A stretch of DNA of 43,365 nucleotides, taken from NCBI GenBank assembly GCA_016871495.1, contig VHDF01000036.1, positions 1 through 43,365 on the forward strand, read 5' to 3'. The notes beneath the pieces are model-generated. The model was not told the DNA's origin. It ran no database searches and worked only from the letters and a program-made list of their open reading frames with translations. The stretch comes from Verrucomicrobiota bacterium (GTDB lineage Bacteria; Verrucomicrobiota; Verrucomicrobiia; Limisphaerales; VHDF01). Both the position numbers and the translations under genes were made by a program. Positions 1 to 43,365 of this stretch are shown piece after piece. Numbering within the stretch: the stretch's first letter is position 1; each line of letters starts with the position of its first letter.

Positions 1-2
1 CG

Positions 3-101
3 GGAGCGAGGCGAATGAAGGGAGTGGCAGAGGAGTTGTTTGCGCTGAGGGATTTGAGGTTAAAGGTGGTGCGAGTGCCGGAACGGGATGAAGGTGGGTG
101 A
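3..101 (+). CDS. 3' end of an unidentified gene (partial)
   Basis: An open frame enters from the left edge and stops at TGA 99-101. It reads as a plausible soluble C-terminus of about 32 residues with alternating hydrophobic and charged residues (including EELFALRDLRLKVVRVPE). The pattern is loosely like the C-terminal ACT-like tail of small NikR/TM1266-type regulators, but this is too short to assign. The frame has the leucine- and valine-rich look of real coding sequence, while the other two forward frames do not. Confidence 0.35.
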   Translation, partial: GARRMKGVAEELFALRDLRLKVVRVPERDEGG

Positions 102-245
102 GGGGGCAGGAGATTTGGGAATTTCGAGTTTCGAATTGCGATTCAGAGGCGAAGTCAGATCGATGTGCGACGTCCGATCCCGAGAGGGCTTTGGATTCCC
201 GGTTCGGGCTTGGTTCAGTCGATTGAGTTCAAGAAAATCAGGACG

Positions 246-360
246 GTAATGATGACGACGACCAAGACCCGCGACGGGCTCAATCGGCTGAGCAGTATCC
301 AGTCCTTGCCCACCGCTTCGCCCGCCATCGCATCGACCTACACCTATCACAGCGCCAAGA
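246..360 (+). pseudogene. RHS/YD-repeat protein remnant
   Basis: A short open stretch encodes a peptide containing TKTRDGLNRLSSIQSLP followed by an ASTYTYHSA segment. This matches the rhythm of YD/RHS repeats found in large secreted Verrucomicrobia proteins (T-x-Y/R-D-x-L-N-R-L...Y-x-Y). After about residue 38 the pattern is lost and the frame becomes arginine- and glycine-rich, which suggests a frameshifted or truncated leftover. No start codon, signal peptide or further repeats are present. The rest of 102-487 holds nothing else I can identify. Confidence 0.5.
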
Positions 361-487
361 ACGGTTCCGTGCGGCATGGCTGCGGCTGGTCCCATCGGAC
401 CCGGCGGTGGGGTCCGGTGGCCCCTGGTTGATTCTCCTCTCGCATGTGACCGGCCTTTTCTGTAATCAGTGCCGCGAACCGCGCGAC

Positions 488-1225
488 ATGAAATTATTGC
501 AATTGTTGGGAAGTCTTTTTTGGCAGACGAAGGCCAAGCTTCGTTCGGGCAGCATGACCGAGGAAAGGCGGCGTCAAGTCATCGATGATTTTCATCAATT
601 GTATTACGATCTAGGAGCGGCCGGGCGGACTTGGACGAACACGCGCTGGATGGGAACCCTGGTGGCGAAATGTCCGTTTGACCTATGGGTTTACCAGGAG
701 ATTTTGCATGAGTTGCGGCCGGACTTGATTATTGAAACCGGAACGGCCACCGGGGGGAGCGCGCTGTTCATGGCGGCCTTATGCGACCTGCTGGGCCGGG
801 GCCGGATTGTGACGGTGGACATTGCGGCGCAGGAGCGTCTGGCGCATCCCCGTGTGCGTTACGTGACGGGTTCCTCGATCGGTTCCGAGTTCGTGTCGAT
901 TGTGGAGGCAGAGGCCCGGCAGGCGAAGACGGTGTTGGTGGTCCTGGATTCGGATCACAGCCGAGCGCATGTGTTGGAGGAATTGCGGATCTTCCAGAAG
1001 TTCGTGACGCCGGGAAGTTACATGATCGTGGAGGATTCGAATGTTTACGGGCATCCGGTGTTCAGGGAACATGGTCCTGGTCCGTATGAAGCGGTGGCGG
1101 AGTTCCTGAAGGAGACACGGGACTTCGAGGTCGATTTGGAGCGGGAGAAGTTCATGGTGACGTTCAATCCGAATGGATACCTTCGCAGGAAGTCGGCGGG
1201 GGCGAATGGACGAGGCGAGCGATGA
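488..1225 (+). CDS. CmcI-family (cephalosporin hydroxylase-type) SAM-dependent methyltransferase
   Basis: This 245-residue protein belongs to the CmcI/rhamnosyl O-methyltransferase group of class I SAM-dependent, metal-assisted enzymes. The SAM-binding loop is seen as LIIETGTATGGSA, followed by the strand VTVDI. A later VVLDSDHSRAHVLEEL segment and MIVEDSNVYGHPV carry the acidic and His residues typical of the family's metal site. Members act on sugars or natural products and are often next to polysaccharide genes. I chose ATG 488; a GTG at 407 would add 27 residues of uncharacteristic sequence. The stop overlaps the next gene's ATG by 4 bp, so the two are probably translationally coupled. 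The substrate is not evident. Confidence 0.85.
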   Translation: MKLLQLLGSLFWQTKAKLRSGSMTEERRRQVIDDFHQLYYDLGAAGRTWTNTRWMGTLVAKCPFDLWVYQEILHELRPDLIIETGTATGGSALFMAALCDLLGRGRIVTVDIAAQERLAHPRVRYVTGSSIGSEFVSIVEAEARQAKTVLVVLDSDHSRAHVLEELRIFQKFVTPGSYMIVEDSNVYGHPVFREHGPGPYEAVAEFLKETRDFEVDLEREKFMVTFNPNGYLRRKSAGANGRGER

Positions 1226-3894
1226 AGCGTTCTTCCGGCTCCGAGACGGGTTTGTGGGCAAAGCCGTGGATGAATCTGTTGTTGTTTCTGCTGGTGGTCG
1301 GCGGGGTGCTGGCGGTGGTGTTTCGCGAAAGTTTTTCATCGCGGTTTGTATTATTTTCCAACGATGCGCCCTTGGGATTGATCAGTTCCGAGTGGTGCAA
1401 AATGCCGGCGCCGTTCAAGGGTTTTTGGGTTGATTTGAACTGGCTGGGGTCGCAGGCGCCCAGTGCGGTGCCAAACGTTTCTTTCGCGCTGCTGACGCTG
1501 TTGGGCCCGGTTTGGTACGCGAAATTCATGGCGCCGGCGGCACTGTTGATCCTGGGGTTTGGCGCCTGGATGTTGTTTCGCGAGATGGGATTGACTGCGG
1601 GCGCGGCGGTGGTGGGCGCTCTGGCAGCGGCGCTGAATATGGAGTTCTTTTCGAACGTGGCCTGGGGCCTTGGGTCGCGTGGATTGAGCGCCGCGTTTGT
1701 GTTTCTCGCGGTGGCGGCGGTTTACAGTCATGCGCGCCGACCGCATTGGGCGAAGATTCCGCTGGCGGGATTGGCAGTGGGGATGGTGGTGATGGAGGGT
1801 TACGACGTGGGGGCCATTTTCAGTTTGTACGTGGCGGCGCTGGTGGTTTTCATGGCTTGGCACAAGCCGGGTTCGGCTGGGAAGCGGCTGGCGACGGGGG
1901 CGGTGCGGGTGGTGTTGGTCGCGGCGTTTGCGGCCTGGATGTCCGCCGCGGCGGTGCTGACTTTGATTGCGACACAAGTCAAGGGGGTGGCGGGAGCGGG
2001 AGCCACGGAACCTGCGGATCCTCAAGCCGCGCGCATGAAGTGGGATTTTGCGACGCAGTGGAGTTTGCCCAAGGTGGAGACGATCCGCGTGTTGCTGCCG
2101 GGGGTTTTCGGTTACGGGATGCCCGAAATGTATTCGATTCGGCCGCAGGATTACGGCGGTGCACACTATTGGGGGGGGGTAGGTCAAGCACCGGGCAATG
2201 AAAAGAGCCGGTTATCAGGGGCGGGGATTTACGCGGGTTATGCGGTGGTTTTGCTGGCGTTATGGGCGGTCTTGCAATCGTTCCGCGGGGTCCAGTCGAA
2301 GTTGACTGAGGAAGAGCGGCGGTCGGTATGGTTTTGGATGGGGGCGGCGGGGGTGTCTCTGGTTCTGGCCTGGGGGAGGCACGCCCCGTTTTATCAGATT
2401 CTCTACGCGATGCCTTACTTTTCGACGATTCGGAATCCGATCAAGTTCATGAATCCCTTTCAAATCTCGCTGCTGATTCTTTGCGCGCATGGATTGAAGG
2501 GATGCTGGAGGGCTTATGTGACGGAAGGGGTCGCTGCGGGTGGTGCGTCAGGGCCTTGGACGCACTTCAAGGCTTGGTTGGGGAAGGCTGGAGCCTTCGA
2601 GCGCAAGTGGGTTTACGGTTCGGGGGCGGCGATGGTGGCGGGTTTCGTGGGTTGGCTGATTTACGCGGAATCGAAGCCTCGTCTCGTGAAGCATTTCAAT
2701 CAAATCATGCCTTTGAGTTACGAGGGCCAGGCGGAGCAGATGGCCCGATTCAGCATTGGTAACGTGGGGTGGTCGGTGCTCTTTCTCGTCGTGAGCGGCG
2801 TCTCGGTGGCTTGGCTCCTGAGCGGTTATTTTTCGGGGCCTCGGCGACGTTGGGCGGCACCGTTGCTGGCGGGGGTGGTGGCCGTCGATTTGGCGCATGC
2901 GAACGCCCCCTGGCTGGTTTATTACGATTACCAATCCAAATACGTAGCCAGCCCGGTGCTGGAATTTCTGAGCAAGGAATCTCCCGAGCATCGGGTGCAG
3001 GTCTTGCCTTTCCAGCTCCCCCAACCGCAGTTCCAGTTTTTCCAGCAGCAGTATTACTATGTGACGTGGCTGCAGAATTTGTTTCAGTATTTCAACATTC
3101 GTTCCCTGGATGTGATCCAGGAACCTCGCGTCAGCGAGGACAAGGTGGCCTACCGGGCGGCGTTTACGGGAACCCCTCTGCAATCCATGGTTCGATACTG
3201 GCAGTTGACGAACACGCGTTATCATTTTGGCCTGGGCGGGGATTTTGCGGAGCAGATCAATCAGCAGCTTGATCCGGAGAAGAAACGATTCCGGCTGCAC
3301 ACCTCGTTTGACTTGGCGCAGGATCGTCCTGGCGGGTTGGTGCAGGCGGTGGCGGCGACGAACGGGGCGCTGGGCTTGATCGAGTTCACGGGCGCGTTGC
3401 CCCGGGCGGCTCTTTACACCCAGTGGGACACGGTGACGAACGAAGCGGAGGTTCTGCGGCGCCTGATGGATCCTGCTTTTGATCCTGCGGCTTCTGTCTT
3501 GGTGAGCGACCCCGAAGTGCCGGCGTCGAGGGCGTTGGACCAGGCTGCAGCCGCGGGGAAGGTGTCGTTGAAGGTCCATGCTCCGAAGAGGCTTGTCTAT
3601 CAGGCTAAGGCCGAGGCTCCGTCTGTTTTTCTCCTGAATGACCGCTACGCGCCGGAATGGAAAGTCTGGGTGAACGGCAAGCCGGAAAAGCTTTTGCGAT
3701 GCAATTACATCATGCGCGGCGTGCATCTGCCGCCCGGGGAGCATGAAGTCGAGTTCCGGTTCGAGCCGGGCCATACCGCCCTCTACGTCAGCCTGGGCGC
3801 GATTGTTTTGGGGGTGGTGCTCTGCGGATTTTTGGCTTTGGGCGGGGAAGGCAGAAACTTCACGGCACCCCTGAGGGAGAACGAACGTTCCTAG
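1222..3894 (+). CDS. YfhO-like polytopic membrane protein
   Basis: This 890-residue protein has a dozen or so hydrophobic segments spread from the N-terminus to about residue 570. They are followed by a large extracytoplasmic domain and a last membrane helix near residue 860. The C-terminal segment with NDRYAPEWKVWVNGKPEKL and then GVHLPPGEHEVEFRF is characteristic of YfhO-family proteins. These are GT-C-like membrane proteins linked to cell-surface glycan or teichoic acid modification. The start overlaps the upstream methyltransferase stop (ATGA), which supports an operon. A run of nine G at 2171-2179 lies inside the coding frame. The donor and acceptor cannot be told from sequence. Confidence 0.8.
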   Translation: MKRSSGSETGLWAKPWMNLLLFLLVVGGVLAVVFRESFSSRFVLFSNDAPLGLISSEWCKMPAPFKGFWVDLNWLGSQAPSAVPNVSFALLTLLGPVWYAKFMAPAALLILGFGAWMLFREMGLTAGAAVVGALAAALNMEFFSNVAWGLGSRGLSAAFVFLAVAAVYSHARRPHWAKIPLAGLAVGMVVMEGYDVGAIFSLYVAALVVFMAWHKPGSAGKRLATGAVRVVLVAAFAAWMSAAAVLTLIATQVKGVAGAGATEPADPQAARMKWDFATQWSLPKVETIRVLLPGVFGYGMPEMYSIRPQDYGGAHYWGGVGQAPGNEKSRLSGAGIYAGYAVVLLALWAVLQSFRGVQSKLTEEERRSVWFWMGAAGVSLVLAWGRHAPFYQILYAMPYFSTIRNPIKFMNPFQISLLILCAHGLKGCWRAYVTEGVAAGGASGPWTHFKAWLGKAGAFERKWVYGSGAAMVAGFVGWLIYAESKPRLVKHFNQIMPLSYEGQAEQMARFSIGNVGWSVLFLVVSGVSVAWLLSGYFSGPRRRWAAPLLAGVVAVDLAHANAPWLVYYDYQSKYVASPVLEFLSKESPEHRVQVLPFQLPQPQFQFFQQQYYYVTWLQNLFQYFNIRSLDVIQEPRVSEDKVAYRAAFTGTPLQSMVRYWQLTNTRYHFGLGGDFAEQINQQLDPEKKRFRLHTSFDLAQDRPGGLVQAVAATNGALGLIEFTGALPRAALYTQWDTVTNEAEVLRRLMDPAFDPAASVLVSDPEVPASRALDQAAAAGKVSLKVHAPKRLVYQAKAEAPSVFLLNDRYAPEWKVWVNGKPEKLLRCNYIMRGVHLPPGEHEVEFRFEPGHTALYVSLGAIVLGVVLCGFLALGGEGRNFTAPLRENERS
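2171..2179 (+). repeat. G9 homopolymer inside the YfhO-like gene
   Basis: Nine consecutive G residues encode part of the Trp-Gly-Gly-Val segment. A run of this length is slippage-prone and could switch the gene off by frameshift. It could also be a place for sequencing error. The frame is open as given. Confidence 0.6.
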
Positions 3895-3913
3895 AGACAA
3901 GGCGTCTCTCGCG

Positions 3914-4681
3914 ATGGGGCATCAGGAATCGTACCGGCAAAACGAGGATTACGCCCGTTTCCTGGCGGGCTGGGATCCGGCCTTCTACGGCAAATACGCC
4001 GAGGCATTGGCGGAAGGGGCTGGCCCCGGAGGGCGGGTTTTGGATGTGGGTTGCGGGGTAGGACAGGTCCTTGGAAGGCTGCAAGCGGGAGGTTGCGAGG
4101 CTCACGGGGTGGATGTTTCGGAGCCGAACATTGATCGCGCCCGGCAGATCACTGATCGCGCCCGGCTTTACGATGGCAAGTCACTTCCCTTCGAGCCTGG
4201 GTATTTCGACGCGGTGGGTGCGTTGAATGTTTTGGAGCACGTTGATGAACCTGAATTGTTCATTCCCGAATTGGTACGCGTGGTGAAGCCGGGCGGGTGC
4301 GTGGTGCTCTCGAGCCCGAATTTTTTCAGAGTGCTCGGATTCCGGGATTATCATCCCCGGATGAGAGGGGTCGGGAAAAAGTGGGAGAATTGGAGGCGGA
4401 TTCTGGACAAGCAACGGCAGATTCGATGCGCACCAGACCGGGTGCGATTCGATCGGATGGTGCCGATCGTTCGCGCGTCCTTTCAACCTGACGACGATGC
4501 CATAATTGCCACGAATCCGTTCGAGATGCGATTCTTCCTCGAACGTTCGGGGTGCGAGTCCGTTTCGGTTGCCTGCACTGATCGCCCCGTGCCGAGGCTT
4601 GTGGAGTGGGTTTTGAATTGGGGTCCTTGGCGTTACTTGATGTTCAACGCCTTTTTGGTGGCGAGAAAGCGGGGATCCTGA
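3914..4681 (+). CDS. Class I SAM-dependent methyltransferase (UbiE/Coq5-like)
   Basis: The 255-residue protein has a Rossmann methyltransferase core: motif I as VLDVGCGVGQVLGRL near residues 40-55, an acidic post-motif strand (HGVDVSEPNID), and the motif with FDAVGALNVLEHVDEPE typical of methyltransferase domain 11/12 proteins. It follows the YfhO-like gene by 19 bp and most likely belongs to the same transcription unit, so a surface glycan or lipid substrate is an inference. Just after motif II the residues DRARQIT-DRARLYD come from an in-frame 21-bp direct repeat (units starting at 4132 and 4153). Confidence 0.8.
   Translation: MGHQESYRQNEDYARFLAGWDPAFYGKYAEALAEGAGPGGRVLDVGCGVGQVLGRLQAGGCEAHGVDVSEPNIDRARQITDRARLYDGKSLPFEPGYFDAVGALNVLEHVDEPELFIPELVRVVKPGGCVVLSSPNFFRVLGFRDYHPRMRGVGKKWENWRRILDKQRQIRCAPDRVRFDRMVPIVRASFQPDDDAIIATNPFEMRFFLERSGCESVSVACTDRPVPRLVEWVLNWGPWRYLMFNAFLVARKRGS
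4132..4166 (+). repeat. In-frame 21-bp direct repeat in methyltransferase gene
   Basis: The 14-mer tgatcgcgcccggc occurs at 4132-4145 and again at 4153-4166, a period of 21 bp, so the duplication keeps the frame and repeats Asp-Arg-Ala-Arg. It looks like a recent small tandem duplication. Confidence 0.6.
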
Positions 4682-4772
4682 TCCGAATTCGCGCCGGGAC
4701 TTGGACCGGGGGATTCAAGAAAACGACTGGCTTTGAGCCATGCCGTAACAGGGGCGTGGGATCGCGGGAGGG

Positions 4773-5153
4773 TTATCCCAAGCCGCGCTCGTCGAGGTCG
4801 GATTCATCGAGACCGAGGTAATGTCCCAGCTCGTGGAGAAAGGTGGTGCGCACCTCTTCCTGGAATCGGGATGCATTTCCCTCGCTTTCCGCCCAGAGGT
4901 TATCCAGGTAGAGAATGATTTGAGGAGGGAGTCCGGTATCGTTGCTGGGGCCTTCATTGTGGGGCACGCCCACAAACAAGCCGAGCGTATCGGGGTCGAT
5001 GCCGTCGGCGACCAAGTCGGCGCCTGGTTCGGGTTCGAAGACCAGCGGGAGTTGGCGTGCGGGCGTGCTGAGAGGGGCGGGCAAACGGGCCAGGATGTGG
5101 TCCACTTCCTGCCGGGCGAGTTGGATAAGTTCCTGATATTCGGGCCAGTGCAT
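4773..5153 (-). CDS. Zincin-like metallopeptidase (PF06262 family)
   Basis: A 126-residue single-domain protein with the zinc motif HELGHYLGLDE: His107, Glu108 and His111, with Asp116 as probable third ligand region. Size and the C-terminal position of the motif match the possible zinc metallopeptidase family (formerly DUF1025). The family is cytosolic, with no signal peptide, and has no known physiological substrate. The gene is convergent with the methyltransferase and divergent from the ATP synthase operon, so it shares the intergenic region 5154-5313 with that operon's promoter. Confidence 0.85.
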   Translation of the reverse strand: MHWPEYQELIQLARQEVDHILARLPAPLSTPARQLPLVFEPEPGADLVADGIDPDTLGLFVGVPHNEGPSNDTGLPPQIILYLDNLWAESEGNASRFQEEVRTTFLHELGHYLGLDESDLDERGLG

Positions 5154-5215
5154 AAGCGTCGCTCATGACCAAGATGGTGAGCTATTGAACAACCGGAGGA
5201 TTCCCAAAAAACCCT

Positions 5216-5231
5216 TGTGAAATTTTTCACA
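5216..5231. promoter_or_regulatory. CRP/FNR-family-type palindromic site
   Basis: The 16-mer TGTGAAATTTTTCACA is a TGTGA-N6-TCACA palindrome with both half-sites perfect. It is identical to the CRP consensus of Proteobacteria. It lies 82 bp upstream of the atpB ATG in the region divergent from the metallopeptidase gene. That a CRP-type factor binds here is an inference; no such gene is in the window. Confidence 0.45.
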
Positions 5232-5313
5232 TCCAGGCAGTTTTCCCGCTCGCTTGTTCGTTCCGGCCGATGTTCTACCGGGCCGGGTCTTCTGGTTGAG
5301 CGATCTGAATTGC

Positions 5314-6279
5314 ATGAAATGGTTCTGTTTATTCTTGCTGGCATTCTTGCCGGTGGCTGGCTGGGGCGCGGAGCGGTCCGCAGCGCTGGCGGCCTCGGCG
5401 CCCGGCTTGGAGGCAGCGGCCGCCGCGGCCGCGGGTGAGGGGTCCCATGAGCCGGCGAAGGGTTTGCCGCCTGATGCGCCTCGAATCAAGCTTGGTCCGT
5501 TCACGGTGACCAATTCCATGATCCTGACGTGGGTTGTGGCGGTGTTTCTGATCGTTTTTGCGCAGATGGCCACGCGAAATATTCAGGCTGTTCCGGCGGG
5601 GGCGCAGAATTTTTGGGAATGGATGGTGGAGTCGTTGCATGATTTTCTGGAGGGGATTATCGGGCATGATTTGGTGAAGAAGGGTTTTTGGTTTTTCGCC
5701 ACCCTTTTCATTTTCATTCTGTTTACGAACTGGTTTGGGTTGATTCCGGGGGTGGGCACGGTGGGTTGGGGGGTGCCGGACGCGAGCGGCCACCTGCACC
5801 ATTTGGATCGGCCGTTGCTTCGGGGTGCGAACGCGGATCTCAACATGACCTCGGCCATGGCGGTGACCTTCTGCGTGTTGTGGCTGGTGTGGGCTTTGCA
5901 GGCCAACGGGCCGGGTGGATTCCTCAAGCACATTTTCGGTTACTCGGGGGATGCGACGGGAGGGTTGAAGGCGTTTCTGGTTTTGGTTTTTTTGGCGGTT
6001 GGGGTTTTGGAGGTCATTTCCATTGCGTTTCGGCCGGTTTCGCTCAGTTTTCGTCTCTACGGCAATATTTTTGCTGGGGAAAACCTGCTCGAATCCATGG
6101 CGCACATGGGGGGCAAGTATTTCGGCTGGCTGGTGCCGATCCCGTTTTATTTTCTGGAATTGATTGTGGGCTTGGTGCAGGCGCTGGTGTTCATGCTGTT
6201 GACGGCGATTTTCACCAGTTTGATTTGCTCGCATGGCGACAGTCATGAGGGGCATGAGCACAAGTCCCACGGTCACTAG
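5314..6279 (+). CDS. atpB: F1Fo ATP synthase subunit a
   Basis: Subunit a (321 residues from ATG 5314) forms the proton half-channels beside the c-ring. The key helix is seen as RPVSLSFRLYGNIFAGENLL, whose Arg in SFRLYGN is the essential arginine facing the c-ring carboxylate. The N-terminus starts with a hydrophobic leader (MKWFCLFLLAFLPVAGWG) and an Ala-rich linker, as in long subunit a forms with a cleaved or extra helix. A histidine-rich tail (GHEHKSHGH) closes the protein. TTG 5254 would add 20 unlikely residues. It is the first gene of the atp operon; no atpI precedes it. Confidence 0.95.
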   Translation: MKWFCLFLLAFLPVAGWGAERSAALAASAPGLEAAAAAAAGEGSHEPAKGLPPDAPRIKLGPFTVTNSMILTWVVAVFLIVFAQMATRNIQAVPAGAQNFWEWMVESLHDFLEGIIGHDLVKKGFWFFATLFIFILFTNWFGLIPGVGTVGWGVPDASGHLHHLDRPLLRGANADLNMTSAMAVTFCVLWLVWALQANGPGGFLKHIFGYSGDATGGLKAFLVLVFLAVGVLEVISIAFRPVSLSFRLYGNIFAGENLLESMAHMGGKYFGWLVPIPFYFLELIVGLVQALVFMLLTAIFTSLICSHGDSHEGHEHKSHGH

Positions 6280-6357
6280 GATGATTTCGAATTTCGTGCG
6301 TCAGACGGTGCGAGACAGCCGGGGCGGACGAGAAAACAAAGAAAGGTAAAGTTAGAC

Positions 6358-6567
6358 ATGATGCCATTGCTTGCAGAACTCAGCGGAAGCTTGCACGTCG
6401 GATTGGCCGCGGTTGGATCGGCCATCGGCGTGGGACTCATTGGCATGAAGGCGTCGGAAGCCGTGGGACGCAATCCCGGCGCTTCCGGAAAGATCCTGAC
6501 CCAGGCCATCATCAGCTCGGCCCTGGCGGAAGGCATTATCTTTTTCGCCATCTTCCTTGTGAAGTAA
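6358..6567 (+). CDS. atpE: F1Fo ATP synthase subunit c
   Basis: This 69-residue hairpin of two helices forms the rotor ring. The glycine-rich inner helix (GSAIGVGLIG), the polar loop with R38-N39-P40 and the ion-binding Glu58 (ALAEGIIFF) are all present. Aligned with Na+-type rings, the usual Gln of the inner helix is Val25, and the Ser after the Glu is Gly59. The sodium ligands are therefore missing and proton coupling is inferred. A purine-rich ribosome site (aaagaaagg) lies upstream of ATG 6358. A second Met codon follows immediately. Confidence 0.95.
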   Translation: MMPLLAELSGSLHVGLAAVGSAIGVGLIGMKASEAVGRNPGASGKILTQAIISSALAEGIIFFAIFLVK

Positions 6568-6580
6568 AGACCTCCGCAAC

Positions 6581-6618
6581 GCTTCCAGGCCGTTGGACGG
6601 GCTGGAAGCCCCTTTTTT
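6581..6618 (+). terminator. Hairpin plus T-run between atpE and atpF
   Basis: The arms gcttccag (6581-6588) and ctggaagc (6602-6609) pair perfectly. They are extended by two more G-C pairs past one mismatch, and a T6 run follows at 6613-6618. This has the form of an intrinsic terminator or 3'-end stabilising hairpin inside the atp operon, 14 nt after the atpE stop. Confidence 0.6.
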
Positions 6619-6627
6619 CAATTGCCC

Positions 6628-7176
6628 ATGAGCACCTTCCCCTTGCTGGCCGCCGCTGCGGGCGACAAGAGCATCCCCGCCCAGATCGCCGAAACGTTTG
6701 GCTGGAACGCCGAGTTGTTCATCTCCCAGGTGATCAGCTTTTGCGTGGTGGCTTTTCTGCTCCATAAATTTGCCTACAAGCCGATTCTGGGCTTGCTGGA
6801 GGAGCGCCGCCAAAAAATCGCCGACAGTCTGGCCAACGCCGACCGGATCAAGACCGAACTGGCTCAGGCGCAAGCCAAGGCGCAGGAGTTGTTGAACGGT
6901 GCCGGGATCCAGGCCAACAAAATCATCGAGGAGGCGCGTTCCGCCGCCGCCAAGGTGACCGAACAGGAGACTCAGAAGGCCGTGGCGGCCGCCCAGGACA
7001 TCATCAACAAGGCCCGGCAATCCAATGACGCCGAGTTGACGCGGATGAAAGCCGAACTGCGCCGGGAAATCGGGCGGCTGGCGGTCCAAGCCGCCATGCA
7101 AGTCACCGGCAAGATTTTGACGGCCGAAGATCAGCAGCGGCTGGTGGAACAGACCAACCGCGAGCTCGCCGCCTGA
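6628..7176 (+). CDS. atpF: F1Fo ATP synthase subunit b
   Basis: A 182-residue peripheral-stalk subunit. One N-terminal membrane helix (about residues 25-45, FISQVISFCVVAFLLHKFAY) precedes the conserved YKPILGLLEERRQKI segment and a long charged Ala/Gln/Lys-rich coiled coil that reaches the C-terminus. ATG 6628 is preferred over TTG 6622. It follows atpE across a terminator-like hairpin and precedes atpH by 28 bp. Confidence 0.93.
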   Translation: MSTFPLLAAAAGDKSIPAQIAETFGWNAELFISQVISFCVVAFLLHKFAYKPILGLLEERRQKIADSLANADRIKTELAQAQAKAQELLNGAGIQANKIIEEARSAAAKVTEQETQKAVAAAQDIINKARQSNDAELTRMKAELRREIGRLAVQAAMQVTGKILTAEDQQRLVEQTNRELAA

Positions 7177-7204
7177 TCGGACCGAAGCCTCGATCCCCAG
7201 CTTC

Positions 7205-7597
7205 ATGAAGATTTCGAAACAAGCCCGGCGGGACGCCAAGTCCCTGTTCGTGGCCTGCCGTGCCAACGGACTGCTGGACGAGGGGCGCGTTTCGGCGGCG
7301 GTCCGGGAAGTGGTGACGAGGAAGCCGCGCGGTTATGTGTCGGTCTTGCATCATTTTCAACGGCTTGTTCGATTAGAAATAGAGCGACGGACCGCCCGGG
7401 TGGAAAGCGCGACGCCGCTCTCGCCCGAGTTGCAGCAGTCTGTGCGCGGCAACCTGACCCGCAGGTATGGTCCCGGGCTCAACCTGCAGTTCAGCGTCAA
7501 TGCCTCCCTGGTGGGTGGGTTGAGGGTGCAGGTTGGGAGCGATGTGTATGACGGCTCCGTGGCGGCTCGATTAACGGCCCTTTCCGAAAGTTTTTAA
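7205..7597 (+). CDS. atpH: F1Fo ATP synthase subunit delta, short form
   Basis: Only 130 residues, against about 175-185 in most bacteria. The C-terminal half is recognisable: an LSPELQQSVRGNLTRRYG helix and the closing VGGLRVQVGSDVYDGSVAARL strand-turn-helix, the signature of delta/OSCP. The N-terminal domain that caps F1 is compressed to about 60 residues. Its position between atpF and atpA, with 27 bp to atpA, fixes the identity. I see no frameshift upstream that would restore a longer protein, so the short form seems genuine. Confidence 0.88.
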   Translation: MKISKQARRDAKSLFVACRANGLLDEGRVSAAVREVVTRKPRGYVSVLHHFQRLVRLEIERRTARVESATPLSPELQQSVRGNLTRRYGPGLNLQFSVNASLVGGLRVQVGSDVYDGSVAARLTALSESF

Positions 7598-7624
7598 CCG
7601 CTTTTTTCAGACCCAGAATTTGCT

Positions 7625-9157
7625 ATGAGTTCTCTTCTCCAGGACATCGAAGCTCAAATCGCCGGCGTGAAGTCGGCGGTGGCCAAACAGAATGTCGGCG
7701 TCGTCCGCGAAATCTCGGACGGTGTGGCCAAGATCGAAGGCCTCACCGATTGCATGGCCAACGAAATGCTGGACTTTGGCAACGGCGTGATCGGCCTGGC
7801 GTTGAACCTGGAGGAGACCGAGGTCGGCGCGATCATTCTCGGTGATTATCTCGGGGTCCAGGAGGGCAACGCGGTGCGGACGACAGGCAAGCTGCTCTCG
7901 GTGCCGGTGGGCAAGGGCCTCTTGGGACGCGTGGTGGATGTGCTGGGCCGCCCGCTTGACGGCAAGGGTCCGATCAAGGAGACCGCGTTTTATCCGGTCG
8001 AGAAGATTGCGCCGGGCATCATCAAGCGGAAGTCGGTCAGCCAGCCGTTGCAGACGGGCATCATGGCGGTGGACGCGATGATTCCGATCGGACGCGGCCA
8101 GCGCGAGTTGATCATTGGCGACCGTTCCACGGGGAAGACGACGATTGGGGTGGACACCATGATCAACCAGGCCCGGATCAACAAGGTGGGCCGTGCTTCG
8201 GGCGAGGCGACGTTTCGGCCGGTCTACAACATTTATGTGGCGGTTGGACAGAAGCAGTCGAACATCGCGCGAGTGATCGCGGAATTGGAAAAAGCCGGGG
8301 CCTTGGAAGACACGATCATCGTGGTGGCCGCGGCCTCGGATTCCGCTGCCAACCAGTATCTGGCTCCGTTTTCGGGCGCGTCGATGGGCGAATGGTTCAT
8401 GGACAACGGCATGGATTCGCTGATCATTTATGATGATTTGTCCAAGCAGGCGGTGGCTTACCGCCAGGTGTCGCTGGTGTTGAAGCGTCCGTCGGGGCGC
8501 GAGGCGTATCCGGGCGACGTCTTTTATTTGCACAGCCGGTTGTTGGAGCGAAGCGCCCGCGTCAATGAGAACAGCGGCAACGGCTCTTTGACGGCGCTGC
8601 CGATCATTGAGACGCAGGCCGGCGACGTTTCGGCTTACATTCCAACCAACGTGATTTCGATTACGGATGGTCAGATCTATCTGGAAACGGACCTGTTCTA
8701 TCAGGGCATTCGTCCGGCGATTTCCGTGGGTTTGTCGGTGAGCCGTGTCGGTTCGGCGGCGCAGATCAAGGCGATGAAGCAGGTCGCCGGGCGCATCAAG
8801 CTGGACCTGGCTCAGTTTCGCGAGTTGGCGGCGTTTGCCCAGTTCGGTTCCGATTTGGACGCGAAGACCCAGGCGACCCTGGAGCGCGGCAAGCGCATCG
8901 TCGAGTTGTTCAAGCAGATTCAATACAACCCCATTGCCGTGGAAGTGCAGGCGACGATTTTGTGGGGCATGCAGAACAACCTTTTCGACGATGTGGCGGT
9001 GGATAAGGTGAAGGATTTTCAAGCCAAACTGACCGACTTCCTGACGACTCGGAAGAGCGCTCTGCTCGATCGAGTGCGCAAGGAGGCGGCCATCAACGAC
9101 GCGCTCGCGGCGGAATTGAAGTCGGCTTACGCCGAGTTCAAGCAGACCTACCGGTAG
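7625..9157 (+). CDS. atpA: F1 ATP synthase subunit alpha
   Basis: The 510-residue non-catalytic nucleotide-binding subunit has its P-loop as [15 protein letters not shown], about residues 170-184. It also carries the family segments [11 protein letters not shown] and [17 protein letters not shown], the latter holding the arginine finger. Length and end-to-end similarity are normal. ATG 7625 lies 27 bp after atpH. A 667-residue antisense frame over this gene is a codon-bias shadow. Confidence 0.97.
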
Positions 9158-9196
9158 GCGGGACGCTTCCATCAACCCAGGCTCCAACGCACGACC

Positions 9197-10075
9197 ATGC
9201 CGAGCACGCGTGACATTCGCCGACGCATCAAGTCGATCAAGAACACGTCGCAGATCACGAAGGCGATGCAGATGGTGGCTTCCTCGAAGATGAGGAAAGC
9301 CCAGTTGGCGGCCGTCGCGGGCCGCCCTTATGCGGCGTTGATGAATGACGTGCTGGCGGCGGTTTCGGAGGGCGCGGGTGAATTCAGTCATCCCTTGATG
9401 GAGAACCGGACGGTGCGGAAGCGGGCGGTGGTGATCGTCAGCACCGACAAGGGGTTGTGCGGCGCTTTGAATTCCAACCTGCTGCGGGAGGCTGCCCGGT
9501 TTGACAAGGACACGACTGTTTATATTGCCGCGGGCAGGAAGGCGTCGCAGTTCGTGGCGCGCACGAAGCGCGCGCTGGCGGCGGAGTTTACCTACAAGGA
9601 TTCCCCGCAATTTGCGGAAGCCCGCGCGATTTCCAAGTTCGCCCAGGATTTGTTTTTGAAGGGAGAAGTGGACCGGGTCGATGTGCTTTACACCAATTTC
9701 ATTTCCACGCTGACCCAGAAGCCGGATCTACGGACCCTGCTTCCGATCGGGGAGATCACGGCGGTGGAGGCGGGCCTGGGCGGAGAGAACCTCGGGACGA
9801 GCCTTTCGCGCAACGAGCGCGAGTATTTGTTCGAGCCCGGCGCCGGCACGGTGCTGGGCAATCTGCTGCCGCATTATCTCAATTTTCAGGTTTATCAATA
9901 CCTGCTGGAAGCCAAGGCTTCCGAGCATAGCTCGCGGATGGTGGCCATGAAGAACGCCACCGACAATGCGAAGCAGATGATCAAGGATTTGACCTTGGAG
10001 TACAACAAGCTGCGCCAGGCGAGCATTACGAAGGAATTGCTCGAGATCACGACGGCCCAGATGGCGATGGGCTAA
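9197..10075 (+). CDS. atpG: F1 ATP synthase subunit gamma
   Basis: The 292-residue central shaft subunit. The N-terminal helix (DIRRRIKSIKNTSQITKAMQ) and the C-terminal helix with YNKLRQASITKELLEI form the antiparallel coiled coil that turns within the alpha3-beta3 ring. The mid-domain motif STDKGLCGALNSNL is also present. The gene lies 39 bp after atpA and 18 bp before atpD. Confidence 0.96.
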   Translation: MPSTRDIRRRIKSIKNTSQITKAMQMVASSKMRKAQLAAVAGRPYAALMNDVLAAVSEGAGEFSHPLMENRTVRKRAVVIVSTDKGLCGALNSNLLREAARFDKDTTVYIAAGRKASQFVARTKRALAAEFTYKDSPQFAEARAISKFAQDLFLKGEVDRVDVLYTNFISTLTQKPDLRTLLPIGEITAVEAGLGGENLGTSLSRNEREYLFEPGAGTVLGNLLPHYLNFQVYQYLLEAKASEHSSRMVAMKNATDNAKQMIKDLTLEYNKLRQASITKELLEITTAQMAMG

Positions 10076-11548
<1,473 letters not shown>

Positions 11549-11598
11549 ATCGTGATGGACGCCATCCTCATCGCTCTTCATTCCAGCGTGCATTCCGT

Positions 11599-12006
11599 AT
11601 GAGCACATTAAGGCTCGAAATCGTCACCCCCGAGGCGAAGATTTATTCTGAGGACGTCGAGATGGTGACGCTCCCGGGAGTCGAGGGGGAGATGGGCATT
11701 TACCCGATGCACGTTCCGTTGATGACGCAGGTTATCGCGGGAGAAGTCGCGGTGCGAAAGAACGGGCAGGAAAGTTTGCTGGCGGTGGGAGAAGGCTTCG
11801 TCGAGGTCACCGGGGAGCGCGTGGCGATTTTGACGGACATGGCGGTGAAGGCGGACGACATTGACGAAACCAAGGCCGAGGAAGCGCGCAAGCGCGCCGA
11901 AGCCCGGTTGCAAGAGAAATTGTCCGATGAAGAATCAGCGGCGGTGACCGCCGCCTTGGCGCATTCGCTGGCGCAGTTGCACGTCAAGCGACGGCAGAAA
12001 AAGTAG
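11599..12006 (+). CDS. atpC: F1 ATP synthase subunit epsilon
   Basis: A 135-residue rotor subunit. The N-terminal beta sandwich (LRLEIVTPEAKIYSEDVEMV, then LPGVEGEMGIYPMHVPLMT) docks on the c-ring. The C-terminal two-helix part (DETKAEEARKRAEARLQEK onward) is the regulatory arm that can inhibit ATP hydrolysis. It lies 50 bp after atpD and is the last gene of the operon. Confidence 0.95.
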   Translation: MSTLRLEIVTPEAKIYSEDVEMVTLPGVEGEMGIYPMHVPLMTQVIAGEVAVRKNGQESLLAVGEGFVEVTGERVAILTDMAVKADDIDETKAEEARKRAEARLQEKLSDEESAAVTAALAHSLAQLHVKRRQKK

Positions 12007-12380
12007 CGACGGCTGAAGGGTTCGCCTTCGAACGGCGGTTTGAGGATGGCCCAGGCTGGTGGCGGACGCCGTCGTGGATTGCGGCTCCGGTCCTGCTGCT
12101 GATGATGGCGGGTTGCCGAAGTGGGCGAATGCGATCATTTGGAGGTCGCGATTGGGTTGACTGAGAAGTGCATCGCCAATGCGCGAGCTTCAATGCGCTG
12201 CGTCCGGTGGGACGCGAGGCCAGACTCCTCTCCGGGTTTCGATCGAGACAGACCTCTGCGCATCGGCGAAACTGACCGACTGCGTGGAAATCAGATGGCA
12301 GCAAGCGAAACCGCTTGCCATTGAATCAGCTCCAATAGGGTTGAAATCGGCGGATGAATTTCTACACCCTACAGGGGAAT
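12007..12380. other. Gene-free stretch after the atp operon
   Basis: No convincing gene. A perfect hairpin, gcaagcg (12301-12307) / cgcttgc (12312-12318) with a 4-nt loop, lies between two convergent genes. It may help end transcription of either, though no T-run follows. A short frame near 12050-12120 encodes a lipoprotein-signal-like string (APVLLLMMAGC) but has no usable start and soon stops. Confidence 0.5.
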
Positions 12381-13319
12381 TTATTCGCGGTCCCACAGCC
12401 AGCGGGGATCGTACTTGCCGTTGCCCACGCCAATGATGGAATCGCCTTTGGCTGACGCACCTTCGGCAGTGAGGCCCGGATAGAACTGGAAGCCGATGCG
12501 GCTGACGCGGATCCCTTCGCCGTGACCGTCCGCCCACGTGCTCATGGCTCTCCCCCCGTGACGATTGACGAGGCGATGGGGGTTGTTGATCGCGTAGTCC
12601 GGATGGCTCGGCGTGAGGAAATAAAGCAACTGCGCGCCCCTGATCTCCTGCCATAGGTCCGGATCTTTCTGGCTCGGATTCCGCACCTTGTTGGCGTCGC
12701 CGAAGACCACGGACTGCGAAGGGTTTTTCACGCTGGCCAATTTGATCGAGGCAATGCGGTCAGCCGCCCAAGGAGAATAGCTAAATTCGATATGGTTCAT
12801 TCCGATGCCAAATCGGCCTCTGCCCCGGGTCGACGGCGGACCCGTCGGCACTCCGGTCTGATTGGTGCCGACAACGCTGGGACAGTCGGAGGCATTCTTG
12901 TTGGGCAAGTGTTGGCGGAGCAAATCCGGCCACCAAATGGTGCCGCCACGCGGGACATAGGCATCGGAGGGGGGCGTCCCGAGCATCTCCAGCGGGACAA
13001 TGGAATCGTTGAAATCGTCCGCATACATGAGCATCGCGAGGCCGATTTGCCGAGAATTGTTGAGGCAGGCCGTGGCGCGCGCTTTGTCTTTGGCTTTGCT
13101 CAGTGCGGGCAGGAGCATCCCGGCCAAGATGGCGACGATAGCGATGACGATCAGAAGCTCGATTAAGGTGAACCCGTTGTCGCGGGGCGTCAGGCACCTT
13201 GGTCCAGCCCATGGACGGTTCGAGTGCAAGTGCGTTGCGCTTTGATGATCAGGATCGAGCCGTCCTTGCGGCAGGGCCGGCGAAGTCGATTTGGAAGGGG
13301 ATCGATCCGTCGGTGGCAT
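12381..13319 (-). CDS. Prepilin-type secreted protein with H-X9-DG motif
   Basis: A type II secretion/type IV pilin-like N-terminus is seen as [19 protein letters not shown], with the prepilin peptidase site before the Phe and the +5 Glu. Next come [20 protein letters not shown], the usual Verrucomicrobia/Planctomycetes continuation, and a periplasmic domain. Near the C-terminus a His is followed after nine residues by DG ([12 protein letters not shown]), the H-X9-DG signature of DUF1559-like prepilins. From ATG 13319 the leader before the pilin motif is about 48 residues, long for this class. TTG 13229 would give about 18 and may be the true start. The gene is convergent with the atp operon. 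It is probably a pseudopilin of unknown cargo or assembly. Confidence 0.82.
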
Positions 13320-13511
13320 GCGGATTTGTGGCTGGAGGATGCGCGAGGATCAAGGTTTATTCATGGAATGGGATGGGGCACGGATTTGCACGACTTGCCG
13401 GCAGCGTAACGATTCAGATCGGTGGTCCATCCGAGACTGCCCCTTGACGGCGGCGTGTGAATTCAGTTGGGTATGGACGATGGAATCGATTTCTCCTCAC
13501 GGATATTCCCT

Positions 13512-14924
13512 ATGAGCACCGTTCCTTTCTCTGGAGCCGACCCGAACGGCCTGCAACGACCCAACGAACTGAGTCCCCGTTCCTGGAGTGATCAGCGCCA
13601 AGCAGCGCAGGATCGAGCCAAGACGTTCCCCTATCGTTTTCCCAGGGATCGAAGGCGGCTGGGCGGGCGGTATTCGGTGGCGGAGAACTCCCGGCGACTG
13701 CTGCGGTTCTTTTATTTCGAGCGTCGATTGATGCAGGCGCTGGGGGCATGGACGCTGTCCATTCCTGAATTCGAGGTGAAACTCGAGACCGGCCGGCATC
13801 TCTTTTACCACGCGGACGCGGCGCGCTTGCTGCGGGAGCGGTTGACGGAACAAGAGATGAAGCCAAAAGCGGTGGACGACTTTCGCGACGCGGAGATTGA
13901 CCGGTTTATCGAGGAGTTGTTGAGCGCGCGATCGAGCGCCGAGTTGATCGTGGGCATGCATCAGGTGGCGGGACGAGCGTTGGAGACCGCTTATCGTCAT
14001 CACATCGACTTGACCGACCCCATCGCCGACGCGCCCACGATCCGGTGTTTGCGCCGCATCCTGGTGGATTACGAAGGCATGCTGGGTTGGGCGGAGGACG
14101 CCGTGTGTGTTTTCGTGGATGGCGGGGTTGAAGAAGCCTCGCTGGCGGGATGGCGATGGCACCTGGATCGCTTGCTCGCTTCCATCGGAGGGGTTACGGG
14201 AGCGGAAGCGAGGGGAGAGCCTCCAGGGTCGCTCCGGCTGGACGCGAAGCCCTTTGAGCGGGGAACCGTTCCTTTGCGAGACGCGCGTTTTGATTCATTC
14301 AAGAACACGGGGGACTACGACGTGGCGGATGGCCAGGTGCGGTTTCCGGCGGATTCGTATGAGTCCTTGCGATTGAGGTTTATCCGAACTCAACGGGATG
14401 AGGTGGATGCGATTGAAGCTTTTGGAACTTTCATTTGGGACATCCGGTTCAAGGATTTTCAGGCGGAGTATGATTTGGCGCGGATCACCTGGGATGAGGC
14501 CCGGCATACCGAGATCGGGCATCGGGCCCTGCAGATCTGCGGTTACGATCCCTTCGAATTGAGAAACCGGCTGACGGGTTCCACGTGCCGTGGTCCGATG
14601 GAGCCGGCGTTTGCCATGGCGGAAATCAATCTCTTCGGCGAGGTCGGGGTTTTGAAGACCATCAACCAATTGATCGACAAAGCCGCAGAGCGGAATGACG
14701 AGTTGCTCCGGCATGTCGCCGACTTTATTCGATCGGATGAGCGGACCCATGTGCGCAAAGGGCAGGGAGTTCTCCGGGTCATGACGGACCTGGGATCCAA
14801 GGAGCTGGAATTGCGGACCCGGGAATTATTTACCGAATGCCTGGTGAGCTTGGGCGCGGTGAAGAAGGACATGGATGTGTTCACGGTGTCCCGGGAAGAC
14901 ATCGAACGTCTCGTGGGCGAATGA
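13512..14924 (+). CDS. DUF455 ferritin-like protein
   Basis: A 470-residue protein whose C-terminal half is a ferritin-like helical bundle. Carboxylate-plus-His motifs typical of a di-iron site are visible: Glu in DAIEAFGTFIWDIRFKDF, ExxH in WDEARHTEIGH, Glu in MAEINLFGEVG, and ExxH in SDERTHVRKG. The first 250 residues contain further helices. The DUF455 family has no settled function; ferritin-like oxidase or stress roles have been suggested. ATG 13512 is chosen; frames upstream to 13467 would add only short unsupported sequence. It lies in the region divergent from the prepilin gene. Confidence 0.75.
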   Translation: MSTVPFSGADPNGLQRPNELSPRSWSDQRQAAQDRAKTFPYRFPRDRRRLGGRYSVAENSRRLLRFFYFERRLMQALGAWTLSIPEFEVKLETGRHLFYHADAARLLRERLTEQEMKPKAVDDFRDAEIDRFIEELLSARSSAELIVGMHQVAGRALETAYRHHIDLTDPIADAPTIRCLRRILVDYEGMLGWAEDAVCVFVDGGVEEASLAGWRWHLDRLLASIGGVTGAEARGEPPGSLRLDAKPFERGTVPLRDARFDSFKNTGDYDVADGQVRFPADSYESLRLRFIRTQRDEVDAIEAFGTFIWDIRFKDFQAEYDLARITWDEARHTEIGHRALQICGYDPFELRNRLTGSTCRGPMEPAFAMAEINLFGEVGVLKTINQLIDKAAERNDELLRHVADFIRSDERTHVRKGQGVLRVMTDLGSKELELRTRELFTECLVSLGAVKKDMDVFTVSREDIERLVGE

Positions 14925-15027
14925 GGGGGGAGGGAGTTGAAAAGGCGCGAGAAACCGGGGTGATCGGACGGTCTGATCGCTGGGGCGTCTGGACATCAGC
15001 GCCATGCTCGCGCAGGATCGCGGCGAC

Positions 15028-15768
15028 ATGGAATGGCTGACACAACCCGACACGTGGATTAGTTTGGCGACGCTGACCTTGCTCGAGATTGTCCTGGGAG
15101 TGGACAACATCGTTTTTATTTCCATTCTGGCGGCCAAGCTGCCTCAGGAGCAACAGGCCAAGGCCCGCCAGATTGGATTGAGCCTGGCCTTGATCACGCG
15201 GGTGATCCTCCTGTGCGCGCTGGCTTGGCTGGTCAAGTTGACGAGTCCGCTGTTTACGCTCTGGGGAGGGCATGGGGTGTCGGGCCGGGACCTGATTTTG
15301 ATTTGTGGCGGGTTGTTCTTGCTTGCGAAAGCGACCCATGAAATCCATGACAAACTCGAGGGCGAGGACGGCTCGGTGACGAATAAGATGCAGGTGAGTT
15401 TCGCGGGGATCATTGCGCAGATCCTGATGTTGGACGTGGTGTTCTCGCTGGATTCGGTGATCACGGCGGTGGGGATGGCGAATCAGATCGGGGTCATGAT
15501 TGCAGCGGTGATTCTGGCGATGATTTTCATGCTCGTGTTTGCCGGGCACATCAGCCGTTTCATCGACAAGCATCCGACGGTCAAAGTGCTGGCCTTGAGT
15601 TTTCTGCTCTTGATCGGATGCGCATTGGTGGCCGAGGGCTTCCACAAGCAGATCCCGAAAGGTTACATTTATTTTGCCATGGCCTTCTCTCTGGGGGTCG
15701 AAGTGTTGAATTTGAAGTTGAGGAGCAAGAAGGCCAAGCCGGTGGAGTTGCACCAACCTTACCGGTGA
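15028..15768 (+). CDS. TerC-family integral membrane protein
   Basis: A 246-residue protein with seven or more predicted membrane helices. The TerC signature is clear: LATLTLLEIVLGVDNIVFIS at the start, with the acidic pair in the first helix, and the mirrored LDVVFSLDSVITAVGM in the second half. TerC proteins are linked to tellurite resistance and to metal (Mn2+) efflux that supports exoenzyme metalation. I prefer ATG 15028 (MEWLTQPDTWISL), the usual family start, to ATG 15004. No other ter genes are nearby. Confidence 0.88.
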   Translation: MEWLTQPDTWISLATLTLLEIVLGVDNIVFISILAAKLPQEQQAKARQIGLSLALITRVILLCALAWLVKLTSPLFTLWGGHGVSGRDLILICGGLFLLAKATHEIHDKLEGEDGSVTNKMQVSFAGIIAQILMLDVVFSLDSVITAVGMANQIGVMIAAVILAMIFMLVFAGHISRFIDKHPTVKVLALSFLLLIGCALVAEGFHKQIPKGYIYFAMAFSLGVEVLNLKLRSKKAKPVELHQPYR

Positions 15769-15781
15769 GAGCCTGCGAGTC

Positions 15782-16906
15782 ATGCGCTTGAAACGGTGGT
15801 TCATCGTTTGGGGATGGGTGGCGGCCATCGCATTGGTTTTGAGCGCGAGGGCGGAGGGTGTTTGGGAAGTGGTGACGGTGGCGGGCACGGGGGAGAAGGG
15901 ATATTCGGGGGATGGTGGTCCGGCGACCAAGGCTCGCATCAACAATCCCTATGGAGTGTTGGAGAACGCGGACGGCGACCTTTACTTCTGTGACATGGAC
16001 AATCACGTGATTCGCAGAGTGGACCGGCGCGGGATGATTACGACCGTGGCGGGAACGGGTCGGCGTGGTTTTTCCGGGTTGGGCGGGCCGGCTGTGCAGG
16101 CGGACCTCAACGAACCCTACGAGGTGCGGTTCGACCGTTCCGGCAACTTGGTGTTCGTCGAAATGCGGGGTGCGGTGGTCCGACGAGTGGATCGCGAGAC
16201 TGGAATGATCTCCTTGGTGGCAGGGACGGGGCGTGAAGGATTTGGCGGGGACGGAGGTCCGGCGACCAGGGCCGAACTACGACAGCCGCACAGCATTCAG
16301 TTCGATCCGGCAGGGCAGTTGTTTATCTGCGACATCGGCAATCACCGTCTCCGGCGCGTGGGGTTGGATGGGGTGATAACCACGGTTTCGGGAGACGGAA
16401 CTCGCGGGCCGACTTTGGAGGGCACCCCCCTGGCGGCCTCTCCGCTGCATGGTCCGCGGGCGGTGGATTTCGACCGGCGCGGAAATTTGTGGCTGGCCTT
16501 GCGGGAAGGTAATGCGGTTTATCGGGCCGAAGGTTCGGCGCCCTTCTGGACCTGGAAACACGCGGCCGGAACGGGGAAGAAGGGATTTTGGGGGAACGGA
16601 GGAGAAGCCCGCCTGGCCGAGCTCTCCGGACCCAAGGGCCTCAGCGTGAGTCCCGCCGGGGATGTCTTTTTGGCTGACACGGAAAGCCACACCATCCGGG
16701 TCATCCGCCGGGAATCCGGGCGGATCGAATGTGTGGTGGGTGATGGTCAGCGCGGGGCTGGGGTGGACGGGGAACCGCTGGCGTGCCGTTTGGATCGGCC
16801 CCACGGCGTGTTTGCGGAAATCGAGGGAAGAGTGGTGATTGGGGACAGCGAAAACCACCGCGTGCGGCTGTTACGCCGCCGTGGCGCGGCGGGCGGACGT
16901 CGGTAG
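15782..16906 (+). CDS. Secreted NHL-repeat beta-propeller protein
   Basis: Signal peptide at residues 1-25 (MRLKRWFIVWGWVAAIALVL then ARAEG). The rest is about six repeats of roughly 55 residues, each with a pattern like TVAGTGxxGxxGxGGPAxxAxLxxPxGVxxD. Clear examples are YSGDGGPATKARINNPYGV, FSGLGGPAVQADLNEPYEV and FGGDGGPATRAELRQPHSI. This is a six-bladed NHL propeller exported to the periplasm or outside. No catalytic residues are assignable. It starts 13 bp after terC and may share its transcript. Confidence 0.85.
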   Translation: MRLKRWFIVWGWVAAIALVLSARAEGVWEVVTVAGTGEKGYSGDGGPATKARINNPYGVLENADGDLYFCDMDNHVIRRVDRRGMITTVAGTGRRGFSGLGGPAVQADLNEPYEVRFDRSGNLVFVEMRGAVVRRVDRETGMISLVAGTGREGFGGDGGPATRAELRQPHSIQFDPAGQLFICDIGNHRLRRVGLDGVITTVSGDGTRGPTLEGTPLAASPLHGPRAVDFDRRGNLWLALREGNAVYRAEGSAPFWTWKHAAGTGKKGFWGNGGEARLAELSGPKGLSVSPAGDVFLADTESHTIRVIRRESGRIECVVGDGQRGAGVDGEPLACRLDRPHGVFAEIEGRVVIGDSENHRVRLLRRRGAAGGRR

Positions 16907-16911
16907 CTTGG

Positions 16912-17298
16912 TCAAGACTGGGGTTGTTTGCCCTGGTATTTGAGATTCCGGACCACTTCCATCAGCAGTTGGTCGATGGGAAGATTCTTGCTGATGTAAG
17001 CGCTGGCCCCTTTTTCGCGGGCCTCTTGAAACAATTCCTCATCGAAGCCCATGCCGGTCAGGATGACGATGGGCAGGTTCGGATGGTTCTTCTTGAGTAA
17101 CTCCAGCAGTTCAAGTCCGTCCGCGTCGGCGAGCGCGAGGTCGAGCACAATGAGATGGATTTGGCGTTGGTTGGCGATCTCGATGGCTTCGGCCGGAGTG
17201 GCGGCGGTGGTGACGTTGTATCCGTGCTTCTTGAAGTAGGAGGAGAGGAGTTCCCGGATGGATTCCTCATCATCGACCACCAGAAGGTGTTGTTTCAT
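16912..17298 (-). CDS. Single-domain response regulator (CheY-like receiver)
   Basis: A 128-residue receiver domain only, with no output domain. The acidic pair Asp9-Asp10, the phospho-acceptor Asp53 (IVLDLALAD), Thr81 (VILTGMG) and Lys104 (YISKNLP) are all in place, so it should be phosphorylatable. No histidine kinase is adjacent, so its partner is unknown. It is convergent with the NHL gene (5 bp between stops) and divergent from prfB. Confidence 0.9.
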   Translation of the reverse strand: MKQHLLVVDDEESIRELLSSYFKKHGYNVTTAATPAEAIEIANQRQIHLIVLDLALADADGLELLELLKKNHPNLPIVILTGMGFDEELFQEAREKGASAYISKNLPIDQLLMEVVRNLKYQGKQPQS

Positions 17299-17424
17299 GG
17301 AGAGAGATTAGGAGGAATCAGATCTTGAGCCAGCTTAGAATCCGGCGGGGCGGGATCGTCATGCCGTGGAACGGGTGTGTCTTTTTCCTGTGCAACCGGG
17401 CGGGGAAGTTTCTACGCTGGGTCC

Positions 17425-18574
17425 ATGTTCGAAGCGACCCTGGAGACCCTGAATGCGGCCGGCGACAAACTGAGGCATTTGCGGAGGTTTCTTTGACGTG
17501 CCCGGATTGCAACAGCGGTTGGGCGAGTTGGAAACCGTCATGGGGGGCGACCAGTTTTGGAACCATCGGGAACAGGCTCAGAAACTGATCGAAGAGGCGA
17601 ACGGGCTGCGGAAGAAGATCGAGCCGCTGGCTCAAATCGAGAAGCAGTTTGAAGATTTGAAAGTGCTGGTGGAACTCTGCCAGGCGGAATCATTGGAGGA
17701 GCAGGCCCGGCAGTTGCCGGAAGTCGAGGCGGAGGCCGCGCGGTTTCAGGCGGGCCTCGAAGTTCTGGAGTTGAGGGTCTTGCTGACGGGGCCGCACGAT
17801 AAACGCAACTGCATCTTGAGCATCAATGCGGGCGCGGGCGGCACGGAGTCCTGCGACTGGGCGAACATGCTTTTGCGCATGTACCAACGATGGAGCGAAT
17901 CGCGCGGCTGGGAGGTCGAAGTGACCGACGCGCTGGCGGGTGACGTGGCCGGAATCAAGAGCGCCACGTTGTTGGTGAGCGGGGAGAATGCCTATGGCTT
18001 TTGCAAGGCCGAGCGCGGGGTGCATCGTTTGGTGCGCATCTCGCCCTTCGACTCGAACAAGCGCCGGCACACCAGTTTCGCGAGTGTCGATGTGATTGCG
18101 GAAATCGAGGAAGGCGGCGACATCGTGGTGCCGCCGAGCGAGATTCAGGTGGACACTTTCCGTTCCGGCGGCAAGGGGGGGCAAAACGTCAACAAGGTCG
18201 AGACGGCGGTGCGGATTACGCATCTTCCGACCGGCATTGTGGCGGCTTCCCAGACTCAGCGCTCGCAGCATCAGAACCGCGCCACGGCCATGAAGATGCT
18301 GCTGTCGAAATTGTACGCGCAGCGCGTGGACGCGCAAAAGGCGGAGATGGAGCGGTTTTACGGGGAAAAAGGCAGTGTTTCCTGGGGCAATCAGATCCGG
18401 AGCTATGTGTTCCAGCCTTATCGCATGGTGAAGGATTTGCGCACGGGCTACGAATCCAGCAACGTGCAGGCCGTGATGGATGGTGACTTGGACGGTTTTG
18501 TGAATGCCTGGCTGCGCGCGGGTGGCCCGGCCAAGCGGATGGCTGGAGTCCGGGACGACGAGGAGGGCGAGTGA
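17425..18574 (+). CDS. prfB: Peptide chain release factor 2 (programmed +1 frameshift)
   Basis: RF2 releases peptides at UGA and UAA. Translation starts at ATG 17425 and reads 23 codons to CTT (17491-17493). It then slips +1 over TGA 17494-17496 to read GAC (17495-17497), giving a 382-residue protein. The later frame carries the RF2 anticodon-like tripeptide SPF (about 206-208) and the catalytic GGQ (about 251-253, in [13 protein letters not shown]). Annotating only the downstream frame (GTG 17498) would lose the N-terminus. The last codons overlap trpC by 4 bp. Regulation is autogenous: low RF2 gives slow UGA reading and more frameshifting. Confidence 0.96.
17483..17497 (+). promoter_or_regulatory. 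RF2 +1 frameshift site
   Basis: An internal Shine-Dalgarno GGAGG (17483-17487) sits 3 nt before CTT TGA C (17491-17497). This is the same arrangement as in the Escherichia coli prfB recoding site. The peptide before the stop (LRRFL) also mirrors the E. coli LRGYL. Confidence 0.95.
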
Positions 18575-19401
18575 GCGGTTCAGGCACTGGCGGAACGGCC
18601 ACGATTCTCGACCAGATCGTGGAGCGGAAAAGGGTGGAGATCGCGAGGCTTCCGGAGGAGAAGATCTCCGTTCCTTTCTTGAAAGAACTGGCGGATTCGC
18701 GAGGCGGGATCCGTGATTTCGAGGGAGCGTTGCGGCGTCCACTGATGGGCCGGGTTTCCCTCATCGCGGAGGTGAAGAAGGCCTCGCCATCGGCTGGGGT
18801 GATTTGTCCGGATTTCGATCCGGTGCGCATTGCGAGGCGCTACGAGGCGGCGGGGGCGTCGTGTCTTTCGGTTCTCACCGATGAACAGTTTTTTCAGGGA
18901 TCGCTGGAGTATTTGAGAGCCATTCGGAGCGCGGTGAGTCTGCCGTTGTTGCGCAAGGATTTCCTGATCGACCCGCGGCAAGTCGCGGAAGCCATTCGGG
19001 CCGGGGCTGACGCGATCCTGTTGATTGTGGCGATTCTGGATGACGCGTGTTTGCGGGAACTTCACCGCTTGGCGACGGGCGCGGGGTTGGCCGCTCTCGT
19101 GGAAGTGCATGACGAGGCGGAACTGCAGCGCGCGCTCGGAATTGGCGCGACGTTGATCGGCGTGAACAATCGCGACTTGAAGACCTTCAAGGTGGATCTG
19201 GCGACGACGGAGCGACTGTCCGCGCGCCTGGTCCAGTCCGGTCGCATGCGGCAAACCTTCTTGGTGGGAGAAAGCGGCGTCCATTCGCGGGCTGACGTGG
19301 CGCGATTGGAAGCCGCCGGAGTGGGAGCGATCTTGGTCGGGGAATCCTTGGTCAAGAGTCCCGACATGGAGGCGAAAGCGCGGGAGCTTCTGGCAGGTTG
19401 A
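18571..19401 (+). CDS. trpC: Indole-3-glycerol phosphate synthase
   Basis: A 276-residue TIM barrel that converts carboxyphenylamino-deoxyribulose phosphate to indole-3-glycerol phosphate in tryptophan synthesis. Conserved strands are seen: [16 protein letters not shown] (catalytic Lys), [36 protein letters not shown] and [13 protein letters not shown]. The start is GTG 18571 within the prfB stop (GTGA overlap), so the two genes are probably co-translated, an unusual pairing with no other trp gene nearby. Confidence 0.95.
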
Positions 19402-19422
19402 GTCAAATCGGAGCCTTCCGCT

Positions 19423-20931
19423 TCAAGAAGGCGCGGCGACCGTCACTTCGAAAGCGCCCGTGACGATCTGGCCTCTGGCTTTGGCTTGGAACCAGACGCG
19501 ATACCGGCCCGGCTTGGGAAACGCGTAGGGGAAATGGACCCGTGATTCTTGGGTGTCCACACCGCAGATGAGATCGTCGAGGCGCCGGACGGCGTTGATG
19601 TCGAGTTCGCGTTTGGCAAAGGTCATAAGTGAGGCCATGGAAGCCGTGCCTTGAGGGTGCAAGTGAGTGAACACCGAGCTGTCCTCGTGCAGAATCACGG
19701 CATGTCCCGGCATGCCCATGTACAGTTCCAGTGGGGCGGGCTGGCCGTTCGCATCGACGACTTGGAAGCTCAAGCTAAGATCAACTCCCGCCACGACCGA
19801 AGACAATGCCTCCCATCGCACCTGATAGGGTTGGGAGGGCACTGAAGGGGAAGGAGCCGCGCCGGTTCCAACGGGATGAGAGGCGTGCCAGGCATCAGTC
19901 GGATCCGGACTTATTTCGCTGTGATGCCACGAGGCTGGGGAGGCGCCGGGACCGATTCGGACTCGACCGGTGAGGGTTTGGGACGCTCCGGTTTCGTGGG
20001 TGATGTCGGCGAAAGTGAGGTATTCACCCTCCGGCAGAGGCGGCAACGCGGTATCAAAGAGCCGGTCATCTCTTCCGGAGGGATGCAGGTGGGCGAAGAC
20101 GTCGAGGCCAGGTTGCCGGACGAGGAAAAGGTGCATGAGCTTGCCGTGGTCCGGAATCAACGGCGAGCGCTGGTGCCTTTCCCACCGGGGATCATCGATG
20201 GCAAGGCGAAGAGCGCGGTGGCCGTCGCGTTCGCTCAAGGTGAGAGTGGTTTGGGGCGACCGGTAGAGCCGGTTGGATACGAAATGGCGATCCACCGCAC
20301 CCCACCAACGGTAGCCTCCATAGAGTGCGCCCGTGATGAAGATCATAGCCGCGAGGGCCGCGAGGCGTCCGCCCCGGAGGCGGCGGCGGGTGGGAAGGCT
20401 TCCAGGTTCGAGCAGACTTTCACTCAAGGCCGCGCGTGCAATGGAGGCCAGGAGCGCGACGAGGAGGAGGCCGAGCCCGGACAATACTCCAGTCATGAGA
20501 GGAGTCATGACCAGCCTCCGGGTGGCCAGTGCCGTGATGGGCACGATGGCTTCGCCTTTTCCAGCCGAGGATTCGACGCGGACGAGTACGCCGTACGCGC
20601 CGGTGGTCATGAACCAGAGTTCGGCGCTGTAGAGGTTGGTTTCGCCTCGGACGAGCGTGGCTGAGTCGGGAGGAGGCGCCCCCTTGCGTCCGGCATCCCA
20701 CTTCACAGGGAGGACTTGGACCTGATGGGGTCCCGTGTTCTTAACCCGGACCGAAATCTGGGCCAAACCGGGGACGACGGGGGGCGGGCGGATGACGACG
20801 CGGATGGGGTGGGGTCCGGCTTCTCCTTCAAAAAAAACATTGGGGCTGCCGACATGGGCGAGCGCGGGCCAAGCCAGGCCGAGGAGAAGGATGGTGGACC
20901 ACAACGCCACTCTGTCTCGCACTTTATTCAT
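19423..20931 (-). CDS. Membrane-anchored protein with two HLHP (YtkA/FixH-like) domains
   Basis: A 502-residue protein. Residues 1-25 form a signal peptide, followed by a beta-rich domain (about 26-135) and two membrane helices (about 142-166 and 189-209). Two repeated C-terminal beta-domains each carry a conserved-looking HLHP motif (281-284 in VFAHLHPSG; 423-426 in VFTHLHPQG) with nearby His, Met and acidic residues. This arrangement suggests metal, possibly copper, binding outside the membrane, as in YtkA/FixH-type modules. That is an inference. ATG 20931 overlaps the stop of the upstream membrane gene (ATGA), so I reject the longer frame reaching 21222. Confidence 0.65.
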   Translation of the reverse strand: MNKVRDRVALWSTILLLGLAWPALAHVGSPNVFFEGEAGPHPIRVVIRPPPVVPGLAQISVRVKNTGPHQVQVLPVKWDAGRKGAPPPDSATLVRGETNLYSAELWFMTTGAYGVLVRVESSAGKGEAIVPITALATRRLVMTPLMTGVLSGLGLLLVALLASIARAALSESLLEPGSLPTRRRLRGGRLAALAAMIFITGALYGGYRWWGAVDRHFVSNRLYRSPQTTLTLSERDGHRALRLAIDDPRWERHQRSPLIPDHGKLMHLFLVRQPGLDVFAHLHPSGRDDRLFDTALPPLPEGEYLTFADITHETGASQTLTGRVRIGPGASPASWHHSEISPDPTDAWHASHPVGTGAAPSPSVPSQPYQVRWEALSSVVAGVDLSLSFQVVDANGQPAPLELYMGMPGHAVILHEDSSVFTHLHPQGTASMASLMTFAKRELDINAVRRLDDLICGVDTQESRVHFPYAFPKPGRYRVWFQAKARGQIVTGAFEVTVAAPS

Positions 20932-22142
20932 CGCCGGACGCGAGTCATCCAGCCTCCGATTCCGAGCCCCACGGCGGAGGCGGCTATGCCGAGGCCTGCC
21001 GCGAGGGCGATGTCTTTGGGCTGGGCAGCGGAGCGGTTGCGCAACCAGAATTCTTTCTGATAGGGACCAGGTCTGGAGAAGTAGGGATAGAACGCGCGGC
21101 CGGCAAAGAACCGATTTTGCGCCGAATCGGAGATCAAGAATTTCGAGAAATGCCATTGGGCCGGGAGCATCGTGCCCACGAAAAGTGCTCCGAGCGGAAT
21201 GGCGAGCAGGAGGACTCGCCACCAGGGAATTCTCCCTTTACCAAAGCGTTGAATGAGGAGGTCGAACAGCGCAGCCGGCAAGATGAGCAAGAGCGGAAAC
21301 GCGGGCGGCACCATGTGAGTGACCGGCGAGTAGATGGGCGCGAGCATGGGCTGTCCGCGGAAGAGGGGGAGGATCCAGAGGGCGCCGGCCATGATGCCCA
21401 TGTAAATGGCGGCGGAGCGAGTGGCACCCCAATTCCCCTTGGAAGCGCGGGAGATGAGAGCCAGATAAACCGGAAAGGTGCTGGCGATGATCCCGTAGAA
21501 GAGTCCGCTATGCTGCTGATTGGGAAAAGTCTCCTCGGTCATCATGATGGCGAGCATGGTGATGAGGACCCCGGCGACATCATTGAAAAGGAGACTGGCC
21601 CGTGCTTGCTTGGACTCCTCGATGTTGTTTTGGCAGGCGAGAACCAGGAGCAGAACTCCGAGCGCGACTCCAAACATGCCCAAAGCGAGAACGGAATGCG
21701 GTGGACTGATGATTTCCACGTCCAGGCCATAGGCGTCGTGCCACCAGTCGTCGAAAGGCGCGGAAGTGAGCATGGCGAGGTTTCCCCAGACTACCACCCA
21801 AGCTCCCAAGGGACCGTGGAAACCCCAGATCCGAACGGCTCCCGCCTTTTCACGGTCCGTGCCCCAAAAAGTCAGCCGCAGGATGAGTGCGATGCAGGTG
21901 AGGCCGGGAATCAGTCCACCCGCGTGAATGCAGAGATGGGCTGGCGTCCAGAACGTGTCTCGTCCGATGGTGGAATGCCACGAAATGTCCCACAGCACTC
22001 CCACGGGTATGCCGGTGACTCCGATGGCGGCGAGGTAAATGAACCACGGGATGGCCGTTGGTGCGGTGTCCCGGATTCGGGACCCGGCGGTTTCGAGAGG
22101 AGGCATGAGGACCTCAGCGCTCATTCCATCTTGCCGAGCCAT
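20928..22142 (-). CDS. Uncharacterised polytopic membrane protein with His/Trp motifs
   Basis: A 404-residue protein with about nine predicted membrane helices. Two striking segments stand out. Around residues 51-75, WDISWHSTIGRDTFW is followed by His69 and His73. Around 129-149, PFDDWWHDAYGLDVEI is followed by PPH (His149). The clustering of His, Asp and Trp at helix ends looks like a metal or cofactor site. I do not recognise a characterised family. Start choice lies between ATG 22142 and ATG 22124. It is translationally coupled to the HLHP-domain gene downstream, so the two proteins probably work together in the envelope. Confidence 0.65.
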   Translation of the reverse strand: MARQDGMSAEVLMPPLETAGSRIRDTAPTAIPWFIYLAAIGVTGIPVGVLWDISWHSTIGRDTFWTPAHLCIHAGGLIPGLTCIALILRLTFWGTDREKAGAVRIWGFHGPLGAWVVVWGNLAMLTSAPFDDWWHDAYGLDVEIISPPHSVLALGMFGVALGVLLLVLACQNNIEESKQARASLLFNDVAGVLITMLAIMMTEETFPNQQHSGLFYGIIASTFPVYLALISRASKGNWGATRSAAIYMGIMAGALWILPLFRGQPMLAPIYSPVTHMVPPAFPLLLILPAALFDLLIQRFGKGRIPWWRVLLLAIPLGALFVGTMLPAQWHFSKFLISDSAQNRFFAGRAFYPYFSRPGPYQKEFWLRNRSAAQPKDIALAAGLGIAASAVGLGIGGWMTRVRR

Positions 22143-22518
22143 GGAGGGATCCTGGTGTGCGGGGTGGGTCGTTGTCCAGCTTGCGAAAGGTGCGGAGTCT
22201 CTGGCTCCGGCTCGAACACTCGAACCGCGACCGTGATGACATCCCGTCGCCGCACGTTGAAAATCTGGAGTCTTCCGACCTGTCCGCACGCTGCGGCTGG
22301 TCTCCGACACATCCGCGCTCCCTTGATTCCACCGAAAACACCGAAGAACCCCTCTCCTTTCGGCAGGCCTTTGACGCTCAAGTTTTTGCGCATCTCGACG
22401 CTGCAGAATGGAGGATTCCAGGTTGACGGATCTGGTCGATGCTCGCGGAGCGGGTCCGCCCGAATCTATCGCGTCGTGATGATGCGATGGAAGGCTTTCG
22501 CTGTGGAGTGCGAAACCG

Positions 22519-22648
22519 GTGCATCCCGATGTTGCCGGTGATGCAGGTAGGGCGCGTCCGTCCCGGCGCGCCGCCGGAGCATGATGTTTTGCATCCCGTG
22601 GGCGGCGGGCTGGGACAGGCCCGCCCTACCAACAACATCGGGATGCAC
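22519..22648. repeat. 130-bp imperfect palindrome (REP/MITE-like)
   Basis: The arms gtgcatcccgatgttg (22519-22534) and caacatcgggatgcac (22633-22648) are perfect inverted copies. Inner arms (gtagggcg...cgtcccggcgcgcc and ggcgggctgggac...cgccctac) also pair well. There is no coding content. It resembles the short nonautonomous palindromes that are common between Verrucomicrobia genes. Confidence 0.75.
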
Positions 22649-22664
22649 GGGTGCGAAACGCACG

Positions 22665-22690
22665 GTGCATCAAGAGATTGTCGGTGACTG
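22665..22690 (+). repeat. Second copy of the GTGCATC-N-TTGTCGGTGA motif
   Basis: A 26-mer starting gtgcatcaagag and continuing attgtcggtga. It matches the left end of the palindrome at 22519-22544 and the copy at 24236-24261 in the outer positions, while the middle varies. Three copies in under 2 kb, all between genes, indicate a dispersed repeat family. Confidence 0.55.
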
Positions 22691-22705
22691 GGTTGTCGTG
22701 GTAAT

Positions 22706-22747
22706 GCAGACAGCATTGTCTGCTTTTTCGCAGGCTGCCCAGCCTGC
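22706..22747 (+). repeat. Two adjacent hairpins, the first followed by T5
   Basis: The first hairpin is gcagaca (22706-22712) / tgtctgc (22717-22723), a perfect 7-bp stem with loop gcat and then ttttt. The second is gcaggct (22730-22736) / agcctgc (22741-22747). The first has the form of an intrinsic terminator on the + strand, but no + strand gene ends upstream. It is more likely part of the repeat cluster between the membrane operon and the esterase gene. Confidence 0.6.
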
Positions 22748-22888
22748 GGGGCGACGAAGGGAACCCGGCGTGTGGAGAGCATGGAAGCGCCTCGTTCTTC
22801 ACCCGCCGGGCCGACTGACATTCGGCGATACGGCAGCCTGCGCCACACGACAGACCACTTCGGGGTTCACGGCGAAACGCACCCTCGG

Positions 22889-24169
22889 TTACTTCGATGT
22901 TCGCCCGAAATGCCGGTCGGCGAAGTCGAGGAACAGTTTCCAGTCGAAGGCGGTGATGTCATGGGCGCCCGTGCGCTGGTGGTAGCCCACGCTTGCCCCC
23001 ACGGACTGGTCCGGCGCGGGTGGGTTTGTCTCCACCAGTCCCGTTTTTCCGAAGAGCCGCCATGCCGGCGAAGCATGCACGGCGGCGAGGAACTCGCCCA
23101 AGGGATCCGCCCAGCGATCCTCCGTCGCGCTGGCCACATAGGCTGGACGCGGCGCCGTCAGCGCGATCAGTTGGTGCGCGTCCACCGGCATCTGGTGCTC
23201 CTGATCCGTGAAGCGAGCGTAGTTGCCGCAGAACCAATAGGGCACTGCGCGCACCAAGTCGCGCACGCGTTCCCCGTACTCACGGCGGGCCAGAGAGGCG
23301 CCGCCCTCACCCGAGTCGTTCGAGATCGTGATCGCGAATCGCTCGTCCCGCGCTCCCGCCCAAAGTGCCGTCTTACCGTGGCGGGAATGTCCGAAAACCA
23401 CGACTTTCTTGGAATCGATTCGGGGTTCGGATTCCAGCACGTCGAGCGACCGACTCAACCCCCAGGCCCAAGCCGCGATGGCGCCCCAGTCTTCCGGTCC
23501 GGGATCGCGCCCCGACTTGCTGGCATAGAACCCGCGGATACCGTCCTTCCACCCGTCGCGGTGGTCCGGTTCGATGTCCCCATAATAGTACGTGGCTACG
23601 GCGTAGCCCCGGCTGAGTGCCCGTTCGAGAGGCCAGCGCGAAGCGTGTTTTCCACGCGTGGCTTCGGTCGCGCGATGATTTTCAATGCCCATTTTCCGGG
23701 CGGGCCTCATCCATCGTGAGGAAGCGGTGATGCGGGGGTCGGAATGCACGCTCTGATTCCCATAATAATTGAGTCCGAGAAAGGCGGGTGCGGGAGAGAC
23801 GGCACCATTGGGGAGGTAAAGCAAGAGATCCAGACGCGGTCCGTCCGGACGCCCGTCCAGGAAGACGGCGATTTCTTTGCGTGTGGCGAGGCCGCCGAGT
23901 GCGTTGGTGTCTGTAAGCCCGGTTTTCCAGGAGAGTGTGGCGGGCCGTCCGGGGGCGGTTCCATAGATGTGCTTTTCGAAAAGCGACAACAGCTCGGGCC
24001 GCCGGCGGTTTCGCCAATCGGCTTCATGGGTGACGCGGGTGCCGTCCTCCGCGGCGAGGAGTTCGGGCAAACGATAGGGCGGGACTTTGGATTCGTCGTA
24101 GTTGGTTGCGGCCGCGGCCTGGATCAGAACGGCGAGTCCGGTAAGGCTGGCATGGAGGAGAGCATTCAT
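22889..24169 (-). CDS. CE15-type glucuronoyl esterase
   Basis: A 426-residue secreted alpha/beta hydrolase of carbohydrate esterase family 15, which cleaves ester links between lignin and glucuronic acid on xylan. A signal peptide covers about residues 1-21. The nucleophile Ser262 sits in the family motif GHSRHGKTALWAGA. Asp285 in ISNDSGEGGASL lies where the acid of fungal enzymes is found, and the catalytic His403 is in AHDITAFDW. The aromatic- and proline-rich N-terminal part (PPYRLPELL, ADWRNRRRPELL) is also typical. TTG 24178 would add three residues. It is divergent from the aminotransferase gene across a repeat-bearing region. It implies use of plant cell-wall polymers. Confidence 0.88.
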   Translation of the reverse strand: MNALLHASLTGLAVLIQAAAATNYDESKVPPYRLPELLAAEDGTRVTHEADWRNRRRPELLSLFEKHIYGTAPGRPATLSWKTGLTDTNALGGLATRKEIAVFLDGRPDGPRLDLLLYLPNGAVSPAPAFLGLNYYGNQSVHSDPRITASSRWMRPARKMGIENHRATEATRGKHASRWPLERALSRGYAVATYYYGDIEPDHRDGWKDGIRGFYASKSGRDPGPEDWGAIAAWAWGLSRSLDVLESEPRIDSKKVVVFGHSRHGKTALWAGARDERFAITISNDSGEGGASLARREYGERVRDLVRAVPYWFCGNYARFTDQEHQMPVDAHQLIALTAPRPAYVASATEDRWADPLGEFLAAVHASPAWRLFGKTGLVETNPPAPDQSVGASVGYHQRTGAHDITAFDWKLFLDFADRHFGRTSK

Positions 24170-24235
24170 ATAGGTCAAAGGCTGGGACTAATCATTTCGT
24201 GTGTCGGATTCGAGGGCGTAACCGTTCAGACGTCC

Positions 24236-24261
24236 GTGCATCCACAGGTTGTCGGTGATGC
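24236..24261 (+). repeat. Third copy of the GTGCATC-N-TTGTCGGTGA motif
   Basis: A 26-mer starting gtgcatccacag and continuing gttgtcggtgatgc. It agrees with the copy at 22519-22544 at most positions outside the middle. It is not followed here by the long palindrome, only by a GC-rich sequence. The surrounding 24170-24571 has no convincing gene. Confidence 0.55.
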
Positions 24262-24571
24262 GCGCGGCTGCGCCGGAGCGCGGTTTGATCTAACCCGCAT
24301 TGCAGAAACTCGATGGTGAGCGCTTCACATTCAAGCCGAGTGTGAAATATGCTGGCTAGGCTCACATGTTTTCCAAAGGCAACGGCGCATCGATCCCTGG
24401 CGGGCCATCGAGCGGGAGAAGATCGCCGCGGCGGGCTGGCGCGAGCGGAAGCGGCGTGAAAGGCGCGGTCCGGCAACTTCGGGATGCATCGTTCCGATGT
24501 GGCTTCCAAAACGCATTCTTGCCCGCATGCCGGTGGATGTGGAACAGTCCCGGCCCTGTAGTTTATTCTCT

Positions 24572-25669
24572 ATGGCACACGTCAAGCTCCACATCCCCGG
24601 GCCCGTCGAGGTCAGTGACAAGACATTCCATGCTTTTCGATCGCCGATGATCGGTCATCGCGGCCAAGGGTTTAAGGATTTATACGCCAGGATTCAGCCT
24701 CAGCTCCAGGCTCTTTTCCACACGCGGCAGCTCGTCTATCTCAGCACCTCTTCCGCCTGGGGCGTCATGGAGGGGGCCATTCGCAATTTGACCACCCGCA
24801 AGGTGTTGAATTGCATGTGCGGCGCGTTCTCCGACAAGTGGCTCGACGTTTCCCAGCGTTGCGGCAAGTCGGCGGAAGGGCTGCAGGTGCCCTGGGGATC
24901 GCCGATTCGCGCCGAGCTCATCGACGCCAAACTGGCCACCGGCCAGTTCGATGCCTTGACCCTGATTCACAACGAAACCTCCACCGGCGTCATGAGCCCG
25001 CTCGCCGAGATCGCGGCGCTCAAGAAAAAGTATCCCGACGTCATGTTTATCGTGGATGCCGTCAGCTCGTTGAGCGCGGTGAAAGTCGATTTCGATGCCT
25101 TGGGTATCGATGTGCTTTTGGCGGGCACCCAGAAAGCCTTCGCGCTTCCTCCTGGCCTGGCCGTCTTCGCCTGCTCGCCCGCCGCCCTGGCCAAGTCGGC
25201 CACGGTCAAGGATCGGGGCTACTACTTCGATTTTGTGGAGTTTCAAAAAAATGCCGAGCAACACATGACGCCCAGCACGCCCAGCATTGGGCATGTCTAT
25301 GCGCTGGCGTCGAAACTGGAGGACATCTTCGCGGAGGGAGTGCCCAACCGGTTCGCGCGTCACGAAAGGCTGGCGCTGAAAACGCGTTCCTGGGCGGAGA
25401 AGCATGGCTTCACGCTGTTTCCCGAAAAGGGATTCGAGTCTTTGACGCTGACTTGTGTGAACAATGGCGCGCGTCCGGGAACGGGCGGGCGCGAAGTGGA
25501 CGTGGCCAAACTCCAGAAGTTGGTGAAGGATCGCGGATTCCTGATCGACGGGGGATACGGAAAGATCAAGGGCACGACTTTTCGCATTTCCAGCATGGGC
25601 GATGAAACCGACGCGTCCATGGAACCGCTTTATGCGGCGCTGGACGACACCATGAAGGCGCTTGGATGA
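24572..25669 (+). CDS. Class V PLP aminotransferase (serine-pyruvate/alanine-glyoxylate type)
   Basis: A 365-residue fold-type I aminotransferase. The N-terminus IPGPVEVSDKTF is the usual family opening with the GP turn. HNETSTGVMSP (about 133-143), the PLP-ring Asp162 (FIVDAVSSLS) and Lys188 (AGTQKAFALPPG) mark the cofactor site. These enzymes move amino groups between alanine or serine and glyoxylate or pyruvate; the exact substrate is not visible. ATG 24572 is preferred. The open frame extends upstream to 24497, but those residues are not family-like. Confidence 0.85.
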   Translation: MAHVKLHIPGPVEVSDKTFHAFRSPMIGHRGQGFKDLYARIQPQLQALFHTRQLVYLSTSSAWGVMEGAIRNLTTRKVLNCMCGAFSDKWLDVSQRCGKSAEGLQVPWGSPIRAELIDAKLATGQFDALTLIHNETSTGVMSPLAEIAALKKKYPDVMFIVDAVSSLSAVKVDFDALGIDVLLAGTQKAFALPPGLAVFACSPAALAKSATVKDRGYYFDFVEFQKNAEQHMTPSTPSIGHVYALASKLEDIFAEGVPNRFARHERLALKTRSWAEKHGFTLFPEKGFESLTLTCVNNGARPGTGGREVDVAKLQKLVKDRGFLIDGGYGKIKGTTFRISSMGDETDASMEPLYAALDDTMKALG

Positions 25670-25714
25670 AGAATTGCCCTTGCGCGTGAGGCGTCCTTCG
25701 CCTTTCTTAAGGGC

Positions 25715-26668
25715 ATGTTCCAGATCCTCAAGCGTTCCGCCTTTAATCTTCCGGAAAGACTGGTCACGCCCGAAGGAACTTACACCAAGCGCCGCGAGTT
25801 TCTCCGTCAGTTCGGCTTCGCTGGGGGCGGGCTCGCGGTCCTCGGCCTTGGTGCCCAGGGATGGGCCGCCCAGCCGGCGGGAGGCGGGTTGAAGTATCCC
25901 GCGACGCGCAATCCGGACTTCAATCCCAAGTGGACCCTCACCGACGAGAAGGTGGCGGCGACCTACAACAACTTCTACGAATTCACCACTTCCAAGGATC
26001 GCGTTCACCGGCTGGTCGGCAAGTTTGTCACGGAGCCATGGCCGCTTGAAGTCACGGGGCTCTGCGAGAACCCCATGAAAATGGACGCCATGGAATGGGC
26101 GAGCTTGCATGGCGTTGAGGAGCGAATTTACCGGTTCCGCTGCGTGGAAGCCTGGGCCATGATTGTGCCCTGGACGGGGTTCCAGCTTTCCAAACTCATC
26201 GAGAAGGCCAAGCCGAAGCCGGAGGCCAAGTTTGTCAAGTTCGTGACCTTCATGAAACCGGATCAGGCCCCGGGGTTCCTGAACATGCCCCAGTATCCTT
26301 GGCCTTACACCGAGGGGTTGCGTCTCGATGAGGCCATGCATCCTCTGACGATCATGGCCACCGGCATCTATGGCAAACCGATGCCCAAACAGCATGGAGC
26401 TCCGATTCGGCTCGTGGTGCCTTGGAAGTATGGATTCAAGAGCGGGAAATCGATCGTCAAAATCGAATTCACCGCGCAACAGCCCAAGACCCTCTGGGAA
26501 TCCCTGGCCCCGGAGGAGTATCCGTTCGAGTCGAACGTCGATCCCGGGGTGCCACATCCGCGCTGGTCTCAAGCCACCGAACGGATGATCGATTCGGGCG
26601 ACCGTGTAAAAACCCAGCTTTACAACGGCTACGGCTCCCACGTCGCCAAGCTGTACTCCAAGGCGTGA
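25715..26668 (+). CDS. msrP: Protein-methionine-sulfoxide reductase, molybdopterin subunit
   Basis: A 317-residue YedY/MsrP protein that repairs oxidised methionines in the periplasm. A Tat signal is seen as KRREFLRQFGFAGGG (twin Arg at 26-27). Cys143 in YRFRCVEAWA is the molybdenum ligand. The segments KFVTEPWPLEVTGLCENP and GAPIRLVVPWKYGFKSGKSI match the family. The usual partner, heme membrane protein MsrQ, is not next to it. The stop overlaps the next gene's GTG by 4 bp. Confidence 0.93.
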   Translation: MFQILKRSAFNLPERLVTPEGTYTKRREFLRQFGFAGGGLAVLGLGAQGWAAQPAGGGLKYPATRNPDFNPKWTLTDEKVAATYNNFYEFTTSKDRVHRLVGKFVTEPWPLEVTGLCENPMKMDAMEWASLHGVEERIYRFRCVEAWAMIVPWTGFQLSKLIEKAKPKPEAKFVKFVTFMKPDQAPGFLNMPQYPWPYTEGLRLDEAMHPLTIMATGIYGKPMPKQHGAPIRLVVPWKYGFKSGKSIVKIEFTAQQPKTLWESLAPEEYPFESNVDPGVPHPRWSQATERMIDSGDRVKTQLYNGYGSHVAKLYSKA

Positions 26669-28311
26669 GCCTGCCGGTATTGAGCCGGGATGCGATGCGC
26701 GCATGGGAGCGCGACTCCTGGGCCGCGGGCCGCAACGTTCAATCCGTCATTCAACGAGTGGGCTGGCGCCTGGCGCGCTGGCTCGCGGAACACAGCCGCG
26801 CCAGAGATTCCATTCTGCTCCTGGCCGGGCCCGGCCACAACGGGGACGACGTCCGTGCCGCCGTGCCGGTGCTGGCCGATCGCGATGTGGAAATCATCAC
26901 CGTTCGTGATCCCTCCGCGGTCTTCGATTGCGTCCGCTTGGCTTTGCGCTCGCCCCGCCGCTGGGTTGTCGATGGTCTCTTCGGCATCGGGTTGAACCGT
27001 CCGCTGGACGGCGCTTGGCGGCGGATCATCGAGGCGGTCAACGCCTGCGAATGGCCGGTGGCCGCGATGGACGTCCCCTCGGGATTGGATGCTGACAGCG
27101 GTCAACCGCTGGGAGAGGCCATTCACGCGACGCACACACTGACGGTGGGCGCGCCGAAGCCGGGTTTGATCGTGGAGGCTGCTTCGCCGTGGGTCGGACG
27201 GCTTGAAGTGCTCAATGGTGTGGGATTGATCGAGCCGCCCGTGCCTGCGACGGGCGCGCCCGTCTGGCTGGAGGAAAGAGATTTCGCGGGATATCCTCCG
27301 CAAAGGGCCTCTTCTTCGCACAAGGGCAGCCACGGGCATGCGGTCATCTTGGCCGGGAGCCTGGGATACCATGGTGCCGCCGTGTTGGCGGCGCGTGGTG
27401 CCCTTTCGATGCGACCAGGGTTGGTGACTGTGCTGACGCTTCCATCCGTCTACTCCGCCGTGGCGGCGCAGATGGCTGCGCCGCTGGTGGGTCTGTGGAA
27501 GGGGGTGGACTCCATCCCTGCCTCGGCGACGAGTTTGGTTGTGGGACCGGGGCTGGCTGCGCCCGAGTGTGAGATTCTTCAGGAAGCGATTGCGCGCTGT
27601 TGGCAGCGCCTTGATTTGCCCATGGTGGTGGATGCCAGCGCTCTTGCCTGGCTGCCGCAGGGGAGGGTCGAGAGCCGCGAGCCCCGCCTTCTCACTCCCC
27701 ATCCTGGTGAAGCAGGGCGGTTGATCGGCATCACGGCTGGGGAGGTGCAGGGAGGGAGGCCTGAAACTTTGCGAGAGGTTTCAAAAACTTTTGGCCAAAG
27801 TTGGGTGATCCTCAAAGGCCGCCACACTTTGATCGGGCGAACCACCGGCAGCCTGGGCATCAATGGAACTGGATCGCCCTCGATGGCTCAAGGCGGCACG
27901 GGAGACGTGCTGGCGGGCATGGCGGGCGGATTGCTGGCGCAACGGGAAGCCCGCGGCGATTTGTTCAAGCTGGCGGCTTTTGCCGCGTGGGAACATGGCC
28001 GCCGCGCGGATCTTTTGGATCAAGTTCGTCCGCATTGGATCGCCGAGGACTTGGCGATTTTGGGAGCCGGCGTGCTTGGGAAAGATCCAGCCTTTGATTT
28101 CCAAAAACGTCCGGAGACGTCAGGTTGCGGTCCGCCCCGGCGAAACGAACATGGCGGGGCGTCACAATTCCGAAACCGCATCAAGCTCCTGGGCGATAAA
28201 TCTCCGAAATCGAATCAGAAGAAAGCCTCGCAAAAGCAGGTGAAGGCCAACGTTGCGACGCAAAAGAAAAACCAGGCCATCGCCAGCCAACAGGCTTCCA
28301 AGAAGAAATAG
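26665..28311 (+). CDS. nnr: Bifunctional NAD(P)HX epimerase/dehydratase with Lys/Gln-rich tail
   Basis: A 548-residue repair enzyme for hydrated NAD(P)H. The N-terminal YjeF_N epimerase domain (about 1-210) has LAGPGHNGDDVRAA and AAMDVPSGLDADSGQP. The C-terminal ADP-dependent dehydratase domain (about 230-490) has LTPHPGEAGRL and MAQGGTGDVLAGM. I place the start at GTG 26665, inside the msrP stop. After the catalytic domain comes an atypical basic tail of about 60 residues that ends in a Lys/Gln/Ser/Ala-rich part (from KSPKSNQKKASQKQ to the final KKK). Short free-standing proteins of that composition occur in some bacteria, so this may be a fusion or a separately started small gene. Confidence 0.9.
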   Translation: MSLPVLSRDAMRAWERDSWAAGRNVQSVIQRVGWRLARWLAEHSRARDSILLLAGPGHNGDDVRAAVPVLADRDVEIITVRDPSAVFDCVRLALRSPRRWVVDGLFGIGLNRPLDGAWRRIIEAVNACEWPVAAMDVPSGLDADSGQPLGEAIHATHTLTVGAPKPGLIVEAASPWVGRLEVLNGVGLIEPPVPATGAPVWLEERDFAGYPPQRASSSHKGSHGHAVILAGSLGYHGAAVLAARGALSMRPGLVTVLTLPSVYSAVAAQMAAPLVGLWKGVDSIPASATSLVVGPGLAAPECEILQEAIARCWQRLDLPMVVDASALAWLPQGRVESREPRLLTPHPGEAGRLIGITAGEVQGGRPETLREVSKTFGQSWVILKGRHTLIGRTTGSLGINGTGSPSMAQGGTGDVLAGMAGGLLAQREARGDLFKLAAFAAWEHGRRADLLDQVRPHWIAEDLAILGAGVLGKDPAFDFQKRPETSGCGPPRRNEHGGASQFRNRIKLLGDKSPKSNQKKASQKQVKANVATQKKNQAIASQQASKKK

Positions 28312-28331
28312 CCTTTCCACGGACGCTCTTC

Positions 28332-28355
28332 CCACTCGGAAACACGTGCGAGTGG
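28332..28355. repeat. Hairpin after the nnr gene
   Basis: The arms ccactcg (28332-28338) and cgagtgg (28349-28355) pair perfectly around a 10-nt loop, 20 bp after the stop. No T-run follows, so it is at most a weak or factor-dependent 3' end. Confidence 0.4.
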
Positions 28356-28477
28356 CGCGGGTATGCTGGAATTGACTGGAGGCGTGCTGCGGGGCACGGG
28401 AGTCATCAAGGCCACGGACACCACTTCGCGCCCACCCAGGTGACCCACTGCGCCGTGATCCGTCCCGGCAACCGTCC

Positions 28478-28705
28478 GTGCGCGAAATCGTGAGCTCGCC
28501 CGTGATCCACGCCTCGCCGGAGCACACTGTGGAGGAATGCATGCGCTTGATGACCGCGCACAAGGTTCGACACTTGCCGGTTCTCGCCGGGGACGAAGTG
28601 CTCGGCGTGGTTTCCATCGGCGACCTCGTCAACTGGCTGATTAACGCGCAGGGGAGCGCCATCGACCAGTTGGAGCACTACATCTCGGGCCAATATCCCG
28701 GGTAA
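28478..28705 (+). pseudogene. N-terminally truncated CBS-domain protein
   Basis: This 75-residue frame (GTG start) is the second half of a typical two-CBS protein. It carries [20 protein letters not shown], the [21 protein letters not shown] core, and an end ([15 protein letters not shown]) that matches full-length proteins of about 145 residues. The first CBS domain is missing: the same frame upstream to the stop at 28373 reads as unrelated Arg/Pro-rich sequence, and other frames show no CBS remnant. A single CBS motif rarely folds alone, so it is probably a decayed gene, though a short expressed protein cannot be excluded. Confidence 0.65.
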
Positions 28706-28714
28706 CAGGATCGG

Positions 28715-30028
28715 TCAGATCTCGGCCAGCCGCGCTTCCGAATCGCCAAAACGATCGAGACGAACCTCGAATTTGTCCATGAGCGATAGGAACAGGCTGC
28801 ACATTTTGCGGTTGGGTTTGCCCCGGTAATCGAGAACGCGCCCGGTCTGCAATCTTCCACCCGCTCCTCCCACCATCATGACGGGGAGTTGCGTCGCGTC
28901 GTGGCTTCCGGTGAGCATGCTGGAACACATCATGAGCAGCGTATTGTCCAGAGCGGTTCGCTCCCCTTCCTGGATCGAGTCCAACTTCCGAGCGATGTAG
29001 GCCATCTGTTCCACGAAGAATTGATTGACCTTGAGCCAATCCGCCGTGTCGCTGTGCGAAAGCAAGTGGTGAATCATGTAGTCCACCCCCAGTTTTGGGA
29101 AACGCAGCGAGGAATGGTCGTTGTTGAGTTTCAAGCTGCAGAACCGCGTGGTGTCGGTCTGAAAGGCCAAGACCAGGATATCGCACATCAACCGCATGTG
29201 CTCGTCGATATCCTGGGGAATGCCATCGGGCGGACGCGGGATGTTGGGCTCGGCCGATGCGGGACGCCATCCCTGCAATTTGCGTTCCTTGCCGGCGGTT
29301 TCGATGCGCTGTTCCACCTCACGGACGGAGGCCAGGTATTCGTCGAGTTTGCCCCGATCGGAATAACCCAGTTTGCCGCGCAAGCTGGAAGCTTCGGTCA
29401 AGACCGCGTCCAACACGCTTTTGTCGCCCTGGCTCGATCCCGAGCGGAACAGGCGGTCAAAAGCGAGGGCGGGATACAATTCAAGCGGCGTGGGCGTGGT
29501 CGGCGAGCTCCACGAAATGTGGGAGCTGTAAATCATCGAATAGTTCTTGTGAACCGAGGAATTGGCTTTCTCACAAGCCAGGACGAGGCTGGGAACCTTG
29601 GTTTGATGCCCGATCTTTTGGGCCAATACCTGGTCGAAACTCGTACCCGACTTGATTTCTCCGCCGGAGGCCAGGGGCGCGCCAGAGAGCAGATTCCCCG
29701 TTTGCGAGCTGTGGATGTTTCCCTTGAGCGCTTCCTCGTTGTAGAGGCCGGTGACGAGCAGCGATTTTCTCTTAAACGGCTCGAGCGGTTTCAACACCGC
29801 GCCCAGTTCCATGGTTTCTCCGGAGCCGCGGGCCCACCATTCCTTGGAGTGGAATCCGTTCCCCGCGAAAAGGACCGCCAGCCGCGTGGGCGGCCCGCTG
29901 GCGGCGCGGGATCCTGCCGTCACGTCGCCCCACACCGGCAGCGACTCCATCCACGGCAAGGCCATCGTCACGCCCACCCCACGCAGAAAGGTGCGGCGGG
30001 AAAATCGGTATCCAAGTTGAGGGCTCAT
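28715..30028 (-). CDS. DUF1552 protein with Tat signal
   Basis: A 437-residue protein starting with a Tat-type signal (SRRTFLRGVGVTMALPWME). The body matches DUF1552, a family abundant in Planctomycetes and Verrucomicrobia: LFAGNGFHSKEWW, LEPFKRKSLLVTGLYN, GTSFDQVLAQKIG, SSHISWSSPTTPTPLEL and LNNDHSSLRFPKLG are typical segments. Its function is unknown. It is normally encoded next to a DUF1592/cytochrome-type partner, which is absent here. It is convergent with the truncated CBS gene (9 bp between stops). Confidence 0.85.
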   Translation of the reverse strand: MSPQLGYRFSRRTFLRGVGVTMALPWMESLPVWGDVTAGSRAASGPPTRLAVLFAGNGFHSKEWWARGSGETMELGAVLKPLEPFKRKSLLVTGLYNEEALKGNIHSSQTGNLLSGAPLASGGEIKSGTSFDQVLAQKIGHQTKVPSLVLACEKANSSVHKNYSMIYSSHISWSSPTTPTPLELYPALAFDRLFRSGSSQGDKSVLDAVLTEASSLRGKLGYSDRGKLDEYLASVREVEQRIETAGKERKLQGWRPASAEPNIPRPPDGIPQDIDEHMRLMCDILVLAFQTDTTRFCSLKLNNDHSSLRFPKLGVDYMIHHLLSHSDTADWLKVNQFFVEQMAYIARKLDSIQEGERTALDNTLLMMCSSMLTGSHDATQLPVMMVGGAGGRLQTGRVLDYRGKPNRKMCSLFLSLMDKFEVRLDRFGDSEARLAEI

Positions 30029-30107
30029 GGGGGGACTTTATCGTATCCGCCCGGAAAATGGGAAGCCTTGATTCCCGGTGATACGCGCACCAGCGCCGGG
30101 GCGTTCA

Positions 30108-30203
30108 CGCCGCTTGGGCGGTTCTGGCGTTGCTGCTCCTCGGTCACAGACCGCTGGCGGGTATGCTCCCTCGTCGCGCCGAGCCAGAACCGCCCAAGCG
30201 GCG
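30108..30203. repeat. 96-bp palindrome with perfect 21-bp arms
   Basis: The arms 30108-30128 and 30183-30203 are exact inverted copies (cgccgcttgggcggttctggc and its complement). The 54-nt centre pairs only weakly. It lies between the hydrolase and DUF1552 genes, both on the minus strand. Its sequence differs from the palindromes at 22.5 and 41.4 kb, so it is a different family. Confidence 0.75.
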
Positions 30204-30236
30204 CAACAAATGCCCACCCAATTCATGAACAGCCCA

Positions 30237-31109
30237 CTAGCGAGCGCCTGCTTTCGAACGTTCGATGGCGAAATCGACCAGTTCGCGGGAGCGAAAGTAA
30301 GGTTCGTGGAAGCTGTGCCCCTGCCCGGGCAGGACGATGAGGCGCACCAGTTCACCCACGCCAAGCTGTTGGTAAGCCTCCCGCAGGGCTTCCGAGTTAT
30401 CCCGCAGAGGTACCACCTTGTCATCGTCGCCATGAATCAGAGCAAAAGGGATGCGGGCGCGCGCCAGCACTCCAGCCCGGGCGATGGGATTGAACTCCGC
30501 CACCCGACGCGTGAGTTCGGCTGGAGTGAAGCCGTAGGCGGGTGCGGCATTCGTGACGCCCGGATAAGTGCGGAAATCGTAAACCGGATAGATCCCGATG
30601 ATGCCCGCCACACGGTCGGGCCGATGCAACGCCCAGCTGCTCACCCAAAGTCCTCCGCGGCTTCGCCCGAAGAGGCAAGACTTGCGTGCAAATCCACGCC
30701 GGAGAGTGAGTTCATCGTAAAGCGCGTCGAAGGCGCGATGGCTGGCGGGACTTCCGTAGGCCTCGCCCACGTCCACGCCGGCCACGGCGACCCCGGCGGC
30801 CAGGAATTGTTCGTGCATCCAACGTTCCGCTTCGTCGGGATAAGCCGGTAATGTCGGGGCGTAAAAAATCCAAGGCTGCGGGCTGCGCCGCTGGGACTCC
30901 GGGGGAAGGAAAAGAAAGGCGGGTCGTCCGTCGATCGTCAAATCCACCCGGGGCAGTTCCAATCGCGGCGGAGGCAGCTTGCGCGCGGGAGGCGGGGCGG
31001 ATGTCGCGGTCCCCGGCGTTGCTTCGGCGAAGGTCATGTTCCCAGCCCGGCCTGACAGGATCAATGATGCGGCCAAAGGAAAGGAATAGAAGCAGGCTGG
31101 GAATTTCAT
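30237..31109 (-). CDS. Secreted alpha/beta hydrolase
   Basis: A 290-residue protein with an N-terminal signal-like region (MKFPACFYSFPLAASLILSG) and a proline-rich linker. It has an alpha/beta hydrolase fold with nucleophile Ser150 in LFGRSRGGLW, an acid in the HGDDDKVVP stretch (228-230) and His265 in LPGQGHSFHE. This is the arrangement of prolyl-oligopeptidase or dienelactone-hydrolase-like esterases. The substrate is not apparent. I take ATG 31109 as start; the open frame extends to 31214 but without family-like sequence. It is divergent from the small secreted protein gene. Confidence 0.8.
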   Translation of the reverse strand: MKFPACFYSFPLAASLILSGRAGNMTFAEATPGTATSAPPPARKLPPPRLELPRVDLTIDGRPAFLFLPPESQRRSPQPWIFYAPTLPAYPDEAERWMHEQFLAAGVAVAGVDVGEAYGSPASHRAFDALYDELTLRRGFARKSCLFGRSRGGLWVSSWALHRPDRVAGIIGIYPVYDFRTYPGVTNAAPAYGFTPAELTRRVAEFNPIARAGVLARARIPFALIHGDDDKVVPLRDNSEALREAYQQLGVGELVRLIVLPGQGHSFHEPYFRSRELVDFAIERSKAGAR

Positions 31110-31212
31110 GCCGCCATTGAAGCCCGGGCGATCGCGGCGGCCAATCCCAAATGAACGCTTCGGACTTTGCTTTTCGTGGGCTCGATTCCTAAGCTCCCGC
31201 TCCGTGGTGATC

Positions 31213-31599
31213 ATGCATTTTCCACAGTCCAGGCAGATTCAAACTCACTCCGGGAAGACCGCCACGCGATCCTGGCGAGTTCGCAGCGCGTCACTCCGTG
31301 CGGCGGCAGCTCTCAGCCTTGCGGTGCTGGGTCTCGCCCTGGGGTCGGATGAGGTTCCGCGCATCGACAAGATTGAGCGGTTGGGTCCGGACGCGGTGAC
31401 CATTCACTTCGACACCCTCCCGGACTTGAATTACGCCCTGCAGTATTCGGATGACGCACTGCGATTCCGCCCCGATCGGTCGGAGGCGACATGGTTCAGT
31501 TTGTTCGAGCTGCCGGCCTTTCCATTTCGAAACCATTTCGTGATCGTGGATCAAGTGGCCTCGCCAGCCCGGGTCTATCGCTTGAGCACCACTCGATGA
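31213..31599 (+). CDS. Small secreted protein of unknown function
   Basis: A 128-residue protein. After a basic N-terminus a hydrophobic stretch (LRAAAALSLAVLGLALGS, about residues 34-51) looks like a signal sequence or anchor. The rest is a compact beta-rich domain with VTIHFDTLPDLNYALQYSDD and a closing FVIVDQVASPARVYRLST. That resembles the C-terminal beta-sandwich modules in Verrucomicrobia secreted proteins, where a phrase such as YxLQxSxDL...FYRL recurs. No enzyme motif is seen. Frames from 31108 or 31167 would be longer, but ATG 31213 is the best placed before the signal. Confidence 0.6.
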   Translation: MHFPQSRQIQTHSGKTATRSWRVRSASLRAAAALSLAVLGLALGSDEVPRIDKIERLGPDAVTIHFDTLPDLNYALQYSDDALRFRPDRSEATWFSLFELPAFPFRNHFVIVDQVASPARVYRLSTTR

Positions 31600-31657
31600 A
31601 TTTCGGAAGTTCGAGACGGGCGGGGCGGGGGTTTCGATCCGCGCTTCGCGGCTCGGT

Positions 31658-32815
31658 TCATTTTTGAGATGAGGTGCGGACCGGATAGAGACCGGGGCAG
31701 CATCCGAATTTCTCGTGAAAGGCCTGGCTGAAATGGCTGAGGCTTGAGTAGCCGACTTCCATCGCCGCTTCGGTGACATTGTGTTCCCCTTGGCGCAACA
31801 GTTCCGCCGCCTTCTCCAAACGCAAATCGCGCAGATACTGCGAGATGGTCTGGCCGGTTTGCGCCGAGAATATCCGGCTCAGGTAAAAGTGGCTGCATCC
31901 GATTTTGCGCCCGAGTTCCTCCAGGGGCGGCGGTTCCACGAGGTTCTGTTTGAGCAAAAAAGCGACGAGTTCCACGCGTTCCTGGGCCAGTCGTTGCTGG
32001 CGGGTGCAAAAGAATTCTTCTCCCTCCGGGGGTTGAACCAGAAAGGTGACCGCCAATTCGATCGCCTTGCATTGATACCAGATCGGATGGACCGAGGCGG
32101 ACACGGGCGGATGCCGCAGGGATTCGACCATCAGGCGGGCGGGTTGCGCCAGCCGGGTCACTGCCACGCAAGGTTCGCCGGCGGGCCGGTCCTCCATCAG
32201 ATCTCTCGCGATGGGGTGAAGGGAGGCGCTTAATCCTGGCAGGGATTGGTTGAGGAAGGGTCTCGAGTATTCAATGGTGAGAAACTGATGGTGCTGGCCT
32301 CCCAGCCGCGTGGCTCTCGATTTCTGCCCCGCCGTGCGATAGAATCCGGCGGATGGAGGATCGAACCGGCACTCTCCGCCGGAGGTGAAAACGACCCCTG
32401 TGCCAGAGAAGTTCAGGCAAAGTTCCAGCGAACCGGGATGGAAGGTCGCCGCCCAATCGAAATCGGATTTCGGGGTGAAATCGTGCCATTCGAAGCTGAA
32501 TCCGGTGCCATGGAAACTGCCGTAAATCGGCTGCCAGCCGGGTCCGGCCGATCTCCAGGCTTCGACCTCCGAGAAAGGGGACTGGGAGGCGTCCGACTTG
32601 CGAGCGTCGCGCGCCTTGCCGGTCGTGCTTGATTTGGAACCCGCCGCTTTCAGTTCAATACACCCCGAGTACGTTGTTGAGATGAAGTCTCCCGGGGGAT
32701 GGACTCGTTGGCAAGCGCGGCAATTTTCATTTTTGGCCGCAAGCATCCGCAAGAACCGGCTCAAGCTGCGACCCTGAACGTCCGGTGGTATGGAAGGCTG
32801 CTGGGGGGGCGCCAT
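31658..32815 (-). CDS. AraC-family transcriptional regulator
   Basis: A 385-residue regulator. The C-terminal about 100 residues form the double helix-turn-helix AraC domain: LEELGRKIGCSHFYLSRIFS for the first HTH, then TISQYLRDLRLEKAAELL and VTEAAMEVGYSSLSHFSQAF, with the GYSSLSHFSQAFHEKFG signature. The N-terminal part (about 80-250) is a sensory domain with Trp- and Phe-rich beta segments and no clear match. The N-terminus is uncertain: ATG 32815 gives a Cys-containing leader (ENCRACQRVHPPGD). It lies 41 bp downstream of the glycosyltransferase gene on the same strand and may regulate that operon. Confidence 0.85.
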   Translation of the reverse strand: MAPPQQPSIPPDVQGRSLSRFLRMLAAKNENCRACQRVHPPGDFISTTYSGCIELKAAGSKSSTTGKARDARKSDASQSPFSEVEAWRSAGPGWQPIYGSFHGTGFSFEWHDFTPKSDFDWAATFHPGSLELCLNFSGTGVVFTSGGECRFDPPSAGFYRTAGQKSRATRLGGQHHQFLTIEYSRPFLNQSLPGLSASLHPIARDLMEDRPAGEPCVAVTRLAQPARLMVESLRHPPVSASVHPIWYQCKAIELAVTFLVQPPEGEEFFCTRQQRLAQERVELVAFLLKQNLVEPPPLEELGRKIGCSHFYLSRIFSAQTGQTISQYLRDLRLEKAAELLRQGEHNVTEAAMEVGYSSLSHFSQAFHEKFGCCPGLYPVRTSSQK

Positions 32816-32856
32816 CCCCGGCACCCGTCCGCTCCGCCACTTCGCGCAATGCACCC

Positions 32857-33999
32857 TCAACGTCCGAGAGGCCCGTCGAGATAGCGGTGATAAATGCGCC
32901 CCAAACGATCCAACATGACCTCCACAGTGTGCTCGCGCATCACCATCTGCTGACCCTTCGCGCTGAAGGTGCGTGTTTCTTCGGGACGATCGAAGGTGGC
33001 TTGCAACATCTCGGCCAAGGCCGTCGCGTTTCCCGGAGGACAAAGCCGGCCCGTTTCGTTTTCTCGAATGATCGAGGGAAGGCCGCCGACCCGGCTCGCC
33101 ACCACCGGTGTTCCCACCGCCAGCGCTTGCAACCCGACTTGGGGAATCGCCTCGTGTAAGGACGGGATCGCGAGCACATCCAACCCTCTCAAGATCTCCG
33201 GCACATCGTCCCGGGTGCCCAGAAATCGAATCCGGTCTCTCAATCTCAACTCCCGCGCCCGGGCCTCGACGGCTGGCTGGTTCGGGCCTTCCCCAACCAC
33301 CACGCAGTTCATCGCCCGTCCCTTGTCCGCCAGTTGCTTCAAAGCGTCGAAGAGAAAGGTGTGACCTTTGGCCCGGCGGATGATTCCAATGATGCCCACG
33401 GTGGGGCCGCGTTCGGAAGTGGGGAAATCGAAGCTGGCTTTGGGTCCTGTCGCGGAAAATCGAGCCAAATCCACGCCGGTCGGCAAGGCATCCACGCGAT
33501 CCGGCGGGAGGTGGAAAAGCCGCCGGAAATCGTCGGCGACTTTGGGGCTCGTGGTGATGAGATGATCGGCCAAGGTGCGATAAACATACTGACTGAGCCA
33601 GGGATTTCGCACGGGCACGTCAAAGTGACGGGAACGAATGACGAGGGGCGTGCGCGCCCATCGCGCGGCTAATCCCACGATCCAGCCGTCACGGGAACTG
33701 TGCGTATTGACGATGTCGGCTTGGAAACGCGTCAAAAACCGCGCGGCGCGAAGCACGTCAAACGGGAAAATCCACTTCCTCTCGGACAGCCGCTCACGCG
33801 TCATGGCGTCCTGAGCTGCTTCGCTGAAGATCCGGGCTTGCTCCGGGGCGAGGATACCCACGTGATGGCCGCGCTTCCGGAATCCGGCCAACTCCGCCCA
33901 AATGCGCCTTTCCTCTCCACCCCAGCCCAGCGAGGCTTCCGAGTGGATGATTCGCCAAGGTCTCGTGCAGGCAGGGGCGGGTGTGTCACGCAGGCCCAT
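32857..33999 (-). CDS. Family 4 glycosyltransferase (GT-B)
   Basis: A 380-residue enzyme from ATG 33999. The N-terminal domain opens with WRIIHSEASLGWGGEERR, including the glycine-rich acceptor loop. The C-terminal domain has GIIGIIRRAKGHTFLFDAL and then SLHEAIPQVGLQALAVGTPV, the nucleotide-sugar site. The usual second Glu of the E-x7-E motif is Gln here. It would transfer a sugar to a lipid or glycan acceptor at the inner face of the membrane. It ends the pigment-type operon. TTG 34044 would add 15 residues overlapping the small ORF. Confidence 0.88.
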   Translation of the reverse strand: MGLRDTPAPACTRPWRIIHSEASLGWGGEERRIWAELAGFRKRGHHVGILAPEQARIFSEAAQDAMTRERLSERKWIFPFDVLRAARFLTRFQADIVNTHSSRDGWIVGLAARWARTPLVIRSRHFDVPVRNPWLSQYVYRTLADHLITTSPKVADDFRRLFHLPPDRVDALPTGVDLARFSATGPKASFDFPTSERGPTVGIIGIIRRAKGHTFLFDALKQLADKGRAMNCVVVGEGPNQPAVEARARELRLRDRIRFLGTRDDVPEILRGLDVLAIPSLHEAIPQVGLQALAVGTPVVASRVGGLPSIIRENETGRLCPPGNATALAEMLQATFDRPEETRTFSAKGQQMVMREHTVEVMLDRLGRIYHRYLDGPLGR

Positions 34000-34126
34000 A
34001 GCAATGCGCCCGCCATGCTCCCAGGGGCGCGGGGCCGGTGACAATGACTTTGATGCGCGCGACGGGCTCGGAACTGAAACGGGTGAGCCTCGTCAAAGCG
34101 GCGAAGAACTTCCCCATCCACCTCAT
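33986..34126 (-). CDS. Possible 46-residue overlapping ORF
   Basis: A small frame starts at ATG 34126 inside the stop of the hotdog-protein gene (ATGA overlap) and ends at 33986, inside the first codons of the glycosyltransferase gene. The peptide begins MRWMGKFFAALTRLTRF, a basic amphipathic helix, then VARIKVIVTGPAPLG. No family is recognised. The coupling on both sides fits the style of this operon, but chance cannot be excluded at this length. Confidence 0.3.
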   Translation of the reverse strand: MRWMGKFFAALTRLTRFSSEPVARIKVIVTGPAPLGAWRAHCYGPA

Positions 34127-34569
34127 GGCGTCGAGCCGATCTCTTCACCCCCAAGAACCAACTCGGCCTCCATCACGGCGAGTTCCCCCACGCAGATGCG
34201 GATGGAGGCTTGCACCAAAGATCCCATGCGAACACGCACAACCGCGTGAATGTGGAGCAAATCTCCGGGCCGAGCAGGGGCTAAAAACTTGGCGGCACGG
34301 ATCGAGGCCAGCTTCAGATTGGGAATCCGAGCCTGCTGAGGATCATGCTGCGCCACCACGCCTGCCACTTGCGCGCCGCATTCCACGAGCAGCACGCCGG
34401 GCATGAGCGGACGGTTCGGAAAATACCCCGCCAGATAGGGAGCCGTCTCAGGAATCCGGTAAGCACCAACCCCCGAGTGGCCCGGAACCCATTCGAGCAA
34501 TCGATCCACAAATCGGAATTCAGGACCGTGAGGAAGCGCGTCCAGTGCAGATTCGAGGGGCGATCTCAT
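34123..34569 (-). CDS. FabZ-like hotdog protein lacking the catalytic His
   Basis: A 148-residue 3-hydroxyacyl-ACP dehydratase-like hotdog fold. The FabZ active-site segment is present as GYFPNRPLMPGVLLVECGAQ, but the catalytic His of GHFP is Tyr49 (codon TAT). The Glu at position 63, 14 residues on as in E. coli FabZ (54 and 68), is kept. Dehydratases of this type are part of aryl-polyene and xanthomonadin loci. With the His missing it may not dehydrate, and could instead bind acyl chains or have altered chemistry. Both ends overlap neighbours by 4 bp. Confidence 0.82.
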   Translation of the reverse strand: MRSPLESALDALPHGPEFRFVDRLLEWVPGHSGVGAYRIPETAPYLAGYFPNRPLMPGVLLVECGAQVAGVVAQHDPQQARIPNLKLASIRAAKFLAPARPGDLLHIHAVVRVRMGSLVQASIRICVGELAVMEAELVLGGEEIGSTP

Positions 34570-35309
34570 GGGACGGAGGTCGCGGCGCCGGCGGCCCGAA
34601 TGGCATAACCTTCCAGGGAGGGAAACTCCAGCACGGACGGCGGCAAGCCCGTGTTGACGGTTTGCCTTTGGAATCTGTTTTCCATGGTGGAGCCGTCGGA
34701 CAAGCGCAGGAGGGTCAACAAAAGGGTGGGTGGATCACCCGCCAAGCCCAAGCGCAGTTCCGGCAGGAATCGGCGCGCGCTGGCGGCCCGGGGCGCCAGC
34801 AACAGTAGGCTGAGTTCGTTGGATCGCGTCATGGAAATCGGGCGGAATCGCTTTTCCAAGTCCGCTTTGGACTGCGGGAAGCCCGCTTCAAACAAGGCGG
34901 ACAATTGCGCCCACGCCGATCCACCGCCGGCACCAAGGCCATATCGCTCGGCGCGTTTCAGTTTGGGATAGATGATCCAGACCGTGTTGGACGACCGCAG
35001 GGCAATGGTCTTCGCCGGTTCTCCCAGTTCCCATCTGAAAAAGTCAGGCGCCTGGTACCATACCCGCCCCGTCGTCTCCAAGGGCACGCTCACGGTTGCC
35101 AATGTTCGGACCTGCACGAACTCCGCCTGCCATGTGCGGATCTGAGACTGCGCCTGCCACCACTCTTCCCAACGCACCTTCTCCGCCGCCTCGACGGCAG
35201 CAGCCGCGAAGGTCGAAGGCGCGAGCCATGCGGTCAAGACGACCACGATGCATTGCCGATAGAATCCTCTCGCGAGGGGGCCGAGGATCGGGAACCCGCG
35301 GCCGAGCAT
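34566..35309 (-). CDS. LolA-like outer-membrane lipoprotein carrier
   Basis: A 247-residue periplasmic protein: signal peptide ending near residue 33 (VVLTAWLAPSTFAAA), then a LolA-type half-barrel with QIRTWQAEFVQVRTL, GRVWYQAPDFFRWEL and VWIIYPKLKRAERY. LolA-like proteins of this divergent kind accompany MMPL exporters in aryl-polyene-type operons, where they are thought to carry the lipid product across the periplasm. I take ATG 35309, leaving 107 bp to the exporter gene; the frame extends to 35495 without a signal peptide at its start. The stop overlaps the hotdog gene (ATGA). Confidence 0.82.
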   Translation of the reverse strand: MLGRGFPILGPLARGFYRQCIVVVLTAWLAPSTFAAAAVEAAEKVRWEEWWQAQSQIRTWQAEFVQVRTLATVSVPLETTGRVWYQAPDFFRWELGEPAKTIALRSSNTVWIIYPKLKRAERYGLGAGGGSAWAQLSALFEAGFPQSKADLEKRFRPISMTRSNELSLLLLAPRAASARRFLPELRLGLAGDPPTLLLTLLRLSDGSTMENRFQRQTVNTGLPPSVLEFPSLEGYAIRAAGAATSVP

Positions 35310-35416
35310 GGAGGTGGGCGAGGCACTGGGTTGGCGAACCCGCCCCACGCCCCACCATGGAGACCGCCTGTCTGCAGAAGGCGCCACGGGTGATGTTGTG
35401 GCTTGCACGTGACGCC

Positions 35417-38400
35417 TCAAGGGTTGTCCGATCCCCCCTGCGAGTTCAAGCTGGAGGGAGTTTGGCGTTCCCACACGGGAACGAATTGGAACCATTGGGA
35501 AGCATAACGCTTGAGCAGGGGCTCGAACGAATGCGTCAACTGCTGGAGAAAACCATGGCGGCCCGAGGGAGACGCCAACGCATCGCCATGGATCCCGGGA
35601 GATTCAAGGAGATGGACCGCGTAACCTGAAGCCTCACGCACCACGGCCACAGGCAACACAACGCATCCCGAGGCTTGCGCAAGCAACGCTGGGGCCGGAG
35701 AAATCGCCAAGGACGAACCGCAGCAGGTCACGACACTGTTGCCCTTGACCTCCGTGCGGTCGAGCAAGAGCGCCACGCAGTGGCCTTGTCGAAGTTTCTC
35801 GATCAGTTCCAGAAATGCAAAGTCGCCCCGCCCTAAAACGAAAGTGCGAACACCGCGGCGAGCCCGGGCCGCCTCCCTCCAAGCCGTCAACAGAGGATCC
35901 GGTTCGGGCGCGGTGACCACCCAAACCTCCCGGCCGGCCGCGGCCAGCCATGCCGCTCCCAGCTCCCAATTACCCAGGTGCATCGTCACCAACAACACCC
36001 CCCGGCCCTGAGCCAGGGATGCCTCGAAACGTTCCCGGCCATGCCAACTCGCGGCGGGAATGCTTTCCCGCCCACCCTCCAAGCGCAGGAGGTCCGCCAG
36101 TTTCTCGGCGAATTGGTCGTAAAGCGCGCGTGCCTGATGTTCCGCCTCCCGCAAATCGCCGGCACAGAGCGGTTCGAGATTGTGGCGGACCCTCTCAAAT
36201 CTTTGCCGGTTCCATGTTCGATCCAGCCGACAAAACGATCTCAGAACCGTCGAGGTTAGGACGCGCGGAAGCCGCGCCGCCAGTCGTGCGGCCTGGATCC
36301 ATACCCATCCTGAATAATAGCAAGGCGGTCTGACCTTCTGCTTGGCCAGGGGGAAGCGGCGGCGAAGCTGAACCCGGACGCGAGGTATCAAGAGGGTGGA
36401 GATTGAAGCCGCCCCGAGGATGCCGACTGAGCACAGCTTGCCCAGACTGGCCAGTCCGCGATTCTCCGCCCACGCCAGTGAACCGAAACCCGCCATGGTC
36501 GTCGCGGCACACAACCAGACGGCCTTCGTCATAGATCGCGCGTGCGCCTGATCGGGCCCCTCCGATGCCGCTCCCGGGCTCCCGGACCCGGAAACGGCTT
36601 GCTCCTCATCACGTCGCAAGGCCAGCAGCATGTGGATGGAATAATCGACTCCCGCACCGAGCAGCACAGGAATCGCCATGAAATTCATCAGGTTCCAGGA
36701 CCAACCCGCAACCTGCATCATGCCCAAGAGGGCCAAGACCGAGAGAGCCAGGGCCATCACACTCAGGATCCACTCAAGCACGGAACGAAACGTCAGACCC
36801 AATGCGGCGAGGACGCAAATCAGGACCGGTGTCAGCACCGGCCAAAGTTCTTCACGAAGGAGTCCTGCCAGATCTTCCGCGAGCATCGACCAACGCGTGA
36901 CGTGACAGCCGGGGATCTTCAGGAGCTCGCCTACCCAAGCGGGGCGAGCCCCCACGTGGACCTTGGACGCAGGCCAGGCCACGGCCAGAGCCACGGATTC
37001 ATGGTCCGGGGCCGAACGAAATCGGGACATGATCTCCTGACTGACGGAATCGTGCGGCACATGATAGCGTGGCTCTTGCAGCGCCTGGCTCCAGGCGGCA
37101 AAGACGCTCTGCTGCAGCAGAATTGCTTTCTCGGTGAATCCGGCGGCGCGGATGAGATCCGCGAGGGCTTCCTTCTGTTGAACAAGCATCCGGACGCGTT
37201 CACGATTCGCAGCTTGGTGAGCTGGATTCGGCCAGAAATCGATGGGGAACACGGTGTCGGCTGGAGCTTCCGCACCGCTTTGTTTCAATGCCACCGACAT
37301 TTTTTCCAGCGCCACCCGAACTTCCGCATCGGATGCGCCTCGGGCGATGAGGAGATACGGCTCCGCCATGTTCGTGGCGGCGGCCTGGCGGAGTCGGTCC
37401 CAGGTTCGATAAGCCTCGCCTTCGGATGGGCGCAGGGCGTCAGTGGATGGATCGAATCGCGGCCAGCCGCGCGCCACGAGAACGCCCAGCAAACCCAGCA
37501 GCGCTCCGACGGAGAGGATCGTCGAAATCGTTTGCCATCTCCATTCCCTCATGGTCTGACCCGCGTCTTTGACGGGCACGGTCTCCTTCGAGGCGGTGGC
37601 CAAGTTCACGCTCGAGTTGGTCTGGAAGCATCGAGGCGTGGCTTCGGGAAAGAGCCCGATCATGACGCCGGCGCCGATGAGAACTCCGAAGCCCACCAGC
37701 GTGCCCAACTGGCCCAGACCCGGCAGTCCGCTCAAATGCAGGCAGAAAAATGCGACCGCCGTGGTCAGCGCGCCCCAAAGGATCCCCGGCCCAACCCGGC
37801 GGCGCGCCTCGGCGGACGTTGAACCTCGCTCCAAATCCTGTTGCAAAACCACTCCGTAATCCACAACCAGGCCGGCCAAAATCGCCGCGAATCCGAGGCT
37901 GACCACGTTCAAAGATTGAAACCAGATCGCGCCGGCCGTTCCGGCGAGCACCATGGTCAGGACGAGCAGGGCGACCAATCGCAACAGGGGTTTCCAACGG
38001 CGATGCGCCAAACCGAAGAGCAGGACGATGATGAACGTGGTGCCGGCGACGGATCCAGCCATGTCGCGCCTCATCACTTCGGAAATCTCAGCGGTGAACA
38101 CCGGGGTTCCCGTCATCGAAGTGCGGATGCCGCCGAACTCCGCGGTCCGCTGGCGCCAATCCTCGATCTCGGCCCGGAGTTCCCGGATCCATAACGCGGC
38201 GGAATTGTAATCACGCGACGCGTCCCGCGCTCGCACGCGAATCCAACGCACTTGTCCGGCGGAAGCGGAGAACGCATCCAATCCGCGTGGCCGGTGCTCC
38301 GTCTGCTCCCGGGTCAACGGGGCGAGTCCCAATGGGTCGTATCCCAAACGAGCCAGTTCCTCCGGAGAAGCCGATTCGCGGAGTCGGTTCAGTGCCGTGG

Positions 38401-38806
38401 CCAGTGACTCCTCCAACCGCGGTGACTGCAGCCGGTCGAACAAGGTCTGTAATGGTTCCGGCGGTCCATTGTACCAGCCGTAAGCGATCCAAGAGGCCCA
38501 TTGATCAGGGGACTCAGCCCACACGGGACGCCAGGAGGCGGCCGAGATGAGCCGGGGCCGGGCTCGCAAGTGATTCGCGAGCGATTCGGCGGCGGCTTCC
38601 AGTTGATCGGCGTCCTCGTGCTCCAGCAGAATCAGCACTTCCCCGTCCGCTTGAAAGTGTTGCTGGTGAAGACGCAATCCTTGAACCGAAGCCAAATCCG
38701 GGGGCAAGAGCCCAAGCACCTCGGTATCCAGCCGGCCCCGAGTCCACGCCCACCAGCACAGCAGGAGCAAACCCGCCAAAGAACATGCGGAGGCGCGCCG
38801 GCTCAT
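35417..38806 (-). CDS. MMPL/RND exporter fused to LpxL-type acyltransferase
   Basis: A 1129-residue fusion. Residues 1 to about 820 form an MMPL-type RND exporter with two halves, each a large periplasmic domain followed by about five helices. The proton-relay helix motifs are seen as AILAGLVVDYGVVL and PVLLGAGVDYSIHML. From about 840 a lysophospholipid acyltransferase domain of the LpxL/HtrB kind follows, with the H-x4-E motif HLGNWE at about 943-948 and FVLGRGDFAFLELIEKL beyond it. In related pigment-lipid loci these are usually separate genes. The frame is open throughout, with no sign of an internal start. It overlaps the lipoprotein gene by 4 bp. Confidence 0.9.
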   Translation of the reverse strand: MSRRASACSLAGLLLLCWWAWTRGRLDTEVLGLLPPDLASVQGLRLHQQHFQADGEVLILLEHEDADQLEAAAESLANHLRARPRLISAASWRPVWAESPDQWASWIAYGWYNGPPEPLQTLFDRLQSPRLEESLATALNRLRESASPEELARLGYDPLGLAPLTREQTEHRPRGLDAFSASAGQVRWIRVRARDASRDYNSAALWIRELRAEIEDWRQRTAEFGGIRTSMTGTPVFTAEISEVMRRDMAGSVAGTTFIIVLLFGLAHRRWKPLLRLVALLVLTMVLAGTAGAIWFQSLNVVSLGFAAILAGLVVDYGVVLQQDLERGSTSAEARRRVGPGILWGALTTAVAFFCLHLSGLPGLGQLGTLVGFGVLIGAGVMIGLFPEATPRCFQTNSSVNLATASKETVPVKDAGQTMREWRWQTISTILSVGALLGLLGVLVARGWPRFDPSTDALRPSEGEAYRTWDRLRQAAATNMAEPYLLIARGASDAEVRVALEKMSVALKQSGAEAPADTVFPIDFWPNPAHQAANRERVRMLVQQKEALADLIRAAGFTEKAILLQQSVFAAWSQALQEPRYHVPHDSVSQEIMSRFRSAPDHESVALAVAWPASKVHVGARPAWVGELLKIPGCHVTRWSMLAEDLAGLLREELWPVLTPVLICVLAALGLTFRSVLEWILSVMALALSVLALLGMMQVAGWSWNLMNFMAIPVLLGAGVDYSIHMLLALRRDEEQAVSGSGSPGAASEGPDQAHARSMTKAVWLCAATTMAGFGSLAWAENRGLASLGKLCSVGILGAASISTLLIPRVRVQLRRRFPLAKQKVRPPCYYSGWVWIQAARLAARLPRVLTSTVLRSFCRLDRTWNRQRFERVRHNLEPLCAGDLREAEHQARALYDQFAEKLADLLRLEGGRESIPAASWHGRERFEASLAQGRGVLLVTMHLGNWELGAAWLAAAGREVWVVTAPEPDPLLTAWREAARARRGVRTFVLGRGDFAFLELIEKLRQGHCVALLLDRTEVKGNSVVTCCGSSLAISPAPALLAQASGCVVLPVAVVREASGYAVHLLESPGIHGDALASPSGRHGFLQQLTHSFEPLLKRYASQWFQFVPVWERQTPSSLNSQGGSDNP

Positions 38807-39309
38807 GGCGAAGCGAGATAGCCATGCAGTTTTTCACCCGTGGCGGCGCGTTCGAGCTCGAAGGTGTCTGGACCAGGCTTTCTCCAAGTCCACCCGGCGG
38901 CGGGCGTGCCGTCCTTCCAGGCGGCGGCGAGTTGGCAGGGCAGGATGGAATCCAGGGCGGCACCGGAGGCACTTCGCACCACTCCCCGCGCCGGGACGAC
39001 ATAACGTCCCTGCGAGCCCTCGCCTTCAAAACGGAAGAGGACTACCGGGCCCTTCGAGAAGACGATCAGGGAACGGTCCGTTGCCGAGTCGAGATAAACC
39101 ACCAGATCGCCCGCCCACCATTCCGTGTTGCCGGGCGGCATCCAGGCGGCTTGGCCAAACAAGCGGAGGGGTCAAGATTGTGGCGAAGCGCGAGCCGGTG
39201 ACGGGCGAGCGTGGAAGCACCCATTTGTCTGACACATCAGAACGAGCAAGATCATCGCCAGCAAACCGGGAGGGTTTGAACGAGCGAAAGAACGGATTTG
39301 CGAGTCCAT
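38803..39309 (-). pseudogene. Lipoprotein-like gene interrupted by an in-frame TGA
   Basis: The frame starts at ATG 39309 (TGATG overlap with the upstream gene). It encodes a hydrophobic export signal (LLAMILLVLMCQTNGC) and runs into TGA at 39172-39174 after 45 residues. The same frame continues open for another 122 codons to 38803, through a domain with TEWWAGDLVVYLDSATDR, GPVVLFRFEGEG and GRYVVPARG. Together the parts make about 168 residues. A lipoprotein of this size occupies the same place in aryl-polyene-type operons. It is either a nonsense mutation, an assembly error, or a second start downstream (TTG 39162). Conservation of the frame on both sides suggests a recent event. Confidence 0.6.
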
Positions 39310-40567
39310 CAGAACTGGAGCTTGGGAGCGATGGGTATGTGCCGCTGGAGCCGGACGAGCAGCAAAAAGATCGAGAGCCGCCAGCGAATGGGCCAGCCCG
39401 CTTCGACATCTCCTGCAAGCATCGCATTGACCGCGGCAGCCAGACCCCAGCGCGGATGCGGATGCAGCAGCACTTCCATAAACGGCACCGTGTAGAACCC
39501 CTCCACCATCTTCAGATAGAAATCCATCGCCTGCCCCAACCGCTTCTCGTACTGCTGCAAGACGGGACCCGGGGATCCATCCGGTCGATCCAGCGCCTCG
39601 AGGAGGCCGAGAGCCGCGGCGCGAGCGGAATCCATGGCGAGAAAAACTCCCGAGGAAAAATGGGATCGATGAAGCCCGCCGCGTCACCCACCCGGACGAG
39701 CCGGCCGCGGACCAAGCCGCGGTTGCGATACGAAAAGTCCGTCGTCACCTGGAGCTCGCCTAAAAGCTCCGCGCGGGCCAGCCGTTCCTTGAGCACCGAA
39801 CTGGATTCGACCCGTTTCCAGAATGCTTCCGCCGGAGCGTGGGATCCCGGGACGAAGGCTGCCTTCTCGAAAACACAGCCCACGCTGACCTTCTCCCCGC
39901 CGATGGGAATGATCCAAAACCAGCCCTCAGGAAGCCGGATGATCACCGTGTCGCCCGCGCGCTCGCCCTCGTCGAGGCGGACACCGCAAAAATGTCCGAA
40001 GATCGAGAGCTTGCGAAGCCGGGGGTGGGGAATCTTTGCGCCTTCCTGGTTGCCCGAGAAATTCGAGCGGCCGCTGGCATCGACGACGAAGCGCGCCCGG
40101 AGGGATTCCATCGTTTGATCAGGACGGCGGCATTCGACCCCGAAGCCACCCTTGGTCTCCGACAGACGAGTGACCTGCCAGCCTTGTCTCACGGAGGTTC
40201 CGGCGCGTTCGGAAGCCTGGAGGAGGAGATGGTCGAATCGCGACCTCTCAACCTGAAGCGCATCCTGATAGCGGTTGAAACGTCCGGCCCGAAAATCGAA
40301 AGCCGCTTTCTGGGCGCCATTGGAGGTGTGGAACTGGGCGCCCCACTTCCTGGGGAAGCCGGAGGCCACCAGCGTGTCCCAAACACCCAGTTCGTCGAAA
40401 ATGCGGCGGTTGTAGGGCAGGAGCGATTCCCCGATGTGGAAGCGCGGGAACGGGTCTTTCTCCAGCAACACGACTCGTTTGCCCGCTTTGGAGAGGTAGT
40501 GAGCGGCCGTCGAGCCCGCAGGCCCCCCGCCGATCACGACGGCGTCAAATGGAGCGTCCTCCTGCAC
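39309..40567 (-). pseudogene. FAD-dependent halogenase-like oxidoreductase with frameshift
   Basis: Residues 13-18 GGGPAG form the FAD-binding loop. KDPFPRFHIGESLLP follows, then Lys74 in SGFPRKWGAQF and WFWIIP at 216-221, a match to the WxWxIP motif of flavin-dependent halogenases. After VGDAAGFIDPIF the expected SSGVFLAMDSARAA is found only in the next frame. The sequence has five T (A at 39656-39660 on the + strand) where six would keep the frame. Restored, the protein is about 419 residues and ends at 39309; unrestored, it runs to an unrelated stop at 39512. GTG 40567, 10 bp after the PHP gene, is the likely start. Confidence 0.8.
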
Positions 40568-40577
40568 AAGCGTTCCG

Positions 40578-41378
40578 CTACAGGGCGTAGGGTTCGGACC
40601 GTCGTCCCTGAAATCGAAGCGCGTGGGTGAAGCCCGACCGTCTGGCCAACTCCACCGCGGCGGCCCAATCCATGCCCACTTCCCCGGGCGCGTGGGCGTC
40701 CGATCCAAAAACCAATCCGACCCCGATTTCGGCGGCCATGGCCAGGATGGCGGGGCTGGGGTACATCTCTTTGCAATCCTTCCGCAGGCCGGCGGTGTTG
40801 ATTTCGATGGCCACGCCGGCTCGCTTGGCGGTTTCCAGGAAATGCCGGAAGAGCGGGGTGCAATCCTGCTCCGGGTAATAACAAAACTTTTTGCACAAAT
40901 CGGCGTGGCCGATGAAGTCGAACAGGCCGGACGCGGCGGCCTGCGTCAGCCGGTTGATGTAGGCGCTCCAAACCTCGAACGGCGGGCGCTTCTTCCATTC
41001 CGAGAGCTTTTTCGGGTTGTCCAGGTCCCAAGAATCGGAAACGTAATGGACCGAACCGATCAGGTAATCCCACGGATGACGGGCGGCGATTTCGCGAATC
41101 CAATCCTCGTGACCCGGCAGATAATCGACTTCGAGGCCGAGGCGGATCCGGAAATCGGGATGATCGCGCTGAGCGCGGCGGACTTTTTCGACGTAGGGGT
41201 CGAGATCGTCCCGGCTCATGCGCCAATCGTCGAAATCATCCCGCATCATGGGGCTGTGGTCGGAGATTCCGATTTCCTCCAGGCCGGCCCGTTTGGCGCT
41301 CGCGGCGTACTCGGTGGGCTCGCCCACCGCGTGATGGCAAAGCGGGGTGTGCATGTGATAATCGGGAGGCACAGCCAT
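40578..41378 (-). CDS. PHP-domain phosphoesterase (histidinol-phosphatase HisJ/HisK-type)
   Basis: A 266-residue PHP metal-dependent phosphatase. The first metal motif DYHMHTPLCHHAVGEP is at the N-terminus, with further metal residues in GISDHSPM, LGLEVDYLPGHE, SVHYVSDSWDLD, FIGHADLCKKF, EINTAGLR and FGSDAHAPGEVG. This set matches histidinol-phosphatase of the HisJ family, the eighth step of histidine synthesis, though no other his gene is nearby. ATG 41378 is preferred over frames to 41537, which run into the palindrome. It may be the first gene of the minus-strand operon. Confidence 0.88.
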   Translation of the reverse strand: MAVPPDYHMHTPLCHHAVGEPTEYAASAKRAGLEEIGISDHSPMMRDDFDDWRMSRDDLDPYVEKVRRAQRDHPDFRIRLGLEVDYLPGHEDWIREIAARHPWDYLIGSVHYVSDSWDLDNPKKLSEWKKRPPFEVWSAYINRLTQAAASGLFDFIGHADLCKKFCYYPEQDCTPLFRHFLETAKRAGVAIEINTAGLRKDCKEMYPSPAILAMAAEIGVGLVFGSDAHAPGEVGMDWAAAVELARRSGFTHALRFQGRRSEPYAL

Positions 41379-41430
41379 GGGCGGCAGACTACCGGAGCCG
41401 TTGGGAAGGGCGCAACTCATGCGTTTTGCG

Positions 41431-41549
41431 GCCGTTCTCATTTTGCCTGGAGCAAAGTTTGGCGCGCACTCCGCTGCGCGCCGAGACCGGCTGTGTCCAA
41501 GAGCGGCGCGCAGCGGAGTGCGCGCCCTACCTGTCAAAATGAGAATGGC
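41431..41549. repeat. 119-bp palindromic element
   Basis: Outer arms gccgttctcattttg (41431-41445) and caaaatgagaatggc (41535-41549) pair with one mismatch. Inner arms 41461-41482 and 41505-41526 are perfect 22-bp inverted copies, around the 22-nt loop at 41483-41504. The right inner arm ends in gcgccctacc, like the inner arms of the 22.5-kb palindrome (cgccctacc), so the two families may share an end. It sits just upstream of the PHP gene start. Confidence 0.8.
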
Positions 41550-41798
41550 TGCATTTCTTCATCAAATATCTTGCAATCCTCTGCGGGGGGTGGGGTCCGC
41601 ATTCACTAATCCTCCCGCAGGAACTCTTAAGGAAAGATGGAAGAGGGAGGTCTTCAGACGAAAACTGGCGTGCGCCTGCAGCGCTCAAAATTTGTCCGGC
41701 CCGGGCCGTGCTTAACCGGCCCGGCTGGCTCGGATCGGACTGGTCGTTACGCTGCTTCGCCCCTCCGCCTCGGATCCTCGCCTTCCCGCTTTCTTCCT

Positions 41799-42953
41799 AT
41801 GAAATCCCTCGCTCTCCTCGCTTTCCTCTCCGTTTCCCTACCGGCTTTTGCCGCCCCCACAACCACCGAATCTCCACCCCAGCGAGTCCCTTACGACGCC
41901 AGCACTCCGGCCGGACCTCACCACCGCTTCCATCCCAATCCCATCCAGGATCCTGTCACCGGGCAGGAATTCATGGGTGGCTATGTGGAAATCGCGTCGG
42001 GCTTGAATTTTCGCACCGGCCAAGGCCAATGGCTTCCTACAATGGAGGAGTTTCAGATCGTCAACGGCCACGCCGTGGCTGCCTCCGGCCCTCACCAAGT
42101 CATCCTTTCCAACAACCCCAAGCAACCCGGCGCGGTCGATCTGCTCACGCCCGACGGCCATCGCTTGCGCGGACATGTGCTGGGCCTCAGCCTTTACAAC
42201 CCCACCACCGGTGCCAGTGAACTCATCGCCGAGGTCCAGGATTGCGTCGGAGAATTGATCTCTCCCAACCAAGTTCAGTTTCATCGCGCCTTTGATACGA
42301 TCGACGCGTCGATAAGATACACTTACAAATCCTCAGGACTTGAGCAGGACATCATCTTCCATGAACAGCCTTCCATTCCGATCGATTTCCAAGAACCGGG
42401 ATGCCGAATCGAGGTGATGACCGAGTGGCTGGAGCTGCCGCCGGTCCAGAAGACGGTGCAGAAATTGAAGGAAGAGAAAGACGCGCAAAAACGCGCCGCC
42501 ATAGTCGAACCCGATCTGGAAGATGAACACCTCGACTTTGGCGAGATGAGCATGGGACCCGGACGCGCGTTTGCCTTGGGTGCGCCTCGTCTGGCGGGAT
42601 CCATCCCAGTTGCAAAGCGCTTGGTCAATATTGAGGGCAGAACCATTCTCTTCGAAGCCGTCGAGATCGAGTCCGCCCGGGAAGAACTGGAGAAACTCCC
42701 TCTGGTGCAAGCGTTTTGGCAGCGGCGATCCTTGGACCGAACCCCCTCACCCCAACTCCGCGCCCAAATCCCGCCCGCGCCCGAGCGCGATTCCATCGCC
42801 GTGGCCGGAAGGGCCGCACCCATTGAACAAGGCATCACCCGCCTGTTCGCCCAGAACAGTCCCGCCCCGGGCTTCGTGATCGACTGGGAGGTGGTGAGTT
42901 CCGTTTCGGGAATGCGGTTCAAGGGGTATTCCACCCCAGGTCAGGATGTCTGA
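41799..42953 (+). CDS. Secreted protein of unknown function, probably C-terminally truncated
   Basis: A 384-residue protein with a clear signal peptide (MKSLALLAFLSVSLPAFAA). The following region (FMGGYVEIASGLNFRTGQGQ, MEEFQIVNGHAVAASGPHQV, LIAEVQDCVGELISPNQVQF) resembles the N-terminal part of much larger Verrucomicrobia secreted proteins that continue into parallel-beta or RHS-type repeats. Here the frame stops shortly after IDWEVVSSVSGMRFKGYST, so the C-terminus seems lost. ATG 41799 is chosen; the frame from 41637 has no signal peptide at its start. The function is unknown. Confidence 0.65.
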   Translation: MKSLALLAFLSVSLPAFAAPTTTESPPQRVPYDASTPAGPHHRFHPNPIQDPVTGQEFMGGYVEIASGLNFRTGQGQWLPTMEEFQIVNGHAVAASGPHQVILSNNPKQPGAVDLLTPDGHRLRGHVLGLSLYNPTTGASELIAEVQDCVGELISPNQVQFHRAFDTIDASIRYTYKSSGLEQDIIFHEQPSIPIDFQEPGCRIEVMTEWLELPPVQKTVQKLKEEKDAQKRAAIVEPDLEDEHLDFGEMSMGPGRAFALGAPRLAGSIPVAKRLVNIEGRTILFEAVEIESAREELEKLPLVQAFWQRRSLDRTPSPQLRAQIPPAPERDSIAVAGRAAPIEQGITRLFAQNSPAPGFVIDWEVVSSVSGMRFKGYSTPGQDV

Positions 42954-42977
42954 GGCTGAGGATGCCCCTCTCTCCGG

Positions 42978-43010
42978 CTCTCGCCCCACTGGTGCCTCGC
43001 GGGGCGAGAG
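42978..43010. repeat. Hairpin downstream of the secreted-protein gene
   Basis: The arms ctctcgcccc (42978-42987) and ggggcgagag (43001-43010) are a perfect 10-bp stem with a 13-nt loop, 24 bp after the stop. It could stabilise or end the transcript, but an A-rich rather than T-rich tract follows. Confidence 0.55.
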
Positions 43011-43365
43011 AGAAAACGGTCTGATGCCCGTGTTGCGCGAACGGCTGGGTTGGAGTCCCCAACCTCCATTGAGGCGTTTTAGGCGTGCAAGTCGTTGGCG
43101 TCAATGAAGGTGCGACGTTTTAAGGAAGGTTCAGACCCGGTGAGCTTTCTGGGGGCTCTAGCCCGGGTATTTCATACTGAGCTTGAATCCGCGACCGTAC
43201 GCCGCGTGAGGGCACGCGGCCATAAGCATTAACCTAAGGGCTGGCAAGGATAGTTGCCATGCGACTCATCTGCATCAGGCGGTTTGGACGGATCACCCGC
43301 AACGCGCGCGCAATCGCCCGTCCGCGACGGAGGAATTTGCGGAGGCTCAGCGCCGGAGCGATCAC
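43011..43365. other. Gene-poor right end
   Basis: No convincing complete gene. A small perfect stem, ggcaa/ttgcc (43244-43259), and an imperfect ccgcgtg/gcacgcgg palindrome near 43203-43220 are visible. On the minus strand a frame of 43 codons enters from the right edge and stops at 43234. It is Arg- and Leu-rich (KFLRRGRAIARALRVIRP) and could be a gene end, but I would not rely on it. Confidence 0.35.

Follow-up and report, generated by a model that had tools for sequence, protein, structure and literature searches.

A two-gene locus of a Verrucomicrobiota bacterium encodes a remote relative of copper membrane monooxygenase C and A subunits in one chain, beside a partner with a B-subunit-like layout

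The window, a stretch of 43,365 nucleotides from a Verrucomicrobiota bacterium (contig VHDF01000036.1), contains two overlapping genes on the minus strand, gene 1 and gene 2. The first-pass annotation had described a two-gene system in which a polytopic protein with His56, His69, His73, His135 and His149 is coupled to a signal-bearing protein with two HLHP motifs. We found both open reading frames, with each of the five histidines at the position claimed, and the two HLHP motifs are present and conserved among 55 homologues of gene 2. The features of the locus, with the evidence for each, are:

20928-22142, minus strand: gene 1, PmoC-PmoA-like fused membrane protein, 404 amino acids, ten predicted membrane helices (translation, AlphaFold2 model, 61 homologues)
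21624-22055, minus strand: PmoC-like half of gene 1, residues 30-173 (hhalign and PDB-wide profile search)
21936-21989, minus strand: Cu_C-like site D52-x3-H56-x4-R61-x7-H69, corresponding to PmoC Asp156/His160/Arg165/His173 (invariant in 61/61)
21696-21752, minus strand: Cu_D-like site D131-x3-H135-x13-H149, corresponding to PmoC Asn227/His231/His245 (invariant in 61/61)
20931-21623, minus strand: PmoA-like half of gene 1, residues 174-404, with conserved E203, D294 and W330 (VIA-align and hhalign)
20928-20931, minus strand: ATGA, stop/start shared by gene 1 and gene 2 (read directly)
19423-20931, minus strand: gene 2, signal-bearing, membrane-anchored partner, 502 amino acids, B-subunit-like layout (translation, AlphaFold2, locus position)
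20854-20931, minus strand: signal peptide (1-25), with His26 as the predicted mature N-terminus (A-H-[VI]-G around the point of cleavage)
20530-20847, minus strand: N-terminal Ig-like domain (29-134), CrdA-like (structural and sequence match)
20269-20502, minus strand: two membrane helices (144-170, 182-221; AlphaFold2 secondary structure)
19954-20250, minus strand: Ig-like domain with the first HLHP (281-284 at 20080-20091), D261, H262 and H267 (AlphaFold2 and conservation)
19435-19824, minus strand: Ig-like domain with the second HLHP (423-426 at 19654-19665) and H410 (AlphaFold2 and conservation)

Judged from its homologues, the real start of gene 1 may be Met7 (22124). Elsewhere in the window, prfB (release factor 2; 17498-18574, plus strand) has a classic programmed +1 frameshift signal, GGAGGTTTCTTTGAC, at 17490-17500, just upstream of the annotated frame; the next gene, immediately after prfB, is trpC (indole-3-glycerol phosphate synthase; 18571-19401).

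Relatives were collected from one genome per species, with 84,980 species scanned, by means of two peptide patterns that overlap the gene 1 motifs (around residues 57-65 and 131-139); this survey yielded 80 loci. The invariance of gene 1 within the pattern regions is partly due to selection, and D52, H56, H69 and H149 lie outside both patterns. A gene 2 homologue is present in the fetched DNA of 62 loci outside Actinobacteria, nearly always directly after gene 1, and the pairwise distance matrices of the two genes are correlated over 54 loci (r = 0.89, in part a reflection of shared species history; maximum of 1000 permutations, 0.14). From these 62 loci and the distance correlation, we conclude that gene 1 and gene 2 are a real, conserved pair. 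At one locus (L013, 5110-7465), about 2.4 kb with two open reading frames separates the genes that form a tight pair elsewhere. A candidate fusion of the two genes at another locus (L062) was ruled out: it consists of two overlapping frames.

Searches of Pfam, NCBIfam and the PDB with the single gene 1 sequence returned sub-threshold hints only, and the lone hint in a single-sequence scan was AmoC at residues 51-73, below the cut-off. Gene 1 scored 7.3 bits against PF04896 and 7.9 bits against NF041641, and thus did not reach the respective curated cut-offs of 26.7 and 319. Among the 61 homologues, 17 matched Pfam AmoC at E <=10 (best 5.8e-4), and the next family was matched by five. When a profile of the 61 homologues was run against 177,635 distinct PDB sequences, it matched AmoC/PmoC only, up to E 10 (E 0.0019-0.007); with a profile of the actinobacterial family, the first seven PDB matches were all AmoC/PmoC (E 0.024-0.19). 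A large gene 1 profile, run on plasmid records and genomes, matched annotated C subunits of hydrocarbon, ammonia and methane monooxygenases (best E 1.4e-6 and 2.6e-6), and a four-sequence profile matched, besides itself, two of 288 genomes of the phylum. PF04896 genes are abundant in both of these genomes, and the one that we inspected encodes PmoC beside PmoA. Aligned by hhalign, the whole gene 1 profile gave P 4.3e-5 against PmoC. Foldseek with the AlphaFold2 model of gene 1 (pLDDT 91.9, pTM 0.90) ranked many unrelated helical proteins first and AmoC 42nd, yet AmoC had the top probability in the list.

The N-terminal half of gene 1 alone gave P 8.8e-6 against PmoC by hhalign, and a score at the PmoC level was reached neither by any of 60 block shuffles nor by the reversed alignment. 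In PmoC, Asp156, His160 and His173 are the ligands of Cu_C, Asn227, His231 and His245 are those of Cu_D, and the pocket is lined by Arg165 and Phe177 (PMC12576850). We found the Cu_C ligands, spaced Dx3Hx12H, in all 61 gene 1 homologues, in 10/10 actinobacterial relatives and in 7/7 reference PmoC sequences. R61, the equivalent of the second-shell Arg165, is kept in 61/61, the Cu_D histidines (His231 and His245) correspond to H135 and H149 in every homologue, and W51 and D131 are invariant as well. The position of Asn227 is occupied by Asp in 61/61; we do not treat Asn227 as CuMMO-defining (CuMMO, copper membrane monooxygenase), because the D-site is reported to be missing from archaeal CuMMOs. 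A check proposed earlier, on whether the five histidines are invariant, bears out H56, H69, H135 and H149 but not H73: at this position, the place of Phe177, 40 of the 61 homologues have Tyr, 12 Gln and 9 His.

Both motifs, in order and 55-110 residues apart, occur in 84 of 7,921 open reading frames of the fetched loci, all of them family members or PmoC, and the distance between the sites, measured from Asp/Asn to Asp/Asn, is 77-80 residues in the gene 1 family, 68-72 in the actinobacterial relatives and 71-73 in PmoC. Thirteen loci outside the alignment were found by profile only; 11 of these match neither collecting pattern, and in each of the 13 both site motifs occur together with a same-strand gene 2 homologue. 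Gene 1 has in common with PmoC/AmoC (PF04896) the motif Dx3Hx12H with Arg at +9, then [N/D]x3Hx13H, in the same order. It differs from PmoC in missing the N-terminal helices, in its Asp in place of Asn227, in the second membrane domain fused to it and in scores below the curated cut-offs.

This second domain resembles PmoA. VIA-align was run against the PDB chains ranked best by Foldseek with the gene 1 model, and eight pMMO/AMO chains lead (Z 12.8-14.0), covering residues 174-404, with the next unrelated row at 6.9; by their lengths and the established chain naming, we take these chains to be PmoA/AmoA. The alignments to PmoA/AmoA have an rmsd of 4.0-4.6 over about 200 residues at 10-17% identity. 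Helical bundles may reach Z 13-14 by chance, but such a match is disfavoured here by the gap of six Z units and by the fact that all eight chains are the same protein. Moreover, hhalign of residues 174-404 against PmoA (193 columns) reproduced the register of the fold with P 0.0022, a result that 0/60 shuffles reached, and the swapped pairings (C-terminal half with PmoC, N-terminal half with PmoA) were not significant. The sequence link to PmoA is weak on its own, and the PmoA signal is absent from the actinobacterial-family profile; it is by fold that a PmoA-type subunit is recognised. Residues 174-404 are thus like PmoA/AmoA (PF02461) in fold and in aligned acidic and Trp positions, whereas PmoA/AmoA is encoded by a separate gene and the A-like part of gene 1 has none of its own. 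PF02461 had no match in the host genome.

Together, these results make us highly confident that gene 1 belongs to the CuMMO superfamily. Its homology to the C and A subunits is remote, and it looks like a PmoC-PmoA fusion in one chain; the view that neither protein matches a characterised system was thus wrong for gene 1. Convergence on the PmoC pattern by the paired Asp/His hairpins of an unrelated membrane protein, which may bind copper or another metal with no CuMMO descent, would account for an overall identity at only the remote-homology level, for scores below the curated HMM thresholds and for a gene 2 that is not recognisable as PmoB. We consider such convergence improbable, given that two profiles match AmoC/PmoC only or first in the PDB, that the same spacing recurs at two sites together with the Arg, and that the second half matches PmoA independently, with shuffle controls. 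Gene 1 nonetheless does not count as a pMMO or an AMO: it lacks the three-gene organisation and the Asn ligand, its scores lie below the curated cut-offs and a B subunit is unproven.

The product of gene 2 was modelled with pLDDT 91.9 and pTM 0.88. His26 stands at the predicted cleavage point in 55/55 homologues, and H262 and H410 are nearly invariant. The suggestion that both HLHP motifs might be invariant holds for the first (H281, H283 and P284 in 55/55, as is the neighbouring H267) and falls slightly short for the second (H423 in 54, H425 in 53 and P426 in 54 of 55); the two HLHP domains are mutually homologous (hhalign P 3.2e-6). Among the matches listed, the top structural match of the N-terminal domain is Helicobacter pylori CrdA (Z 9.9, rmsd 2.6, 100 residues), which is also its sole plausible PDB sequence match (E 0.0058). 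CrdA is a copper-resistance protein (PMC9182242). Some members of the gene 2 family give weak scores to YtkA and CopC, and the fold of the domain is like that of CrdA and of CopC/YtkA/FixH-type periplasmic copper proteins; CrdA, however, is free, Met-rich and without His, whereas the gene 2 domain is anchored beside a CuMMO-like subunit. Stand-alone relatives of the C-terminal half of gene 2, which comprises the HLHP domains, adjoin copper/heavy-metal ATPases, RND pumps, DUF305 and a copper-binding protein in metal-resistance islands.

In its layout, gene 2 is like PmoB/AmoB (PF04744), in which a signal peptide leading to a mature N-terminal His is followed by a beta domain, two transmembrane helices and a C-terminal beta domain. 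It is unlike PmoB in having three beta domains, Ig-like rather than demonstrated cupredoxin, and a C-terminal HxHP, and in its lack of a sequence match: hhalign of gene 2 against PmoB, whole or per domain, found nothing. PmoB is likewise absent from the 50 fold matches listed for the gene 2 model, the Foldseek and VIA rows being generic Ig-domain proteins. In PmoB, the N-terminal His and an HxH of the N-terminal domain form the Cu_B site; gene 2 has the invariant N-terminal His but no HxH in that domain, and each of its C-terminal domains has one HxHP. Verrucomicrobial methanotrophs are reported not to conserve the N-terminal copper site of PmoB (PMC6215863). PF04744 had no match in the host genome, a weak absence since controls for this family were also silent. 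Gene 2 is therefore B-like by position and layout only.

As for position, gene 1 (C-A) followed by gene 2 (in the place of B) has the same C-A-B order as xmoCAB operons. Those operons comprise three separate genes, whereas here there are two, with C and A domains fused, a difference that is organisational and not decisive for homology. The nearest precedent for the pair is provided by the divergent archaeal CuMMOs of Thermoplasmatota (Ca. Angelarchaeales), which are also deeply divergent, were recognised by their Cu_C ligands at low identity and have a shortened C subunit; unlike the pair described here, they are archaeal, have separate A, B and C subunits, keep Cu_B and are reported to lack the D-site (PMC9038741). 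In the open-access literature, we found no account of the gene 1 family, nor of a fused or bipartite CuMMO, and this CuMMO-like two-gene relative was apparently undescribed.

Gene 1 is present in 59 of 293 genomes sampled from the host's order (about 20%) and almost absent elsewhere in the phylum sample. The other carriers are Acidobacteriota, Gemmatimonadota and Actinobacteria, and the family is represented in the completely sequenced named strain Terriglobus roseus DSM 18391; no family member was found on viral contigs. The two-gene form occurs in bacteria of soil and water in which methane or ammonia oxidation is not known. The actinobacterial form is a single-gene variant of gene 1 with a C-terminal beta domain. 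The idea that this domain is a fused gene 2 N-terminal domain received only weak support (P 0.0059) and was set aside. Among side observations from the plasmid records, a Rubrobacter marinus copy (L004, 8001-8543) looks broken, with a truncated frame and an annotated CDS that begins downstream, and the R. marinus chromosome (L072) has a longer copy; Methylocystis and Nitrosomonas plasmids (L108, L109, L111) carry a lone pmoC/amoC, with no annotated A or B genes within 3.5 kb.

The actinobacterial relatives lie in copper-resistance islands, among multicopper oxidases, ResB, CcsA, DUF305, DUF6153, CopY-type regulators and copper ATPases. Plasmid pMYCCH.01 of Mycolicibacterium chubuense NBB4 (L118 10590-12059, L112) carries a canonical hydrocarbon monooxygenase CAB operon and, within a copper island, also the gene 1 variant of Actinobacteria (E 2.9e-17). 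Outside Actinobacteria, we found no recurrent neighbour and no linked metabolic or copper genes beside the pair. The co-occurrence with cytochrome oxidase or copper genes that had been proposed as a check was thus not observed beside the pair outside Actinobacteria; in Actinobacteria, multicopper oxidases and ResB/CcsA adjoin the gene. In the host genome, no alcohol dehydrogenase scored above the PQQ-ADH cut-off.

Copper binding by the system is very likely. The proposal that the pair handles copper in the envelope is well supported by the PmoC-type ligands, by the actinobacterial copper islands and by the CrdA-like and YtkA/FixH-like domains. That the sites instead bind zinc or iron, in a metal-dependent membrane enzyme or sensor without oxygen chemistry, would be in keeping with the change from Asn to Asp in the second site, which makes a harder ligand set; the copper-island context of the relatives, the CrdA-like domain and a mature N-terminal His typical of copper histidine-brace proteins leave this reading very little room. 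The copper sites would lie on the periplasmic side, because positive residues occupy loops remote from the sites and gene 2 has a signal peptide.

What the copper is used for divides two readings that share the same homology. We favour, with a probability of about 0.5, a divergent CuMMO lineage in which gene 2 stands in PmoB's place and redox catalysis is retained. Under this model, the PmoC-like and PmoA-like domains of gene 1 would join gene 2 in a plasma-membrane complex, with gene 2 taking the place of PmoB. Copper would be held on the outer face by the N-terminal His and HLHP domains of gene 2 and would load the Cu_C/Cu_D pocket, which lies within the membrane close to this face (D52/H56/H69 with R61, adjoining D131/H135/H149), where reduced copper could activate O2 and so oxidise a small substrate or Cu(I) itself. 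Redox chemistry is favoured on the ground that the pocket is complete, arginine included. Copper handling is nearly as likely because of the copper-island context: in this case, a complex for uptake, storage, export or resistance would use the CuMMO scaffold; gene 2 would gather copper, gene 1 would retain it or hand it on at the membrane, and no organic substrate would be oxygenated. The neighbourhood of the actinobacterial members fits this function at least as well, and the CrdA-like domain with the weak YtkA/CopC scores of some members, the stand-alone HLHP-domain relatives in metal-resistance islands and the lack of catabolic partner genes point the same way. Nevertheless, the whole Cu_C pocket, with the Arg165 equivalent, is invariant as it is in the enzymes, and outside Actinobacteria the pair is unlinked to copper genes. 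Returning to the divergent-CuMMO reading, we suggest only tentatively that members of Verrucomicrobiota, Acidobacteriota and Gemmatimonadota for which neither methane nor ammonia oxidation is known possess functional CuMMOs of a deeply divergent lineage that act on a small substrate, the C and A subunits being joined in one chain and the B subunit being either non-homologous or diverged beyond recognition.

The oxidation of methane and that of ammonia, each the start of a global cycle, are CuMMO reactions, and the active site of these enzymes is a matter of long-standing debate. A natural relative with the Cu_C/Cu_D pocket in one chain, with Asp for Asn and with another B partner, would reveal which elements are required for the chemistry. 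Surveys with pmoA/amoA markers would probably miss the family, because the A-subunit family model matches nothing here. The question can be put to the test, as the family is common in one order of Verrucomicrobia and is present in T. roseus DSM 18391, and either outcome would be informative: a hidden oxygenase of soil bacteria, or a copper-handling complex that shows other uses of the CuMMO scaffold, and perhaps its origin.
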